In this document: positions 1 to 64,000 of the stretch, one piece after another
Position numbering within the stretch: the stretch's first letter is position 1
How the letters are laid out: every line of letters starts with the position of its first letter
Assembly (NCBI GenBank): GCA_025201375.1
Contig: JAIWZP010000005.1
Coordinates: 186,001-250,000 of the forward strand
Reading direction: 5' to 3'
Length of the DNA stretch: 64,000 nt
DNA from: Gongronella butleri
Lineage: Eukaryota > Mucoromycota > Mucoromycetes > Mucorales > Cunninghamellaceae
Position numbers and translations under genes: made by a program
The notes under the pieces: generated by a model
The model's input: the letters and a program-made list of their open reading frames with translations, nothing else
Told to the model about the DNA's origin: nothing
The model's database searches: none

Positions 1-240
1 GAGCTGTTCCTTTGTGGGAATAGCGTCGACATTTTCGACGTGGACGAGTTCCTTGATCTTGAGAATAGAGCCTGCGGTGCTGGCATTAACGGGGTGATAG
101 GTGGTCTGCTGCAGGCGGTACAGGCCAAGCGTGTGGGCAGCCGCTCGGTGGTCCTTGGGAAGACCAATTGGCGAGCGTCGCAGCGTAATCTTGTAATACT
201 TGGCGGCCGTGGTTGTACTGGAGAAGAGGCGCTGCTGCAT
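1..240 (-). CDS. Mitochondrial large-subunit ribosomal protein uL30m, 5' part only
   Basis: An 80-codon open frame starts at the ATG complementary to 238-240 and runs off the left edge. The N-terminus (MQQRLFSSTTTAAKYYKI) is Arg/Ser/Thr-rich, like a mitochondrial presequence. It leads into the L30 core: KITLRRSPIGLPKDHR, the conserved start of bacterial and mitochondrial L30, then HTLGLYRLQQTTYHP and a VKELVHVE-like stretch (here IKELVHVENV). L30 sits in the central protuberance region of the large ribosomal subunit; the fungal form corresponds to yeast MRPL33. The gene is tandem with EBP2, whose stop lies about 300 bp upstream on the same strand. The 3' end is outside the window, so total length and any intron are unknown. 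Confidence 0.85.
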   Translation of the reverse strand, partial: MQQRLFSSTTTAAKYYKITLRRSPIGLPKDHRAAAHTLGLYRLQQTTYHPVNASTAGSILKIKELVHVENVDAIPTKEQL

Positions 241-536
241 GGTGAAAAAGGCGTGTAAACAAAGAGAAAGAAAAGAGAGAAAGAAAAAAGAACAACAGGC
301 AAAAAAGCGACAAGAGGCACAATTGGGCACTCTTTCCCCCCTCCCTCTCTTATGCGTCGGACATTGGAAAGCCCCGGCTCGGGACGGTGGCTTGCCCCTT
401 GCCTTTTTCTGGTGCGCGCAGTCGCCGCGGGTCGCGTGTGGGGATGCATGAATCGATTTTTATTGCCAATGTAATGGAAAAGGGGGTGGGAATGCGCGAA
501 AATGTTGAATAAAATAGTAAAAAAGATGAAATTGAC

Positions 537-1614
537 CTACTTGCGGCCCTTTTTGTTGGCACCGTGGTTGCTGTTCTTCTTTTTGTTCCAGCCGCCAATG
601 TCGGCCGAGCTCTCTGCGGTGTTGGACTTGTGATGTTTGCCGCGTTTGCCACCAAAGCCGTACTTTTTGTCCTTGAGCTGGCGCTTTGTGGGCTTGCCGG
701 GCTGTTGTGTCTTGGCCTTTTTCTTGGCCGACGCGTCCTCCAACGCAATGTCAAAGTCCGTGTCTGTCGTCAGATTTTCGCCAGCATCCTTGCGCTCTGT
801 AAAGAAAAAAATGGGTTAAATCCAATTGTTTCATGCTCAATTGGACGCAATCTTACTTCGCTTGAGCAGCTTGATCTTGTCCAGCATCTGGGTCTTTTGC
901 TTTTGTCGCTCAATCTGCTTTTCCACCTGCACCTTCTTGCCAAACTTCTTCAATTGGCGCTGGCGACGGGCTTCCTCGGACGCCTGTTGCTTGGCCGACT
1001 CGTCGAGTAATCGTTGGCGCACCTTGGCCATGTGTTCGTCGCTCTTGAGCATTTCCGCGTAGTAATCGTCGGGGCGCGAGAAGGGGACGTTCATCGCCTT
1101 GAATTTATCACGAGCGATGCGCGCAGCCTCCAATGCCTGCTGATAAAATGCCACTTCGCGTGCCATATCGAGTTCCTGGCCCTCCTTGGTCAAGTCCACC
1201 TCGACAGGCTCGGACGACGTGACCTCCATGGTCTCAATCCATGGCAACGACTTGAGCTTGAAGCGATCCAGCAAGCGCAGCATGCCAGCCTACAGAAAAC
1301 AAGAAGAAAGATGAAATTTCGATACCATTGGCGCCGTCAATTGCTCGTTTTACCTCGTCGTTCTTGGGGATATATGTCGCCTGGGCCTCGTTGTCGTCGT
1401 CCTGGTCGCTCTCGACATCGCTGAGTACCGCCTCGGGAAGATCGGCCTGCGCATCGGCATAGACGCTGCTGCTGCTGCTGTCGTCGTCAGAGTCGTTGGG
1501 CGCTTCCTCTTGGATCAGCTCGGCGGGCTCCTCTTGCACAACCTTGGTCTCCTCTTTGGTCTGTTTGCGCGCAGCGTGGCGCTTGGCCTTTTTTGACAGC
1601 GTGTTGGCGGCCAT
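537..1614 (-). CDS. EBP2: EBP2, nucleolar rRNA-processing protein
   Basis: Three exons (1614-1354, 1289-857, 796-537) with GTAAAA and GTAAG donors encode 317 residues. EBP2 is a nucleolar factor needed for 27S pre-rRNA processing and 60S assembly. The N-terminal third is lysine-rich, then acidic and serine-rich (DDDSSSSS, ESDQDDDNE). The conserved centre includes LPWIETMEV, EVAFYQQALEAARIA and FSRPDDYYAEMLKSDEHM, which are hallmark EBP2 blocks, followed by a coiled coil rich in K, Q and R. The C-terminus is a basic tail (KRQLKDKKYGFGGKRG, GANKKGRK) as in other EBP2 proteins. The start is the first ATG of a purine-rich context and gives the expected basic N-terminus. It is divergent from bL27m, with 221 bp between the two ATGs. 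Confidence 0.92.
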
Positions 1615-1835
1615 AATATGAAATAAAAAGAAGAAAAAAAAGTTAAAAAAGAGAGGGAGGAAGAGAAAAAAAAAAAGTGAATTGACAGCATGAAATTCAG
1701 CAAGCCACCCCTTTTGAGAGCGCATTGGGGCTCCGCCATCTGACCCTCCATTTTCAAAAAGATGAAAACAAAAAATGTCCCTCCCTCCTCTTCTTTTTTT
1801 CCTCTTTCCTTCATTTTCCACGTCTTTATTACCCC
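1615..1835. promoter_or_regulatory. Shared intergenic region between divergent EBP2 and bL27m
   Basis: Only 221 bp separate the divergent start codons of a ribosome-biogenesis gene and a mitochondrial ribosomal protein gene, so both promoters must lie here or overlap the genes. The stretch is dominated by A- and T-runs (for example 1621-1680). No clear TATA box is seen. The regulatory role is inferred from gene arrangement only. Confidence 0.4.
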
Positions 1836-2367
1836 ATGTCCTCGCTGCTTCAACGCTCGCTGACAAACTCGACTCGCGCGTGGGCCACGCTTGCTCGACC
1901 ATCCATTACGTCGCCTGTTGCTCTTGGTAAGCTTGTTTTTTTTTTGACAAAATAATAAGAAAAATTGTCAAAAAGAGTCGACTCACGAGTTTTATTTTGT
2001 GTGTTGCCACTTTATAGATACACAGGTGCGCTTTGCGACAAAGAAATCGGGTGGTTCATCGCGCAATGGACGTGATTCGGCGGGTCGCCGTCTTGGTGTG
2101 AAGAAATTTGGCGGACAGGAGGTTGTGCCTGGCAACATCATTGTGCGCCAGCGCGGCACCAAGTTCCACCCGGGCGACAATATCGGCATTGGCAAGGACC
2201 ACACGCTGTTCGCGCTGGAGCCCGGCTTTGTCAAGTTTTACAAGGACCCCGAGCATCCCAAGCGCCGCTACGTCGGCATCGTCTTTGATCGTGACGCCTC
2301 GCTTCCCATTGCCCCTGGCCAGCCCAAGCCGCGCCGCTTCGACCTCGTTGACCTCACCCAGCTATAA
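1836..2367 (+). CDS. Mitochondrial large-subunit ribosomal protein bL27m
   Basis: Two exons (1836-1926 and 2018-2367), split by a GTAAGC...TATAG intron that joins in frame, encode 146 residues. The first exon is a typical presequence ([16 protein letters not shown], no acidic residues). The second begins with the bL27 signature: [18 protein letters not shown], then [28 protein letters not shown] and [16 protein letters not shown]. bL27 reaches towards the peptidyl-transferase centre. The tail (KRRYVGIVF...[11 protein letters not shown]) extends beyond bacterial L27, as usual for fungal mitochondrial forms. A short 3' UTR with AATAAA (about 2453) follows. Confidence 0.95.
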
Positions 2368-3387
2368 ATCAATTCATCATCAACCAACCTCCCAAACCCC
2401 CCCCCATTCATCTTGTAAATATCACGTAAAAGTGTAGGATTCCTCATCTTGAAATAAAAATCAAAATTAGACAGCTCAATGGCCAATGTTTGCGAGTTGC
2501 TGCGGCCTAGAAATGCTCTGTTGGAGCATGGAAAGGTGCTGTTGAAATATAAAACAGGCAGCTTTGCGCAAAAAAACCCAACGCCACATGCGCCACAGCC
2601 TCTTTTTCCCCTCTTGTGCATGCCCTGTTGTTGCTGCAATCCATGCATGCCAAGACCCCCTGCCTCCAATGCCAAGCGCTGATTCAGCAATGGCGGAAAA
2701 AAGGATCCAGGCGCGACGGATGCCGATGTGTGGCGGATCGAAACGCGCTTTTCCCCCAATGTCGCCAGATGTTGCACGAAGCTATCAATGGCAACATCTA
2801 AAAATAATGTCTCTATTGGCGTTTGAGATGCAATTGAGCCGAAATGGGCGACCACGGGATCACATTACCGCATCGACCACGACGAATCGCGTAAAAAGTA
2901 AAAAAGCGCGTCGGGAAAGCGATTTCCCCCCTCTTCTAATGGTTTCAATGTTTGTCTTTGCCAACTCAAGGCTTCATGCCATCATCCGCGTGATTGAGTT
3001 CTGCTTTATGGTGCGCGTCGAATAGGATTGCCTTAGCAACGCTGGCCGATTGGTGTTAAAACGACGTGGCGCTGCGCGCGGTGCCGTCGCCGAGACCCGA
3101 GAGAACGGGATTTGCATGACTTGCAGCCGTTTGTCGATGCCCAAAAGTGGGTCGCACACGGCAATGATGGGTCGCATAATCTTGCGCCACATGGCCGTCC
3201 CATTTTCTGTCACTTGCTGTGTGATCAGGTCGAAACATCCCCTCGCAAAAAAAAGTCATCTGGCACAAGTCCCAACTCTAAAAATAGCGAAAAACAGTTT
3301 TCTCATAAAAATCTGCATGGTGCGAGCAGCCATTGTCGTCTTCTTTTCTCTACTTTTTGCTTTTTGACAACTTTTCACCAGTAAAAC
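2368..3387. other. Intergenic, no gene recognised
   Basis: About 1 kb between bL27m and the first PPxY membrane-protein gene. The left end is the bL27m 3' UTR, with AATAAA near 2453. Open frames on both strands are short, lack recognisable domains and lack paired splice signals. The right end is the presumed promoter of the next gene. Confidence 0.5.
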
Positions 3388-3819
3388 ATGGCATTGGATC
3401 CATATGGATGGGTGATTATTGCCCTCGCCATCATCATTCCGCCAGTCTGCGCGTTTCTCTACAGATATTATATGGCCAAGCAGCGAGCCCGTGCATTTCA
3501 ACGTGCGTAAAATAAAAAAAGCCATAGTCATTGCACGATTTGACTGATCACTCATGCGCTATTTTGTTTCTTTTATGCAGCCGACGGTGCTCACGAGCAT
3601 ATTCTAGGACCTGGAGGTCCGTATGCTCCGCCAGAAAATCCGTACGCACATCAAACAATTGACATGAATGCAATGCATCCGCCCGTCGCGTTCCCACAAA
3701 CCACGAGGCCGTCTTATATCCCGCCGCCGGCACCACCACCACAGCAAATGCCTGAATCATCGATCCCACCGCACATTGACACGCCCCCACCCGCGTACGA
3801 CAGCTTACAAAAACGATGA
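3388..3819 (+). CDS. Small single-pass membrane protein with C-terminal PPPAY motif (copy 1)
   Basis: Two exons (3388-3502, 3581-3819; GTGCGT donor, TTATGCAG acceptor) encode 117 residues. Residues about 8-26 (WVIIALAIIIPPVCAFLYR) form one hydrophobic helix, followed by a basic stretch (KQRARAF), suggesting a short outside N-terminus and a cytosolic C-terminus. The cytosolic part is Pro-rich (GPYAPPENPYAH, YIPPPAPPPQQ) and ends DTPPPAYDSLQKR, a PPxY motif. PPxY motifs are known to bind WW domains, for instance of Rsp5/Nedd4-family ubiquitin ligases, so an adaptor role is possible but only inferred. The next gene, 610 bp downstream on the same strand, has the same architecture. No family name is assigned. 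Confidence 0.7.
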
Positions 3820-4429
3820 ACTGCGTCAAACATGATAGTTGCATAAAAAAAGAATAAAAAACTCCGCTTTTAGTCGCTCAAAGCGCGCACGCGTTCTGGG
3901 GACCCGTGTTTGTCGTTTGGCTGGGGAAAAGCCAAGCAGTGGTGCCAAAAAAAGCAAAACAGTGGGCGCCACGGCCTGTTTTCGGCCGGTGCGCGACATT
4001 GGTGGCACAAGACGGCACGAAAGATGCCATCCATGGCTTGTCAAGCCTCGCCCATGGTAGCCCCGAGCCTTTGGGAAGCAGTATCTGGTCTATTCGCCAT
4101 AGAGCGATGTCTGTCGTCGTGTCATTTCACATAATTGACGCGTAAATGGGCACGCGATTGTCAAATTTTCCTTTTTTTTTTTTAAAAAAAAATAGCGAAA
4201 GTGTCAGTGAATCCGCCCTGGATGTCGCTCCACTGGTGAGGAGCCCAAAAACACGGCGCAGCACAAATGTCAATCAACAAATTGTTGCCAAGCAGACAGA
4301 TCAAAAGAGGATGTGGCTGCCGCCCTCCTTTAATGCCGGCCAGAGATGCATCCTCTGATTTTGTTTTATCCTTCTTTTTCTTTTCTTTCATTTTTCGTAT
4401 CCTAGCTCTTTTTTTTCACCCCACCCCCT
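3820..4429. other. Intergenic between the two PPxY genes
   Basis: About 610 bp with no convincing coding exon. It includes the 3' UTR of the first PPxY gene, an (A/T) homopolymer pair around 4172-4191, and the T-rich presumed promoter of the second gene (4370-4420). Confidence 0.5.
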
Positions 4430-4793
4430 ATGCCAATCAGCAAAAGAGATCTTGTGACCACTTTGTTCGTGATTATCGTGTTGCTGTCGGCCACAATTGG
4501 CTGGGCTGTGATGAAAATGATAAAGTCTCGTCGACAGGCTGCAGCTGGCCAAGGTAAAAAAAAAAAAAAAAAAAAGAGGAAAAAAAGAAAACCAGCCCTT
4601 GTTCGCGGATGATGGCCTGATTTTTTTTTCAGACCCACTTCATGCAGCTGAACAGGCAGCCTGCAGCGGCACAATCGCTTCAACACCCGCGTACAACCCG
4701 TCGGCCTGCGTCTGCTCACGTGTTGTCGACCCGCCACCCGCGTACCAGTCGCATCAGCTGGACAAGCGCATTGACGTCGAACCAGTGAATTGA
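4430..4793 (+). CDS. Small single-pass membrane protein with C-terminal PPPAY motif (copy 2)
   Basis: Two exons (4430-4553, 4633-4793) encode 94 residues. The intron has a GTAAAA donor followed by a long A-run and a TTTTTTTTTCAG acceptor. The layout repeats that of the gene upstream: a short N-terminus (MPISKRDLV), one hydrophobic helix (TTLFVIIVLLSATIGWAVM), a basic flank (KMIKSRRQ), then a soluble tail with VVDPPPAYQSHQ. Sequence identity to copy 1 outside the helix and motif is low, so this is either an old tandem duplication or convergence on one design. The tail also has three Cys residues (ACS, ACVCS) absent from copy 1. Function is unknown; WW-domain binding through PPAY is inference. 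Confidence 0.65.
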
Positions 4794-5010
4794 CGTCCTT
4801 TTTTGGCCTTGCCCCCCCTTTTTTCCCTCTCTTTTTACTCGCGCAGCACCGTTGAATACCCTCCAATTCGCAAAAAATAAATGCATTGGGACAACAGCTA
4901 CTAAATTATATCACGATAAATGCTAAAGGGTAATTATAATAATGCATGATGAATCAAGTTGAGTAAAATACACAAAAAAATATTCTAAAAATAATACAAG
5001 CAGCGCGCTT

Positions 5011-6500
5011 TCACGCCGAAAAGTCGACATCTGGGAATAGGGCGGCCACCACTTCATCAAGAATCACGTACGCCAAATGCTGATTAAGCCGCTGGTTCTG
5101 CAAGACACTGAATAAGCGTCTTGCGCCGCGTCGCGCGTTCTGACGGCCAACCATACCACCGAGCATCTCTAATTGAACCGGAAAAAGCACGTCGCAACGC
5201 GCGTCAGTCATAAATAGTCAATTTTTTTCTTTTTTTTTTCTTTACCTGGCAGCCACGTAGACAGCTTGCGATTGGCTTCGTCCTTTGTATGCAACTTGTC
5301 TTCGGGCTTTCTGGCGGGTCGCGGTTGCCATTTGGCGCCGTCAGGCCAAAGCGCGCCGGTGATGCGCTCGAAATAAAATAAAAGCATGCGCTCCGACTCC
5401 CAATCCTTGAACGTGTCGCGGATTTTCCTAATGATGAGCCAGGATGAGATGAATGCACTTTCTCTCTGTCTCACTCTCACTCTCACTCTCTCTCTCTCTT
5501 TGTACCTTTCAATGGTGCCGCCAAAGATCTGCTGAAGCAAAATGACGACGGCTTGGCGGCGCAGCCAATTGTTCTTTTCCTTTAGCTCAAATGCTTCGAT
5601 GAACAGATCGCACAATGGCTCCGAGAAGCGCGTCAGGCCTTCGGGCTCGATGATGGGTGTTGCCACCGATGACGATGTGCCTGTTGCTGCGGCAGAGGCT
5701 GCGACTGCTGCAGCTGCAGCCGCTGCAGCCATGGCGGCGGCATTTGTGGATGACGGCGCGAGTGAGGCGGCCGGGGATGATGCGGCGGACGTGGACGATG
5801 GCGGTGGATTGGCATAATCAGCGGTCGGCGAGTCAAGATTGGCGGTGACTTGCTCGCCGAGACGCTGTGTGATCAGATCAAGCATGGAAGGGCCCATGAG
5901 CAGATCATCGATGCCAGCGGCCACGGTGTTGTAGATATGGCGCATAAAGCCTTGGTCGCCACCGGCCGCCAAAAGGCTTGTTGAGGATGTGGATGAGGGT
6001 GGCGACGATGTGTGTCTCTTCTGGGGTCGCAATGGGTGTTTGACAGCAGCATTGGCTGCAACAGCCGCGGCGTCTGCCATTTCGTCGTCGCTGTGCATGG
6101 ACGGAGGCATCTGCTGCTGCGATAAAAACAATTTGAGCGCGTCGCTCTGGCACAAATCAGGCTTCGTAAGCAATTGGCGCAAATAGCGCTCCAGATTGAT
6201 GCGGCGCGCCTCGACAAACGACTTTTGCAGCTTGAGAAGCGGCCACTTTGTCGGGAATGCGATGCTGCGCACGCTCGCATAATGTGCCTTGAGCTGCTGG
6301 TGCAAATCAAAGAATTCGCTGTACCGGCGTGCCACAATCCACCCAGATGTCTGGTTCCCTTCACCGTCCACCTGTTGCAGCTCAATCACATACAGCGCGA
6401 ATTCCCCATGCACGTCAGACCCAATGGTCGCATTGGTGATACTGACGCGCGTGCGATTCTGAAAAAAAAGAATAAAAATCAGATTATTTTCTTTTTTCTT

Positions 6501-6541
<41 letters not shown>

Positions 6542-9500
6542 TTTCTTACAGGACTGAGCACATTTTCGGTTTGCTGTTCTTCGTACTGATGACGCTGGTA
6601 TTCGATTTGCTCGCGTTCGCGACGAAACATGGACTTGCTCTTGACGAGGATGCGCAATTCCTCTTGTTTGTCTCTGACCTCGGCCTTTTTGATCAAAGCA
6701 TCGACAATGGCCTCCTGCTGCATCAATTTGTCAATTTCCATGGCAAGGCGCTTGACTTCGCTGGCGAGCATCAGATCGCCGGGCGGTGCATAGTGAATAT
6801 TGTCCTGCGCGGGTGCGACGGCCGTGTCGTCGTCATCCGTTGCACGATCGGGTGATGATGTCGGCATGTGCGACGACGATGACGCGTCGGACGCGTCGGA
6901 CGGCGACAATTGAGCAACGGATGGCCTTTTTTCCTGTTGTTTTTGCTTGTTTTGCTGATTTTGCTGATTTTGCAAGGATGACGCGTCGACATCACGCGAC
7001 GCCGTGGGCACGACATCACCTCCATCGAGAATGGATTGCAATTCTGCCTCGACGGCGTCGACAGTGTGCTGGTCAATGTTCTCGTCCGTGTCGTCCATGA
7101 TGTCGTCGTCGTGCAAATCGTCCACATCGTCCTCGTCCTCCAAATCGAGCTTGGGCAGCGTGCTAATGGACGATGCCGGCGACGTCGACGACCACGTGGG
7201 CGCCGCCGTCACGGCCGTGGCTGCGGCCGTGGCCCCAGCCTTGCCATTGTTGCTGTGATTCTGGTCCAGTGATGTTTGCTGGTGCCGACTGGGCTCCAAT
7301 GAATCCACAGAGAAGGAACCAAAGAAGCTGTGGTTGCTGGGCGACCGTGGCGATCGTTTGGATCCCAGGCGCTCGGACCGTGTGCGCTCGACGACCAATG
7401 GCTGCGGCAATTTGTGCTTTGTGCCTGCCGCCGAGGCGGACACGGGTTTCTGCTTCTTGTCGGTGCTCAATGGGGCGCGCGACGCCGACGCGGACGTGTC
7501 GCGTGGACGCGGCTGATGTGTTTGGCGCGGATGATCAAGGACAGGCGATGTTGGTGCGGACGACGTCAGCGATCGCTCGTCAAGGCTGCGGCGGCCCGTG
7601 GAAGACGTCGGCTCGGGCGTCGGCGTGGACGCGAGGAATTTGAAATACAAATCGGAGCGCTTGAAATACGGGAATTCCTCCTTGTCCATCTGCCAAAAGA
7701 CATGTTGTTGCAAAATATTCAGCCGGTGCTGCAATTCAGCCTTTAAAAGGATCCCGTCGTCGTCCTGTTCGGTTGCGCTAGCGGACGCCTGGTGTAGTGC
7801 ACTCTGTAGATCACGCACGAGCTGGTCGGGGATGTTGCCAAGCTTGTGCACGGCGCCATCGGCAAAATACATGTCGTACACCATGTGCGCGTCCTGGACA
7901 AACATATCCTGCTTGGCATCTTCGGCGCTTTTAAATCCCTCGACCATGAGCCAGAATTGCAGCTTCAAAAGGGCCTCGCGCCGGTCCATGAACTCCATAA
8001 AATACGACAATCCAGCCGTGTTTGTCAAAATATCCATCAATGTAAACCCAGACGAGGATGCCAGCGCCGGACGCGACTTGCGCACGCCAAAGAACTTGAC
8101 CGCCGACAGTGTCTTTTTTTTTTTTTTTCAGAAAAATAACAAGGAGTGAATGGTTGGCCCGTCTTTTTTTTTCCGCCCCTCAATTTTCCTTACAAAATCG
8201 GATTGTTCGCCAGAAAGCAGCGCAATGCGCTTGTCAACCTTCTTTTTCGCCACGCCGAGACGGTGGATATACACATTCAGATCCTCGACCTTTTCGCCAT
8301 CAATGACTTCTTCGGGATCGCGGTCAGCTACCATCAAAAAACGAGAAAAAGGATGAGCATCAAGCCCGTTTTTTTTTTTTTTTTTTTGAGCGACGCGACA
8401 TACACACGAGGGCGCGCTTCTTTCTGATTTGCGTGACCATGTCGTTGCGCAGGCGCTTGAGATCTAGGATGTTGGGCTCGTCCTCAATCATGCGCAAAAA
8501 GGCTTGAAAGGTGCGCCTGCCGAGGCGTGAAGCGGACGCATTACGACGCGCTTTATCCGGATCAAAGTCCTGGTCGTGCCATGCGGTGTCGTCGTCTTCG
8601 TGCAGGCCGAGAAAGTTGCGCGAAAGCTGACCAAGTGTCGTGGGCGCTGTTGAAAGCCGTTCTGATGGCGACAAGAGTGATGGCGGGATCCCATCCACGT
8701 CGGTCGAGTGTCGATCTAGCACTTGGCGCAGCTGCTGCACCATTTGCCTTTTGAAAAAAAGAGGGAAAAGATGGCGGTCAGTTCGACATTTATTTTGTGT
8801 TTTTTTCACTTTTTTCAACATTTAGATCATCAACTTACTGCTCGCGCAGGGCCTTGCTGAGCTGGGTGTCGAGGGTTTGGTTCCAGAAATCGGGGTCGGC
8901 GAGCATTTGCATGACGGGCTGCATGAGGGCGCCGACGGCCATCTCGCGGACGAGGATGCGGACGGGGGCGCAGGCGAGGTGATGGGCAGGCAGCAATTTC
9001 GGCAACAGACGATCCACAAGATGACGCAAGTAGTCGACTTCGGTTGGCTTGGTGGAGGCGGCGGCGGTGGTGAGCGCAGGGTGCAATTTGCCGCCGTGAT
9101 AATGCGACGCGACAAGCAGATCCATTTCGTCTGATTGCGTCACGACGCGCTCCAAGAATCGTCCACGAAGCGCGGTCTCGGCCGCACGGAAGTCAGCCAC
9201 ATGCGCCGTGATCCGCGGCAGCAGCCTGTTCAGCGCCAATGCCGTGCGATCCGTCTGCTGCAGGCGCTGAGTCAATCTTTGTGCGGCCGTGTGGATCAAA
9301 TCGTCGATGGCCATGGGAAAAGTCGCGGCGGTCGTCGAAGTCGAGGCTTCATGTGCCTGTGGCGCCTGTGGCGGCTGCTGGGCCGTGCCGGCAACATTGG
9401 TGTACCACGAATGGATGAAATCACGCAGCACGTACCGCACAAGCTGATCAAACGCGGCGGCTACCGCGCCCGTCGCTTTAGGTTCGGATGCTTGCTGCTC

Positions 9501-9770
9501 CGCCTCCACCTGGCGCCGCCACCGCGCCGATGATCGTCCAATGATCAGCGGTGGAAAGAGAAGCGTCGACGACGTGGACCGCTGCGACCGTCGAAAGGGA
9601 CTGATAACGTATTTGACATAGATGTATAGCACAACAAGGTTGAGCAAAAGAAGTCCAAAAAGACTGGACACCGTCAGCTGCACGGCATAAAGAGACAGAT
9701 GGAAGAACGACGGCCAAAGGTAATAGGCAAGCACAACGCTTGCAAGAATAAAAGGCACAGAGAATAGCAT
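5011..9770 (-). CDS. Sorting nexin with TM-PXA-RGS-PX-nexin_C architecture (SNX13/14/25, yeast Mdm1 type)
   Basis: Seven exons (9770-8839, 8747-8404, 8327-8194, about 8094-6550, 6458-5506, 5427-5246, 5168-5011) give about 1,415 residues. Domains in order: two hydrophobic helices (residues about 2-55, starting MLFSVPFILASVVLAYYL); PXA (about 85-310, with FDQLVRYVLRDFIHSWY); RGS (about 488-640, TAGLSYFMEFMDRREALLK); a long Ser/Asp/Gln-rich linker; PX (from about 985, with RRYSEFFDLHQQLK); and nexin_C near the end (LYFERITGALW-like segment, FYFERITGALWPDG). Members of this family tether the ER to vacuole, endosome or lipid droplets. The exon 3-4 junction is uncertain: AAG/TTC at 8095/8094 keeps the frame, whereas the stronger poly-T site at 8114 would shift it. 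The start at 9770 is the first ATG of the membrane helix. Divergent from deoxyhypusine synthase. Confidence 0.88.
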
Positions 9771-10012
9771 CACCTTCCAAAAGGGAGCTTTAAATAGGCA
9801 TGAGGAAGCAAAGAAAGAGAGAAAGAGAAAGAAAAAAAAAAAAAAAAAGAAAAAGGCACGCGACCACTTTTTTTTTTTTACTCTCGAGTGCGGAGTTGCC
9901 TTTTTGAGATCCAAAATGGTGAGGGGTAAAAAAATGACATACAAAAAGCCTTTTTTGCGCCGCTTGTTTCGACTTTTCGACTTTTTCCTCCTTTTTGTCT
10001 TCTCTACTCTCC
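9771..10012. promoter_or_regulatory. Shared intergenic region, sorting nexin / deoxyhypusine synthase
   Basis: 242 bp between divergent ATGs. It holds an A-run (about 9833-9848), a T-run (about 9869-9880) and a pyrimidine-rich stretch just upstream of the deoxyhypusine synthase start. No TATA box is evident. The promoter role is inferred from the divergent arrangement. Confidence 0.4.
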
Positions 10013-11269
10013 ATGTCCCAGCAGCAGCAGCAACAGCAGGACGAGCCAAAGGGCGCTCAGGCGGCCGTCTTTGTCGAATCGGTGGCCATGCCGTCCGATG
10101 CCACCTTGGTCAAGGGCCCCGACTTTAACACGCCGCTCTCCCTGACCGATCTGTTGAGCAGCTACAAGCACATGGGCTTCCAAGCAAGTAGTCTCGGCGA
10201 GGCGATCGACATTGTCGAGCAAATGGTACAAAGCAACGCGCTCCAATGGCCCAATTGCCTTGCAAAATCGACTCAATTGGCTCTCTCTCTTCTTTTTTTT
10301 TTCTTTCTTTAGATTGAATGGCGTCTTTCTGACGAACCCTTGGATGCCGACGAGACGGACGACTATAAGGACCCCGAGGTTAGAAAAAAGACAAAGTGCA
10401 AGATTTTCCTCGGCTACACATCCAACCTCGTATCGGCTGGGGTGCGCGAAATCATCAAATTCTTAGTCCAGCACAAATTTGTCGATGTCATTGTCGCCTC
10501 GGCCGGCGGTGTCGAGGAGGATTTCATCAAATGCCTTGCCCCGACCTATCTGGGCGATTTCCACCTGAAGGGCAGCGAGCTGCGCAAGCAGGGCCTCAAT
10601 CGCATCGGCAACTTGCTCGTCCCAAATAACAATTATTGCAAGTTTGAAGACTGGGTGCTCCCCATCCTCGACGCCATGCTGGAAGAACAAAAGACAAAGG
10701 TAAAAAAAGAAATGGAAAAGAAAAAAAAATGGAAATTGACGCGTGTTTTTTTTTCGTCATCTTAGGGCACCATTTGGACGCCGTCGAGCATGATCAAGCG
10801 CTTGGGCGAGGAGATCAACGACGAGAGCAGCATTTACTATTGGTGCGCCAAGAACGACATCCCTGTTTATTGCCCTGCGCTGACGGATGGCTCACTGGGC
10901 GACATGATTTATTTCCACTCGTTTAAGAACCCCGGCCTCATTGTCGACATTGCGGCCGATATCCGACTGATGAACAACGAGGCCGTGTTTGCCAAAAAGA
11001 CGGGCATGATTATCCTGGGCGGCGGTGTCATCAAGCACCACATTTGCAACGCCAACCTCATGCGCAATGGCGCCGATTTCGCCGTGTACATCAATACCGC
11101 CCAAGAATTCGACGGCAGCGACGCCGGCGCACGCCCCGACGAGGCCGTCTCGTGGGGAAAAATCAAGGCAAACAGCAAAATGGTCAAGGTCTACGCCGAA
11201 GCCTCGCTTGTCTTCCCTCTCATTGTCGCCGCCACATTTGCAAAGAAGCATCACGCATCGTCTTCATAG
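10013..11269 (+). CDS. DYS1: Deoxyhypusine synthase
   Basis: Three exons (10013-10225, 10313-10699, 10766-11269) join in frame to 367 residues, the usual length. The enzyme uses NAD and spermidine to convert one lysine of eIF5A to deoxyhypusine, in the cytosol. Visible family blocks are [94 protein letters not shown] and [19 protein letters not shown], and the active-site lysine lies in SWGKIK. The N-terminus carries a short poly-Q ([11 protein letters not shown]). The second intron shows TTGACGCG 26 nt before its AG. All key residues appear intact. Confidence 0.97.
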
Positions 11270-12063
11270 ATCATCCCCTCCTTTTTTTTTTCTGTACAAT
11301 GCAATAAAAGCTCTTTAGATTCATAGACACAGCGTAGCGCGTCCAGGGGTGCCTGATTTCAGAGACGATTTCTGCGTTAGTTGTCTGATGCCTCTTTTTT
11401 GCTTGCACAGATGTTTTACAGCTGACATTGAGGAAGAATACGCCCCCTTTTTCTTGCTGTGGCCGGAGTCTGAAATACTTTCTGTCGCACGCAAAAAGGA
11501 ATGAAATGTCTTTTTGCCCTTGTTTTATGCTTTTTTTTTTTTTTTTTTTTTTGCTTTTTTGCTCTCGCACCCAATGCTCAGGCTCATCATACCCTTGCTT
11601 GTACCGCTGTAGCGACTACCGCCCTGCTTTGCCTACCGCTGGCTTGCAAGAATTACACTTGTTTGGCTGCCGGGGGCGCCAAAATTGCGGGATCACGCTG
11701 GAAGCTATGCCGGCTTGCTTGACTATATCGCTGGGTTTCAATTGACCTACCGAGGGTTTGGTTTAAATGATGATGTCCTGGCTAGGCTGTGTTGTCACGC
11801 CAGCAGCTGACACGTTTGGTAAGAGAATTTTAATTTGAATGGCATTTCTGTGCTCTCAGGGTTTTTTTTTTTTTTTTTTTACCTGGTTGATCATCATCTT
11901 GATTTTATGTTAGCCACAACCCACTAGTGACACGTTCTCCTAGTGTAATGGCGAAAGCGCAATCAAAACGGCGCGGCATTGTACACATTTTACGCATCTG
12001 GCTGCTTTCGAAGTGACACGCTTCCCAGTGTCATACCCAAGTGATTCACAAGCAATGATGGTT
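11270..12063. other. Gene-free stretch at the start of the accessory region
   Basis: No coding exon is supported. AATAAA near 11301 is the likely deoxyhypusine synthase poly(A) signal. T-runs occur at about 11530-11551 and 11862-11880. The heptamer TGACACG occurs three times (about 11808, 11929, 12015) near short CTAGTGT/CAGTGTCA segments, a weak hint of old repeat ends. Short frames here look random. Confidence 0.4.
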
Positions 12064-12444
12064 TTATCGCACATGGTTATACCAATTTTCATCCTGCAAA
12101 AATAAAGCTATTCTTGTTATTGCCCGTCTTTTTTTATTATTTGGCCCTTTTTTGACCGTTCCTGTCTGTAGGGTTCCTTTTGTATCTTTCTTTGAACTAT
12201 TTTTACATACCACACGTAGACGTTCACCATAAAAATGGCATTTCAGACGATGCCTGTTCTTTCCAATCATGTCTTGGCAAGCTGGACACATGGTGCGTGC
12301 TGATTTTGTCCTTTTTTTTGTGATCTTCTCATCATTGAATGTATGATCTACAGTTGACCTTGCGGAGTTGACGAAGCTTCTTGGCCTTGGCTTTCGAATG
12401 GTGCCAGTGTAATCGGCGTGAGACCAAGTTTTTTCTGGATGCAA
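12064..12444 (-). pseudogene. Possible gene remnant with a CxxC...H...CH cluster
   Basis: An open frame of 126 codons, of which only the middle looks protein-like: C53 and C56 in TMCPACQDMIGKN, then RHRLKCHFYGERLRVV with further Cys/His. That spacing suggests a small zinc-binding module, and a GTATGT donor directly follows the VV. Upstream, AG/GTCAAC and AAAATCAG could be a donor and acceptor. No complete gene can be assembled, and the remnant lies just outside foldback copy A. I do not recognise the family; a transposon-derived origin is a guess. Confidence 0.25.
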
Positions 12445-12619
12445 AGGAAAAAATCACGCCCATGCCAAAAGATCGCATTTCACGGTTGATTTCGTTGACG
12501 GTCTCAAACCAAAAACCAGCATGCTAGCTTGCAATCGTCGATACACACGTACTCAAGCGCGAAATATGGACTCAAACTTGGCAGTCCTCAAAACAGGGAT
12601 GATTCTTGAGCAAAACACC

Positions 12620-14290
12620 ATTTTTGGACAAATAACTTGTTATGCCTTGTTTACGTTTGATTTTGCAAGTAGCTGTGGTACTCACGGATTGGGGCCAGTT
12701 GCAGGGTGAATTTCAATAGCACTTGTATTGCACCAACGCGGTAAAATAACGCTTTGTAAAAAACCCATTCTATGAATGCCATTTTAGCAGGGGCTTTTCA
12801 AAAAGCCGGTAAATATTGACATGCCCGTGTACATCAGCATCGTGACATCTATACCCATTTGGTTTCGTCTCGGCGATGCGTCCCAATGGTGAGTATTCGA
12901 TGCTTAGCGTGATTTTCACTAAAAACTGCGTGCTCTCGACAAGCCTCCATTCGATCCTTCTGAATTTTTGTTAATCGCAGAGGACCGAGATGCGATTCAA
13001 CTTTGTTATAAAGAGCAAGGAGCTGTAATGCAACACAAGCAACATGATCCAAAAAAAGTAAAATAGCTCCAGTCTTTTGCATATTGTGCGTGATTTACAT
13101 TACTAGTTCTCTTTGAAACCAGACCCATTGTGTAGTTTGCGTTGCTAGCTACATCTTTCCTGCTTGTAGCAACTCGGTTGGATGACGTACAAGGGAGTTG
13201 TACCAACCCGAAAAAATAAAAACACGCTAAATTGCGTTGTCATGAGTATGTTATTAACCAAACCAAGATCAGCGCGTAGAGCACGTTATCTTACAGATTT
13301 TCTATCTGCAAGTGACGCGCTACGGGGCCCAGAAAAAAGCAAATGAGAGGAAAATCGCCTTATTTTTGAGGTATTTGCATTTTGCATGATTTCCTTCAAG
13401 GCAATCTTCTCCATAACTCTCATCATGCGTGAAACGCGATGACAGCTTCAAATTTGTAGCTTGTGCCACTACCTGGAAATGAAGATTAGCTATATATAAG
13501 AATGACATTTTCAAAATTGAAGTTTTTTCTCTCTCATTTTCATTTACTGATCAGCGCAGCGCTTAGCCTGAGTATGAGAAAATGGCAAGACATCGTGCAG
13601 TATGCATTGTTTTTGGCTTGGAGAGATAAAAATACGTAAGCGATGCACAGCAGGCAAAAGGCTGTGGTTGTTTTGTTCTATTTGGGTCATCTGGTTTTTG
13701 CTGTATTGAAGCAGCTTGATGCAAATAACAAAGTTGAATCGCACCGCGATACTCTATGACTGACAAAATTTCAGAAGGATCGAATAGAGGCCATGTTGAG
13801 AACATGCGGATTTTAGTGAAACACATGCAAAGTAACGAGTACTTGCCATTGGAACGCGTCTCCGAGGCAAAACCAAGTGTATGCAGACGCCATGAAGTTG
13901 ATGCATACAGGCGTGGCAAAATTTCTCTAGCTTTCAAATTTCCCCCGCTAAAATGGCATTCCCAAAATCCGATTTATTACAAAGCGCGATTTGACCGAGT
14001 TCTTACAATACAAGTGCCCCTGAAATTTACACCACAGGCGGGCCCAATCCTTGCGCACAAAAGCAGCTCTCACGCTTTAGTGTACTGTACTTCAGATATT
14101 TGTCGCGATGTATGGAAAGGTGCATTATTATTGTAGTTTGGCCGTTTTTCAATAAATATATTACTTTTACGTAAAACCATTTGCCGACAATTCTAGAGGA
14201 TTCAAGTTTTCTCGCTCAAATGAGCCCATTGTTGGAGTTCGGCGGCTACTAGATGGCGCGCAATGATGGGTTTCTGTTTTTTTTGGGATC
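12620..14290. repeat. Foldback element, family 1, copy A
   Basis: The left arm (about 12665-13330) reappears in reverse complement as the right arm (about 13555-14115). Anchor pairs are TGCCATTTTAGCAGGGGC at about 12779 against CCCCCGCTAAAATGGCA at about 13945; TTTGGTTTCGTCTCGG against TCTCCGAGGCAAAACC; and GATGCGATTCAACTTTG against CAAAGTTGAATCGC at about 13730. The spacer (13330-13555) resembles the spacer of copy C. The right flank CTAGATGGCGCGCAATGATG (about 14251) is shared with copy B. No intact transposase frame is present, so it is non-autonomous or decayed. Arm identity is roughly 70-80% by eye. Confidence 0.8.
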
Positions 14291-14479
14291 GTTTTCGCCA
14301 TTCGAATAAAGGGGCCGGTCTCTAATATTTATTTCACATGACTTTTACACACCCTCGCTGGACGCCCACACAAAGCGGGTTTGTTATTCGTCATAATCAC
14401 CCTGAGCTTGACGGTACTTTTAACGGCAAAGAGTGGAATTAAATAAATGGATGTGCATGAAGAAAAATTATTATGGCGC

Positions 14480-14680
14480 TAATGTGCTAGTGCGATGGGT
14501 GAATGGACCGGCGGGTGATGTAGTAGCGCAAGGGGTGGCCGGGACGGCGGATGTAGAAGCGCGAGGGGTGGATGGACGGGCAGACGTGGAAGCGCGAGGG
14601 GTGGATGGACGAGTAGATGAATAAGCGCGATGGGTGGACAGGTCAGCGGAGGTGGAAGCGCGGGACGTTGCTGGGAGGTG
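14480..14680 (+). repeat. 33-bp minisatellite block, left member of an inverted pair
   Basis: Four to five diverged units of about 33 bp with core GTGGATGGACGGGCAGACG and AAGCGCGAGGG. Read on the + strand the block encodes repeats like ARGVDGRADVE. The same unit occurs in reverse orientation at 16,930-17,140. The two blocks bracket the decayed gene at 14,690-16,806. Confidence 0.75.
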
Positions 14681-14689
14681 GCTCCAGCG

Positions 14690-16806
14690 AAGAGAGTTTT
14701 CTTTGCGGACGCGGAAAATGCTTTGAAATTTACCGCGAGGTCAACTCGACGCTTTCAACGTACCAAATCGCGATGTACATACAAAACGACGTGAAAGAGC
14801 TGATCAAGAAGCGGCCGGCACAAGAAGCGTGTATAAGCAAGCGTTGGCAGTCACAATTAGAGGGAAATTACTATGGTTAGTCAAAGAGTGATTACACGGC
14901 TAACTTTTTCTTCTTGGTTTTATTTTTTTAGACAGTTGTGGCTATCTCCCGGCAGGAACACGATTCACGCCACCAACAACTCGCTCCTGCGGCCAACAAA
15001 GTGGCCGAATCACGGCACCCTAGTGGGAATGTGACCATCAACCAGACCACCGCATCGACAGTCCCTAGCAAGCGATCAAATGACGCCCCAGTTGTGAGCG
15101 GTCCTTCATTCACTTGCTCGGGGATGTGCTAATGCCTTGTTTTTTTTTTTTTTTTTTTTTTTTTTGCAGGATTCGATTTCACTAGAGAAAGGCAGGAAAA
15201 AAAGATACGACTTTGGGCCGCAGATGAAGCCATCCGTGTCGGTCGACAAGCCGCGCGTCGCAGTCATCGACAATCAGCAGCTAGTCCGGCTAATAGCAAT
15301 CAAGATAAGCGACGAATCCTTGCCAAATACCCCCGCCAATCTTATCGACATGTATGAAATCAACAAGGAACAGCAGCAGCAAATTCAGCTCTCATGGCAA
15401 GGCCAGCGGCCGTGAAGTTGCTCCAAGGCGCCCTCGACCAACGACAAGAGGACCTGTGCGATTACCTTTGGGCAAGTGCCAACGACGATGCCGTAAGCGG
15501 CGATGAAAAGGACATGGTCACGTTGATGCGGCTGGTTCTTGCCGATTTTTGGGCGAACACAACAAAACCCGAGTATCCGCGAGCAACAAATGATAGAACG
15601 CCCTTTGCCGAATCGATTATCCCTCTATTCAAATAAATGTCAGCAATCGTGCGTTTTGTGGCATTTGTTTGGTAAATTTTGTCTTTTTTTTCATCCATTA
15701 TTCTAACGATTTTATACATAGTGTAAAAAGGGGCTCTCAAACAGCTGGGCAAAGCGCAACAAGCTCATGGACGGCATCGGCACCACGCTTTCTGACCGCA
15801 TGGATCACATTTTGATCGAGTCGTCAGGGTAAAAAAAAAAAAACAAGGCAGTATTTCCGTCACAGCAAAGGCGACGAAAACGCGATCCAGTCTGCTCAAA
15901 AGGGCTTCACTCGCACCGCGACCTCGCCAACAAGTGAATATGCGACGACTCTCGACTTGCCATTGGTCTTGATGGCGCTTGCTAGTGAACGCGGCGCCGG
16001 CGAGCTCAGCTTGAAAGAGTGGTACAAGTCCACCAATGCCGTCTACACCATCAAGGATTCCTGGCAAGAAGTCCCTATTTTCTGCGCAAGTGACAAGGGC
16101 GGCTATCATGCCCGCTTGACGCAATCTGTGTGGGATGGCCAACTCGCAGCAAAGGCCTATAGGAAATTCGTCGTCAAAGGTGGCCTGGTGGCCGACACAA
16201 CCACCTACTCGCTCTGCCGCAACCACATTCGTGTCCTTTTGCGCAACTTGAACGCGGATGCTGTCAACGAGCTCTCTGAGCACGCGCCTGGCTCGACGGT
16301 GGCGCAGAAGTATTACTCCGCGCGTGGTGCCGACTTGGACGTCACGAAACTCATGGAACACGAGGAGGTGGTCTACTTTGACGACGGTGACCGCGTGCTG
16401 ACGAGCGCAGTGTCGTTTGCTAGCCACAAGGAAGGTCGTCTCACCAAGGATGAATATCAGCAGGAGGTGGGCAATGTTTCGCTCTATTTCTCTCCACTTT
16501 TTTAGCCTCGCAGATGGCCAACACACAGAGGAAGATACGCTCAAGTTGCTAGAATACAAGTCCCTGTGTCTCCAAGAGGAAAAGGGCCACTACCAGCAAG
16601 CTTCGCACGTCACTTTTAGCAAGCGCCGCTGCTTTGCCATCCAAATTGTTCGGCGAAAGGTGTCGCTGCTTTCGATCTTCGTCGGTGACGATGACCGGTG
16701 GAATTCTCTTTGGGTGCGCTCTGCGCTCATCCCGGACCGTTGGGACCAGCGCATTTATTGGTTTCAAGCCTTTGAATTTCTAGCCAAGATCATAGTAACG
16801 GGTTGA
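14690..16806 (+). pseudogene. Decayed member of a repetitive protein family, interrupted by a nested recombinase fragment
   Basis: Several exons can be followed: one ending ...SKRWQSQLEGNYY (to 14876; GTTAGT donor, GCTAAC branch site, ACAG acceptor); an exon from about 14937 (VVAISRQEHDSRHQQ) to about 15090; and one from 15170 (DSISLEKGRKKRYDFG) through NTPANLIDMYEINKEQ. The frame then breaks near 15400. It resumes with RPAAVKLLQGALDQRQ and RTPFAESIIPLFK, where TAA at 15634-15636 interrupts LFK*MSAIV. Further exons read GLSNSWAKRNKLMDG and MDHILIESSG, then from 16506 LADGQHTEEDTLKLL through FLAKIIVTG. The pattern (ERTPFxxSIIPLFK, xxESSG, HTxEDTLKLL) resembles an uncharacterised multicopy family I associate with Mucoromycota. 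One frameshift plus one stop indicate a pseudogene. The intron at 15829-16505 (677 bp) is far longer than its neighbours. Confidence 0.5.
15846..16504 (+). mobile_element. C-terminal part of a DUF3435-like tyrosine recombinase inside a host intron
   Basis: A frame open from the A-run at 15831-15843 to the stop at 16503-16505 encodes about 220 residues. It follows the order of the DUF3435 (Starship captain) catalytic region as I know it: HSKGDENAIQ (the KG lysine block), LDLPLVLMALASERGAGEL, SWQEVPIFCASDKGG, then TTTYSLCRNHIRVLLRN (the YSLRR-type arginine block), ELSEHAPGSTVAQKYYSA (the GH...YY block with the candidate nucleophile tyrosine) and ADLDVTKLM. The N-terminal third, with the first catalytic arginine, is missing, and no ATG lies near its beginning, so this is a truncated copy. 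It lies exactly within the intron (GG/GTAAAA...TTTTTTAG) of the decayed gene, same strand. A Crypton-type recombinase is the main alternative. Confidence 0.5.
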
Positions 16807-16864
16807 TGTGAAACAAGGCACGAGTAATCAATGGAATTGTGATAGGATTTGCTGAAAGGGCATA

Positions 16865-17149
16865 ATGGCCTCGTGTGCGTCCGAAAAGAAGATACCCTTC
16901 GCTGGCACCACGGCCCGCCTGCATCCACGTCTTCTGGCCTCCACGCCTCACTCTCCCACGTCATCGTCTTCTGACCCGTCCATGTCTCGCTCTCCCACGT
17001 CGTCCGTTGGTCCGTCCACGTCTCGCGCCCCCATCTCCTCTGCTGGGCCGTCCACGTCTCGCGCTGCCCCCATCTCCGCTGGCCCGTCAACGTCTCGTGC
17101 TCCCCCCACCCCTGATCCGTTCACCTCTCGCACTCCAACGCCAAAATAA
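16865..17149 (+). repeat. 36-bp minisatellite block, right member of the inverted pair, with overlapping open frame
   Basis: Units of about 36 bp (core GGGCCGTCCACGTCTCGCG plus CCCCCATCTCCTCT) run from about 16,930 to 17,140. In reverse complement they match the left block: TGGACAGGTCAGCGGAGGTG at 14636 corresponds to the TGACGGGCCAGCGGAG strand here, and both encode TGQRRW in one frame. On the + strand the block lies in a 94-codon frame from ATG 16865 (MASCASEKK..., then GPSTSRAPISSA repeats). That could be a real Ser/Pro-rich peptide gene, but the repeat explains it equally well. Confidence 0.6.
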
Positions 17150-17639
17150 ATCATCCTTTTCCGTTCATGTCCATATAATCTCATATTAATTCGCGTTTGG
17201 GTGAAAAATGGCCTTGAAGTTTGTGTTTTTACAGCCAAAATAAGGTTCATCTCGATTGCGTCCGCGGTTTTGATTTTAAAAATATGGTTTGCTGGGAGCA
17301 TTTGTAGAGAAAAAAATTGCAATTACTTTGCTTAATGCATCTTGCACGAGCTCTGATGAACCGGTGGTTGAGCGAGGCAGACGTTGCCCCGCCGACGATG
17401 TCAGCAAAGTTGCGCAAGGGAGTGTCCAAGGGGTCTTAGTAACAATAAAATACGCGCATTTCAATCACTTCGCAATTTGCGCGCATTTTAAGCTAGACAA
17501 TCCTCTCAAATTCATATCCTACTGCGCGTGGACCATGATTTAGGCAACGTTGGTGGCCTTTGGGGATCACTAACATGGACAGGGTCTTTTGAAAATGGTA
17601 TTGACGCGTAAAAAGTTCATTTTAGAAATAGAACGTCAC
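17150..17639. other. Gene-free stretch between minisatellite and foldback copy B
   Basis: About 490 bp without a supported exon. It is AT-rich, with an A-run near 17310. It holds no obvious copy of either repeat family. Confidence 0.4.
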
Positions 17640-18975
17640 GTATTTGGTGTACAGCGGACCTTAATAGCTAGTCTTATGCGTAAGGATTCTGTCCACCTAC
17701 GGCGTGAATTTTAGGGCACACTTTATTATGCGAATGCGGTAAAATCGCGCTTTGTAAAAAATCCACTTTTGTGAATGCCATTTTAGCGGGGGCTTTTGAA
17801 AACCAGTGAAATACTGACACGTCCGTGTGCGTCGACATCGTAGCACCCGCATTCACTTGGTTTTGTCTCGGTGGCGCGTCCCAATGAAGAGCAACCGTTG
17901 ATTAACGTGATTTTCACTACAATTCGCAAGTCCTCAACATTTTAGCTATTGGATCAGTCTGAAATTTTGTCAGATTCACGGGACCGTGTTGCGATTCAAC
18001 TTGGCTGTATAGATCAAGTTGCTCTGATGCATATCTAGCAAGTTACTCCTAGAGGATCAACAGAATGCCAGCCTTTTTCTTCGTGATTTCTTCTTAGCTT
18101 CATTTCTCATTGCTTAAAGATGCATAGTTGTACTAGACAACGTGCTCTATGTACTGCCCTTGGTTTCGAGAGACTTTGTTAGGTGCGAACTCAAGTAATG
18201 CGCCAAATTGTAATTTTATTTCCTTTGAACTAGTAGAACTTTTTTTCGAGGACAGTGTACAGCCTTGCTGCAAGCGGCAAAGTTGTGGCTGGCCGCGCGT
18301 ATCACACAGTGCACTTTGTTTCAAATGTATGCAAGGGATACTCAATGTGCAAAAGGCAAAAAAGCGGGGACTGTTTGCTCATTTTGGATTATCTTGCGTT
18401 CGCTACATTGAAGCTCCATGCTACATATAGCAAAGATGAATAGCACCTCGGTCCCATGAAGATGACAAAGTTTCAGGCTGATCTAATAATAGGAATGTCG
18501 AGAACACGCGACTTTTCGTGAAAATGACGATATTCGACGATTACTCGCCAACGGGATACGCCATCGAGATCAAATCAAGTGGATGCAGATGCCACGATGC
18601 TGATGCACACGTTCATGTAATATTTCGCTGGTTTTTAAGACCCCCCTGCTAAAATGGCATTCACAAAATGGTCATTTTTACAAACCGTGATTTGACCGCG
18701 TTTTTACTATGCAAGTGCCCCTGAAATTTACCCCACAGGTGGACCCAATCCTTGCGGACAAAAGCAGCTGTTGAGCTCTGCTGCACACCACATACACGAC
18801 GTTCTGTGTGGAAAAGGGACCAATTGCTTGTTTTTTTGATTACGTGCTCATGTTTGCATCAGTAACAAAGGTATTTTTTCATACATCATAAAATTGACAG
18901 TGTCCTTATTTGAATGGGCCCACTGTTGCAGCATCGTGACCCTTAGATGGCGCGCAATCATGATTTTCAAACCTC
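17640..18975. repeat. Foldback element, family 1, copy B (left arm truncated)
   Basis: The left arm (about 17640-18060) begins TTTGGTGTACAGCGGA and contains TGAATGCCATTTTAGCGG and GGTGGCGCGTCCCAATG. The right arm (about 18090-18800) is the reverse complement and includes CTGCTAAAATGGCATTCACA (18646) and GTGGACCCAATCCTTGCG. The right arm carries the inner part (CTTGCTGCAAGCGGCAAAG at 18263) that the left arm lacks, so the left arm has an internal deletion together with the spacer. The outer flank TTAGATGGCGCGCAATCATG (18941) matches copy A. Confidence 0.75.
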
Positions 18976-18989
18976 ACGGATTTTCCTAG

Positions 18990-19730
18990 GAGTACAGTCG
19001 AAGATTTGAAATTGACAAAATTAAAGTCGTCAGATCGCCACGCCATTCAATCACATTGTACTGTAGTTGGCCCTCATTCACTGACAAAAAAGCAATAAAA
19101 AAAGCAGTCCAATGACTTATTTTTGCGTAGAATGCAATTTAGCGCCAATTTTCCGTACAAGGTCAACTCGATGAAAATGCCTGTATCTCCAAGAAACGCA
19201 TACCATCAGAAAGGGTGTGGCTTGCTGCGCATGTACACATCGGTGATCAGTGAAAAAAGTGATTCTTTTGGTGATTTTGACACGGTTTTAAAGTTATAGT
19301 GATTTTGTGACGCGCAAAACCCGCGTCAGACATTGAGTTACACGCGTCTGTTTCTAATCAAATCCATATCCCTGGAGTGTCTCTTGCTCATGGACACGCC
19401 GGCGCGGGTCTATAAACACGTTTTTGCAACGCAAATTACATGCAAAGTAAAATATAAAATCAGTCATTTCTCATCAATGAGCTAATGGACCGCCATGCTT
19501 TTTGCGATTTTCTTCGGTGTTCCATCTCGGATGCTCTTGTGGACTAGGTTTAGTTGACTTTTGGAGACCCAATTTTCCCATTTTGGTTTCAGGGCTCGAA
19601 GCGACTAAGTTTTGAATCTGCTCGTGTAGATAACTGATTGCGTCTGGTTCAGTGTTTCTAGAGCACGTCGTGACAATGGGACGCGTTTCGGGGAGTCAAA
19701 GTGTATGTGTCGCGAGGTAAAGCAATTTAA
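18990..19730 (+). repeat. Repeat family 2, copy R1
   Basis: Aligns on the same strand with 47,560-48,270. Anchors are CAGATCGCCACGCCATTCAA (19032 and 47601), GCAATAAAAAAAG (19091 and 47653) and CCGCGTCA...TTACACGCGTCT (19321-19350 and 47884-47912), followed by a shared stretch around TGTCTCTT and GGACACG/GGACGCG. No open frame is conserved between copies. It directly abuts foldback copy B. Confidence 0.6.
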
Positions 19731-20784
19731 AAACGGAAAAGAACAAAAAGTAATGCATTCTCTTTATATTTACGATCTTGTAGCACCGTGATATACGCTG
19801 TTAAATTGTAGCTACCACTGCTGTGCCAGCATATTATGCTATTGCGGCTGTGTTTACAAGATACGATGGTGATCTAATTGCGATAAAGTGATCTTGAGAC
19901 AATGGTGCACTAAAAGCGTATCGAATTTTACTGCAAAAGAGGCAAGTTCAACTGTAGGTCACGCGCATTTGTCTTGAAAACTTGGAATTTGCACCTCGGG
20001 GGTGGTAATAGATAGCCAGAGCAAGGCGCAATGCCTCGTGTTTGCTGATTGCATTGCGAATTTGAAATTCCGTCACGCGGTCATGAGTGCAAAGTGAGCC
20101 GACAGGGTCGTGTTCCCTGATGACGAATTTGTTTTCGTGCGTGTGGGGGCCATGAATGCAACCTGGCAAGGTGACATCACCTGCCTTTTCCCTAAACATG
20201 CAATTACCAGCTGAATCATGACCCTGATCAGGTCTAATTGCCTAGCCCGACCACCCCTCCCCCAACCGGCCAAGCGGGCGTCCACGGAAAAAGGGGGGTA
20301 TCGGCAGCATGTCGCTGCTTTGCTAGGCAAAAATGACGTGACAGCGGCATTGGCGATAGAAAAAAAAAAAAGGGCGCGTGATCGACACGGTTTCATGGTG
20401 CATGACGGATATGGCCAAATGAGGGTGAACCCAAAAGTTAAGGGCACGACCCCCAACCTATCCGAAAAGATAGCAAAAGAGTGAAAAGAGAGTGAAAAGT
20501 AATGCATGCACAAATTTAGATGCAGTTTAAAGTATGTTTTAGGGAGGCGGCAAAGAGAGCGAGGGGGTCTACAACATACAGGAGCTCATGCCTCAATATT
20601 TTTATTTCGAGGAGCTTGGCACAAGGGGCGAGGGGGGTGCTTTTTTTTTTCTCTAATTTTGGTTCCTTTTTTTTCTGGCCCTTGTTCACGACCTTTTTTT
20701 TTTTTTTTCCTCTTTTCCTCTTTTTTTTATTTTGCCATTTCGCGTGCTTTGAAAACAACCAAAAACGTTTCTTTTTCTCTTGGA
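19731..20784. other. Gene-free stretch before the rhomboid gene
   Basis: No supported exon. A minus-strand frame at 20073-20513 and a plus-strand frame at 20218-20484 lack domain features. From about 20,640 the sequence is T-rich (T-runs at 20641-20650 and 20694-20708), the likely rhomboid promoter and 5' UTR. Confidence 0.45.
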
Positions 20785-22742
20785 ATGAGTGGGAAAGCAG
20801 CGTCCTCGGCCGGTGGCGATGGTGCACGCGAGCGGCCTCCGACATATTATGTGTATTACAACCAAAAGCGGCAGCAATCGATTTCCAAGGCGTCGATGTC
20901 GGAGCCCATCCCCTATGCGACGACTCCTGTGACGCCTGTGACGCCCGTGACGCCCACCACCACCACCACGACAGCGTTACATCATGTTCAAATTGTCGTG
21001 CCAGGCGACGACAACAAGGGCAAAGAGCCGCCGTCGCCGCATTACAAGAAAGACGCGCAATTGCGCCGCAGCGAGGACGACGGCGACAATGCGACTGTGG
21101 ACAATGAAAAACACAAGCAGGGCGCAGGCAAGGCGTGGGGTTTTCGCCAGACGCTTCTCGATGCGATAATGCGGAATGAATGGATCGCTGTCTTTCGCAC
21201 GGGCGTACGGCCATTCAGCGAAAAGCGATGGCCCGTCGTCGCCAACTATGTGCTACTCGTCATGATGTTCACCATCCTGTCGGGTGAATTGCTACTCAGC
21301 CAGATGACTTCAAGTAAGATCGCCCCCTCTTTTTTTTTTCCCTCTGAAAACGGCCAAAACTCAGCGATTGATTTCTTTTTAGGCGAATTCGTCGAGCTGG
21401 ACCCTTTCAATGTGATGCTTGGGCCATCACTCCAGGTAGAGAAAAGCTCTTCCTCTTTTTTTTTTTTTATTTTTTTACGCGCTAAGCACCCTTTCTCCCT
21501 ACTTTTTTGCTCTTTTGTTTATTTTTTTTTCATTTTTCTGTGCGTGGAATGTATAGATTCTGATTCAAAGTGGTGCGCGATTCCCACCGTGCATGCGTCC
21601 AACGGCCATGATGCCTGCTAGCGACCGATACGTGTGCCTAAACACGACGGTGCCCTTATCGCCCAGCGGTGGTGACTTTTCGGTGCGACTTTTGGATCCG
21701 ATCTTTGAGCGAGCCAGCCCGATCACGCAATCGTCGTCGTGCTCGCTGCAGGATATCTGCGGCATGAGTGGGTTTGTCCATAACAATGCACCCGATCAGA
21801 CGTTCCGTTTCTTTACACCCATGTTTGTGCACACCGGCATCGTGCACTTTGCCATCAATGCTCTTGCCCATTGGTTTCTCACATTGGACATGGAACGCGT
21901 CATCAATCCCATTCGCTTTACCGGTGAGACACGTAAAAAAAAAAACAAGAAAAAAATGAGCTAATTGACCATGATCATAGTGCTTTACATCCTCTGTGGC
22001 GTGTTTGGCAATCTCATGGGTGCCAATTTTGCCATGCCCACGAATCGTAAGGCCAAGAAAAACATCAAAAACGCGCCCTTGTCATAAATTGACCCGTTTT
22101 CCTCTCCTTTTTCGACGTTTTGCAGCGTTCATGGGATGCAGCACGGCGGTGTTTGGGATTCTTGGGTGCACACTGATTGACGTCATCTACATGTGGCGCT
22201 ATGTCCATCAACCGTTCCGCCATCTTATAAAAGTCACCATGATCATTGGTAAAAAAAAATTTTGAAAAAATGACGCGTCGCCCGTGCCATCGTGCCACCA
22301 ATTTTAACCTCCGATTCATGCAAAAGGTTGCTGCTTTGTTCTGGGCTTGCTCCCTGGGTAAAAATCACAGCTAAAAGGAAGCAATGGGGCGGCTCGCTCA
22401 CTTTTTTTTTCTTGATTTAAAGTGTCGACAATTTCAGTCACATGGGTGGTTTACTTGCTGGCCTGATGCTTGGTCCCACGATGCTGCCTGCTCATCCACG
22501 ATCACGCCGCGAGCAATGGGTGATCCGCATTGTGTGTGCCCTTGGCATTGGCCTATTTATTGCTCTGACCGTGCTGCTATGGCGCGCCTTTTTCCAAGGC
22601 AGCGATCCTGGCGAGGTAAAAACGAAAAAAGCGTGCACGCGATTTTTAAGAAATTCTCACGCGATTTTTTTTTTGTGGGGTGTAGATGTGTGTTTTTTGC
22701 CGCAATATCTCGTGTCTGCCCATTGGCGGCTTTTGTGATTGA
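20785..22742 (+). CDS. Rhomboid-family intramembrane serine protease
   Basis: Eight exons (20785-21313, 21383-21435, 21557-21923, 21981-22046, 22126-22248, 22327-22357, 22423-22615, 22686-22742) join in frame to 472 residues. The cytosolic N-terminus (about 150 residues) is charged and contains a VTPVTPVTPTTTTTT run. A first helix (NYVLLVMMFTILSGELLL) precedes the long luminal loop with Cys residues. The rhomboid core follows: FVHTGIVHFAIN (HxxxxHxxxN of TM2), NLMGANFAMP, GCSTAVFGILG with the nucleophile Ser, and NFSHMGGLLAG with the catalytic His. The Ser motif reads GCST rather than the usual GxSG. The C-terminus CVFCRNISCLPIGGFCD resembles the Cys-rich tail of fungal rhomboids. Substrates cannot be deduced. 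Confidence 0.93.
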
Positions 22743-23156
22743 GCAACACCTTTGTAAAACCAACCCCATTTCGTATAAAATGATACCATGCGCAAACGCA
22801 AATTAGATGGCTAGCTAGCGTCGATTTTTTTTCATTCAAAATTACGGCTTTTACATATTTTATTGAAAAAAAGAGGGGAGTGTTTGCGGGCAACAACAGA
22901 AGAATAATAGGTGGAGGGGCAATGTTTTTTTTTCAGAGACCAAATTCACATGGTGAGAATGGCAAAGGAAGGGGAGAGGGAGGGAGGGGGGAGCACTGAA
23001 AGGAGCCATTGAGATAAAATAAAGAGAGGGGAGAGGGGAAGGGGAGGAAAGGGGGGTCACAGAGAGAAAGAGAGAGAGAGAAAAAGAAAGAAAGAAAGAA
23101 AAAAAAAGAGGGAGGGAAAGGGGAGGGGGGAGACAATGAGAGAAAGAGAAAAAAAT
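22743..23156. repeat. Convergent intergenic region with a long purine-rich run
   Basis: Between the convergent rhomboid and KH genes. From about 22960 to 23155 the + strand is almost all purine (GGGGAGAGGGAGGGAGG, GAGAGAAAGAGAGAGAGAG), a low-complexity tract that would form the 3' UTR of the KH gene. No coding exon is seen. Confidence 0.6.
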
Positions 23157-24494
23157 CTATGGCGCGGGTGAGGGGGACGACGAGATGGCAGTGGGTGTGG
23201 TGGAAGGCGACGCGTTTGAGTCCAATTCACGACGTTTTTTTTCTTGATCGAGTTGTTCGTAGAGGAGAAAGAGGGCGCGTTCGTTGGCTTCTGGTGTGCC
23301 ATAGATGGTGAACATGCGTTCGCCGGTGTCGTCATGGGGGACTTTGGCAATGGAGATACGTGAGCCGGACAATTCGCGTATTTCCGAGATTTTTGCGCCC
23401 TGTTTGCCAATGATGCATCCGACCATGTCGCTTGGGATGGACACCTGTTGCGTGCACATGGCCCCGACATTGCCAGCACCGGCGCCTGCGCCATTGCCGA
23501 CGCCAGGTGCCGCGTGAGGCGGTGGCGGTGCACCATTCATATGAAAATCAGAGCCGTGGCCCGTTCGCGTGAAGCCCGACAGGCGACGCTGCGGCATTTG
23601 CTGCTGTTGTTGTTGCTGATGATGATGGGACATGGAGGGAGGTGGTGGCGGTGCATGGAGGCCACCAGGGCCGCCGCCCGGACGGCGCATGTTGGCTGTG
23701 GACGAATTGGCGGCGGCCGCGGCGCTTTGGCTGGTCATAAGGACTTTGCTGGGATTGTAAAGGATGGTGCCGTACGCGCGGTCCTTGTCCTCCATCAGGC
23801 ACTGGCCAATGTCCAGCAATGCCTTTTCAATCGCGTCCACGGTGCCGCGCAATTCAACGACGCGCTCCGTGCTCTGCGGCAAAAGCGTCTTTGACGCGAC
23901 CATGCGCACACCCGTGTCGTCCTGGATGTGTTTGATCTTGGCGCCCTGACGTCCAATCACCGTGCCCATCAAATTGTGCGAAATCAGCAAGCGAATCGTC
24001 GCCGTCGTCAATGGCGTTGCCGCCTTGCGTGAATACGAAATAACAGGGCCCGTCGTCACAGGATTGTTCAGCAGCGTCAGCGCAATCAATGAATACGCCT
24101 ATTAAAAATAAAAAAAAGAGCAATTGAAGCGCCGCATGTGAGTAAAAAAAAAAAAAAAAAAGTGGCCCATGCTCCCTTCATTCCGTGCCTCCTTGTTTTT
24201 TTGATTTTTTTTTTCTGGGAGCCTTACCTTGGCGACGCCTTCTTTGGAACCGGTCACAGTCAAGACGCGGTCATGGAAGCCTTGCACGACCTTTGACACG
24301 CCGGCTTTGACACCCGTCGAGTCGCGCAATTCGGCCACATTTTTGCCGGCCTTGCCAATGATGATGCCGGCTTCCTTGGTCGACACCAGCGAGCGCAGCG
24401 TCAGCTCGCCGTCGGCCTCTTGCGAGTCAGACAGCGACACGTCGTGGTCTTCCAGCTCCAGTTCCTTGGGATCAAAGGGTGTAGCTTCCGACAT
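23157..24494 (-). CDS. Triple-KH-domain RNA-binding protein (poly(C)-binding / PBP2-HEK2 type)
   Basis: Two exons (24494-24228, 24098-23157) encode 402 residues. Three KH domains are visible through their GxxG loops: KH1 about 32-95 (SLVSTKEAGIIIGKAGKNV), KH2 about 115-185 (LLISHNLMGTVIGRQGAKI) and KH3 about 305-370 (VSIPSDMVGCIIGKQGAKI). All keep the IIGKxG or VIGRxG loop, so RNA or ssDNA binding is likely. The order acidic N-terminus, two close KH domains, Gly/Pro/Gln-rich spacer (GGGPGGLHAPPPPPS, HHHQQQQQQQ), third KH is that of PCBP/hnRNP K and the yeast PBP2/HEK2 proteins, which act in mRNA localisation, stability and telomere-related roles. The specific function here is not deducible. 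Confidence 0.9.
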
Positions 24495-24647
24495 ACTAAA
24501 AATTGACAAGGAAAAAACAAGAAAATGACGGTCAAAAGACGCGCAACACGCGTCACGCAAGGTTAAAAAAAAGCAAGACTTACGTTAAAAGTAAAAAGAG
24601 AGGGCGTGGGGAGGAAACGTGGAAAAAAAGAGAGATAGGGAAAAAAA

Positions 24648-24685
<38 letters not shown>

Positions 24686-25236
24686 AGGCAAAAAGAGACA
24701 GGGAAGGGGAGAGAGAGAGGTGACAAAAGGAAATTAGTGCGTGTGTGAGTGCAGAAAAAAAAAAATGAGAAACAAATAGAGTGTGGGTGTGGGTGTGAGC
24801 GTGGGTGAGTTGCGAGTGCGAGTGAGGCGGCGAAAAAAGTGTGTGTGTATGCGAGTGTGTGGCGTGAAAGTGAGAGAGTTGAAGAAGAGAGTGATGGTGT
24901 GGAGGTGTGGTTTGCGTATCGAGAGACGAAAAAAAAGAGAACACAAAAAGAACAGAGGCAAAAAGGGTGAGAGGGTGGAAAAAAAAAAAAGGGAAAAGAG
25001 AAACAAACCTTGGGTTTCTCCATTTTCGCTTCTTTTTTTTGAAGACGCTGAGACCTATTCATTTGTGCGGGCTTTAAATATCTTGTGTCACCATGCAAAG
25101 AGAACAATGGGCAATGGGGGGTGCCCAGGGAGCACAAAAAAAGGGCGATAGAGTGTGAGGGAGGGAAATTGAATATTTTTTATTTTTTTGCAAGCAAAAC
25201 AACAAAAAAAAGAGCCCCCATTTATTATTTGTGATT
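24495..25236. repeat. Intergenic region with (GA)n and GTGTGA-rich microsatellites
   Basis: Between the 5' end of the KH gene and the 3' end of the LIM gene (tandem on the minus strand). It contains (GA)n at about 24652-24682 and a G/T/A-rich tract with GTGTGGGTGTGGGTGTGAG at 24780-24800. These probably lie in the KH promoter or 5' UTR. Long frames across the tract are compositional artefacts. Confidence 0.6.
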
Positions 25237-27236
25237 TTAACGCACATAATGAGGCTTGGGCGTCTTGTCTGAGCAGTCGCTGCAGCGGACAATCCAACGT
25301 TCGTTCTTTTCCGCGACTTTGGCGCCCGAGTCCATTTGCTTTTTGCACCCGATGCACCGCAGGCACTTTTTATGCCATCGGCTTGCTTTTGGTCCTGGGA
25401 CGTCGTCCATGACGGCAATGCTGGCCTTGCATCCAGGGCAAATCTTGCTGCCGCCTAATTTCGGCAGGGCCTTTGTCCGGTGCTTCCAAATATGCGATGC
25501 TGTGGTACGCACGTCGTCTTGTTCCATCCATGGCGTCCCGCTGTCGCTGTCCTTGCCCACGTCGGACGACAAGAGTGCGCGTGTGCATGGCTCGCAATAG
25601 GCTTCTTGCTGAAATTCATAAAATGGCTGGTCCGACGGCAAATGCGTCTTGCATTCGAAGCAGCAGAAACACTATGATGAACAAGGAAAAAAAAAAAAGG
25701 GTGAGAAAAAGGGGTCGAATTGAGCGCGTTTTTTTTTTTTTTGTCAATTCCATGATTTTTTTTTTTTTTTTTCGAGGACTTTACATTAGGATGGAAGAAT
25801 TTTGAGCCATTCTTGAGGCACTTGTCTTGGATATTTTGCGAGCATGTGTGGCAGCGGTAATCTAGGGGCGGTGTGGCGAGTCTATGTGGCGTATTTGGTG
25901 TGGATTGCGTGGATCGTGGGAACGGGGCTGATTTGGAGGGCATTGGTGCCGGTGAGGAGGCCAAGGGTGGGGGGGTCATGGGGCTGCAGGGGGACACGGG
26001 TGTGGACGGCGCTAATGACGCGGTAGGCGATGGCGGGGTGGCGGGCATTGGCGGCGGAGTGGCGGACACCGGCGTGTGTGGCGTGTCTCTGCAATGCAAG
26101 TGGTAGACATCCTTGCCGTCACCGATGAATTCGACGCCCGTGAAGTGGTCACCGCACGCGGCGCACGTCAAGCAGTCGAAATGGTAGTACCACGTATCGC
26201 CCGTGGGCGTCGGCAGGCGTACACGCGGCCCGCGAAGCACTTTTGTGCATTTTCGGCATGTCTTTCGCTTGGCTGTCTTTGAGGACGCCGAAGGCACAGG
26301 GCCTGGTGCAGTGGTGGGCGACGTTTGACGCGACAATGGCGATGTGGATGCCGGACTTACGCGTGGCGATGCTTGCGACGCGACACTTGGAGGCGAACGA
26401 GGCGCATTGGTGCGGATTTGGCCGAGGGCGCCGGGGCCGTTGGGTCCGAGCCATGGTCGAGGACCCGTCGTGAAGCTGGCGGCACGGGGACGCGATTTGC
26501 GTTGGCACGCGAGGCATCGCGACTGGCCAGTCACGTCCAATACCGTCGGATGCTTCATGGGCTGCTGGCACTCCTTGCATCGGATGCAGTCCTTGTGCCA
26601 CGTGCGCCCTTGGTGTTGGAACTTGGCGTCCGTCGCCTGAACTTCTTGCGTACATTCAGCACTGGAAGAAAAAATGAAAAAAAAGAACGAAAAATTGAGT
26701 ACTTTTGCGATTTTTACGATTTTTTTTCATTACCATTGCGTGCCATTGGACAATTGAGGGATGGAAGCGGGCTCATCCTTTTGGTCAAAGAGCTTGACGC
26801 GACAGCCGTGGCATGCGTCGCCCTTGCCGACTTGCGCGCCACCGAGGGGAATCGCCTTGTGACAATAAATGCAAGTTTTGGGTTGCAGCTGTGGCGCACG
26901 GTAGCGCGTCGCGTAGCTTGCCATGGACGACATGGATGACCGCTTGCTCAGAGGCGTGCTGGCCGTCGTCGTAGGCTCGGGGCCCGACAAAATGCTGTTT
27001 GCATACTGATTTTGCCATCGGTCGATGATGGAACCGCGCGGCTCAGCGGCACCACGCGCAATGGAATCTAAATCAAAAATAATCAAAAGAAAAAAGAAAG
27101 GAAAAGGACGCCAATGGCACAAGTGAGTGGGAGAAACAATCAAAAGGTTGCACGTTTTCTTACCAACCGCCTTGCCGCCGCACTTGCGACACTTGCTGGC
27201 GTGGAGAATATCACCGCAACGATTACAGTAACCCAT
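25237..27236 (-). CDS. Multi-LIM-domain protein
   Basis: Four exons (27236-27164, 27067-26734, 26661-25785, 25671-25237) join in frame to 572 residues. An N-terminal zinc-ribbon-like knuckle (YCNRCGDILHASKCRKCGG) is followed by a Ser/Thr linker, a CxxC pair at CIYCHKAIPLGG, and LIM-like units: CAECTQEVQATDAKFQ...WHKDCIRCKECQQPM; CRKCTKVLRGPRV...YYHFDCLTCAACGDHF; CHTCSQNIQDKCLKNG...CFCCFECKTHL...YCEPC; and CPGCKASIAVMDDV...WHKKCLRCIGCKKQM. A Pro/Ser-rich segment (TPVSATPPPMPATPP) separates the middle units. LIM domains are protein-interaction modules, in fungi often at sites of polarised growth and in Rho signalling; no RhoGAP or other catalytic domain is present. Confidence 0.88.
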
Positions 27237-27753
27237 GATGAATCAAGAAACAGTGGGACAAGGGTGGTGGTGAAATGAAAAATGAAAAAAAAGACAAGGA
27301 AAAGAAAGAAAACAGAAAAAAGGATCGAGGGGGCGCGATGTTTTATATGGACGCGACGCAGGCATCAACAACGGCCCAAATATGGCAATTTCCGCTGTGG
27401 CAAGGTCTCTCCTTTTTTACGCGTGTTTGGCAACATGAAAACAAAAAAACAAAACAATTTCCCAAAATTACGCCTCTTTGCTCGATGACACAAGGCGCAT
27501 CCCGCGTCGGCTGACCTTTCATGGCCCCGAGGAATGAGGACGATCCTGTCCTCCTCTTTGCCATCTGTTCCGCCCAATGGCCGGCAACGACAAGCTAAAA
27601 ACGCTCGGACTTGCAAAAAAAATCTGGGTTTGCAAGGGCTGCGGCCCCTGGTGTGGCCCATGAATTGGGACGTTTTGACATTTCAACGACTTGATTGTTC
27701 TCGTTTGCTTTCTTCTGCACTCACTATCGCACTTTTTGTACTTGTCGTTTACT
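27237..27753. promoter_or_regulatory. Divergent intergenic region, LIM gene / NAD synthetase
   Basis: 517 bp between divergent start codons. An A-rich stretch (27276-27330) lies next to the LIM start and a more mixed-composition stretch next to the NAD synthetase ATG. No coding exon or clear core promoter element is identified. The role is inferred from the arrangement. Confidence 0.35.
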
Positions 27754-30379
27754 ATGGGACACCTGTAAAAATAAAAAAAAAGGCATTTTAGACGCGTTCT
27801 CACCGCGGTTTCCTTTCTTTTTTTTTATACCCTGGACAGAATCACCATCGCCACTTGCTCTCTGAATCAGTGGGCGCTCGACTTTGACGGCAACTTGCAG
27901 CGTATTCTTGAGAGTATCCGCGTTGCCAAGCAAAAAGGCGCCAAATTGCGCGTCGGGCCTGAGCTGGAAGTCACGTAAGACGCGGCTATGCAACAGAAAT
28001 ACTTGGAAAAGGCATTTCTGACCTGTTTCGTTTAGGGGCTACGGGTGCCAGGACCACTTTTTGGAGAGTGACACGTATTTTCACGCGTGGGAGGTGCTAG
28101 CCGCCATTCTTCAGAGCGACGAGGCCAAGGACATGATCTTGGACATTGGCATGTAAGTTTTTTTTTTTGAGGGGGGTTCCATGGCATGGACCCAAGTCAA
28201 TTGGGAGCAACTCTGAGTTTCTTTGCATGGTCCCACGATGACTCATTTCTGTCCTAGGCCGATCATGCACAAGACCGTCAAATACAATTGCCGCGTGATT
28301 GTGAGCGACTGCAAGATTGCGCTGATCCGACCCAAGCTGTTCCTTGCCAACGACGGCAATTACCGGGAATTGCGCTTCTTTGCACCCTGGGTGGCCAAAA
28401 AGGTCGAAAAGTTCTATTTGCCACGCATGATCCAGAAAATCACGCAGCAGACGCATGTCCCCATCGGCGACGCTGTCATCAGCACGCTCGACACGTGCTT
28501 TGGTGCAGAGACCTGCGAGGAATTGTTCACTCCCAACAGGTACATCGCCAAAAAAAACCAAAAAAATGGATTTTAATGCGTTTTTTTTTCTCGATAAACC
28601 TTTCCAGTCCACACATTGGCATGGGCCTGGACGGTGTGGAGATCTTCACCAACAGCAGCGGCAGCCACCACGAGCTGCGCAAGCTCAATTTGCGCATTGA
28701 TCTGATCAAGGCAGCCACCATGAAGGTGGGCGGCCTGTATTTGTATGCCAATCAGCAAGGCTGCGACGGTGACCGCTTGTACTACGATGGCTGCGCCATG
28801 ATTGTTCTCAATGGCGACGTCATTGCCCAGGGATCCCAATTCTCGCTCCGCGACGTGGTAAGAAACGATGAAAAAAAAAAAAAAAAATGAAAAAAATTTC
28901 CATCAAATGACATGCCCGCTCATTGCTTTTTTTTTTTTTTGTCTTTTTTTTTAAAGGAAGTGGTGACGGCGACGGTGGATCTCGAGGATATCCGATCGTA
29001 CCGTGCGCGGATGGCGAGCCGCGGGATGCAGGCGAGCCTTTCCGAGGCGTACGAGCGCGTGGACATTGGACAATCATTGTCACGTGATCAGGACGAGCGC
29101 ATCCATGTGCGCCCGACGTTGGCGCGCGAGCCGCATTACCACACGCCCGAGGAGGAGATTGCTCTTGGGCCTGCATGCTGGCTGTGGGACTATTTGCGGC
29201 GGTCCAAGACGGCCGGGTTCTTTTTACCCCTGAGTGGCGGCATCGACAGCTGCGCGACGGCCGTCATTGTCGCGTCCATGTGCCGTTTGGTCGTCCAGGA
29301 GGCGCAGCAGGGCAACCAGCAGGTCATTGAGGACGCGCGCCGCCTCATGGGCGATGAAAACGCGGAATTGACCGATCCGCGCGAATTGGCGCAACGCATC
29401 TTTTACACGTGCTACATGGGCACGCAAAACTCGAGCACGGAGACGCGTGCGCGCGCCAAATCGCTGGCGGACACCATTGGTGCGTATCACACGGATTTGA
29501 ACATGGACACGGTTGTTCAATCGATCCAGAGCCTGTTTTCGTTCGTGACCGGCAAGACGCCGGCGTTCCGCGTGCACGGCGGATCCAACACGGAGAACCT
29601 CGCGCTGCAAAACATTCAGGCGCGCCTGCGCATGCTGCTGGCCTACATGTTTGCCCAATTGCTCCCCTGGACACGCTCCATCCAAGGCGGCCTGCTCGTC
29701 CTCGGCAGTGCCAACGTCGACGAGAGCCTGCGCGGCTACCTCACAAAGTACGATTGCTCCAGCGCAGATATCAACCCCATTGGTGGCATCTCAAAGAGCG
29801 ATCTGAAGCGCTTCATCGCCTACGCCCAAAACCAATTCGATATGCCCATCCTTGCAGAGTTTTTGAACGCGACCCCCACCGCCGAGCTCGAACCCATCAC
29901 AAAGGACTATGTTCAGTCCGACGAGGTCGACATGGGCATGACCTACGATGATCTTACCATTTACGGCCGTCTGCGCAAAATCGAGCGCTGCGGCCCCTTT
30001 TCCATGTTCTCAAAGCTTGTCCACACCTGGGGCGACGCGCTGCGGCCCACGGAGGTAACGAATTGAGAGAGAGAAATCGAGAAAAAAAAGAACGCGATAA
30101 AAAGAAGCGCAAAGCGTGTCTGACGCATCCCTTTTTTTTGTTTGTTTTTTTTCACAGGTGGCGGCCAAGGTCAAACGCTTCTTCTTTTATTACTCGATCA
30201 ATCGACACAAGATGACCACCATGACGCCCGCGTACCACGCCGAGGGCTACAGCCCCGACGACAATCGGTTCGATTTGCGCCCCTTTTTGTACAATGCCTC
30301 GTGGAAGTGGCAATTTGGCCGAATTGACCAGGAAGCCGCCAAACTCGAAGCCGACACACCCGCTTCGTCCTCCACTTGA
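27754..30379 (+). CDS. QNS1: Glutamine-dependent NAD(+) synthetase
   Basis: Seven exons (27754-27764, 27840-27974, 28036-28152, 28258-28539, 28608-28857, 28957-30054, 30158-30379) give 704 residues, the family's normal length. The enzyme makes NAD from deamido-NAD, ATP and glutamine. The N-terminal nitrilase-type glutaminase shows the triad: Glu in GPELEV, Lys in [10 protein letters not shown] and Cys in TCEELFTP. The C-terminal synthetase has the PP-loop [15 protein letters not shown] and the NAD/ATP-site blocks [35 protein letters not shown] and [15 protein letters not shown]. The first coding exon is only 11 bp (Met-Gly-His plus two bases). It is supported by frame, by a GTAAAA donor, and by the start of the conserved [15 protein letters not shown] block right after the acceptor. 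Confidence 0.97.
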
Positions 30380-30584
30380 TCCAATATGTAATATTATAAA
30401 AGCATTTGAGCGAGATTTTTATGAAATGTTTCTAAAAAAAAAAAAAAAACAAAGGGCGGCCAGTGGCATGAAAAAGGGGACAGAAAAAAAGGTGCTATGG
30501 TACAATGCGATGGGGGGGGGTGCTTGGGAGTGAAATGGGGAAAGGGGGTAGTATGAATGAAAAAAAAAAAAAGAACAAAAGGGC

Positions 30585-31554
30585 CTAATAATAATCGGCA
30601 TCGCCATCATCGTCGTCAACATCGTCATCCTCGCCATTGTCAAAGTAATTCTGGCCATAATCATTGTCGTCGATCATATCTTCCTCATCGTCAAAGTTCT
30701 CCTCATCGTCGAGCTCAACGTCGCTGCCAGGCGCCTTGTCTTCGTCCTTTTCGTCGTCCTTTTCGTCATTGGCGCTCGCAAGCAGCGCCTCAATCTGGCC
30801 AAAGGCGTCCTGCGTCTGTGCAGTGCGTTCTACAAATGAAACAACAAAAGCCAATTGAGCAACTCGATCGCGTCGCGCGTCATTAATTTTTTTTTTCGGC
30901 TTGATTTTACTCTTTTTGGCCTTGGATGGCGCGACAATGCTTTGCAATTCCTCGGGAAACATGTCCAAATCTATCGACAGAGCGCGTCATGGTGAGTCAA
31001 TTCTGTTGTCGCTGTGCCACCCACCGGATCAGGTGCCTTGTCCATCTTTCCGACTTTTTTTTTGCATTTGCCCCCGCGTACCTGTGCGAATATCGCGTAA
31101 TAGACGCTTTCTTTTGGGGACTCTGTACTTGTCCGAATACCGCTCAATGTCTAAAAGGAAAACGGGGCGTCATTGGCATGAGGCGCGAGCCATTTCACGC
31201 GCGATTTTCCCCACTTATTTACATACCCTTGGGAGGAGGCGGCACCGCGAGCAAAAAGGGCGAATTGCGCACACTATCCAAATATGATTTGCGCGCCAGC
31301 CAGCGGTCGTGCTCGGTGGGCGCCGGCTTGCGTGGCACGGGCACCTCTATTTGCTAAAAAAGAAAAGAAAAACAGCGTCAAAAAAAGTTGACACCTTTTT
31401 TTTTCATGGAAGCAACCCCTACAGGAAAGATCTCGCTTTGCTCTTTAAACAGGCTGTTCAGACCACCATCGCGCAACAGATCAAAAGAGATCAGCGCACT
31501 GGCACCGGTTTTGGCACCACCACCGCCACCGCGACCAAAACCACCACGCGACAT
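30585..31554 (-). CDS. RPC31: RNA polymerase III subunit RPC7/Rpc31
   Basis: Five exons (31554-31423, 31353-31227, 31150-31082, 30970-30911, 30829-30585) encode 210 residues. The N-terminus is the Gly/Arg-rich start typical of POLR3G/Rpc31 (MSRGGFGRGGGGG). Then come the conserved IEVPVPRKPAPTEHDRWL, YSDKYRVPKRKRLLRDI and DLDMFPEELQS blocks, and a highly acidic C-terminus (DDEENFDDEEDMIDDNDYG). Rpc31 belongs to the Pol III initiation subcomplex with Rpc34 and Rpc82 and sits on the clamp. The fourth intron (30910-30830) can also be read through as coding; splicing is preferred because of its GTAAAA donor and CATTTGTAG acceptor. Several introns here carry TGACGC near their 3' end. Confidence 0.85.
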
Positions 31555-32493
31555 ATTAGTAGAGCAAAGAAAAAAAAAAAAAAAAACGAGAGAGAGAGAG
31601 AAAGAGACAGGGAAGAAAAGTGCCAGACTGCCAATCCCAAAAAGCCTCAATGCACATTTCAGCGTTTCGAACCCCGCTTGGCCGTCGCCAAGTTCCAGTC
31701 GCGCGCAACTTTCAAGCCCTAAATCGCGATGATTCTCGACAAATGTCTAATGCACTGCTACATTTTGTTGCACATCACGCGACTATCAAAAGTCGAAAGC
31801 ATTCGCTGTAAAAAAAAAATTTGTTATTGGCCCGAGAAACGTTGTGCCATCCGCCAAAAAATAAAAAAAATCACCAATTTGCACCTTTTTTGTTGCAATT
31901 TTTGCGCTGAATGCGATGCAGCTAATTTTGAGCGGGCTCGACCATATGGATGGCGAAGATGAACGAAAAATTAGTAAAAATAGGAGGTTTTTGGCATTTT
32001 TGCGCCCAAAACAATCGGGCGGGTCCGTCCTGAGCACTGGGGCGCAATTACGCCGCTGCGCGCTTTTCATTTGCGGCCAGGTAGGCTGTAAAAAAAATTC
32101 TGGAGGCACAGCAGGCCGACAAAGTCTGAAAACACGCCTTTTTCCATTTTCCAGAGACAAAAAATGTGTGCTGTCTGCCTTTTTTCTGTGCCGTGCAGCG
32201 CATGCACCGCACCGCTGCTGCAAAGCAGACCGAAATTTATGACAGCGGCATGCGTCAGCTACTCAGATTCTGTCCACAAAGATTAAAAATTGGAGGAATC
32301 AATTCTTGATTTGTGTGTAAAACGTCAATGTCTTTAAAAATTATTTAGTAGATGATATTGTATGCAGTAAAACACGGCTGCGGAAGGTGTGGATGTGGTT
32401 TAAAAAGGGGGCAAGGTCGGGGTTTGTGCGCCCCGTCTTTATTTCGCCCTTTCGTTTGTCTTTGTTCTTTTTTTTTTTTTTGTTACTATATTG
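31555..32493. other. Divergent intergenic region, RPC7 / HECT ligase
   Basis: About 940 bp with no supported exon. An A-run with GAGAGAG (31562-31600) is next to the RPC7 start, and a T-run (32469-32481) precedes the HECT start. Frames in 31,730-32,240 lack recognisable features. It presumably holds both promoters. Confidence 0.4.
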
Positions 32494-35400
32494 ATGTTTC
32501 CATTGGCTGCTGACAAGAAAAAGAGCTTTGTCGAGCAGCGGCGCGTGGAGCGGCAGCAGCGCGAGCAAGAGCGCCAGCGTGTGGCTGCGGACGAGCGGCG
32601 TGAAGCTGCTGCGGTCGTTATCCAGCGGTGGTGGCAGCGACGTCGGCCTTCTGCGCAGGTCGACCTATGGGCGTATTGGGATTCGCACGTTGCGATGGTC
32701 CAGAACGACAAGAATGGTGCCAATGACGCTGCAACACGTGAGGCGGTGCGTCTTTTGCAGCTGTACGCTCGGTTTAGTGGGTCGGACCACGAAGAAATGG
32801 ACGTTTCACGGCTCAGCAAGGCGTGTGCGCTGCTTCGCTTCTGCGACAAGACGCGTGCAGCCGATGACGCGATCGCACGCGTGCTTGTGGCGTGTCTTGT
32901 GTTGCTGAAAAGAGATGATCCGCCGGGCGTGGCGCTCACGACGCTGCTGCGGTACCTCAAGCCGCCGTCGCGGCATCTCGACAGGGTGTTTACGCAGTTT
33001 TACGCATTGGGCGAGTATCCGCATATGGTATTCGCAGCCAGTGTGCGTGTGGAGCGGCTGGTCAAACAGGAAAAGCGCTCTTTGGATGCGCGCGACCACA
33101 AATGGATCAAATCGGCCAAGCTCTGGCTGGCATCGGTGACGCGTCTGTGGCTGTTCCCGGTCGAGGCGCAATTGAGCGACGCGCACCATTACCTCGCCGA
33201 CATTCTTGCACTGCCGCTCATCGCCATGCACCTGCCGGCCATGCTACGCCAGCCTCTCGCAAACCATACGCGTCAATTCGTCCGTGACATCGTTGCAGGC
33301 GGCACAACACGCGCCAATGGCGTCTTTCGCCAGACGGACGCGCGATTCGATGGGAATGCATGGCTCTTTTTGCTTGGCAACATGGTTTCGCTGCTGCTGC
33401 CTGGCCAATTAGACGCAAAAGACAAGGAAAAAGGAGGCAAAGAGGACGAAAATGACAAAAGCGACGACTACGAGGATGTGCTCGAGGTGGCGCACAATGT
33501 GGTTTCCATGGCGCTGGCGCCGCACTTTAGTGGCAAGCAGCACGGCGCCTTTAGACACTATCATCCTGTGTTTAAATGGGCGCGGACCGCGACATCGATC
33601 AACGCCGTCGTGTTTGACGCGCTGGAGCACCAGCAGATTGCGCAATTGTGGTCACGCCACATCGTCGACCATGTTGTCGCGCCACCGATCCTGCATTGGG
33701 CCGTGTTGCCGCGGATCAAAGTGACGCTTGCCGCTCAGCGTGCATTTAGCCTGTACGCGGCTCTCGGGAGAAGCCTGCCTCACCATTGGAATACGATCCT
33801 CACACGCCTAGCCTTTTCTACGAACCTCATGCCGGCTCTTTGGCATGCCATGCACCAATTCGGCCCACAGGGCGCCATGCGCATCTATTACCAAGCGGCC
33901 AACAAAGGCGTCGAAAATGCAGAAAAGGAGCCTCTCATGGACGTACTCAAGGTCTTTTGCGACACGTGTTCTTTAGTCTTTTTGTAAAAAAAAAAAATGA
34001 GAGAGAGAGAGAGAGGGTTGGCGGGGAGAGCCTTGAAATGTCTTGTTTTTATTGTTTGTTTATGCGCATTCCTTTTTATTCTTATCATTTGGTTAGAACG
34101 CTCGATGAAATGGACCTGTTTCAAAAGCAAAAGCCATTTTCGGTGCAAGAATGCATTGATCTGTCTGGGTTTCTCAACCAGTTTTTTTTCGCGCTGCTGC
34201 AGCATCTTGGGACGGCCGATGCGTTTGCGAAATACGCGTCGGTGCGGCGTCTGTTGCTGCAGTTGTATGATTTGGACAGCCGGCACGCGTTTTGCCCGCG
34301 CGACCACTGGATTCTCGTGTCATCGTCGTCGTCGTCCGAGGCACTGATCAAAAAGCACCCATTGCTGCGGTTTCTATTCAATCACGGCCAGTCGGCGGCG
34401 TCATCGGCACCGTCGCAGCAGCTGGCCGCGTCGTTTCTCGCGCAGGTGCGCCAGGGCGACGCCATCCCGCTGCAAATCCTGCAGACCATGCCGCACACCA
34501 TCTCGTTCCGCACGCGTCTGGCCATTTTCAGGGATTGGATCCACATGGACAAGCAACATGCCGCGTCCGCCGCGCCCGTCGCCTGCATCGTGCCCATCCG
34601 CCGCGCCTCACTCCTCCACGACGGCCTGCGCGCCATGCGCCAGTTGTCAACCACCGCTTGGAAGGGCACCGTACGCATTGCCTTTGTCAATCAGCTCGGC
34701 GTCGACGAGGCGGGCATCGACCAGGGCGGACCCTTCAAAGGTAAAAAAGCAGAAAGAAGGAAAAAAAAAAAAAGCAAATGGTGTGCCTGACGCGCTTTTC
34801 TTTTTAGATTTTGTCACGTTGCTCGTGAATGAGGTGCTGCATCCCAAGCTCGGCCTCTTTGTAGAGACCAAGGATACCCATCTGCTATACCCATCAAGTG
34901 CGTCCAATGTCGCGCATCCAAATCACCTTGAGCTCTTTGAACTCATTGGCAAGGTACGTCCTCATTGACATGCATGCATTAATCCGATCTCATGCATGCT
35001 TCTTTTAGGTGGTTGGCAAGGCCGTGTATGAAGGCATTCTGCTCGATTGCCAATTTGCGCGCTTTTTCCTTGCCAAGTTGCTAGGCCGCAATGTGTTTTT
35101 GGAAGCGCTCAAAGAATTGGATGAGGACGTTTGGAAGAATCTGATTTTTCTAAAGCACTACGAAGGTATGATACGGAGAAGAAGCAAAAGAAGGAGAAAA
35201 AGGATCGCCGATCGACCAATGCATCGTTTTTTTTTTTTTTTTTGTAAACGACACCTTTTTTTTTTGGGACCAGGGGATGCCACTGATCTGGGCCTGACAT
35301 TTGCCATGGACGAGATCGTATTCGGCAAGGTGATTTCCAAGGAATTGAAATACGTAAGGAAAAAAAAAAAAGGGAGAGGACTGGAAGAGTGTGTGTTTGT

Positions 35401-36599
35401 GGCGCGTCCGAATCTCTCTCCTTGATTTTTTTTTGACGCCCCCTACCTGGGATGCACTCTTTTAGCGCGGGCAGCACCTTTCGGTGACAAACAGCAACAA
35501 GCTCGAATACGTGTACCTTGTGGCCGACCACAAGCTCAATCAGCAGGCACGCGATCAAACCGACGCCTTTATCCAAGGCTTCCGTTCTATTATCTCGTCC
35601 TCCTGGCTGCGCATCTTCACCCCCACCGAGCTGCAGTGGTAAATGATAAAAAAAAAAGGAATTCGTGTTGCCTCCTTATCAATTGACGTCATCGTCTCCA
35701 TCGTTTCCTTTTTTTTTTTACTTTTTACAATGCCGCTAGGATCATCTCCGGCGAGGATTTAGATTTTGGTAAGCACAAACATGCTCTTTTGACGCGTAAA
35801 TGAAGATTGACACTGATCAATGGTTGCTCCTGCCTTAGACGTGCCCGATTTGCGACGCAACACGCAATACCAAAATGGCTACTTTGATCAGCACCCCATC
35901 ATCAAGATGCTCTGGAGCATTGTCGAAGGCTTTTCGTCCGACGACAAGCGCGCCTTTCTCAAATTCATCACCGGATGCCCAAAAGTAAACAGCATCGCAC
36001 GCTCTTTTCCATTGTGTCTCACTGTTCTTTTTTTTTTTTTATGACAATCAGCCGCCTTTGGGCGGCGCCGAATACTTTTCACCGCCATTCACGATCCGGC
36101 TCGTGTCCATGGACGAGCAGCAGCAGCAGCAACAGCAGGGCGTGCGCATGGTCAAGGCGATGCTAAAGCTAGGCAATGCAAGCCAAGAAAAAACAGGCCG
36201 CTTGCCGTCAAGCTCCACGTGGTAAGTTGCCGCGAATGGCGCAAGATCAACTTGGGCGCACCCACCACTGACGCATTTTTGCATGTATTTTTTTTATTCA
36301 TTGTGCCTCCTTTGTTCCCCCTCTCCCCCCCCCCGTCCTCTCCCTCACGTTCAATTGTCGCTTTTTTTTTTACTCGTGACCTCGGGTGCTCTGCCGCATT
36401 GACAGCTTCAACTTGCTCAAATTACCGGCCTTTACCAAGAAAGCCGTGCTTCGCGACAAGCTGCGCTACGGTACGAGACAAAAGCGGGGAAAAAAAAGAA
36501 AAAAAAAAACCAAAACACGACCGTGTTTCATTCCATTCATCACCCAACCATTGTTTATTTTTAGCGATCCACGCCAATGCGGGCTTTGAGCTAAGCTAG
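32494..36599 (+). CDS. HECT E3 ubiquitin ligase, UBE3C/Hul5 type
   Basis: Eleven exons (32494-33983, 34097-34740, 34808-34953, 35009-35165, 35274-35353, 35466-35638, 35740-35768, 35839-35984, 36052-36221, 36406-36470, 36565-36599) join in frame to 1,044 residues, close to UBE3C. The N-terminus has the charged coiled coil and IQ-like helix seen in UBE3B/UBE3C (RRVERQQREQERQR, then AAAVVIQRWWQRRR). The HECT domain occupies about the last 370 residues: IRIAFVNQLGVDEAGIDQGG, FELIGKVVGKAVYEGILLD, YLVADHKLNQQ, WIISGEDLDF, and the catalytic Cys (residue 1012) in SSTCFNLLKLP. The intron after exon 9 splits that Cys codon (TG/C). Hul5/UBE3C extends chains on proteasome-bound and misfolded substrates. 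The Q-run near 36118 is local. Confidence 0.93.
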
Positions 36600-36788
36600 A
36601 GACGCCCTTTTTTTATGATGTACTTGTATTCGAAATGCTGAAAGTCGAGGAAAGGAAGGGAAAAAAAATAAAAATAAAATGCACGTTCATGATGGTTGGC
36701 CCTTTTTTTTCTTTTGTCGTCAATGAGGGCATCAGATGGGGTATGATCATCCAATTGGTGGTTGTTGATGGCAAAAATATGGACCCAT

Positions 36789-36932
36789 TTACACGTAGTA
36801 ACGATACCTTCCTTGATCATGGACGAGCGGATTAGCAATGGGATCCGTGTCAAGTATAGGAAATGCGGCGACCAGCTGGGCAGCGAACATGGCAAGGACA
36901 AGAGCGTAGATGACCAAAGAACGTGATGACAT
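36789..36932 (-). CDS. Small putative secreted peptide, 47 residues
   Basis: A single-exon frame with an ATG at 36932 and TAA at 36789. The N-terminus MSSRSLVIYALVLAMFAAQLVAAFP has a short basic n-region, a 15-residue hydrophobic core and a likely signal-peptidase site after VAA or AAF. The mature part would be about 22 residues, acidic then aromatic and basic (ILDTDPIANPLVHDQ, GRYRYYV), without cysteines. A TATAAA box lies on the minus strand at 37058-37053, about 120 nt upstream, and a CCAAT box at 37150-37146. It is not part of a longer gene I can see. A secreted signal or a short cell-wall peptide are both possible. Confidence 0.55.
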   Translation of the reverse strand: MSSRSLVIYALVLAMFAAQLVAAFPILDTDPIANPLVHDQGRYRYYV

Positions 36933-37052
36933 TTTTTTGTGTGTGCTATGTGTGTGTGTGTGCGTATGTGCGTGTGTGTGCGAGTGGGATGGACCGGAAA
37001 AATAAAGAAAAAGAGAAGAAAAAGAATCCGAGATGGGTGCACCTTGGCGCAA

Positions 37053-37058
37053 TTTATA
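37053..37058 (-). promoter_or_regulatory. TATA box of the small secreted-peptide gene
   Basis: TATAAA on the minus strand, about 120 nt upstream of the peptide ATG, with CCAAT about 90 nt further upstream. This is one of few clear TATA boxes in the window and suggests a strongly or conditionally expressed gene. Inferred from position only. Confidence 0.4.
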
Positions 37059-37503
37059 TTCCATTGATTGATTAGGAGGGGGGTGCGCGGCAAAGCACAC
37101 ATACGCACACACATCCACGAGCTGGGCCAGGCTATTAGTGCATGCATTGGTGCGGATCGAGCGCGCCGCCCGCGCGTGCTGTGTGTCAGAAATCGGGTTT
37201 ATTTTGGGGTCTCAAAGCACACCTCCTTTTTTGTCCGTTTTTCTCCCGCAAAAAGCAAAACCCTGGCCGAGCGGTCGTACAAAATCTCAGACGCCATGCA
37301 CAACAATGGGGGGCAAGGAGGGCGAAATGTTGGCGAAGCCCATTTTTATCTTTTTCAAGGGGACTCGGGGGGTTTGCCAGGCCCATAAAAGTACACAAAT
37401 GGGGCAAAAAAATAAAAAATAAAAAAATAAAACATAAACAAGTATCTCCAATTCTCAACATGAGGGCAGGGGAAAGCAAAGGGAGGTGGGGGGGCCATGC
37501 AAT

Positions 37504-38966
37504 TCATCCATTTGCACCTCCAAAGCGATGCACGATCAAATACAATAGTACGGTGATCAACAGGCCAATGCTTGCATCAATCCATAGGGTCGATGAGGCT
37601 TCTTGCTGTAGCTGTTGCTGCGTGTCTGTCCGCCTGGCGGGTTGCTGCGCATGTTGCGGCTGCTGCTGACGCGATCGCACGCCGTTTGTGTTGCTGGCAC
37701 TCGAAAAAGAATTGCTTGACGGCTGAGCAGCCGCCTCAGCACGTGCAGGACGAGGCGACAATGCGGCTGCGGGCACCGATGTGGGCGGGGGCGCGACAAT
37801 GGCCGGTGTGGCGGCCGAGGACGACGATTTTTGCGCTGTGGATGAGAATGCTTGTTCTGTAGACGACGATGCAGGCGATGGGGCCGCGGCAAACGAGAAC
37901 ATGGACAGATCCACGGCATCTTCCGCTTTCGATGCCGGTGCCTCGGCTGACGCGGCCACGCCAAGGTCTTTGGGCAGCATTTGCGCATTCGTCAGGTCAC
38001 ACACATTGCATCGCCACGATTTCGATCTTTCCAAAAGAGAAAGAAAGAAAAAAGATAAGCAAGCTGCGCTCACGTCACGTTTTGACGCGTGGGACGCGTC
38101 GCGTCGCGTTCCATGCAAAGCAATAATCCCTTTGGTTTGACGGAAAAAATCTTACTTTTTGGCCCATATGGCGCGCTCTTCTCGGCTACAATCGAGAGAA
38201 CCAAGTGCCCCAGCACCAGGTGTCGGGAAGAAACCCTGTACCGCAAGCAAGACGGTGCGAACTGAGAGGGGACAATAAAAAAAACGGCTGTTTAGCATTT
38301 TTTTGGACGCGCTTTTGGCCAAATTCTTATGCAAAAGCGCCTTACTCCCCCATGCTGGCTGCCAGAATTCAGGATGGTGGTCAGTGATGCTGAGACAAAT
38401 CTTGGTGTTTAATTGGAACCGGCCATTGGGCTACAATTCCAAGAGAAGAAGGAAAACGTAAGCAACTTGTGCACAATGGGGAAGGTTCGTCTACTTTATC
38501 CTTACCGTCAAAAAGATCAAGTGCGGCGGCTTGAATGGATATTCAGCAGGCAGCAGAATGCGGCCATGGTATCTAGACAACAGCAAGAAAGGAAAAAAAA
38601 AAAAGGGCACACGCGCGCGTAAGGAATGGGTATTTTTATGCCTCGCCAAACTAGCTCCTTACATGCCGCCGTCAAAGTCCGTGTCGCGCGGACCAGTCAC
38701 GGTGAAATGCCACTCAAAGATATTGTCCTAAAAATCCAGGTCAGCTTCAAGTATTCACTGAAATTGCCTCCCTCCCTCTCCAATTTGGCGCGCCGGCCCT
38801 TACCTCGAGCGGGTGCGCCGTGTATTGCGTGCTGCGCTCGTTGGCAAGCTCCTTTGCTTCTTGCAGAATACGCTTGACGGCTAAAAAACGAGTGAGACCA
38901 CGGTTTTTTGAACCCTTTTCGACTTTTTTACTTGCCTGAATTCTTCAAATTATAAGCAGGCGGCAT
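37504..38966 (-). CDS. ER-membrane-anchored ubiquitin-conjugating enzyme E2 (UBE2J1 / Ubc6 group)
   Basis: Seven exons (38966-38936, 38880-38804, 38727-38663, 38572-38506, 38430-38346, 38261-38156, 38026-37504) encode 317 residues. It follows UBE2J1 nearly block for block: AYNLKNSAVKRILQEAKEL, EDNIFEWHFTV, TDFDGG, YHGRILLPAEYPFKPP, the active-site Cys in NTKICLSITDHHPEFWQPAW, ALGSLDCSREERAIWAKKS and the WRCNVC pair. A Ser/Ala/Gln-rich linker leads to a C-terminal tail anchor (IDASIGLLITVLLYLIVH). This E2 serves ER-associated degradation. The first intron uses a GC donor (G/GCAAGT); this is the only junction giving the conserved SAVKR. Its ATG lies 236 bp downstream of the SMG9 stop. Confidence 0.95.
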
Positions 38967-39201
38967 AAAGCAAAAGGACCGGACGACGTGGAAGAAAAAG
39001 AAAAAAGGACGGTGGAATGGGGGCGAAGACAGCAAACACTCTGGAAGAAAAAAAGAAGTGGAACGTGGCGGGATTTCCGTTTCCCTGTCTGCATTTGAAA
39101 TTTGCCTTTTTTTCTTCCTCCCGACCCGACCCTTGCCTTTTATGGTGCACGGCAAAAGGCAAAAGATGGCTAAAAGGCGCGCGTCTATTTTTTTAATTTG
39201 T

Positions 39202-40736
39202 TCAAGAGGGATCACGCAGCTTCCGCAGCGTTTTGCTGTACTCTAGAATATAATCAGATTGGAGTACTAATTCGTACAGCTTGACGGCATTTTTGAACCA
39301 CTCCTTCTCAGACAGATGGTTCTTTTTGCCACGCCGCCGCGGCGCGGCAACGACGCGGTCGCGCACGGCACGCACTAGGACGTCGTACGACGCCAATTGC
39401 GTGTCGCCCTTGCATGGCAGGAAGAACAGGTTCAGCTCGGGCGGTGCGTCGGCACGTGTGTCGTGGAACCCGGGCAACACGGAGCCAAGGGAACCAATGC
39501 CTATGTTTGAAAATAAAGGGGGGAATGAGACGCGTGCTTTTTTTTTCCCATTGTTTTTTAGGAATTGAGCGCGCACCCTGAATTTTTAGTTGGGTATCAT
39601 GGAAGACGTGGTGCAGCATGGCCTGTGTTTGTTGGTAGCGCGCACGCGTCCAATCGGCATGGTCGCATTTGTTGCAGACAAAGACCATGTCCGGGTAATA
39701 ATGCAGATCCGGCGCGCCAAATTGGCCGGCGGGAGGCAGCAGCGGAAAGTCGGGCAGCCTAAACTTCAGCAGCTCGGCGCGTCGCACGCACTGCAGCATC
39801 TCCATATCAACATCCGTGCCGTCCAACACGACCATCACCACATTGCACACCGAAAGCATAAACACGAGCTGGTAAAGAGCCTGGAAATGGTGCCAATTGG
39901 GCCCGGCCGTGAGCAAGAAATGTGAATGTGCTTTTCTTTTGTTATACCTCCATCTCCAGCCACGCGTCCGGCAGCGTGCCGTTCAGAGGTGAGTGCCGCA
40001 ATGTGCGTTCAAGGACCGACCAGCACAACAATGGCTCCGTGTCAAGCAAAATAACGCGCTCAGGGCACACGTACATGTCCATTCCGGACGTCTTGTGCCC
40101 ATGTGTCAGAAACAAATCATTGCTTTGTGTCGCAAACGCCTTTTTTTTAAAAAAAAAAAAATGAGAATTGGCGCCCGTGGAGCATGAAGCACGCGCTTTT
40201 TTTTTTCTTTTTGGGGTAAAATTGACGCGTTTACCTGCGCTGGCTGATCGGTAAAGGCGGACAAGAGCGTGGACTTGCCGACGCCCTGCGTGCCGACGAC
40301 GCCGATCACGAAATGCCCAGGATGGTCGCTCAAAACCTTGAGAATGGCCTCTGGCTGAAATTGGTCGGGGCGGCGCAAGAAAGGAAGCACTGTCGTGGGC
40401 GGTGCGGATTGCTGCTGCTGTTGCTGCTGCTGTTGCTGCTGCAGTTGTGGTTGTTGTGGAGGATGCTGGTATATTTGTGGCTGTTTGACGGGTTGTTTTT
40501 GCTGCTGCTGTTGTTGTTGTCTTGGTGGCGCGGCACTGGCCTGAGACGTCGACGATGACGAACTCGGCTGCGCTTGGCCCGGCTCTTGCGGCCGCCGTTC
40601 CAGGATTTTGGGCGCGGGTTGCTGCTAAAAAGAAAACAAAAAACAATAAGTAAAACACAAGGAAACATGCAATTGTTGTGTATTTTACCTTGTTGGAGCG
40701 GCCACGAGGCTCTCTGGACCGCCGATGGTCTTTCAT
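39202..40736 (-). CDS. SMG9: SMG9, nonsense-mediated mRNA decay factor
   Basis: Five exons (40736-40689, 40624-40235, 40139-39948, 39880-39577, 39500-39202) encode 410 residues. In animals SMG9 with SMG8 regulates the SMG1 kinase that phosphorylates UPF1. Features: a basic N-terminus (MKDHRRSREPRGRSNK); a poly-Q region; a G-domain-like core with P-loop IGVVGTQGVGKSTLLSAF; HKTSGMDMYVCPERVILLDTEP (the TSGID...FLDTQP block); LVFMLSVCNVVMVVLDG; PDMVFVCNKCDHADW; and a C-terminal LSEKEWFKNAVKLYE matching the SMG9 end (LTEKNWFHYAARIW). The short first exon is chosen because it supplies an ATG in frame with a clean GTAAAA donor. SMG1 and SMG8 are not in this window. Confidence 0.85.
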
Positions 40737-40989
40737 GAAGGACTGCAAGAAAAAAAGAAAAAGTGTAGCACCTAAATCCGGCCAGAGGATCGCGCCATGT
40801 TTTTGGCCGCGCCTATTCCAAGCGCTTTTTGAAAAAAAAAAAATTGTCGTTTTGCACGCTGTGCAGTTGCCGCAGTATGCCCGCAAAGGGCTCATACGGA
40901 CGAGAAAGCGCTGTAATTTTTATATTTGATGAGCAAAATGTCTTTGGACATAGTGGACTTTTTGACAAACACTCAAAATACAACAAAAA

Positions 40990-42690
40990 CACTGTTTTCC
41001 ACACATCGCGACAAATATCTGGTGTACAGCGGAGCTCGCGCGTTGCTTTTGTGCGCAACGATTGGGTCCACCTACAGTGTGAGTTTCAGGACAACTTGTA
41101 TTGTGCAAACGCGATCAAATCGCACTTTGTAAAAAATTCACTTTTGTGAATGCCATTTTAGCGGGGGCTTTTTGGAACCCCGTGAAATAGCGGTATGCCC
41201 GTGTTTGTTAGCAAAATGGCATCTTAATGCACTTGGTTTTGTCACGACGGCGCGTCCCAATGGCGCGCATTCGTCGATTAACGTGATATTCACGAAAAAG
41301 CGCGTGTTTTTGACATCCACAATATTTGATCAGTCCGACATTTTGTCAGCTACTCGGTTTCGAGTAGAGATTCAACTTTGGTATTCACATCAAAAGGTTT
41401 CGCAGAAGCAACCGCTAGATGATCCAAAATGAGCAAACTATTTACACCTTTTTGCATATTGAGCGTCCTTTTGCATTTATCCACCCATTTGAAATCAGAT
41501 GCACTGTGCGGCATGTGTTGCCACTACAACTTTGCCGCTTGCAGCAAGGCTCTACAATGGCATCTACGGTATTTTGTAACCAGCACCAAATAAAAAATAT
41601 TCTAAAATACGATTTCACGAGCATGCTACTACCCCAAATCTCTCGAAACCAGGATTAATGCATAGAGCACGTCGACTGACACCATCTTGCACCTTTAAGT
41701 GACGCGCTACGAGGGCCTAGAGAAATGGTGAGAGATGAAACACCGTGTTTTGTTGAGTTATTTGCATGCTGCGTTCTTTGATTCAAGTCAATCTTCCCCC
41801 ATAACTGGTGCCATGATCAAGCACAATCGCAGCTGCAAGTTTATAGACTGCGCCCAATGCCGTACGCGAAAGATTTGTTATAGAAAATACACTATATACA
41901 AAAAAGAAAGTGTCTCATTTATTACTTTTATTTTTCTAGGCATCGTAGTTCTTTGCTTAAAGAAGCAAACCTGTGTAAGACATCGTGCTCTATCCATTGC
42001 TCTTGGTTTCGAGGGATTTAATCATGTACAATCTCGCGAAAATACGCCAGTTTGCTGTTTTATTATTTGGGATGGGCACAACTACCTTTAGTACCGTCGT
42101 AGAACCTTGCTGCAAGTGGCAAAGTTGTAGCTTGCAACGTGTACTACATAGTACATATGGTTTTAAATGCGTCAATTAATGCAAAAGGACGCTCAATATG
42201 CAAAATCTGATAATATTTTGCTCATCTTGGATCATCTTGCTTTTGCTTCTCTGGAGCCTTCGACGCAACTACCAAAGTTGAATTTCACCTCGGAACCGAG
42301 TAGCTGACAAAATTTCAGGCTGATCGAATAATGCAAATGTCGAGAACATGCGATCTTTCGTTGAAATCACGTTAATGGACGCTTACGCGCCACTGAGATG
42401 CGTCTCCGAGACAAACCAAATGGATGAAGATGGCACGACGCTGACGCACACGGGCATGCCACTATTTCACGCGTCTCCCAAAAGCCCCCGCTAAAATGGC
42501 ATTCACAAAAGTGGATTTTTACAATGCGCGATTTGATCGCGTTTGTACAATACAAGTTGCCCTGAAATTCACACTACAGGTGGACCCTATCGTTGCGCAC
42601 AAAAGCAGCTCGCGAGCTCCCCTGTACATTGGAGATATCGATTTTGGCGCCCGAAATTAGCATTTTAGGCGCAATCATGGCGTTTTGCAC
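40990..42690. repeat. Foldback element, family 1, copy C (best preserved)
   Basis: Two arms of about 700 bp (about 41000-41720 and 41940-42660) are reverse complements. Paired anchors: AAAAGCAGCTCGCGAGCTC (42601) with GAGCTCGCGCGTTGCTTTTG (41032); CCGCTAAAATGGCATTCACA (42489) with TGTGAATGCCATTTTAGCGG (41146); CTTGCTGCAAGTGGCAAAG (42107) with TTTGCCGCTTGCAGCAAG (41531). The spacer of about 210 bp resembles the spacer of copy A. The left end CACATCGCGACAAATATCTG also occurs, inverted, at the right end of copy A (14090-14108). No transposase frame is seen. It lies between SMG9 and the Dabb gene. Confidence 0.85.
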
Positions 42691-42928
42691 AAAAGTGGCT
42701 ATTGATCGCGCTCGGTGTCAGACTCATCGGAGGCAGCTGCGCTGCAGCTTTCAAATGAGCCAGCCATTGTCAATGGATGGCGCGTGCGTGGGCAAATTAG
42801 GTGGATGAAACAGCTGCGGAGATGGCACCAAAAAGCCAACGCCTTGCCCACGGTCCATTTCAATAGCCGCGCCTTGTAAATTGGCACTTTTTTGTTGCTC
42901 TTACTTTTATTTTTCTTCAAAAGACACC

Positions 42929-43507
42929 ATGACGCTTGTTCATATTGGTAAAAACTAAAAAAAAAAAGAGAAATTTTGGCGTTTTTCCACGTTGCTGATG
43001 TGATGTGGCGCCGTGTTTTCTTTCGTGTTGCATCTTGCGCGTATCCGCTTTGGTAGTGCTTGTCAAGTTCAAGGCGGAAGTCGCGGAGGCCGTGCGTCAC
43101 GAGGCGCTCAAGGACGTGCTGGCGCTCAAGGAATCGATTCCCAGCATCACGCGCGCGTCGGCTGGCAAGAACTACACGGACCGCAGCAAGGGCTTTGATT
43201 GGGGTAAAAAAAAAAAAAAAAAAAAAAAAAGGACGCGTTTAGCCGTGCCAATTCCATTTGTTTTCCTGGGACCATGACGTGCTCATTGCATTTTTTTGGT
43301 AGGCTGGGTCGTGGAGCTCGAAAGCAAGGAGGTAAAAAAAGCAAATCGACGGTGGCAATGACAAAAAGAATTCCTGCTGATAGATCAATCACTATTTTTT
43401 GTTGCCAGGATTTGCCCGTGTATGCGGCGCATGACGCGCACCAAGCGTTTTTGGCAAAGTACAAGCCAATGTTCGACGATGTGCTTGCGGTCGACTATGA
43501 GGCATAG
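42929..43507 (+). CDS. Dabb (stress-responsive A/B barrel) domain protein
   Basis: Four exons (42929-42947, 43057-43203, 43303-43331, 43409-43507) encode 97 residues, the usual length of a single Dabb domain. The sequence starts MTLVHIVLVKFKAEV (first strand with the conserved His and FK), continues through ALKDVLALKESIPSI, YTDRSKGFDWGWVVELESK and a C-terminal PVYAAHDAHQAFLAKYKPM (the YxxHPxHxxF-type motif). Dabb proteins are small dimeric ferredoxin-like barrels, some catalytic and many stress-induced; the role here is unknown. Introns have GTAAAA donors followed by A-runs, one of at least 20 bp. Confidence 0.9.
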
Positions 43508-43667
43508 ATTATCTGAGCGTGCTTTTTGTGCAAGGGAGCGGCCATCTTTCGCCCGGGCTTGGCTGATTGGCTTGGATTTCAGCGATTATGCCCCTCAAAA
43601 TAAAGTTTTTCCACTTTTCTTTTTTCTTTCTTGCTTCTTTCTGTCTTTTTTTTTTTTCAAAAGTCGT

Positions 43668-45602
43668 ATGAATCGTGTGTCGTGCTACCGCGCCGCCCTA
43701 CTGGCCGGTGTATCGCTGATATCCAAAGTGTGGGCCGCTCCATTGACCATGCATACGGAAAACGTGGGCTTTTCCGCCAGCTACTTTGAAAAGCTCTTTT
43801 TGGTCCTCTTCCTCGTCCTTCTTGGCGGCGTCTTTGCCGGTAAAAAAAAAAAAAAATCAGAAATCACACTAGGCATCAAAGGCGTCCCCCGCCCCCTTCT
43901 CCCCACACTCTCACCCACGTTGGTATCTAAACGTTTCTTTTTTTTTTCTCCTTTTTTTTTTTCTTGTTTCAAGGTTTGACGCTCGGTCTTATGGGTCTTG
44001 ACGAGACAAATTTGCATGTGCTAGTCCAGACGGGCTCCGACAGCGAGCGGAAAAACGCTAAAAAGGTCATGTCGCTGCTGAATCGCGGTCGTCACTGGGT
44101 GCTTGTCACCCTGTTGTTGTCCAATGTCATCATCAATGAGACCCTGCCCATTGTTCTCCACGACATCACCGGTGGCGGCGGTTGGCAAGCCGTTGTTATC
44201 TCCACCGCGCTCATTGTCATCTTTGGCGAGTAAGTTTTGATGAGGCTGTTTGCGCCGCCTCCTTCTTTTCCTTTGTTTCCCGCCTTTTTTATTAACTCCC
44301 TTTTCTTTGTAGAGTCATTCCTCAATGTAAACTTTGGCGCGCACGCACGGCACGCGCATGCATCTTGGCTCTCGCCCGATGACTCGGGTCAATGCTTACC
44401 CCCTGCTTTTTTTTTTTACTTTGTGTAGCCATCTGTGTGCGATATGGTTTGACCATTGGTGCCAAGACGGCCGAGTAAGTGCATGAATACTGCGAAAAAG
44501 AGAAAAAGTGTAGCACGGGGCTGCGCCGTGGAGAGGCTTTTACGCGTTTTCGTTTTCCCTGACACCCGTTTTTGGTTTTTTTTTTCCGGCAGCATGGTGT
44601 TGGTCTTTATGTATATCATGGCGCCGCTTGCGTACCCTACAGCCCTGCTATTGGATTACTTCCTCGGTGAATCGCACGGCACGGTGTACAAAAAGGCCGG
44701 CCTAAAGACACTCGTGACGATGCATCAGGCGGTCAATCCCACCGACGTCGATGCCCTGACCACCGACGAGGTCACCATTATCAGCGCCGTGCTTGATCTG
44801 CGCTCCAAGCCCGTGTCGAGCATCATGACTCCCATTGACGATGTCTTTACTCTGTCCACCGATGATATTCTCAACGAGGAGGTCGTTGACACGGTAAAAG
44901 AAACACATAAAAGAGTGCGCCATCGAGTCCATTCATCCCTCTCTTTTTTTTTCTATTTTTACAGATTCTGTCGCACGGCTATTCTCGTATCCCTGTGCAC
45001 GCGCCGCAAGATCCGTTGAATTTCGTGGGCATGTTGCTGACCAAGCGTCTGATCACCTACGACCCCGAAGATGCGCTACCTGTCAAGGACCTGCATATCA
45101 GCACGCTGCCCGAGACCGGGCCCGACACCAGCTGCCTGGATATCCTCAACTTTTTCCAGGAGGGCAAAAGTCACATGGCATTGGTGTCCGTCAACCCTGG
45201 CGGCCAAAATGGCGCGCTCGGCGTCATCACTTTGGAAGACGTCATTGAAGAGCTCATTGGCGAGGAAATCGTCGATGAAACTGACGTCTACGTCGATGGT
45301 AAAACGAAAACGCGCAAAGAAAGAAAAAGAAAAAAAAAGAAAACTCGCCAATTGACGCGTTTCTCACCTTTTTTCTTGCGCTCTTTATAGTTCACAACAA
45401 GATTCGCGTGATTCGCCGCCAGGCTGCCACGAACCGCCGCGGCAGCTCGCGCCTCGCACGCATCTTGACGCTGCAGCGCAACGCGGCTGTGCTGAATTCC
45501 AAGCAGCACGCTGGTGGCAAGGATTATGGCGCCACGCAGCAACACCACACCACTGATGATTCCCACCACGGCGAAAACCAACCTCTCCTTGGTTCCCAAT
45601 AG
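43668..45602 (+). CDS. MAM3: CNNM/Mam3-type DUF21 and CBS-pair membrane protein
   Basis: Seven exons (43668-43839, 43974-44229, 44313-44326, 44429-44474, 44593-44893, 44965-45298, 45391-45602) encode 444 residues. A signal-like N-terminus ([13 protein letters not shown]) precedes the DUF21 membrane domain: [67 protein letters not shown] pair follows ([28 protein letters not shown]...[33 protein letters not shown]). The family moves or senses divalent cations (Mg, Mn); yeast Mam3 is vacuolar. Exon 3 is a 14-bp microexon supplying VIPQ; without it the FGE-VIPQ-SICVRYG motif is lost. The tail is basic, then His/Gln-rich. Confidence 0.93.
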
Positions 45603-45913
45603 ATTTCATTACAACGTTACTTTTTTCTTCTTCTTCCAGCCTTCTTTTATTATTAAAAGCCCCACTGTACCCCCCCCCTTTTTTCACTTCCAGTTTCTCT
45701 TTGGGCCGACCGCGAGGTCATAGCACGTCATGCGAGGCTACCAATCGCCAAAGCGGGGCAAATGGACGCGTCAAATGCCACTAAAAAGGCTAAAACATGT
45801 AAAACGACGCCATGTCAACTTTGGCGCCAGCCCGAATTTGCTTGCCTTTGGCAGATGCCAAGGTCTATTTGGTCCATGGATAGCTTAGTTGCCCGTCGAG
45901 GTCAACGCGCCTC

Positions 45914-47053
45914 TCAAGGCATCTTGTACACCTTGATGCGATCGCCCGATTTCACATGGATCGCGGCAACGTGGTATTCCTCGTGGCACAGCGCCGTGGC
46001 CACGTCCTCGGGGATACGCGCAATCGCGTCCTGCAAAGGCGCCTCGGTCAGCGACCACAACAAACTCGCGTGAAAACGCGGCGGCTATGGAATAAAAAGG
46101 GCAAAAACGTAAGCTTTTTGAATGCTCCTGTTGCGCTTTTCTGTTGAACTTGCGTCGTAAAAGGGCGGCTGGTTGTACTTTGCATTGACCTTGTCCACGG
46201 CGTGCATGCATTGGACCAGCTACAGGGAGCAAAGGAATAAAATGTCAAAAAAGGAGATTGCGCCGCGTTTTTACCCATACGTCATGGTACCCGCGGCCAA
46301 CCTCGGCGGTCAGAAACGAGCGCGTCTTGTCCTCGTTGGTCAACACGGCCAGCTGAGCAAAAGAAATCACAAATCTGATTTTGTCGCGTAAGAAATGAGC
46401 CGTGTTTTTCATCCGTGTTTCACGCCCAAATGTACCTTTTTGCGCGTGTCAGCGCGTCCTGGATCGCGCGACTGTACCCCTCTGTCTCGTGGTCCTTGAG
46501 ATACAGGCACTTGCTGATGCTGATGTGGATGTCGTCCAAGGGATGCACCAAATCGGACTCTGTGGCTGAAATCACCGCGCCCAGCGCGTCGTCACGCTTC
46601 ACTATGCGTCCAATTTTTGTCAAAATACAAGCTCATTTCCCTCCGTTGCCCTCCGTCCATGCCACTTTTTACATTGAAAGTACACGTGCGTCGCCCAGCT
46701 ATTCCGCGTCGCAGGCTTGGAACGCACACGGCCCTTGGCGTCCTTGGTTTCGTCGCTAATGACTATTAACAAGGCTTTTTTTAAGCTTTTTTTTTTCTTT
46801 TGCCTATGGTTGCAGAAGTGCAGGGCCTACCAGGTGAGAAGAAAGCGGGCAGCGCAGGCACCGTTGTCCGTCTAAAGAAAATATAAAGGACGCGATCAGG
46901 GCCAACTTGCTCCAAATATTGCTCGTTTTGCTTGTGTGCGTACCTTTTGCTAGGATGTTCCGGTACGGGCGCCGCTCTCTTGGTGCCTACAGGCTGCTCA
47001 TCGCATGACGAATGTTCAGAATCGCTCGACTCGTAGTCGACAAGGGAATCCAT
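45914..47053 (-). CDS. USB1: U6 snRNA phosphodiesterase USB1/Mpn1
   Basis: Seven exons (47053-46944, 46871-46831, 46762-46673, 46601-46436, 46374-46275, 46219-46154, 46084-45914) encode 247 residues. USB1 is a 3'-5' exonuclease of the 2H phosphoesterase superfamily that trims the U6 oligo(U) tail. Both HxS motifs are present: HISISKCLYL and FHASLLWSL. Other family blocks are GRVRSKPATRNSWATHVYF, RFVISFAQLAVLTNEDKTRSFL and the C-terminal HVAAIHVKSGDRIKVYKM. The acceptor before exon 5 was placed at AAAATCAG because only this gives RFVISFAQ. Intron 6 uses a GC donor (GAC/GCAAGT). The N-terminus is acidic and serine-rich. Convergent with CNNM. Confidence 0.92.
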
Positions 47054-47559
47054 CGCAAAAAGAAAAAGGAAGAAACGACGAGAAATCCCGCAAAACACGC
47101 GGCATTTGAATGTGCTTCGCGCGCATCCCCCTTTGGCACCAAAAAGGGGGTACATGCATCTCATGCGCATGATTTTTATTTTTTATCATGCTTCCATCAA
47201 GCGACCAACGGACGCCTTGGCCATGAAATTGGCACTTTTAGCAAAAGTGTACAAAAAAACAGGCACTGGACATGCTCCTGGCGGAGGAGTAATAATGTTG
47301 TAACCGGTGCACGTCGTGCCAAGTGGAACAATGCCAGCAAACGTCAAGAACGATGGTGCCGTTGCCGTGGAAACAGCAATTGAGGGTTGTTTTGCGATCT
47401 TTTGGCCATTTTTCAGCAAAGGAACCATCTGCAAGGCTCATGGCGCTTTGAATGAACGATTCCAAGCCTCCTCGTTCAAATGATCCCATGCTTGCGGCGC
47501 TGCGACCACCCGATGGCCCGCAAGTACCATTTTCGAAAATCGTGGATTTGCCAAGGGGT
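47054..47559. other. Gene-free stretch with possible minus-strand gene remnants
   Basis: Upstream of USB1. Minus-strand frames at 47186-47434 (SIAVSTATAPSFLTFAGIV, then ITPPPGACPVPVF) and 47238-47489 overlap in different frames and cannot be joined by good splice sites. They look like a decayed gene or repeat, but no family is recognised. Confidence 0.3.
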
Positions 47560-48600
47560 ACAACTCACCGCCGGAAAATCGTGAAATAAAAGTCCTCAGA
47601 TCGCCACGCCATTCAACCACGTGGTGATGTCACCTCAATAACCAATGCAGATGCAATAAAAAAAGGGGGTGCGTCGACTGGATTCCGCGTAAAACGCCAT
47701 TTGCCGCATTTTTTCGCGTCAAGGAAAAGTCGACGAAAATTGACCACAGAGCCGCGAAACAAAGACCATCAAAAGAGCACACTCTGCTACATACGTGGCT
47801 ATCAATGTTTACTGCAAAAAGCGCGTTCCAGGCAGAATGGACGCAAGCAGATCGTTTGCGGGGCAACTTTGACGCGTGATAACCCGCGTCAAACGTCGCG
47901 TTACACGCGTCTGGTTCTCATCAAACCTATGCATCTGGGATGTCTCTTTCCGATGGACGCGTCAAAATTGGATTTGCTGCGCGTTCTTTCCGTGCAATTC
48001 GCGTGCAAAGTTTTGACGAAAATCGCGCATTGCTCGTGAACCAGCAGATCGATATCACTCGTTTTTGCTCATTTCGTTGGTTTTACCATGCGGCTCATCT
48101 TGTGTGCCAGTTTGACGCCATTCTGAGAATCCAAGTTTTCGAGTTTGTCACGACCAATTCTTTAATTTGCTTGTGGCGCGCCACCATCCACTTTTGACAG
48201 GCACAGATCGCGTCCTCGTTAAGAAATGTCTTTCCCTAGTATTCGTTACCATGTGATTCGGCGCTTCAGAGTGCTTTCTTTTGCAAGACACTTTGGCGAC
48301 CTGAGCAGTATGGTGCCATTTTGGCGAACTTCATGGTCTGTGTACAGTAGCTCCAATCGATCTCAAACTTTGAGCATGGCCCACTTTGCATTGCAGAATA
48401 CTCGAGCGGGGCGTTTATGACTTGCCCACCAAAAGTGATCTTAAGCAACAAATGGGGAATACAATTGACTTTTGGCCGGATGATCTCCTCAAACCTATGC
48501 CAATGGGTTCCCCACATTTGAACCAGTGGAAGCCAAAGGATGTCACGGATTTCATAAAGGAACAAGAGAGGGGTTTTAATAAGGCAATTGTCTAGTTTTA
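47560..48600. repeat. Repeat family 2, copy R2, with inverted arms
   Basis: The left part (47,570-48,270) matches R1 on the same strand and R3 in reverse complement (GACGCGTGATAACCCGCGTC, GGTTTTACCATGCGGCTCAT against the R3 minus strand). The right part (about 48,300-48,560; GTACAGTAGCTCC, CTGCAGAATACTCGAG-like, CAAACCTATGCCAATGGG) matches R3 on the same strand (58,330-58,540). The left and right parts are therefore diverged inverted arms, as in family 1. No coding capacity is conserved. Confidence 0.55.
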
Positions 48601-48682
48601 AAATAGAATTTCTCGCGATAAATAAGTGGTAAAAAAATAAAAATAATAGATAGATAGCAATTGATTAGCAAGAGGAGGGGTG

Positions 48683-51600
48683 CTAGGTCCAGCGGAGAGC
48701 ATGTCGATGCTTTGGGAAATAGGGGACGTACGAATCGTCGTGTGCTTTTGTCATTTTGACGGCGAGCAGATTGCCTGTTGCGTCGACACGGATGAATTGA
48801 TTGCCGTCCATGAAGCCTGGGCGCGTGGCGCGCTTCTGCTGCTGCGGTGTGAATGCGAGGGACGGCTGAGAATGGAGACTGGAGGATGTGGAGCTCGTGG
48901 ACACGGACGAGGACACGGCGGCCGACACTTTTTCGCCTGCGCCGCCGCCACCACGTAGCGTCACGACGCCTTGCCACCCAATGTCCAGCTTTTGCTTCCA
49001 AAGAATGCCCTCGGTGCATCCGTGTGCTTTTTTCAGAAAAAAAAAAAAAGAGGCGTCAATTGGTGTTTTTTTTTAAAAAAAATCTTCCTTTTTCATTGTT
49101 CTTATTATTACCTGCCAAGAACTTTGAAAACTCCATCCATCCGCCTCCGACGCGAACCATGACGATGCCGCTCGTGAGGATGCGACAGTAGACGAGTCTG
49201 CGCTTAGTGTTTGAATTGCCAAACCAGAATTTGCCGACGATGGTGTCGTTTTGAGATTGTGGACGTGGCGAGCAGAGTGGTGTGGCGGAGGCGCGCGTAT
49301 AGAGGGGTGGAGGATGGGTCTTCCTTTTGCTAGGAAGCTTTTGATGGTGCGCATCGGATTGGATGACGGCAACGTGTGTATAAAAGTCGTTTTGGTCAAT
49401 GCAAGCCTGCAATTCACGGAGGCGCGCATGGTAGGCGGCGTGTGTGCGTGTCCAATGCTGGTGCGTGGGCGCGTCGTCGATGATGGCAGGTAACAGCTCT
49501 TCCTGCAAAAGTGTGCCGTGTGTCGCATATGCCGCACGTAGCGACGCGTCCATGGCGTGCAATTGCGCCTTGTCGAGCCATTGCTGCTGCTGCTGCTGCT
49601 GCTGCGGTGGTTTGTTGCGTGCGGTGGCAGCAAGGTGCGGCGCGGCACGCTCAATGGCATTGTCCAGCGCGCAGAGGGCCTGGTCGATACGCGCCATGGT
49701 TTGTGCACGTGCGTCTTTGTCTGTTTGCTCCGCTTGGTCCGCGACGGCGCGGCGCTTGGACTCGAGCGTGGACGTGAGTGTGGATTTGAGCGCGGAGAGC
49801 ATAGAAAGTGGCGAAGATGCTCGTTGTGGTGGTGACACGAGCAACGACATGCTGGATGATGTGGATGATGCTGCCGATCGCTGTTCATGTTGCCGCAATT
49901 GGTCCAGCAGCGCGTCGCATTCGTGCGTCAGCGTCGTCCATGTGTCGCCTTTGTCAAATGGATCATTCTGGTCTTTTTTATCCATTTTCTTCTCGGCACA
50001 CGGCTCATAATGCTCAATTCGGACAACAAGCGCATTGCCCGCGGCAACCAGCTTCTCCACGTCAATCAGCTGCCGTTGCCAGTCCTCCAGCCACCGCCGG
50101 CTGCGCACAATCATTGCACGCCACGCATGTTTACACAACACCATGGCATATTTGCTGTGCGCCGCATCCACCGTCGCACGATGGACAAATGCATCCAATG
50201 CACTACCATACTCTTGCCATTGCGCGTCACGGTCGTCCTGATCATCCATCTCCTGGCCCGTTATCCTAGAAAAAAAGAAAAAAAGAGAAAAAACGGTTCA
50301 TTTGTTGCCATTTCGCGTTTTTTTTTCTTTTTACTGTACCTATCGGTGTACATGAGGGCCATCCATTGGACATGCTCGTTGACGTGTGCGGCCAGGGCGT
50401 AAAAGGCATCATGGGCGGCAATTTGGTGGAATTGACGCTCGATGGCCATTTTCCATTCGTTATGTTCAAAGGCATTGGCGACCTGTTGTGTGTGCTGGGT
50501 GACGAGTGACAAGTCGTGGCCGTGTGCGGCCATGATGGAGTCCATGGCGGGCCATGCGACCCATGGCGGTGAAAAAGGGGTATCCTGGCACAATGTGGAT
50601 GCGTCGTCCGTATCCTGATCGTCGATCACATCGACCATTGGCGCGACAGCAAGGTCGTCGGCCGTGTGTTGCTGGTACAGGGCCAGATGATGCTCGAGCA
50701 TGTCCCAATGGCGCTGGAGGTCGGCCAACGGCAACCGCATGGCGTGCTGCGTTTCTTTTTCTGCCACACGCGCAAGCACCTGGTCGTATGCTGCTTGAAA
50801 AACGGCGGCATGGCGCTCATGCTCCTTTGTCGTCGCAAGAGTGACACATTGTTGCTGCAACTGGCTCAATTGATCGCGCATCGCCGCCAATGGCTCATCA
50901 TCGGTCTCCTTGAGGCCATCCATGGCTGTTTCCACGGAGAACAGGTCTTGCAAGAGATGGAGCCAGTGGTCCAAGTCGGCCAGGCTCTCGTTGAGGTCGT
51001 TTGCCTGTTGTGTGCAGCGGTCGGCCAATGTTTGGGTGTGTTCAGGGGCATCCCTTGGCCATTGGCGGCGCTCGGTAAGCAGCGGATCGACTTTTTGGAC
51101 GAGTGGATCCAAGATTGTCTGGGTGACATTGGCGGAAGGTGGGTAGACGAGCGTTTCTTGGCGAATTTCCGAATCCCGCGCAGCCATTTGTGCAACAAGC
51201 GCCGTGACGCGGTCGGTCCATGACGCGACCAACGCGGCCCATTGCGCATCGTCGCGCTCTTGCTGCCATTGCTTCTGTTGTTGCTGTTTCTGTTGTTGCT
51301 CGACCTTTTCAAGCCGTTTATAGAGCGGCTGCAGCATCGCGTCGTGTTCGTGCGTGCCAAGCTTGTCTTGAATCCTTTGGCGGTGGGTTTCATTGCGCAC
51401 ACGCGGCAAAACGGGCTCCAGCTTGTCGCGTCGCGCACAGCGCGTCGCGGCCACGGCATCCATTTGGTGGCGCAGCACATCGCACTCGAGCATCGCGCTG
51501 TGGTGGTTGGCACGCTTGCCCAACGCGTCGATTTCGCGCTCCATGGCCGCAACGTCACGCGCATCCGTCGTAAAAGCTGCCGTGAGCCAATCGTCCAGGA

Positions 51601-54600
51601 TCGCCACCATCCCATCCACGACATCCTCGTCTTCCATCTCCATGCCTTGCACACCTTGCGCCCAAACGCCAAGACACTCATCCAATGGCATCCGCCCAGG
51701 GTCCACGTCTTTGAGTAGCGCCTGCACCTTTTCTTTTGGCGACCGAGGCGTTGTTGATGGCTAAGTTGATTAGAAAAGAAAAAAAGGAATTTGTTCAATT
51801 TTTTCATCTTTTTTTTTTCTTCTCTTTTTTTTTTCCTCTCTTTTTCTTTTCCTCTTTTTTTCCTTTGTTTTTTTCATATTTTTCATCGTTTTTTCCCTGT
51901 TTTGATCCTGCTCCCCAGAACCTTACCATAGATGCTCTTAGGTCGGTGACACGGGCCATCAGGGTATCATGGATCAGCATGGCATGGTGTTGCAACTGCG
52001 GATCGGCGTCATCATGGACAAAAGCGCGGGAAATGTCGTTTTCGAGATGCAGCAGGGTATCGCTAGTCATTGGCTCATGGGTGTGTGTCCAAAGCTGCTG
52101 GCCAAGACGGTGGTGGGTACAGAGTGTCGTGCAACGCGCCTTTAGCTGGTCCAGCGCGTGTTTGTGTGCGTTTACGGCATGTTTCCAGCGTGTGGCCAGG
52201 GGGACGAGGGGATGATCCTCTGAGAAATCGATGATGATGGCGTGGATGAGGCTGTTCAGGTTGCCGTCGTCGTTGTCGTCGTCTTCATTGTCAGGAAGAG
52301 GCATGATGGGTGTTTCAGGCTGCCATGTGGTGATGTATGCGTGTTGTTCCCACCACGCACGCAGAGCCTCGTGGCATTGCACCAATTGGGCGTCGTAGCG
52401 GCGGGTTTGGCGCACACGTGCGAGGCATTGTGTATGCGATTGCCATTCCTTGTGTCTTGTGGCCAAAAAGTCATCGAGACGGGTAACGCGGCGTTTCCAG
52501 GCGTCCATTTTGGCCACGACGTGGTCGGGTGTGGCCATGGGCCGTGGTAATGTCAGGAAGCACGCGGCAAATGCGTCGTAGCAGCCTTGCACGTGGACCA
52601 CCGTGGTTGTCCAGAACGCATGCTGCTTCCATCGAGCCAAGATGGCCTCGACGCGCCTTTCCATCCCGTTTTCCATGCATTCACCATGGCCATCCTCACC
52701 ATGATTATCTTCATCCTGGCCAACAAGCTGCTGGATGCGCACGAGCACAGGGGCCACCGTGTCGCGCCAATCGCGGTGGATCTGGCGGCGCAAGAGGGTG
52801 CCTTTGACGCGGCCCGTGTGCAATGCCAAAAGCCACGCCTGCTGCTTATGCCATGCGCCCAAATACACGGCCTCGTCGTCCAACGTTTGCTTGAAAAAGC
52901 GCCAATGTCCCTGAAGCACGTCAAACGCGTCCTTGTCGTCGCCAATCGCGTGCTGGAACGGCGCCCATCGCGTCGATTCAAACTCCGCTAATGCAGCCAG
53001 TGATGCTGCATAGCCACGGTCCCACGACGACGATGATTTGGTGGAGGAGGACGGTATTGGCGCATCGTCATCATCATCATCAATAACATCAACATGGTGG
53101 GGTTCCATGTCGTCCATGTCTTCCAGCATGTCGTCGTCCTCGGAGACGTCCGAGTGGTGGTGGTCACGCGTTACGACCAAGGCGACATCGACGTGGCGCG
53201 CCTTGATGAGGTCCAATTGCGCGTCGATCCATTGGAGCAGTGTGTGTGCGGTTGCGCGGTGGGCTGCCAGGCTTGATTGGTGCGCTTGCCACGCGTCATA
53301 GTCGTTTAAAAGAGCGACGACGCGGTCGCGAGCGTTTTCCATCCGCGTCCATTGGGCATGGATGGCATTCTTGAGGGCGGCTTGGTGGGCTTCTTGTTGG
53401 GATCGTGTCCACGTGAAGATGGCGGTAAGCGCAGGATCGCTGTTGACATTGGGCACGTGGATGGGGTAGTGGATGCCATTGGGTTGGATCTTTTGCGCCA
53501 ATGCCTGGAACGCGTCGACACGCTCGTGCAAGCTAGGCAAATGGTGGTTGTGATTGTTGGAGCGCATGGCCTTGGCAAGCGTGTCGGCTAGACGGTCAGC
53601 ATCGGCCATGGCATCGTGCAATTGACCCAACACGTCGGTCACGGCGCCGCGCTGGTCCATCCACTTGGAGCCATAGTGACCTAAATGCACGAGTCCACGG
53701 TACTTTTGCACCACGCGTGTCTGCACAAGCGCCATATCATCTTGCCATTTTGTCTCATCCGTCAACAAGGCGCCTAAGCATTGATTCAACGCTTGGTATG
53801 CTCCGTCCAATTGCGCCATCTGTCGCTCAAACGCGTCCACACGCGTTAGATAACCACGCAGCACCGTCCACAGGTCCCGCTGCTGTTGCTGTTGCAGCTG
53901 CTGTTGTTGTTGGACCACCGACGACAAGGACATGGACACACTGGCGGGGAAACACACCTTTTTCACGCAAAATTCGTACAATTTCTTGGTATTTGTCAAC
54001 AGCCACTGGTTGGTCTTGCGCCCAAGGTCGTACCACGCGAGATACGCCTTCCACGCGTCCAATTGCAGATGGTGCCGATCGAGCGACGCACGGACTTTGA
54101 TGTAAATTCGGCCAACACGTTCCCAATCGGCCAGTAATTGCTGTTGGTCCTTGGCAACCGCGTGTCCGTCCGCCGCATCGTCGTCTTGCAATTCGTCAAT
54201 CACGTCTGCCAGCTTGGGAAGCTCGTCCTCGGCTACACTCTCAAGACGGGACGCAATGGCATCACGTTCCTTCTCCATACGTGCCAATTTGCCACCGTCC
54301 AACACGGGTAAATCGTCGCCGGCAAACGCAAATAGGTTGGTTGTTGTCGTCTTGTTCATCGCCTTTGACATGGACCTGGTTGGCGATGGCGACAATGGCG
54401 GCGAAAAAGACGACGAAGCGACTGCATTGGCCATGGACAAATGTTCAAGATAACGTTGTCGATCGTCCAGCCAATCGTGCAGTCGGCGCACCTGATCGGC
54501 CGTGTGTGTGATGCGTCGTTGCAGCGCCGCCACATGGTGCCCATCCGCGACCAATTGCTGCAGACTATCGACGACCAGCGCCAGATGCATGCTCATTGCA

Positions 54601-57156
54601 TGCTGCGTGCTCTGCACTGCCGCCTGCGTCGTCTCCACCAATTCCTCCTCTCCCTCGCTTGGAGCATGAATTTGCAGCACAGGCACACGTCGCGCCTGCT
54701 TGCCATGCAAAACACAAAACGCCGCTTGTTCTTTGAATTGGTCCGCCTCGGCCGCCAAATCCGTCAGCGATTCGTCGCTCAGACCGTCGTTCGCAAGCAT
54801 CAGCCGCCGACGCAGCTTCTCGCCCGCCACCTTTAGATGCCGGAATTGCGCTACCATGTCTAGCATCGCCAAGTGCTGCTCCACCGCCGCACGTGCAAAC
54901 ACCGTCCCACGCGTTGCCGCGTCCATCCGACGCTCCAATGCTTGCTGCCTGTCGCCAATGCTGTTTCTAGTGAGACGGAGAAAAATATAAAAAAAAATGA
55001 AGAAGATGAAGAAAATGAAAAAACGAAAAATGAAAAAAAATGAAAAAAAAATGAAAAAAATGAAAAAAAACCAAAAAGCGATGAGATTCGATGCCCAATG
55101 GTCATTTCTCTCTCTCCCCCCCCCTTCAAATCTTACAAAGGACTGTCTTCCATGGTGTCGACAAGGGTCTGGTAGGCGGCAATGAGATCCAAATAAAGGC
55201 CACGATCGATGTCGGCGATGTTTTGCTCCAATGTCATGAGGCGTGCAACGAGCAGCTCGGCATCGACGCATTGCTGCTCCTCTGGTCCTGAGCTGCCTTG
55301 TTGTTGGTGCTGCTGCTGGGGCTGCTGCTGCTGCAGGTCGCCTTCTTGCCACAGGGCATCACCCAGAAACCGGTGCAATTGCGCCTCGTGTGCGTCCAGC
55401 CACTCGGCAAGCGGCGCTACACGCTGCTCCCATTGGTATCGCGCTTCCAGCTGCCGGAGCCACGCACCATACGCGTGCATCGCCTGCCGCAGTCGCTGCA
55501 GAAGCTGGAGCGTGCAAAGCGCCATGTCAATCAGCGCCGTTTCCGCCGGCGACAGGCTCTGGTTGCTGCTGTTGGACCCTTTGGATGCCGCTTCATCGTC
55601 ATTGTCGTCGCCATCGGCATTGTCGTCGTCGTCATCCTTGTCCAGCGTGGCCATATGTTGCTTGAGCCGCGGCAAGTCGTGCGCCTCAAGATGCTCGAGC
55701 AGCTGCTCAAGATGCGCGTGCTGCTCAAGCCATTGCGCCAGATTCGCATCGGAGGCTTCGTCGTCGTCATGGGCCATCAGGGCATCCATCCACAGCAGAC
55801 ACGCGTCGTCGTACACCGGATGGCCCATGGGCGTCACCAGCGCCTGCCGCTCCTCAATCAGATCGATCCACGTCTGGAGCCGCCGCTGCAATTGCGCCGC
55901 GTCCGCCCATCCTTCCTGGATCTGCAAAAGCCAGCCACCAACCACAGAGACACGCGCTTGCACCTGCGCACGCTGCGCGTCGTACGCGGCCAAGACGTGC
56001 GCAGGAAACACGTCGTCCATCCCACGCAGCGACGATTGCACCACGCCAAATCGTGCCGTCATGGCTTCCAGCTCGCCCGCGTCTTCCAATGCATTGCTAA
56101 ACGTCAGTTGCGAAAACGCCTGCTCTACAAACAACAGCTCGCTGGCCATCGCGTCCATGATCTTGACAATATCCATCCCGTGGCAAAAGTCCGCATAGTC
56201 GGCAAACATCGTGTGCGACGCTGGCAAAAACACGCGTGCACGCTCCATCAGTGCCGCGTATTGCTGTTGCACCATGTGATTCGCGTTACGCACATCCAAC
56301 GCGTCAATCGTTTCTTCCGCGCGTCGACGCGCGTCCAAAAGGTAGAATTCAAACACCGTCAGCGCCATTGGCCATCCGAAATCCTGGTCCACCGCGTCCA
56401 ATGGCTCATGGATATACACAGGCACGCCAACAATGTCTTGGATTGTGGCCAACAGCTGCGGCAACGTGCCATGGTCGCCACTGGTCGATGTGGATGGCGC
56501 AGCATGCGCGAGCAGCGACGCCAACAACGCGCAAACGTCATTTTCGCGCCAGTCCACATGGCATTCCCGTTGCAACCAGGCACCCAGCCCCCAACGCACG
56601 CGCCGCCATGTTTCCTGGAAAAAAGCATCCACGCAAAACACAGGCGGCACCACCGCGTCGTCGTCCGTGTAGCTGCTCATCTAAAATCACAAAAAAAAAA
56701 TGAAAAATGGAATGAATGGACGCGCTTTTTCTCGTTTTTTTTTTTAATTACCATCTTGGGCATGGCCAGTGCAGGATCCGTGGCAAGCACGCGGTGAATC
56801 CATAGCAGGGCAACACACGCCACTTGGTCCACCATGACCGATAAGGACACATGACCACCCGCGACGATCGCTGGTGGAGCTTGGAACGCAACAAACAAAT
56901 GGTCGACGGCTTGTGCAACCGCCCATGGCTCTTGGATTCCCACCACAGGCGCAAACCGCCGCACAAGTGCATCCCACACTCGCGTGCTGCAAAGGTCGTT
57001 GCTGCCATCGTCGTCATTTTTGTCGTCGTCGCCCTCAAAAGTGGACCACACCACCTTCTCACCCACCTGAACATTCACCCACCGTGCCATCGTCACGCGC
57101 ATGTGGCTGTCGTCGCCCTGCGAGGAACCGCGCGTGCCAAGGGACGAGGTGATCAT
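48683..57156 (-). CDS. Giant CH / coiled-coil (spectrin-like) / GAR-like cytoskeletal linker
   Basis: Six exons (57156-56752, 56680-55137, 54966-51927, 51760-50340, 50265-49112, 49026-48683) join in frame to 2,635 residues. Residues about 20-270 look like a pair of calponin-homology domains, diverged: ARWVNVQVGEKVVW, LWIHRVLATDP, then VRWGLGAWLQRECHVDW, NDVCALLASLLAHA and WPMALTVFEFYLLDA. Residues about 270-2,400 are helical with spectrin-repeat-like W/L spacing (WKAYLAWYDLGRK, LQTWIDLIEERQ, LDDWLTAAF) and few breaks apart from Q- and D-rich inserts. Near residue 2,500 RRLVYCRILTSGIVMVRV and GGGWMEFSKFL match the GAS2-related (GAR) core; the zinc-binding CxC is not evident. CH binds actin and GAR binds microtubules in spectraplakins. 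The tail is Ser/Thr-rich. Confidence 0.75.
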
Positions 57157-57497
57157 TCAGTAAAGAACAGAGGCAAGGGGGGAAAGAAAAGAGGACTTGT
57201 GGCGAAGAAAAGAATCTAAAAGGAGCAACAAGCAAGCACAATGCGATGACCCGTTAAAAAAAAAGGGTCGCTACGAAATAGGAGAGTACCTGGAACACAA
57301 AAATAAAGACAACAAGAAAAGCAGGGATCCAAGGGCACAAAAAGGGAAAGGGAAGGGGGAGGAGAGGAGGGAAAGAGGAGGAAGAAAAAAAAAAAAGGGA
57401 ACAAAGAGAAAGAAAAAGAAAACCCGCCGCCGCCCTGAAATTATAATAAAAAAAAAAAAAAAAAAAAGAGCGCGCGCAAAAAGTCGCAGCGCTTGTG

Positions 57498-57852
57498 TCA
57501 CATGAGCTTTGTCCAGTGGCAAATGATCCCCCTTGGACGCACAATCACGCCGTCAACCTCCTTTTGCCAGGCCCTGGCGGCCTTGCTCCTCATTTTATTC
57601 ATGGCGGCAAATCGAGTGCAAACGAGGCCACTGCAAAAAAAAAAAAAAAAAGGGTGACACAGACAAATCACAAAAAGTAAAACCCCGCGTGCAACACGAA
57701 ACACGGCAAAATGAGACAAATGTTGCCCCGCCGGTCTTTTTGTTCCATCCTTCAGCGCCGACAAAAGCAATACACGCACACACAAAAAGGCACGAGCCAC
57801 GTGCACGCGCCAGAAACACATACACATGTCGTTTTCCGGCCTTTTTATTCAT
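57498..57852 (-). CDS. Possible two-exon gene for a 53-residue basic protein
   Basis: ATG at 57852 (MNKKAGKRHV), a GTATGT donor at 57823, a TTTTTTTTGCAG acceptor at 57631, then GLVCTRFAAMNKMRSKAAR and VRPRGIICHWTKLM with a stop at 57498. The splice is in frame and the signals are good, but the product is short and not recognised, and the intron (193 bp) is longer than most here. It could instead be part of the 5' region of the linker gene, 340 bp downstream on the same strand. Confidence 0.25.
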
Positions 57853-58129
57853 GCTACGACGCGTCGTCAAAAAAAAAAGGGGCCGCTCAACGGAGCTTCA
57901 ATGACCAGGCCAATGACCAGCCACGCTTGCCCTGTAAGCTGCATGACAGCGTGACACGGCGCACACGCCAACAGAACGCAACGTGTTTCTTGGGATTTCT
58001 TTTTTTTTTTTAATTAATCAATCACAATGCCATTTTCCTTGTCAACCAATGGCCATGAAAACATGTACACGATCCTACTTTTTGTGATCTACGATGTAGC
58101 AGGCGAGCCCATGTTTGCACGTCAATGGG

Positions 58130-58800
58130 CCCAAAAAGCCTAGAAAGATGCTTGCTCTGGATACTGCAGAGGGAATGCCGTGTCGAATGATGCCCAAAAC
58201 CATGCCACCAAGGCCATGGTGCAACAAGGGCGGTGCTTGTTAAATTCAGAATATTTAAAATGAGCTTGTTCCAAAGATTGTTCTTGCATAAAGTGCTTTT
58301 TGCAATCATTTGTTGGCCAACGACCAAAATGGTGTCTGTAGCTCCGCAACGTGAAACGGAGAGCTGGAACCCTTCGAGTAGACCATTTCGCGCAACTGCA
58401 AAAATGTCGCTGGGGCGCGGGGGGGGCGTACGACATGCAAATCAACCCTTTGGTCATTTCGTTCCCCCAAAGCCCAAATAGAAAGCATTGGGCGCACAGA
58501 ATTGCCGCCAAACCTGTAAGCAAGGTGAATCACATGGGGAAACCACGGAAAAATGGCCAAATAAAACGAGGTCCATCTGCTCAGTGACGAGCAGAAACGA
58601 TTTTCGATTTTATTATGTTCAACCGCAAATGTCACGAGAAGAAAGCGTTTAGGGAGCTACGCCAGCGCGTCCATTGGCAAGACACATGCCAGGTGCATGG
58701 ATTTGAAAAGAACCGGACGCGTGTCACTTGACGATGGACGCGGTTTATCACGCTTGAAACGCGTGCCAAATGTCGTGTAAAGGGCTTTTGATGGGGTCAA
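58130..58800 (-). repeat. Repeat family 2, copy R3 (reverse orientation)
   Basis: The reverse complement of 58,600-58,800 (AGCGTGATAAACCGCGTCCA, GACACGCGTCCGGTTCT, TGTCTTGCCAATGGACGCG) aligns with 47,870-47,965 and 19,310-19,410. The alignment with R2 continues through CTGCTCGTCACTGAGCAG and TCCCCATGTGATTCACCTTG to about 58,400. The element ends close to the stop of the membrane-protein gene at 58,827. Confidence 0.55.
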
Positions 58801-58826
58801 AGCAACTATTTTATTACGAGGAGGTA

Positions 58827-60286
58827 CTAAATGTAGGTGTATGGCTTTTCGTTTGCCAGGGGTGAGGGGCGATGCGCGGCATCGTCGTACTTGTATGCGT
58901 CTGAGCCAGTAGAGAAGGTGCTGTACTCGCTGACATCCGAGACCACACTATCTCTGTCGTTGCTGGGCATGCCTGGGAAGTGCAGCTTCTTGGTGACGGC
59001 CGTGGATTGCGCATTGGACACGGAGATTGTGCTGTTGGCCACAATGCCGCGATGCAACGTGGGCGACGACGATGATGATGCGCCGCCGCCGGGCGTGGGT
59101 GGCATGAGTGATTGCTGCTGCTGCTGTTGCTGCTTCATGGCCGGCTTTAACGGGCGTGCTGATGCGGCTGCCGGTGCACGCGGCTGTGTTGGCGCACGGG
59201 ACTGCGGCTGCGGTGGCTGCGGTGGCTGTGGCTGCTGTGATTGCTGTGGTTGCTGTGGTTGTTGCTGTGGTTGTGTTGGCCTCTTTTGCTGGTGTGCGGC
59301 GGCGTTTGTGCGGCCATTCATGTGGACAGGCGACGCGTTGGCGTGATTTGGGTCTGCCATGTTGATGCCACCGGCGTGGACGGGGTCTGGATATTGAACA
59401 AAGGGCGGGGCGGCAAGACCAGGGTGCTCGTCGCTGTATATTTTGCTCTCCTTTTTGCGCATGTCCTGCATTTGCTGCGGCGCGGGCGCGTCGTCCATTT
59501 CGGGCTGTTGCTGCTGCGCGTAGCTGGCGCGCATCTGCTGGAACGCTTCCGTCAGGTAATTGTACTTTGACAGGCGCGCACCATTGGCGGATGCGCGGCT
59601 CTTGCGCTGCTCGTTGCGGTCAACCACACGCGGCTGCGGCGCAAAGGACGCGTCATGTTGCTGGTTGTACTGCTTTAGGTTGTAAATCTCGTCGACGGCG
59701 GCGGTCACGTTCTCGGACGGCGACGTGGGCGTGAAATGCTGGCTCCCAAACGCGTTTTGCGGCGCATCAAAGGAATACGGCATGTTTTTGGATTGGTAAT
59801 TGTTGCGTTCTTCGTCAAACGACGTTGCAAGCGTGGCGGGCGACGTGTACGGCGACGATAATGAATGCTGCTGCTGCTGTTGGGGATAAGGATGAGGGCT
59901 GGTATAATTGCGGTCGAGGACCATGCTCGGCGTGATGCCGCGCCCACGCTTGAATTTCTTGCTCGACCGACGCCGCTGACGGCACAGCAAAAACGCAAAC
60001 AACGCCACAAGAAGAAAGAAGCCGCCCGCGACTCCTCCAATGATCGCCCCCAGCTGCGCCGTCGTGAACCCACCGTCGTCCTTGCTCGCTGAGCTGCCTG
60101 TCGTCGTGGTCGGCACGACAGAGCTAACACTGCCGCTGCTGCTGGGCACAGCCGACGACGACGGTGGCGCCACGGCAGTCGGTGTCGCAGCTACTTGCGT
60201 CGTTGGCGGCGGCGTGCCAGACATAAGGCCTGAAAAGTCAAACGACAGACTCGGGTTGGTCGACGGCGTTTGCACTATGGATGACT
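58827..60286 (-). CDS. Single-pass membrane protein with Ser/Thr-rich ectodomain; 5' exon(s) unresolved
   Basis: The terminal exon runs from an ATAG acceptor (60287-60289) to the stop at 58827, with 485 codons plus two bases completing a GAG-type codon. It encodes a Ser/Thr/Pro-rich stalk (PPSSSAVPSSSGSVSSVV), one TM helix (QLGAIIGGVAGGFFLLVA, FAFLLC), a basic stop-transfer (RQRRRSSKKFKRGR) and a long cytosolic Pro/Gln-rich tail (PQQQPQQPQQSQQPQ, PGGGASSSSSP) ending YKYDDA...NEKPYTYI. This is the layout of Mid2/Wsc/Axl2-like surface sensors, without a recognisable family domain. The signal peptide and ectodomain start must lie upstream; a candidate exon on the minus strand near 60,765-60,720 (SNIKVDLQERRTCG, GTGAGA donor) was seen but not joined with confidence. 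Confidence 0.65.
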
Positions 60287-61561
60287 CTATGGCAAGAAAA
60301 CGAGATAACAATAAAAAAAAAGAGAAAAAGAAAAAGAAAAAAGCGGGCTGTCAGCACGCCAATTTCTCAGGTACGCTCTTTTGCACGCTGCCTACCCGAC
60401 GCCATATGAACTGGGAAAGAAAAAAAGAGCAGAAATAATACAAGAAAGAGAAGAGAGAGAGAAAAAAAAAAAAAAAGGTAAAAAGAGCAGGAGAGCAAGA
60501 TAAAATGAAGGGGGCTTCTTTTTTTAAAAAAAAAAAAAAGCCTAATGATTTCATTATTGTGTGCGCCCGGGATCTGTTTGGATGTTGGCCTGTGTAACAC
60601 CACGTAAATTGATCGCTGGTTCGAAAAAGGCATAGAACAATTGTATCCGTCAATAGTGGATCCAACACGGCATCGCTTTTCGCCGCCCGTTTTGCATTTT
60701 TTTTTTATTCTCACCCCACACGTACGACGTTCCTGCAGGTCCACCTTGATGTTGCTCAACCCTTAAAAAAAAAAGCAGAGGGCGCCACCCACCGTCTTGT
60801 CTTGTTCAATGCTAACATCTTCTAATTGGATCGCGTGACGTGCCAATCTCATTGGTTCCACGCGATCACCACGAAAAAAAAAGGCTGGCGTCCAGTGGCA
60901 CGTGGACCATTTGCTCCTGGAGGGGGGCCAGGGCGCAATCGCACAAAAACAACCCTAGCGCGCCCATCGCAAAGACGATCCTCGTGTGATGGGCGTAAAT
61001 GGGCGTCCTCGTTGCCTCGTTTTGCGCCAATCTAGCCCGGAAACGATTCACTGACGCGCGGGCAAACGTCCCCAAACAATGTACACGAACTCGAAAGCCC
61101 GAGAATGCGGGAAAACAGCGTCGGAGAATCAAGCATGCACTTCAAAAACAAGCATTGCCATGAAAGCGCGTCGCGTACGCGCCGCGGCCAACCAAGTCCT
61201 CTTCTCTCTGCTCCATCCCATATCAAAATTCGCCTGAATTTTTACGCAATGGCTTTAAAAATGGCCAGGGCTGGCCAACATGCGGGCTGGAAGCAGGTAA
61301 AACACGCTTTTTGGCCAAAATGACGTTGATACAACTTGCGCCGAACATGACAATGTGATTTTTTTTTTTTTACATTTCATGAAGAGAACGGCCTGAACAG
61401 TTTACATTGTTGCATCAATCGTGGGCTAGTCGCTAGGCTGAGAAAATATCTCGAGAAAAAAAAAACTCCAAAAAGCGCGACTTGCCTTTTGTAAAAGACA
61501 GAGCTGCGGTGTTTCTTCAGAGTCAATTTGTCCTTTTTTTTCGCTCTTCCTTTCTTTGTGC
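60287..61561. other. Region with unresolved 5' exons of the membrane-protein gene and the SWIM gene promoter
   Basis: Minus-strand frames at 60,720-60,765 and around 60,600 could be ectodomain exons, but no chain of splice sites with an ATG and signal peptide was found. The stretch 60,850-61,480 shows no supported exon. A pyrimidine-rich stretch (61,528-61,556) precedes the SWIM gene ATG. Confidence 0.35.
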
Positions 61562-64000
61562 ATGTCCCCTGTTGCCACGAATCTCCAAGGGGACGCGCTG
61601 CTCGTCGAAGCGAGTGTGCCAGCAGCCGCTCTTATGTTCCACCGGCTATTCCTCGCCGAAAAGTACGAGCTGCACGTCCTGGACGGCCTGGTGCCGTTGT
61701 CACAGCTGCTGGCGCCGATCCTGAAGCACACTGTAAGTGAAGAGACGACAAAAAAAAAAGGGGGGGAAATAGCAGCTAGGCCTCTTATTTCCTGCTTTTT
61801 TGCTCGTTTTTTTGCTCGTTTTTGCAGAAAGTCAAGACAGGTGACGCGAATGAGGCGTTGCCGCGCGCGAGTTTTGTGTTTGTGCCGCCACTGTCTGCGT
61901 CGCGACGCGCCGACCTTGTGCGCCAGGTCGGCCGCCGGCTGCCTGTCAAGTTTGACTATTTGCAATTGCCGACGCCGGCCATCCAGCAGCACGCCATGAA
62001 AGCATTGATCTGCATGACCAACGACACGCTCTGGCACAAGCCTACATTGTATTATTACACGCCGCTCCATCCGTTGGCCGCCGACGAAAATGACGTGTGC
62101 ATCGATGCGCGCCTGAATCGCCCATTTATCATCAAAACCATTGCCAATGAGAGACACGTAAGCGCGACGCGATCTTTTTAATTTTTTATAAATCGCCCTT
62201 TTTTTATTAGGCTGCGATTGTGCACTTTGGCGAGCCATTGACACTGACACCGCGTGCATTGAGCGACGCGCAGCACGCGATGCAAACATGGTCGCGCGCG
62301 ATCCGTGCCTTGTGTCACGACCAGCGACGTGTCATCCTCGTGGTCGACGAGGCCAACCTGTACCTCAACTCGGAGAAGCAGGCCATGGTCAATGCATTCA
62401 ATCAAAAGCGCCTCCAAGAGGCTCGTCGCAAGCAACTTTGGGCTTGGCTCAGCACACTTGTGGTGGACGCGCCCCTTTACATCTACGTGCACCTGTACAA
62501 TGGCAAAAAGACCTCCACTTTTGATCTCGGTGGCACCCTCGCGTGGTTGCACCAGCGCCATCAGCTCGACATGGCCTGTTCGCAGCTTCTGTACACGGGT
62601 CAAGCACCCGTCCTCACAATGCAACAGGGCGACGACGTGCCTGCGCACCTGAAACAGCTAAACCAACGGCCATTGAACGACCATGCCGCGCCAAAGACCA
62701 CGCACGCTGTGTTAAATGACGAATTGCAGTATTTCCCGGCCGAGCAATTGTAAAAATGGCCTTGAAATCGCAATTGACCTGTATTTCTCATGCTTCCTTT
62801 TGTATTTTTAATCAGAAACATGACATTGAAGCAAGAGATCTCCCCGCTAATACCCGTTGGCCAGTCCTTCCGCGCCAAAGTCGTCGAGGAAGATGAAGTT
62901 TTTCAACATGCCTTGCTGGTCAAGGTAAAAACAAAGAAAAAAAAAGAGAGAGAGCGAGAGAGAAAAGAGGGAAGACCAGAGCATCGCGCGTGATAAAAAA
63001 AAAAAGCAGCAGGACATTTGACGCGATTTTTTTTTCAGGACGCGGCCATGTACGATGCTTTTGTGGCCATGTCATTGGCGGAGCAGACCGAATCAAACGC
63101 CAATGATGAGGCATTGACCGCAGGCAACCATGAAGCGGTGCTCGCGATTGCCGAGTCGCTCACACTGCAAGCCATAAAGGACTACATTGCCAATTCGGGA
63201 GCAATGGCGCGCGGCAAGCCGCTGGTCGACTCGTTGTTTGAGACGGAACGCGCTTGGCAAGGCGAAATGCTGCGGATCAGCGGTAGAGCCCTCGGCACCA
63301 GCCCTGAGCCGTATGATTTGCATCTGTTGCTCTCGATCAACAAAGGTGAGATCAAAGAAAGCGATCCATTTCCTTTCAATTTCCATCCATTGGCGGGATA
63401 CATACTCATTTTTTTTCATAAAATAGACATCCAGTCCGGCCTGTGTTCGTGCCCCGTGGGCTCGCTAGGCCGCTGCAAGCACTGCGTGGCAATGCTTCAT
63501 CTTTTCCACGAGAAACCTGAGCTCTTTATTGCGGTTCACGACGAAACCAACGGCAAAACGACGATTGAAACTGTCAAGGAAGAAGACGAGCGCGCAACGA
63601 CCCCTGAGCAGCCTCCGGCCACGCCATCCACCGCTCCAGAGGATGCTTCAAGCGCGCCGACTGTGCCGCAGCGCCGCGTCTTGCCATGGAAAAAGGCTGC
63701 CGAGGAACCGGCGCCCAAGAAGCGCAAAACCAGGAAAAAGGTGGCCGACAACGACGACCCGGACGCATCTTTGGAACCGGCCACATCGTTGGACTCGGCC
63801 GTGGACGACGCGCTCGCACCACGCAAGAAAAAGCCATCGACCACCAAGCGCACGCCTGCAAAGCGCACACCGCGCAAGATCATCTCATCTTCACACCCAT
63901 TGGTGGACACCGCCGAGACCTCGGACGCGCCCCAGGACGACGCTACGCCACCAGAACCATCGCTCGAATCCAAATGGTCCCCGTCGCTCGTCATGGAAGA
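61562..64000 (+). CDS. SWIM zinc-finger protein with uncharacterised N-terminal region, 3' end outside window
   Basis: Six exons (61562-61732, 61828-62157, 62211-62749, 62816-62924, 63039-63345, 63427 to the edge) join in frame. A TAA after FPAEQL at 62751 is avoided by the GTAAAA intron, which continues as AEQLNMTLKQEI. The SWIM motif CxCx(n)CxH is CSCPVGSLGRCKHCVAMLH at residue about 490; SWIM fingers bind DNA or protein and occur in transposases, ubiquitin-pathway proteins and recombination factors. The N-terminal 480 residues (LFLAEKYELHVLDGLVPL, HKPTLYYYTPLHPL, RVILVVDEANLYLNSEK, PLYIYVHLYNGKKTS) are not recognised. The C-terminal part is basic and repetitive (PAPKKRKTRKK, TTKRTPAKRTPRKI), like a nuclear localisation and AT-hook-like tail. 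Fourth intron: TTGACGCG 17 nt before the AG. Confidence 0.8.

Follow-up and report, generated by a model that had tools for sequence, protein, structure and literature searches.

A probable recombinase-gene relic in an intron of a Gongronella butleri pseudogene points to a small captain-like family in this Mucorales fungus

Analysis of a 64,000-nucleotide stretch of the Gongronella butleri genome (hereafter the window; Mucorales, Mucoromycota; assembly of 33.0 Mb in 110 contigs) uncovered, within an intron of a degenerate gene, an internal piece homologous to three recombinase-like genes encoded elsewhere in the same assembly. The piece is most likely an inactive relic captured in the intron, predicted to be spliced out and left untranslated (probability about 0.8). 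It is most likely ordinary in function and of value chiefly as a lead to a small family of captain-like recombinases in a member of the Mucorales. The coordinates of the piece, of its predicted active-site positions, and of the gene that hosts it are given in Table 1.

The host intron has GT-AG ends and carries a same-strand open frame, as the initial annotation had described and as the sequence bears out. The frames on either side (ESS-G and LADGQHTEED) belong to one gene, as indicated by a paralog on contig C45 (G000:C45:889718-890743), pieces of which bridge the recombinase sequence. When used as a tblastn query, this paralog matches window positions 15248-15370, 15376-15672, 15752-15826, and 16540-16797 and skips the recombinase. 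The last host exon has six matches in a genome search, including that of the window, and an intron of the same position and phase (phase 2, after ESS) is present at three of these six loci, namely the window, C45, and C87, in a comparison that covered five of the six and left out C46. The introns at C45 and C87 measure 63 nt and 72 nt (the latter counted by eye), while C52 and C41 read uninterrupted through this position with no intron. The paralog blocks uphold the earlier assignment of the flanking exons to a single gene. Subtracting the recombinase-homologous part shortens the window intron to about 53-71 nt, a normal intron length, and insertion into an existing intron is the simplest reading. 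A-runs behind the splice donor, such as the one in the window, occur in relatives too.

Table 1 Features of the window around the recombinase-homologous piece.
Feature	Position	Strand	Basis and remarks
Palindromic (fold-back) repeat, left of the host pseudogene	12672..14069	.	sequence searches
Host coding block 1	15248..15370	+	tblastn with C45 paralog, 39% identity
Host coding block 2	15376..15672	+	tblastn with C45 paralog, 47% identity; frame differs from block 1
Host coding block 3	15722..15828	+	ends ..ILIESS-G; tblastn match 15752-15826; left end and phase by eye
Intron of the host pseudogene	15829..16505	+	677 nt, GT-AG, phase 2; sequence
Presumed residual host intron, 5' part	15829..15845	+	donor and A13 run; sequence
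Internal fragment of a putative captain-like recombinase gene, both ends truncated	15846..16466	+	about 620 bp; ends uncertain by about 10-20 bases
Lys, predicted catalytic Lys position (Cre K201)	15867..15869	+	alignment and spacing
Tyr, predicted Cre H289 position (Tyr in Sanctuary captain)	16206..16208	+	alignment/spacing
Cys, predicted second catalytic Arg position	16215..16217	+	alignment; inactivation inferred
His near Cre W315 position	16281..16283	+	by spacing
Tyr, predicted nucleophile position	16314..16316	+	alignment/spacing
Presumed residual host intron, 3' part	16467..16505	+	GTGGGC..TTTTTTAG; homology stops 16463-16469
Host last coding block, LADGQHTEED..IIVTG	16506..16803	+	52% identity to C45 paralog
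Palindromic (fold-back) repeat, right of the host pseudogene, same family	17630..18815	.	sequence searches

The host gene itself contains a frameshift near 15370-15376, an in-frame TAA at 15634-15636 within block 2, and a block 2 to block 3 splice (15671 to 15722, using the nearest GT/AG) that appears by eye to be out of phase. Judged by these three signs, the host gene is a pseudogene, and the C45 paralog has apparent lesions too. No Pfam match at E ≤ 1 was found in the scanned pieces of the host gene and of the C45 paralog; the gene may resemble a widespread, un-named Mucoromycota family. When the host frame is read into the intron it meets an immediate stop, and the recombinase lies in a different frame from the host. 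A host-recombinase fusion produced by intron retention was rejected on account of this stop.

P0001, the protein of one of the three related genes, shares 36% of its residues with the fragment across 214 aa (E 4.2e-37). Alignments to the paralogs stop at 16463 or 16469, while their start is less sharp and was placed by eye near 15846-15858. An open frame of 229 codons (15816-16505, plus strand) contains the fragment and shows a codon periodicity in GC content (0.56, 0.43, and 0.69 at codon positions 1, 2, and 3). Openness by chance is unlikely: among second-order random sequences, a given 208-codon frame stays open in 0.3-0.35%, and any of the six frames in 1.2-1.7%. Since the antisense frame is likewise open over the fragment (274 codons, 15765-16589), homology rather than openness is the main evidence.

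The sequence blocks named in the initial annotation are present in the fragment, but YSLCRN has Cys in the predicted place of the second catalytic Arg, and truncation at the 5' end takes away the first, so the complete R-K-R-H-Y pocket is absent. Along with the first Arg, the fragment is missing all sequence before it and the C-terminal fingers; its Lys and both Tyr retain the spacing of P0001, and the Lys position precedes any in-frame ATG. With one Arg lost and the other replaced by Cys, the fragment is very likely inactive. In the 74 kb around the locus, a tblastn search with the full-length relative (gene A) picked out the fragment and nothing else at significance (runner-up E 0.46), so no N-terminal or zinc-finger part was found near the fragment. 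Silent-site changes between the fragment and the paralogs have reached saturation, and the parent gene was therefore an old, separate lineage. The fragment frame has neither stop nor frameshift beside a host with two or three lesions, a combination expected by chance at about 0.15-0.3 in a rough Poisson estimate.

Genome searches recovered three further recombinase relatives: gene A (contig C2, protein P0001), gene C (C2, P0002), and gene B (P0003), which lies near the end of contig C45. The search for full-length copies proposed with the initial annotation thus yielded three related genes, but no closer copy of the fragment lineage was found in the G. butleri assembly. Gene A was assembled from five exons and encodes 784 aa, while the database model P0001 is 536 aa in length and agrees with gene A across the catalytic part. 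When the P0001 region was searched against proteins, the three G. butleri proteins were the only ones at E ≤ 1 among 3408 candidates, and a profile search returned the same three at E ≤ 10 among 7990 candidates scored; both searches require shared 5-residue words, so that distant relatives could escape. The fragment alone gave nothing at E ≤ 1 among 306 candidates from the protein database, and its comparisons to Pfam, the protein database, and viral contigs gave nothing recombinase-like. A profile search of the PDB returned a single match, to a capsid protein (E 1.7), and nothing meaningful. P0001 is the best-preserved relative and could still be active.

The initial annotation had filed the fragment under DUF3435 (PF11917; curated cut-off 25.8 bits), the family of Starship captains. 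This filing does not stand, as the window fragment scanned in three cuts matched no tyrosine recombinase profile and the relatives score below the curated cut-off. An initial scan of three paralog frames brought up DUF3435 in only one of them (E 0.0095); it then appeared in the trimmed catalytic regions of all three relatives, with E-values of 0.0042 (P0001), 0.24 (P0002), and 0.19 (P0003). These three matches fall at overlapping places in the profile, and one reversed control was silent; the best score, 16.5 bits for P0001, is below the cut-off. Whole P0001-P0003 gave no DUF3435 match at E ≤ 10, and whole gene A and a 549-aa part of gene B gave none at E ≤ 1. Sub-threshold matches of this strength arise for unrelated families too, as the fragment itself matches DUF1707 at E 0.006; in P0002, a complement domain (E 0.2) ranks ahead of DUF3435. 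A search of the whole genome with the DUF3435 profile was silent, as were that search's own controls. We regard the DUF3435 homology of the relatives as remote and unproven, and as favoured by the naming of the family ahead of the search and by the recurrence of the match at one place in the profile.

Candidate catalytic residues were placed by alignment and spacing only. P0001 carries R103, K150, Y263, R266, and Y299 (spacing 47/113/3/33), that is, the R, K, Y, R, and Y of a captain at captain spacing. Shuffling the catalytic part of P0001 produced captain spacing to within 3 residues in 148 of 20,000 cases, and shuffling the whole protein did so in 454 of 20,000. The full R-K-Y-R-Y set is absent from the window fragment and from P0002 and P0003, which keep just the two Arg. 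AlphaFold models of P0001 and of the exon-4 region have mean pLDDT values of 40.8 and 38.2, too poor for the pocket. Near their C-terminal end the relatives contain CxxC and H..H fingers, which match profiles only below cut-off. The suggestion that the intron sequence belongs to a captain-like tyrosine recombinase family is therefore indicated through the paralogs, but not by the fragment itself, which lacks a recombinase profile match. The interpretation given in the initial annotation is in this sense partly supported, and the fungus, a member of the Mucorales, is indeed early-diverging.

P0002 and P0003 have in common Asn in place of the Lys, Asp in place of the Tyr, and Leu in place of the His, and their nucleophile position is occupied by Asn or Ile. 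Across the catalytic region (311 codons), the two differ by 53 silent changes at 222 sites and 20 replacement changes at 710 sites (Fisher p 4e-20), with dN/dS of 0.10 (NG86), 0.17 (YN00), and 0.14 (ML). The corresponding values are 0.23, 0.39, and 0.33 for the whole alignment (731 codons) and 0.32, 0.58, and 0.47 downstream of the catalytic region; 9 P0002 codons and 2 P0003 codons at exon joints were excluded from the alignment. This purifying selection suggests that the pair was domesticated, and because the catalytic region is the more constrained part, that its function does not involve recombination.

A tRNA-His(GTG) gene has three genomic matches (L031:8233-8303, L030:5905-5975, and G000:C64:7657-7741), two of which are no more than 0.9 kb from a recombinase gene. 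Since the C2 and C45 recombinase loci share duplicated sequence, these two adjacencies are not independent. A second copy of the tRNA-His 3' end was not found in the C2 and C45 stretches searched, and the tRNA gained no support as an attachment site. The C64 tRNA-His locus does not qualify as a simple or syntenic empty site, and no Starship boundary or empty site was found.

The palindromic repeats on either side of the host gene have a third copy in the window at 40959-42628, with arms of about 0.4 kb across the three. A query spanning 12600-19100 gave at least 151 genomic matches, by eye mainly on the palindromic repeats, and these matches seem, again by eye, to fall mostly within a single stretch of each contig, a distribution that centromere-associated repeats might show. 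We rejected the possibility that the repeats are the ends of a recombinase-bearing element, since they lie outside the host gene and belong to a separate family of high copy number. An inverted segmental duplicate of window positions 12156-14983, at 85% identity, lies just outside the window (G000:C56:182733-185853) and extends over the upstream portion of the pseudogene region. Minisatellites at 14517-14638 and 16928-17110, on either side of the host pseudogene, are related in sequence and opposite in orientation.

In the reading that we prefer, the parent gene would have been a captain-like tyrosine recombinase (R-K-Y-R-Y), of which a piece of about 620 bp would have entered a pre-existing host intron, for instance as filler DNA when a break was repaired or as what was left of a larger insertion, and the piece would now be without function. 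The last of these routes shades into a rather unlikely alternative that overlaps with it, in which a whole captain-like mobile element inserted here and later lost all but part of its recombinase gene through deletion. Captain-like relatives do exist in the genome and palindromic repeats do flank the locus, but these repeats are the separate high-copy family already described and lie away from the insert, the search of the surrounding 74 kb gave no other piece of the recombinase gene, and inspection of the fragment junctions by eye showed no target-site duplication.

The intactness of the fragment frame beside a lesioned host could mean constraint, and counts against a relic. Together with its codon bias, it would suit a selected, domesticated sequence, such as a nested or alternatively spliced recombinase-derived domain. 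PMC3212892 provides a precedent for this in the intact Crypton recombinase frame that birds carry in an intron of ATF7IP; P0002 and P0003 are moreover under purifying selection despite their lost catalytic residues. We consider this quite improbable, as the earliest in-frame start codon of the fragment comes after the Lys position, the frame is unjoined to that of the host, the host gene is broken, and the locus is single-copy for selection testing. It is also improbable, if a little less so, that the recombinase similarity misleads altogether, the C2 and C45 genes being an unrelated zinc-finger family and their DUF3435 match a product of chance. Every DUF3435 match is below cut-off and about as strong as matches to unrelated families such as DUF1707, homologs at E ≤ 1 or E ≤ 10 among the candidates scored were confined to G. 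butleri, and the PDB offered no meaningful match. Against chance stand the proposal of DUF3435 ahead of any search and its subsequent recurrence in all three trimmed relatives, the agreement of P0001 with the Sanctuary captain in spacing and in the Tyr that replaces His, and the near-equal lengths of gene A and that captain, with Cys/His fingers near the C-terminal end. A captured, inactive relic thus remains our preferred explanation.

The window piece is itself just a pointer to these relatives. If a captain-like family is truly present in Mucorales, the origin of this recombinase type moves deeper into the fungal tree, and BC940DRAFT_331514 provides a named gene with which such a deeper origin can be tested. 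A wider and tentative proposal, against which we place the balance somewhat, is that Mucoromycota have their own ancient Starship-captain-like lineage, represented in G. butleri by one gene that retains every residue of the captain active site and lies next to a tRNA-His gene near a contig end, by a second pair domesticated after the loss of catalysis, and by the window intron as the only remnant of a third lineage, such that captain-type recombinases would pre-date Dikarya.

Starships are described as elements of Pezizomycotina mobilised by DUF3435 captains (PMC12134995), and eight have been reported in the basidiomycete Tremella fuciformis (PMC13066641). G. butleri belongs to neither group, being a member of the Mucorales, and our literature search found no report, among the papers that it covered, of DUF3435 in early-diverging fungi or Mucoromycota, nor of Starship captains in Mucoromycota. 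The closest likeness is to the Sanctuary captain, whose catalytic residues are given as R260, K308, Y424, R427, and Y458 (PMC12506042); its spacing of 48/116/3/31 is close to that of P0001, unlike the 28/88/3/32 of Cre, and P0001 likewise has Tyr in place of Cre His289. In HhpA, two Tyr at places matching the Sanctuary captain are reported to be necessary (PMC12506042). Gene A further resembles this captain in length (784 aa vs. 786 aa), and its putative Cys/His fingers lie near the C-terminal end, the part that in the captain includes a DNA-binding region. The G. butleri genes differ from DUF3435 captains in a profile score under the cut-off and from Starships in that no element ends or cargo were found, and the window copy differs from a captain in being truncated, with the first Arg gone and Cys at the second.

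Cryptons, whose fungal distribution includes Rhizopus, carry an R-H-R-Y tetrad with His included, and an intact Crypton recombinase frame is described inside an intron of bird ATF7IP (PMC3212892), a situation resembling the recombinase frame in the intron of an unrelated gene seen here. Crypton identity is unsupported, as alignment and spacing place Tyr (window, P0001) or Asp (P0002, P0003) rather than His in the aligned position; full-length gene A also gave no Pfam match at E ≤ 1 to GCR1_C, the DNA-binding domain of fungal CryptonF. The relatives have no match to DUF3504, the domain of domesticated Cryptons, and P0001, the sister of P0002 and P0003, has captain-like rather than Crypton-like spacing. 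P0002 and P0003 nevertheless resemble the DUF3504 genes in having lost their catalytic residues while under purifying selection, and this constrained pair would be a captain-type counterpart, in a fungus, of the Crypton recombinases that animals have domesticated.
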